Assembly: GCA_003663225.1 (NCBI GenBank)
Contig: QMZP01000041.1
Location: forward strand, 1 to 6,953
From: Candidatus Aenigmatarchaeota archaeon
GTDB taxonomy: Archaea; Aenigmatarchaeota; Aenigmatarchaeia; QMZP01
Length of the DNA: 6,953 bases
Direction: 5' to 3'
This document shows positions 1-6,953 of this stretch, piece after piece; within the stretch, counting starts at the first letter, position 1; every line of letters begins with the position of its first letter. Under the pieces are notes generated by a model. That model was not told where the DNA came from. It saw only the letters and a list, made by a program, of their open reading frames with translations, and searched no databases. Both the position numbers and the translations under genes were made by a program.

Positions 1-38
1 AGATGAAGCAAAGGCTCAAAGAGCTGGGCTACATGTAG
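1..38 (+). CDS. 3' end of a probable AlkP-superfamily phosphodiesterase (partial)
   Basis: Only the C-terminus is in the window: in the frame starting at base 3 it reads MKQRLKELGYM and then TAG. This is nearly the same as the C-terminus of the complete AlkP-superfamily gene at 4180-5604 (MRQRLKELGYI), with several synonymous base differences. A short basic helix ending in Leu-Gly-Tyr-(Ile/Leu/Met) is, from memory, a frequent ending of predicted AlkP-superfamily phosphohydrolases (COG3379 type). I therefore infer a third paralog extending off the left edge, on the same strand as the glycosyltransferase that follows 29 bp later. No catalytic residue is visible. The call rests on 11 residues plus the local paralogs, so it is suggestive rather than proven. 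Confidence 0.6.
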   Translation, partial: MKQRLKELGYM

Positions 39-46
39 CTTATAAG
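39..46 (+). promoter_or_regulatory. Possible TATA box for the glycosyltransferase gene
   Basis: The palindromic octamer CTTATAAG follows directly after the stop of the upstream gene. Its centre is about 25 nt before the ATG at 68, which is the TATA-to-transcription-start distance in archaea, so a leaderless or near-leaderless transcript is possible. The alternative is read-through from the upstream gene combined with the GTGAT ribosome-binding motif at 60-64. The two models compete, because a start site at 68 would exclude that motif from the mRNA. Confidence 0.4.
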
Positions 47-59
47 AAACACGGACAAA

Positions 60-64
60 GTGAT
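60..64 (+). promoter_or_regulatory. Possible ribosome binding site GTGAT of the glycosyltransferase gene
   Basis: GTGAT lies 3 nt before the ATG at 68 within AAAGTGATGTTATG. Archaeal 16S rRNA ends in ...AUCACCUCCU, so GTGAT pairs with its AUCAC part. In a full AGGAGGTGAT site this places the GGAGG portion at the usual distance, so the short gap is not an objection. The same arrangement, AAAGTGAT plus 3 nt plus ATG, occurs before the gene at 4180. Confidence 0.45.
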
Positions 65-67
65 GTT

Positions 68-814
68 ATGAAAAGACCCAAGCTTACGGTCTTCATACCG
101 CTGAGAAATGATGAGAATGTTGTGCGGCTTATAAAGGACCTCGAGCGGCAGAGCTACAAAGACTTCGAGGTCATAGTCATAGACGACACGAAAGAGCCAA
201 TCAACGTGAAGAGCGGCAAACTGGACCTGAAATATGCTCATATAGAGCAGGTGCCCACTGGCGTAAAATTCAACATGGGGGCCGACATGGCGAGGGGTGA
301 GATGATACTTCTGATGGACAGCGATGCGTATCCTTATGATAAGGATTTCCTAAAGAAGATGGTATCCAACTACAAGAAGGGACTGGTCCTCAGTTCTGTG
401 CAGATACGCACGGACAAGCCGTTCGCCAATTTCTCAGGCTGCCTGATACCGACCGAGCTCTTCAGGAAGATAAGGGTTGACCCTGATACTGTCCTGCATT
501 ATGATACGGATTGGAACTTCAAGCTCAAACGGGCAGGAATCCCCGTAAGGCAGGTCAGGGACGCCATGATAGTGCACAACCAAAGGAAGGACTGGAGGAC
601 GCGCATGAAGAGGGCGAGGACATACGGAAAAGGCTGGGCAAGGCTAGCCTGCGCGCACAAGGACAACCCTGCTGCTAACTTCAAATGGTGGAGGATAGGC
701 GGTGCCAGGATGGCAGAGGGTGCCAGCATAATACTGGTGGGCATCATGACGCTGGCATACGGCATAGCATATTCCATAACGGGCGTGAAGAAGAAGGAAC
801 GGAAAAGGCGCTAG
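68..814 (+). CDS. Family 2 glycosyltransferase with C-terminal membrane segment
   Basis: This 248-aa protein should transfer a sugar from a nucleotide-sugar donor to an acceptor at the inner face of the membrane. The GT-A fold begins at once: a hydrophobic strand TVFIPLRND (7-15), then EVIVIDD (34-40), whose Asp pair usually contacts the nucleotide. The helix with MARGE (74-78) precedes LLMDSD (81-86), the DXD-type metal motif. YDTDWNFKLKRAG (145-157) matches the family position of the catalytic acid (D146 or D148). VHNQRKDW (169-176), followed by a basic helix, is common in GT2 proteins of surface-glycan clusters. One hydrophobic segment (about 219-239) and a highly basic tail (KKKERKRR) suggest membrane anchoring with the tail inside. 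The ATG at 68 begins just before the first strand, so the N-terminus is complete. The stop overlaps the stop of the opposing kinase gene. Donor and acceptor are unknown. Confidence 0.9.
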   Translation: MKRPKLTVFIPLRNDENVVRLIKDLERQSYKDFEVIVIDDTKEPINVKSGKLDLKYAHIEQVPTGVKFNMGADMARGEMILLMDSDAYPYDKDFLKKMVSNYKKGLVLSSVQIRTDKPFANFSGCLIPTELFRKIRVDPDTVLHYDTDWNFKLKRAGIPVRQVRDAMIVHNQRKDWRTRMKRARTYGKGWARLACAHKDNPAANFKWWRIGGARMAEGASIILVGIMTLAYGIAYSITGVKKKERKRR

Positions 815-1761
815 ACTTCTTTCAGGTCACGCTCTATGCTTTTCCTTATGTAGCGGCTGTCCATGTTCGCTGACAGCCTGTGAAGCAATGGCATTCTGCC
901 CTGCAGCGACCTGCTGAAGTAACCCAGGAGCTCGCACTTCTTGAGAATCTCCAGCTTCCTCATGAATGATAAGTCAACGTCTATATCAACACTATTCTGG
1001 TATTCGTTGTAGAAGATACTCCTCATCTCCTTAAACTTCTTCCCAGAGAAGTAGGGGACCCTCTGCGCCAGCTCCATGCTCACGCTGAACGCGACGGGGT
1101 TTATGTAGCAGAAGCATTTGGAGAATGGGAAGCAGTCTATTATCTGTATTTCCCCGCCCTTCACCAGCACGTGGCTGAGCTTGAGGTCACCGTATATCCT
1201 TGACACAGGATAAGTGGTGCTGTTGGCCTCCCGGAGTATCTCCTTCACCCTGGAAGCGGAGCTTAGGTCCAATGAATCTATGTCATCTTCGGTGAGTGCA
1301 TACATTATCTTCTCTTTCCCGGCCAGGCTCTTGTTCTGCAGGGCCGCCACGCTCTTGGCGACCTCGGACACATACCCCCTGAGCTCGCTGCTGAATCCCC
1401 TCTTTATGGGCCGCTTCGCTATCATGTTGAACAGGCTCTTCCCAACAGCCCCCTTCATTATGAACGAGTTGATGTCCTTGTAGAAGCCGAACAGCTCGGG
1501 CGTCTTTATGCCGTCGGCGCGGCTAAGCCTCAGTGTCGCCTCTATGTCATCCTTATGCTCCGCATAGATGGAATCTCCGAACCGCTTCGCGAATATGACA
1601 TTGCTCTTGCACTCCTTCCACATCTTTATCTTGTACGTGGCGGTCTCCAGCTTACCCCTCTTTGGGTTCCTGCTTACCATCTCTATCTCGCATATGCCGC
1701 ATTCGGGAAAAATGGAGCTCGCGTGGCGTTTGAGCCTGTCGCGGAAGCTTGCCCTCTTCAT
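811..1761 (-). CDS. APH/WaaP-like phosphotransferase (protein-kinase fold), atypical catalytic loop
   Basis: This 316-aa protein appears to be a small-molecule or sugar kinase of the protein-kinase-like fold. Candidate landmarks in order: NVIFAKRF (54-61) with K59 as the ATP-anchoring lysine of strand 3; E74 in DIEATLRL as its helix-C partner; a hinge-like FIMKGAVGKSL (100-110); the catalytic loop YGDLKLSHVLV (190-200) with D192 as the likely base; and IIDCFPFS (207-214) with D209 as the metal-binding aspartate. Typical aminoglycoside-type kinases have HGDxxxxN; here His is Tyr and the metal-binding Asn is His197. From memory, LPS heptose kinase WaaP also has His at that second position, which would suit a glycan substrate. 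An in-frame TAA lies 12 nt before the ATG at 1761, so no longer form exists. There is no Shine-Dalgarno motif, but a TATA-like box at the leaderless distance. The substrate is unknown, and a non-catalytic role cannot be excluded. Confidence 0.72.
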   Translation of the reverse strand: MKRASFRDRLKRHASSIFPECGICEIEMVSRNPKRGKLETATYKIKMWKECKSNVIFAKRFGDSIYAEHKDDIEATLRLSRADGIKTPELFGFYKDINSFIMKGAVGKSLFNMIAKRPIKRGFSSELRGYVSEVAKSVAALQNKSLAGKEKIMYALTEDDIDSLDLSSASRVKEILREANSTTYPVSRIYGDLKLSHVLVKGGEIQIIDCFPFSKCFCYINPVAFSVSMELAQRVPYFSGKKFKEMRSIFYNEYQNSVDIDVDLSFMRKLEILKKCELLGYFSRSLQGRMPLLHRLSANMDSRYIRKSIERDLKEV

Positions 1762-1782
1762 GAAAAAGAATTACAGCGGCTG

Positions 1783-1790
1783 CTTAAAAA
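1783..1790 (-). promoter_or_regulatory. Possible TATA box of the kinase gene (leaderless)
   Basis: On the minus strand this reads TTTTTAAG, centred about 25 nt upstream of the kinase ATG. That spacing puts transcription start at or next to the ATG, which agrees with the absence of any Shine-Dalgarno sequence before it. The surrounding 10-mer CTTTTTAAGC is also found at 4141-4150, before the AlkP gene. Confidence 0.45.
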
Positions 1791-1828
1791 GAAAATGAAC
1801 GAAAGATACCCGACCCATGATGCATTCA

Positions 1829-1837
1829 TTTAAAATA
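1829..1837 (+). promoter_or_regulatory. Possible TATA box of the methyltransferase gene
   Basis: TTTAAAATA is a close match to the archaeal TTTAWATA consensus. Its centre is 37 nt before the ATG at 1870, which predicts an RNA start near 1859 and a leader of about 11 nt containing the GAGG at 1861-1864. A weaker candidate, GATATAAT at 1847-1854, lies too close to the ATG for usual archaeal spacing. Confidence 0.5.
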
Positions 1838-1858
1838 CCCTTCACCGATATAATCCTA

Positions 1859-1864
1859 AAGAGG
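1859..1864 (+). promoter_or_regulatory. Possible ribosome binding site AAGAGG of the methyltransferase gene
   Basis: GAGG is followed by 5 nt and the ATG at 1870. It is complementary to the CCUC of the 16S rRNA tail and lies within the short leader predicted from the TATA box at 1829. It supports 1870 as the start rather than the in-frame ATG four codons downstream. Confidence 0.4.
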
Positions 1865-1869
1865 CTCAC

Positions 1870-2646
1870 ATGGCAAGCTACATGGACCCCAGGAGAGGAG
1901 AAAAGATAGGGGAGTTCATACAGTCAAGAAAGGACCTGAAACCCTCGCGGGTGCTTGATATCGGATGCAACAACGGTGCCATATCCATAGGCCTGTCGAA
2001 GACGGCAAAGACTGTGGTGTCAGGTGACCTGCTGAACGAGAACCTAAGAAAGCTGGTACCGAGGAAGAGGAAGAACAATATGGTCATGAAGTTCGATGCC
2101 CTCTCCCTTCCGGTAAAAGATGCCAGCTTTGATGTGGCGATACTCAACGGGGTTCTGGAGCACGTGCCCCTGGGAAAGGAAGGGAAGCCTGACACGGTGC
2201 AGTCTGAGCTGCTTTCCGGCATATGGAGGGCCCTAAAGAAAGGCGGGCTGCTGTATTTCGGCATAGAGAACAGGTTCTCCCTCAAGTATCTCACTGGTTC
2301 CATAAGCCACAACGACATGAGGTTTATAGACCCGCTGCCAAGGAAGCTAGCCAACGCATATTCTAAGAAGGTTAAGGGTGAGGAATTCAGGCAATACACA
2401 CACAGCATGTGGGCATACAGAAGGATGCTGAAAGGTGCCGGTTTCAAGGATATAGAGTTCTTCATGTCTATACCGAATTACCAGTTCCCCGAGAAGCTCG
2501 TAGAGATAGATAACGGCAGGGAGATTTCCAGGAGCGTCGACAAGCATGTTGACAAGAAACTCTACAAGGCGGGCGCCAAGGCCATGACAGCAATGAGGCT
2601 CCAGAAGCTGTTCTCTACGAACTTCGTCATGATGGCGAGGAAATGA
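1870..2646 (+). CDS. Class I SAM-dependent methyltransferase
   Basis: This 258-aa protein should transfer a methyl group from S-adenosylmethionine. The Rossmann landmarks are all present: motif I VLDIGCNNGAIS (28-39), an acidic residue ending strand 2 (D53), FDALSLPVKDASFDVAILNG (75-94) with D76 near the adenine and strand 4 ending in ILNGVLEHV, then the ALKKGGLLYF strand (121-130). GIENRFSLKYLTG (131-143) followed by a helical cap, and a late AGFKDIEFFMSIPNYQFP (190-207), resemble methyltransferases I recall from O-antigen and exopolysaccharide clusters, which suggests a saccharide or polyisoprenoid-linked acceptor. It has no signal peptide or membrane segment, so it is probably cytosolic. 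It is divergent from the kinase gene and convergent with the radical SAM gene, whose stop codon is immediately adjacent (no gap). The exact substrate and methylated atom are unknown. Confidence 0.88.
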   Translation: MASYMDPRRGEKIGEFIQSRKDLKPSRVLDIGCNNGAISIGLSKTAKTVVSGDLLNENLRKLVPRKRKNNMVMKFDALSLPVKDASFDVAILNGVLEHVPLGKEGKPDTVQSELLSGIWRALKKGGLLYFGIENRFSLKYLTGSISHNDMRFIDPLPRKLANAYSKKVKGEEFRQYTHSMWAYRRMLKGAGFKDIEFFMSIPNYQFPEKLVEIDNGREISRSVDKHVDKKLYKAGAKAMTAMRLQKLFSTNFVMMARK

Positions 2647-4071
2647 TTATATCCTCTTTCCGAGCTCCCTTTTCGCTATCTCCATGGTTCTCCTGAAGCC
2701 GGCGGCTATGCCATATGTCCTGGAGTATATCGCGAAATTCCTTACAGGCGCGGTGATATATGAGACCATATCACTCTTCATCTGATGTATCCTCACTATG
2801 TTCTCCGCCTCGTTCTTTATCCTGACCATCTGCTCGTCTGAGAAGCCTGTCAGGTTCACGAGCATCCCCGAGAACTCCCCGAGCTTCTCGATGTAACTCT
2901 CCTCATCCTTGGGTATCTTGCCCATCTCCTTTGCCTTCTCGTACAGCTCGGTGCCGGGAAGTGGCGTGGAGAAGAAAAAACCGGGCATGATGTTGAAATC
3001 CCTGCAGAAATTGACCGAATCCATAACGCTTTCTACAGTCTCCCCGATTGATCCAACCATGAATGACGGGTCTGCTGATATGCCGACATTCTGGGACATC
3101 CTCATGGCATTCCTTGCCTGTTCGACTGTTATGCCCTTCTTCATTTTGTCAAGCACATCCTGATTCGCCGATTCTATGCCATATGATATGGTTACGCAAC
3201 CAGAATCCTTCATCTTCTTAAGCAGCTCTCTGTCAACGAGATTGACCCTTCCGGCGCAGCCCCATTTCATGTCGGGATAACTCTTAGACAGCTTAGCGCA
3301 GAAATCCATGATCCTGTCTCTCTTGAGCAGGAAGTTCTCGTCCAGCACGGATATGAACTTCACCCCATACCTGTCGACAAGTATCTTTATCTCCTCCATC
3401 ACGTTCTTGATGGACCTGTATTTGACGGTCTTGCCTACGCTCGTATAGCAGAAGGTGCAATGGTACGGGCACCCTCTTGTGGTTATTATGTTCATGTTGC
3501 CGCTGAAGCTCTCGCTCCAGAAGACCGGCCTCTTCAGGTATATGTCCATCGGGAAGAGCTCCCATGCCGGGAAAGGGAGACTGTCCAAATCGCCTATGCG
3601 CTCCCTCGGCGGATTGGCTATTATCCTGCTGCCTGACTTGTACCAGCATCCCTTGACCCCTCTCAGCGACTTGTTGCTCTCCAGATTCTTTGCTATTTCC
3701 CTCATGGTCTCCTCACCCTCGCCGAGGACAACTGCATCGGACCTGGTCTTATTCAGGAACAGACGCGGTATGGGCGTGGCTATGGGCCCGCCGACTATCA
3801 CCTTCTTATCCGGATAAGCATCCTTTATCCTGGATATGAGGCGCTTTACGTGCCCGTATATAGTGACCATGCCGCTTATGCCCACCATATCGAACCCCTT
3901 CCTGCCAAGTTCGCGCATTATCTCCTTATCGGAGTACTCATGAGCGTTGGCGTCTATGACCCTGACCTCGTGCCCGTCCTTCAGCAGGGAGCTCGCTATG
4001 TATCCCAGGCCAACCGGGAACAGGGGCCGCTTGTTCTTCCTCACTATTGGGTTTATCAGCACAATCTTCAT
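2647..4071 (-). CDS. B12-binding radical SAM protein
   Basis: This 474-aa protein has the two-domain build of cobalamin-binding radical SAM enzymes. The N-terminal Rossmann-like B12 domain (about 1-160) shows KIVLINP, FPVGLGYIASSL (18-29), VRVIDANA (36-43), VGGP (93-96) and the characteristic LGEGEETMREI (116-126). LPFPAWELFP (165-174) links it to the radical SAM core, with TTRGCPYHCTFCY (197-209) giving the 4Fe-4S cysteines C201, C205 and C208. YGIESANQDVLDKMKKG (297-313) and LPGTELYEKAKEMG (371-384) are further core motifs. The C-terminal stretch (about 405-474) is helical and unassigned. Relatives methylate unactivated carbon or phosphorus, close rings or couple lipids, so the reaction cannot be named; context suggests a glycan or lipid substrate. 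The ATG is preceded by GGTG plus 5 nt, the spacing expected for the 16S tail. Confidence 0.92.
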   Translation of the reverse strand: MKIVLINPIVRKNKRPLFPVGLGYIASSLLKDGHEVRVIDANAHEYSDKEIMRELGRKGFDMVGISGMVTIYGHVKRLISRIKDAYPDKKVIVGGPIATPIPRLFLNKTRSDAVVLGEGEETMREIAKNLESNKSLRGVKGCWYKSGSRIIANPPRERIGDLDSLPFPAWELFPMDIYLKRPVFWSESFSGNMNIITTRGCPYHCTFCYTSVGKTVKYRSIKNVMEEIKILVDRYGVKFISVLDENFLLKRDRIMDFCAKLSKSYPDMKWGCAGRVNLVDRELLKKMKDSGCVTISYGIESANQDVLDKMKKGITVEQARNAMRMSQNVGISADPSFMVGSIGETVESVMDSVNFCRDFNIMPGFFFSTPLPGTELYEKAKEMGKIPKDEESYIEKLGEFSGMLVNLTGFSDEQMVRIKNEAENIVRIHQMKSDMVSYITAPVRNFAIYSRTYGIAAGFRRTMEIAKRELGKRI

Positions 4072-4076
4072 TCAAG

Positions 4077-4082
4077 CACCTT
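4077..4082 (-). promoter_or_regulatory. Ribosome binding site AAGGTG of the radical SAM gene
   Basis: On the minus strand AAGGTG is followed by 5 nt and the ATG at 4071. GGTG pairs with CACC of the 16S rRNA tail, and its distance equals that in a full AGGAGGTGAT-N3-ATG site. It fixes the start of this gene. Confidence 0.6.
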
Positions 4083-4105
4083 GAGTTTATTTTCTCGCAA
4101 AAGTC

Positions 4106-4112
4106 ATTTATA
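4106..4112 (-). promoter_or_regulatory. Possible TATA box of the radical SAM gene
   Basis: The minus strand reads TATAAAT, centred about 38 nt upstream of the ATG. A start some 26 nt downstream gives a leader of about 12 nt that contains the AAGGTG ribosome binding site, so the two elements agree. Confidence 0.5.
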
Positions 4113-4141
4113 GGCATAGCTTGGACCCTTTGTTCACAAGC

Positions 4142-4149
4142 TTTTTAAG
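4142..4149 (+). promoter_or_regulatory. Possible TATA box of the AlkP gene pair
   Basis: TTTTTAAG is centred about 34 nt before the ATG at 4180. The predicted RNA start near 4171 leaves a leader of about 9 nt that begins with AGTGAT, the putative ribosome binding site. The second AlkP gene overlaps the first and would be read from the same promoter. Confidence 0.5.
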
Positions 4150-4171
4150 CCATATCCGGTTTTACAATAAA

Positions 4172-4176
4172 GTGAT
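4172..4176 (+). promoter_or_regulatory. Possible ribosome binding site GTGAT of the first AlkP gene
   Basis: AAAGTGAT is followed by 3 nt and the ATG at 4180, the same arrangement as before the glycosyltransferase. GTGAT complements AUCAC of the 16S rRNA tail at the aligned position, supporting this start. Confidence 0.5.
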
Positions 4177-4179
4177 TCC

Positions 4180-5604
4180 ATGCCACGGAAACTAGTTATA
4201 GTGGGGTTTGACGGTGCCAGTTTCGATTTCATCAAGCCTGTGATAGATGAACTCCCGTCATTCAAGAAGCTCATTGAAAGGGGTACGCACGGCAGGCTGG
4301 AAAGCACCATACCGCCCATAACCATACCAGCGTGGCCGTCCATGTCAACCGGCCTCAACCCCGGGAAGCTTGGGGTCTTCGACTTCAGGTATATGAACGA
4401 TGATTACTCCTTCCACACCGTTGACGGCTCTGACATCGCCGGGGTCCCTTTCTGGGAGTATGCCGGGAAGAAATACAAGGTGGCCATAGCCAACGTGCCC
4501 GGAACATGGCCCCCATCCGATGTGAACGGGTTCCTCGTGACAGGAATGACAACGCCCGAAGGCAGGGAGTTCACATACCCGAAAGAATTCGCTGGCGAGA
4601 TAGAGTCGGAGATACCGGGATACGCGGACACGTTCGGCGCTTCGGGGAAGGACCCATCAAAGGTCTACATAACCTTTGAGAAGCGGATGCTTCTGCTGGA
4701 GTACCTGATCAAGAAGGACGCTGATGTGCTGTTTTTTGTTTTCCGAATACCGGACGAATTCTCGCATAAGAAGACCATAAGCAAGGAGGACATGCCCGAA
4801 TGCTACAGGACCATGGACAGGGCGCTAGGCAAGATAATCAAGATGTCGGAAGGGTCAAACATCATGGTGGTGAGCGATCATGGTTTCGAATTCAACGAAA
4901 GTGAGCCGTTCTTCGTAAACGACTGGCTGAGGAAGCGGGGATACCTGAAGCTTAAGGGCAGGGCATCCCTTCTTGCAAAGCGGGCACTATTCAAAGCGAG
5001 GAAGAAGCCGGCATACATATACGACCTCATAGACGGCAAGAAGACGAAGGCGTTCTCGTACAACATAAGCAGCGCAAGGTCCTTTGGGGTATGGGTGAAC
5101 ATGGAAGGCAGGTTCAAGGAAGGTGCCGTGAAGGACAGGGAAGGCGTCGTGAATAGCATAGTGAAAGACCTTGCCTCTGATCCCAACATAGAAAGGGTGC
5201 TCAAGGCGGACGACATATACAGCGGCGAAAACAGGAAGCATCTGCCGGATATAGTTGCGTTCTCGAAAGGCCCGGCATATACGACTGTTTTCCCCACAGA
5301 AACGGAAAAGGGCATACACAGCACACACGGCATATTCATAGCCCACGGGCCCGACATAGCCGTGGGCAAGGAGATAGCCAATGCCCGCATAACCGACATA
5401 GCGCCGACCGTGCTTCACCTGCTTGGCATCCGTGTCCCTGACAACATGGACGGCGAACCCCTCGACATATTCGAAGGCAGGTCCGGGATAAGCAGGAAGG
5501 TTTCTTATGTTAAGGCATCAAAAGCGAAGAAAAAAAAGAGTGTCCGTTCAAAGGATGACGAGGAAAAGATGAGGCAGAGGTTGAAGGAGCTCGGTTACAT
5601 ATGA
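4180..5604 (+). CDS. AlkP-superfamily phosphodiesterase/phosphohydrolase (COG3379-like), copy 1
   Basis: This 474-aa metallohydrolase should cleave, or transfer through, a phosphate ester using a covalent phospho-threonine intermediate and two bound metals, normally Zn. Candidate active-site residues in order: D11 in VGFDGASFD; T48 in PPITIPAWPSMSTG as nucleophile; D192 and H196 in IPDEFSH; D233 and H234 in VSDHGF; and H380 in the H-x-x-x-G-I-F motif near the end. PGKLGVFDFR (61-70), VPGTWPP (106-112) and TKAFSYN (289-295) are typical of type I phosphodiesterase/nucleotide pyrophosphatase relatives. No signal peptide is visible, so it probably acts in the cytosol, possibly on a glycan or lipid-linked phosphate (inference). 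The tail from about 446 is Lys-rich (AKKKKSVRSK) and ends LKELGYI, like the partial gene at the left edge. Bases 5327-5414 are identical to a stretch of the next gene. Its last bases form an ATGA overlap with that gene. Confidence 0.9.
   Translation: MPRKLVIVGFDGASFDFIKPVIDELPSFKKLIERGTHGRLESTIPPITIPAWPSMSTGLNPGKLGVFDFRYMNDDYSFHTVDGSDIAGVPFWEYAGKKYKVAIANVPGTWPPSDVNGFLVTGMTTPEGREFTYPKEFAGEIESEIPGYADTFGASGKDPSKVYITFEKRMLLLEYLIKKDADVLFFVFRIPDEFSHKKTISKEDMPECYRTMDRALGKIIKMSEGSNIMVVSDHGFEFNESEPFFVNDWLRKRGYLKLKGRASLLAKRALFKARKKPAYIYDLIDGKKTKAFSYNISSARSFGVWVNMEGRFKEGAVKDREGVVNSIVKDLASDPNIERVLKADDIYSGENRKHLPDIVAFSKGPAYTTVFPTETEKGIHSTHGIFIAHGPDIAVGKEIANARITDIAPTVLHLLGIRVPDNMDGEPLDIFEGRSGISRKVSYVKASKAKKKKSVRSKDDEEKMRQRLKELGYI
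5327..5414 (+). repeat. 88-bp perfect repeat, copy A (in AlkP copy 1)
   Basis: Every base matches 6832-6919 at a constant offset of 1505. The repeat covers the codons for GIFIAHGPDIAVGKEIANA and on to DIAPTVL. The flanking base differs at each end (5326 C against 6831 A; 5415 T against 6920 G). Outside the tract the two genes differ at many synonymous sites; for example, 48 aligned bases near the N-terminus have 12 mismatches by my count. The tract contains an 8-bp inverted repeat, GCCCACGG (5341-5348) with CCGTGGGC (5360-5367), separated by 11 nt. Confidence 0.95.
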
Positions 5605-6953
5605 CCATGCTGCTTATAGGCCTGGACGGGGCCACGTTTGATTTCATCAAGCCCATGATAGAGAAAGGAAAGCTGCCTACCTTCAAAAGGCTGATAGATG
5701 GAGGTGTGCACGGGACACTCAAGAGCACATACCCTCCGGTCACTGTGCCGGCGTGGCCGGCCATGTTCAGCGGAAAGGGCCCGGACAAGCTCGGTGCGTT
5801 CGACTTCAGGTGCATGGACAGCAACTATAGAATAAAGCTGCACGACCGCTCAACGATATGCTGCACGTATGTCTGGGAAATCATGAACGAGAGCGGCAAG
5901 AAAGCAGCCGTGTTGAATGTGCCTGGCACATGGCCGATGAAGCCTGTTGACAAGTACATCGTATCGGGCATGCTCACGCCGCCTGGAAGGGGGTTCGCGC
6001 TGCCCAAAGTCTTGCAGGACAGGATAGAGAAGGAAATACCAGGCTACAGCACAGCGCTCATGGAGAATGGGGACAAAATATCATCATCCTACAGGACCTT
6101 TGAAGCAAGGGCGAGCATGCTAGAATGGTTCCTTCCGAAGCTTGGCAACAGTATTGACTCGATATTCATGGTGTTCAGGGTTCCGGATGTGCTGTCACAC
6201 TCCAGGGACGCTGGCCCCAAAGAGCTGGAAGAATGCTACAAGAGGATAGATGAAAGGTTGTCCACAATACTCGAGAAAGTTGAGGCGAACGTGCTCATAG
6301 TGAGCGACCACGGGTATGGCTTCTCGGAAGGCAGAAAGATGCTTTTCATCAACAAATGGCTTGAAGAGAATGGGTATATCTTCTTTGAAAAGAAACCGAA
6401 CGTATCCAAGAGCGCGATGCGTGCCAGGTCAATGCTTACAGGAAGGCTGGGGAAAGCTGCCAAACCGCTGGTGCGCAGGCTGAAGAACAGGGTACCTGAA
6501 ACCTCCCTTCCATTCGACCCATCCTGCATCGACATGAGAAGAACGAAGGCATTCTCGTACAACACAACCACGTCACCGTATTGCGGCATATGGATAAACA
6601 GAAAAGGCGTATACAAGGACGGTTGCGTGGATGGTGATTATGAACATGTCAGGGACGAGATTATAAGCAAGCTTAAGGCCGAGAACCTTGTGGTAACAGC
6701 ATGGAAGAGGGATGATATATTCCATGTGCACAATGACAGGATGCCCGACATCATAGTGGAAGGCAGGGGCCTGATATCAACAGGCTTCTCTGCTGTCATG
6801 GAGTCAACCTACAAGAGCTGCCATCTCATCAACGGCATATTCATAGCCCACGGGCCCGACATAGCCGTGGGCAAGGAGATAGCCAATGCCCGCATAACCG
6901 ACATAGCGCCGACCGTGCTGCACATGTTCAGCCTCCCCATACCCGATGACATG
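5601..6953 (+). CDS. AlkP-superfamily phosphodiesterase/phosphohydrolase (COG3379-like), copy 2, partial at 3' edge
   Basis: 451 codons are open to the right edge with no stop; by comparison with copy 1 only the C-terminal tail is missing. It starts in an ATGA overlap with copy 1, suggesting translational coupling. An in-frame ATG at 5607 is an alternative, but AAGGAG at 5584-5589 favours 5601. Likely active-site residues are all present: D9 in IGLDGATFD, T48 in PPVTVPAWPAM, D196 and H200 in VPDVLSH, D236 and H237 in VSDHGYG, and H408 in the C-terminal H-x-x-x-G-I-F motif. Between NGYI (257-260) and TKAFSYN (315-321) it has about 22 more residues than copy 1, rich in Lys and Arg, probably a cap region contributing to substrate choice. 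It is thus an in-line paralog with a conserved core and a divergent cap. Bases 6832-6919 are identical to copy 1. The substrate is unknown. Confidence 0.9.
   Translation, partial: MTMLLIGLDGATFDFIKPMIEKGKLPTFKRLIDGGVHGTLKSTYPPVTVPAWPAMFSGKGPDKLGAFDFRCMDSNYRIKLHDRSTICCTYVWEIMNESGKKAAVLNVPGTWPMKPVDKYIVSGMLTPPGRGFALPKVLQDRIEKEIPGYSTALMENGDKISSSYRTFEARASMLEWFLPKLGNSIDSIFMVFRVPDVLSHSRDAGPKELEECYKRIDERLSTILEKVEANVLIVSDHGYGFSEGRKMLFINKWLEENGYIFFEKKPNVSKSAMRARSMLTGRLGKAAKPLVRRLKNRVPETSLPFDPSCIDMRRTKAFSYNTTTSPYCGIWINRKGVYKDGCVDGDYEHVRDEIISKLKAENLVVTAWKRDDIFHVHNDRMPDIIVEGRGLISTGFSAVMESTYKSCHLINGIFIAHGPDIAVGKEIANARITDIAPTVLHMFSLPIPDDM
6832..6919 (+). repeat. 88-bp perfect repeat, copy B (in AlkP copy 2)
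   Basis: Identical base for base to 5327-5414 and in the same reading frame, so both proteins share 29 residues encoded by the same codons. The inverted repeat of copy A recurs here at 6846-6853 and 6865-6872. It lies close to the right edge of the window; divergence resumes at 6920 and continues to 6953. Confidence 0.95.

Follow-up and report, generated by a model that had tools for sequence, protein, structure and literature searches.

A probable gene-conversion tract in two diverged tandem AlkP-superfamily genes of an Aenigmatarchaeota archaeon

Two tandem genes of the AlkP superfamily in a Candidatus Aenigmatarchaeota archaeon share an 88-base tract without a single difference, although the remainder of the two genes is strongly diverged. 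We interpret this identity as a recent ectopic (interlocus) gene-conversion tract, a reading to which we assign a probability of about 0.85. It is favored by the exactness and sharp edges of the tract, the silent divergence outside it, a tree computed without it that separates the two copies, and a second tract in another genome of the phylum (G043).

The tandem genes and their identical tract

The window, i.e. the whole stretch of DNA analyzed, is an entire contig of 6,953 bases (G000:C41) from a MAG of 941,786 bases in 165 contigs, which is 63% complete and has a full-length match to the archaeal SRP RNA on another contig (C9). Open reading frames (ORFs) and Pfam matches identify genes encoding a GT2 glycosyltransferase, a methyltransferase, a B12-binding radical SAM protein and two tandem PF01663 proteins; a 316-aa protein of the window has no Pfam match at E 0.001. 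The left end of the contig cuts a reading frame that terminates in MKQRLKELGYM, resembling the C-terminal ends of copy 1 (MRQRLKELGYI) and of a relative of copy 2 (P0002; MKQRLKELGYI), and this is the probable C terminus of a third AlkP paralog. AlkP-type genes would then occupy both ends of the contig.

The upstream PF01663 gene (copy 1) is complete. Since the window is the whole contig, which ends 34 bases past the tract, the downstream gene (copy 2) is incomplete. The stop codon of copy 1 is overlapped by the ATG of copy 2 (ATGA), so the two genes are probably translated jointly. Profile matches, conserved residues and predicted fold agree in placing both genes in the AlkP superfamily (PF01663 type), with activity and substrate putative. 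All 50 PDB matches listed for the copy 1 structure model (mean pLDDT 87.5) are ENPP/NPP-type enzymes, and in an alignment of 13 proteins D11, T48, D192, H196, D233 and H234 are invariant and H380 nearly so. We take these to be the AlkP ligand residues, His380 of copy 1 presumably being the last metal ligand.

Table 1. Coordinates of the features discussed; positions refer to the window unless a locus (L076) is named.
Feature	Position	Strand	Basis or remark
End of probable third AlkP paralog (MKQRLKELGYM, stop)	3..38	+	Read from sequence; cut by left contig end
Copy 1, complete gene for a putative phosphodiesterase of the AlkP superfamily, 474 aa	4180..5604	+	ORF; PF01663, E 5.5e-40
His380 codon, copy 1	5317..5319	+	Nearly invariant column; just outside tract
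Identical tract, copy 1, codons 383-412, GIFIAHGPDIAVGKEIANARITDIAPTVL	5327..5414	+	Exact repeat, codon statistics
Copy 2, tandem AlkP-superfamily paralog, 451 aa visible	5601..6953	+	ORF; PF01663, E 1.8e-32
His408 codon, copy 2, equivalent of His380	6822..6824	+	Invariant in alignment of four proteins; just outside tract
Identical tract, copy 2, codons 411-440	6832..6919	+	Exact repeat
Copy 2 tail after tract	6920..6953	+	34 bases, in frame, unlike copy 1, leaning slightly to P0002/P0004
G043 conversion-like tract	L076:2859-2965 and 15444-15550		Covers SDHG motif

The perfect 88-base repeat reported in the first-pass annotation was confirmed: 88 of 88 bases agree, the adjoining base differs on each side (extension 0 left, 0 right), and both copies of the tract lie in the same reading frame of the two genes. 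The next longest exact direct repeat in the window spans just 14 bases (4225/5640). The annotation had also described the rest of the genes as diverged at silent sites, citing 12 mismatches in 48 aligned bases of a conserved N-terminal stretch, and this holds as well; the best 48-base N-terminal windows show 11-12 mismatches. Across the 391 aligned codons outside the tract, the genes are identical at 53% of all nucleotides and 41% of third positions, and their codons agree at 70 of the 148 degenerate residues that they share. For the residues of the tract, codons chosen at random would agree in about 43% of cases, so that silent sites outside the tract are near saturation; inside it, 28 of 28 codons are the same.

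Given amino-acid identity, the probability of such a codon match in the tract is about 1e-9 to 1e-10. Shuffling the 419 aligned codons never produced an 88-base run in 10,000 trials (largest run, 33), and shuffling the codons of shared residues never produced 28 silent-identical codons in succession (0/10,000). Chance identity is thus rejected by the codon statistics and the column shuffles, as well as by the survey of homolog pairs described below. When silent divergence is followed along the two genes, with relatives compared at the protein level, it falls to zero inside the tract only, against a diverged background.

In the predicted fold, the tract encodes the last core strand (383-389), a loop, and the start of a helix (404-414); it directly follows His380 and includes none of the residues that we take to be metal ligands. 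It aligns with homologs without an insertion and occurs at two places in the MAG, on which grounds a mobile or in-frame palindromic insertion element was rejected.

Relatives, flanks and alternative origins

Among the best 120 protein matches listed, P0002 (58%) and P0004 (53%) are closest to copy 2. In a tree of 61 of 229 homologs, from which the tract was excluded, copy 2 clusters with these two proteins (support 100/98), and copy 1 lies outside their clade on a branch 1.11 changes per column in length; P0121, a bacterial fragment, is weakly placed (92/58) between copy 1 and this clade. At the protein level, copy 2 agrees with copy 1 at 155 of 387 residues in the rest of the gene, vs. 232/387 for P0002 and 209/387 for P0004. 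In the tract the order is reversed, again at the protein level: 29 of 29 residues are shared with copy 1, 19/29 with P0002 and 18/28 with P0004. Only in the tract, therefore, are the two copies within the genome more alike than copy 2 and its relatives, and the proposal of gene conversion, made in the first-pass annotation from the sequence, is supported by this pattern together with the confined loss of silent divergence.

The 229 homologs are the listed best matches of two protein searches, and 25,336 of their 26,106 pairs had enough columns to be compared. Copy 1 and copy 2 alone among these 25,336 pairs have 100% tract identity; for the 5,497 whose identity elsewhere is 38-42%, mean tract identity is 52%. 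A contig scan for homologs recovered five loci and no more; all were distant and belong to records titled as bacteria.

Over the 40 residues to the left of the tract, copy 2 matches P0002 and P0004 at 15/40 and 16/40 positions, vs. 11/38 for copy 1; over the 11 residues visible to the right, it matches P0002 at 7/11, P0004 at 6/11 and copy 1 at 4/11. Both leans are thin, the counts being small, and the right flank of copy 1 also matches P0002 at 6/11. Copy 2 thus probably combines a tract shared with copy 1 and, on both sides, flanks of its own. The tract is closer to P0002 and to P0004 than these two are to each other (13/28), which leans slightly toward copy 2 as the donor. The age of the tract is loosely bounded: by our estimate, zero changes in roughly 24 silent sites allow a silent distance of up to about 0.12.

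One copy could instead have acquired the tract through recombination with foreign DNA, from a different strain or species, and not with the neighboring gene. The source population probably includes strain variants (see below), and donor and recipient are indistinguishable from the present sequences; however, an exact match to the required donor is present 1.5 kb away, none of the best 120 protein matches of each search is a nearer source, and 0 of 23 other family genomes match the tract in a DNA search (at most 12 candidate places scored per genome), which likewise found no ortholog of the tract. The only other match of that search, in G002, falls at the junction of the two genes, outside the tract. 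We consider a foreign source improbable.

Still less credible, and very unlikely in our view, is selection on the nucleotide sequence (an RNA structure, an overlapping gene or a site) that keeps the tract constant in both copies. This alternative, offered in the first-pass annotation, could draw on an 8-base GC-rich stem in the predicted fold of the tract (5341-5348 with 5360-5367), but the fold as a whole is unexceptional (z -1.25 on the + strand, 0.04 on the - strand), and the tracts of P0002 and P0004 differ even in protein. With an ordinary fold and no Rfam match in the window up to E 1, an RNA element was rejected, as was an antisense gene, no ORF of at least 80 aa lying opposite the copy 2 tract.

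The remaining rival, an assembly artefact, was also raised at the outset. Under this explanation the end of the contig carrying copy 2 was wrongly joined to sequence of copy 1 or of a related gene from another strain. We judge it unlikely, if the least so of the three rivals; the copy 2 tract lies 34 bases from a contig end in a fragmented MAG. From the start of the tract to the contig end is 122 bases, close to the length of the sole exact contig-end overlap found, so that the assembly graph may branch at the edge of the tract; that overlap, between the ends of L062 and L068 (contigs C12 and C18), is 123 bases long, possibly the assembler's k. Strain variation is likely, given that 85 bases at the end of C28 recur at the start of C13 with two differences between them (L091:7481-7565 and L063:3-87).

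Nor is the copy 2 tract represented elsewhere. In the protein database copy 2 occurs only on the 6,953-base contig, whereas the copy 1 and GT2 proteins are recorded with a longest contig of 8,355 bases; second-contig support, at the protein level, thus extends to the copy 1 tract only. In the same database copy 1 is assigned one contig and the GT2 protein two. Searching the other contigs for the missing end of copy 2 returned copy 1 only, with no second contig covering the copy 2 tract, and the only matches to the final 120 bases of the window are the two copies and seven places at chance level (E 0.18 or more).

Against an artefact, the two genes have no other exact word longer than 14 bases in common, so a k-mer collapse would require the tract to be present already. 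The 34 bases past the tract are unlike copy 1, in frame, and encode a family-like end; even with a false join on the left, a gene other than copy 1 would hold the tract with a different tail. The tract of G043, moreover, sits well within a 206-kb contig.

A second tract, a proposed mechanism and precedents

Gene conversion between the tandem copies gains further support from G043, a 91% complete genome of the same class, in which two AlkP paralogs start 12.6 kb apart on one 205,939-base contig. Codons 218-253 of one paralog match the other at 34 of 36 residues; in this tract 30 of 32 codons are silent-identical and nucleotide identity is 96%, vs. 101/220 and 60% outside. The tract contains exact words of 41 and 56 bases and covers an SDHG motif, which we presume to be metal-binding. 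None of 10,000 shuffles gave a 56-base run; the silent run of 19 codons was reached once in 10,000 full shuffles and three times in 10,000 silent-only ones. Having gathered some differences, this tract looks older than the 88-base tract.

Within-genome AlkP pairs were drawn from the 16 of 156 phylum genomes with matches at E 1e-20 or better, giving six pairs in four genomes (three in G000, one each in G022, G127 and G043). Tracts are present in two of the six, the sole two pairs above 32% aa identity; the other four (G022, G127, and C43 of the MAG with each copy) have no tract, their longest common words being 11-14 bases. The case in G043 suggests that conversion recurs in the AlkP paralogs of this phylum.

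In the mechanism that we propose, DNA repair would overwrite a short segment of one AlkP-type gene with the corresponding segment copied from its tandem neighbor. Strand exchange (of the archaeal RadA type) may begin where local similarity would be sufficient, in the conserved codons of GIFIA.GP and DIAPTVL, and halt at the mismatch-rich flanks. Exchange starting at conserved motifs, where identity is highest, would place both tracts in conserved blocks without selection for a homogenized block. Equally possible is an interchangeable core, in which the encoded unit (strand 383-389, loop, and start of helix 404-414) could be exchanged between paralogs; an interchangeable core of this kind has been proposed for RF domain 3 (PMC4530459). 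Conversion may also serve, as the first-pass annotation suggested, to homogenize a functional block.

Partial conversion of anciently diverged paralogs has a precedent in RF1-RF2 of Bacteroidia and Chloroflexi (PMC4530459). There, as here, one block of common function is affected and the remainder of the gene still follows the paralog tree; the RF tract, in contrast, comprises 83-88 residues in a bacterial clade and was recognized by tree signal, whereas the present one comprises 88 bases, is exact at silent sites and comes from one archaeal MAG. Concerted evolution of prokaryotic paralogs is usually ascribed to gene conversion and, as reported in PMC6053082, includes seven archaeal genes, all from methanogens. 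The tuf and mtrA genes discussed there resemble our case in that paralogs of the same genome are more alike than orthologs; unlike those genes, which undergo recurrent concerted evolution, about 94% of the gene is strongly diverged here and one short tract is homogenized. In yeast and rodents, conversion takes place mainly above 80% identity and at a low rate below it (PMC3924818), in contrast to the 53% identity of the partners here outside the tract.

Our search of the open-licence literature found no paper naming this gene family, and on DPANN and gene conversion it returned no title or opening abstract concerned with conversion between such paralogs. Archibald and Roger (2002), going by their title, reportedly described gene conversion in euryarchaeal chaperonins, archaeal paralogs of another family. 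Gene conversion is a known process; the present instance is unusual for how far the partners have diverged, and it is notable that the same family and phylum provide another case.

Two such cases in a single archaeal phylum, with partners that are 53% and 60% identical elsewhere in the gene, suggest that a short conserved block can suffice for conversion, and the lower homology limit becomes testable. Trees or profiles built from such conserved blocks can misdate paralogs. A broader and more tentative idea, which we think rather doubtful at present, is that AlkP-type paralogs of this phylum keep swapping fold-core pieces of about 100 bases beyond the usual divergence limit of conversion, their cores being re-homogenized as the outer regions diversify.

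Repeat background of the source genome

Repeats and paralogs were counted in 41 of the 165 contigs, covering 412,669 of the 941,786 bases (C1-C38, with C1 to base 20,000, and C41, C42 and C43). The 88-base repeat is the longest in these contigs save for the 123-base contig-end overlap, the next being 47, 34, 32, 29 and 24 bases. Among 39 paralog pairs in the same contigs, the longest shared words after the 88-base tract are 29, 23 and 20 bases; this ranking leaves aside one overlap of contig ends and two pairs whose ORFs physically overlap.

Two further repeats were noted in passing. Tandem genes on C10 (L060:6088-8359), which we presume to be FtsX-like from a motif, are 49% identical in amino acids and have a 29-base word in common at KEIGVMKAIG; with no clear silent drop around that word, the pair was not counted as a conversion case. 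On C18 (L068:2025-2075), a perfect inverted repeat has 24-base arms and a 3-base spacer.
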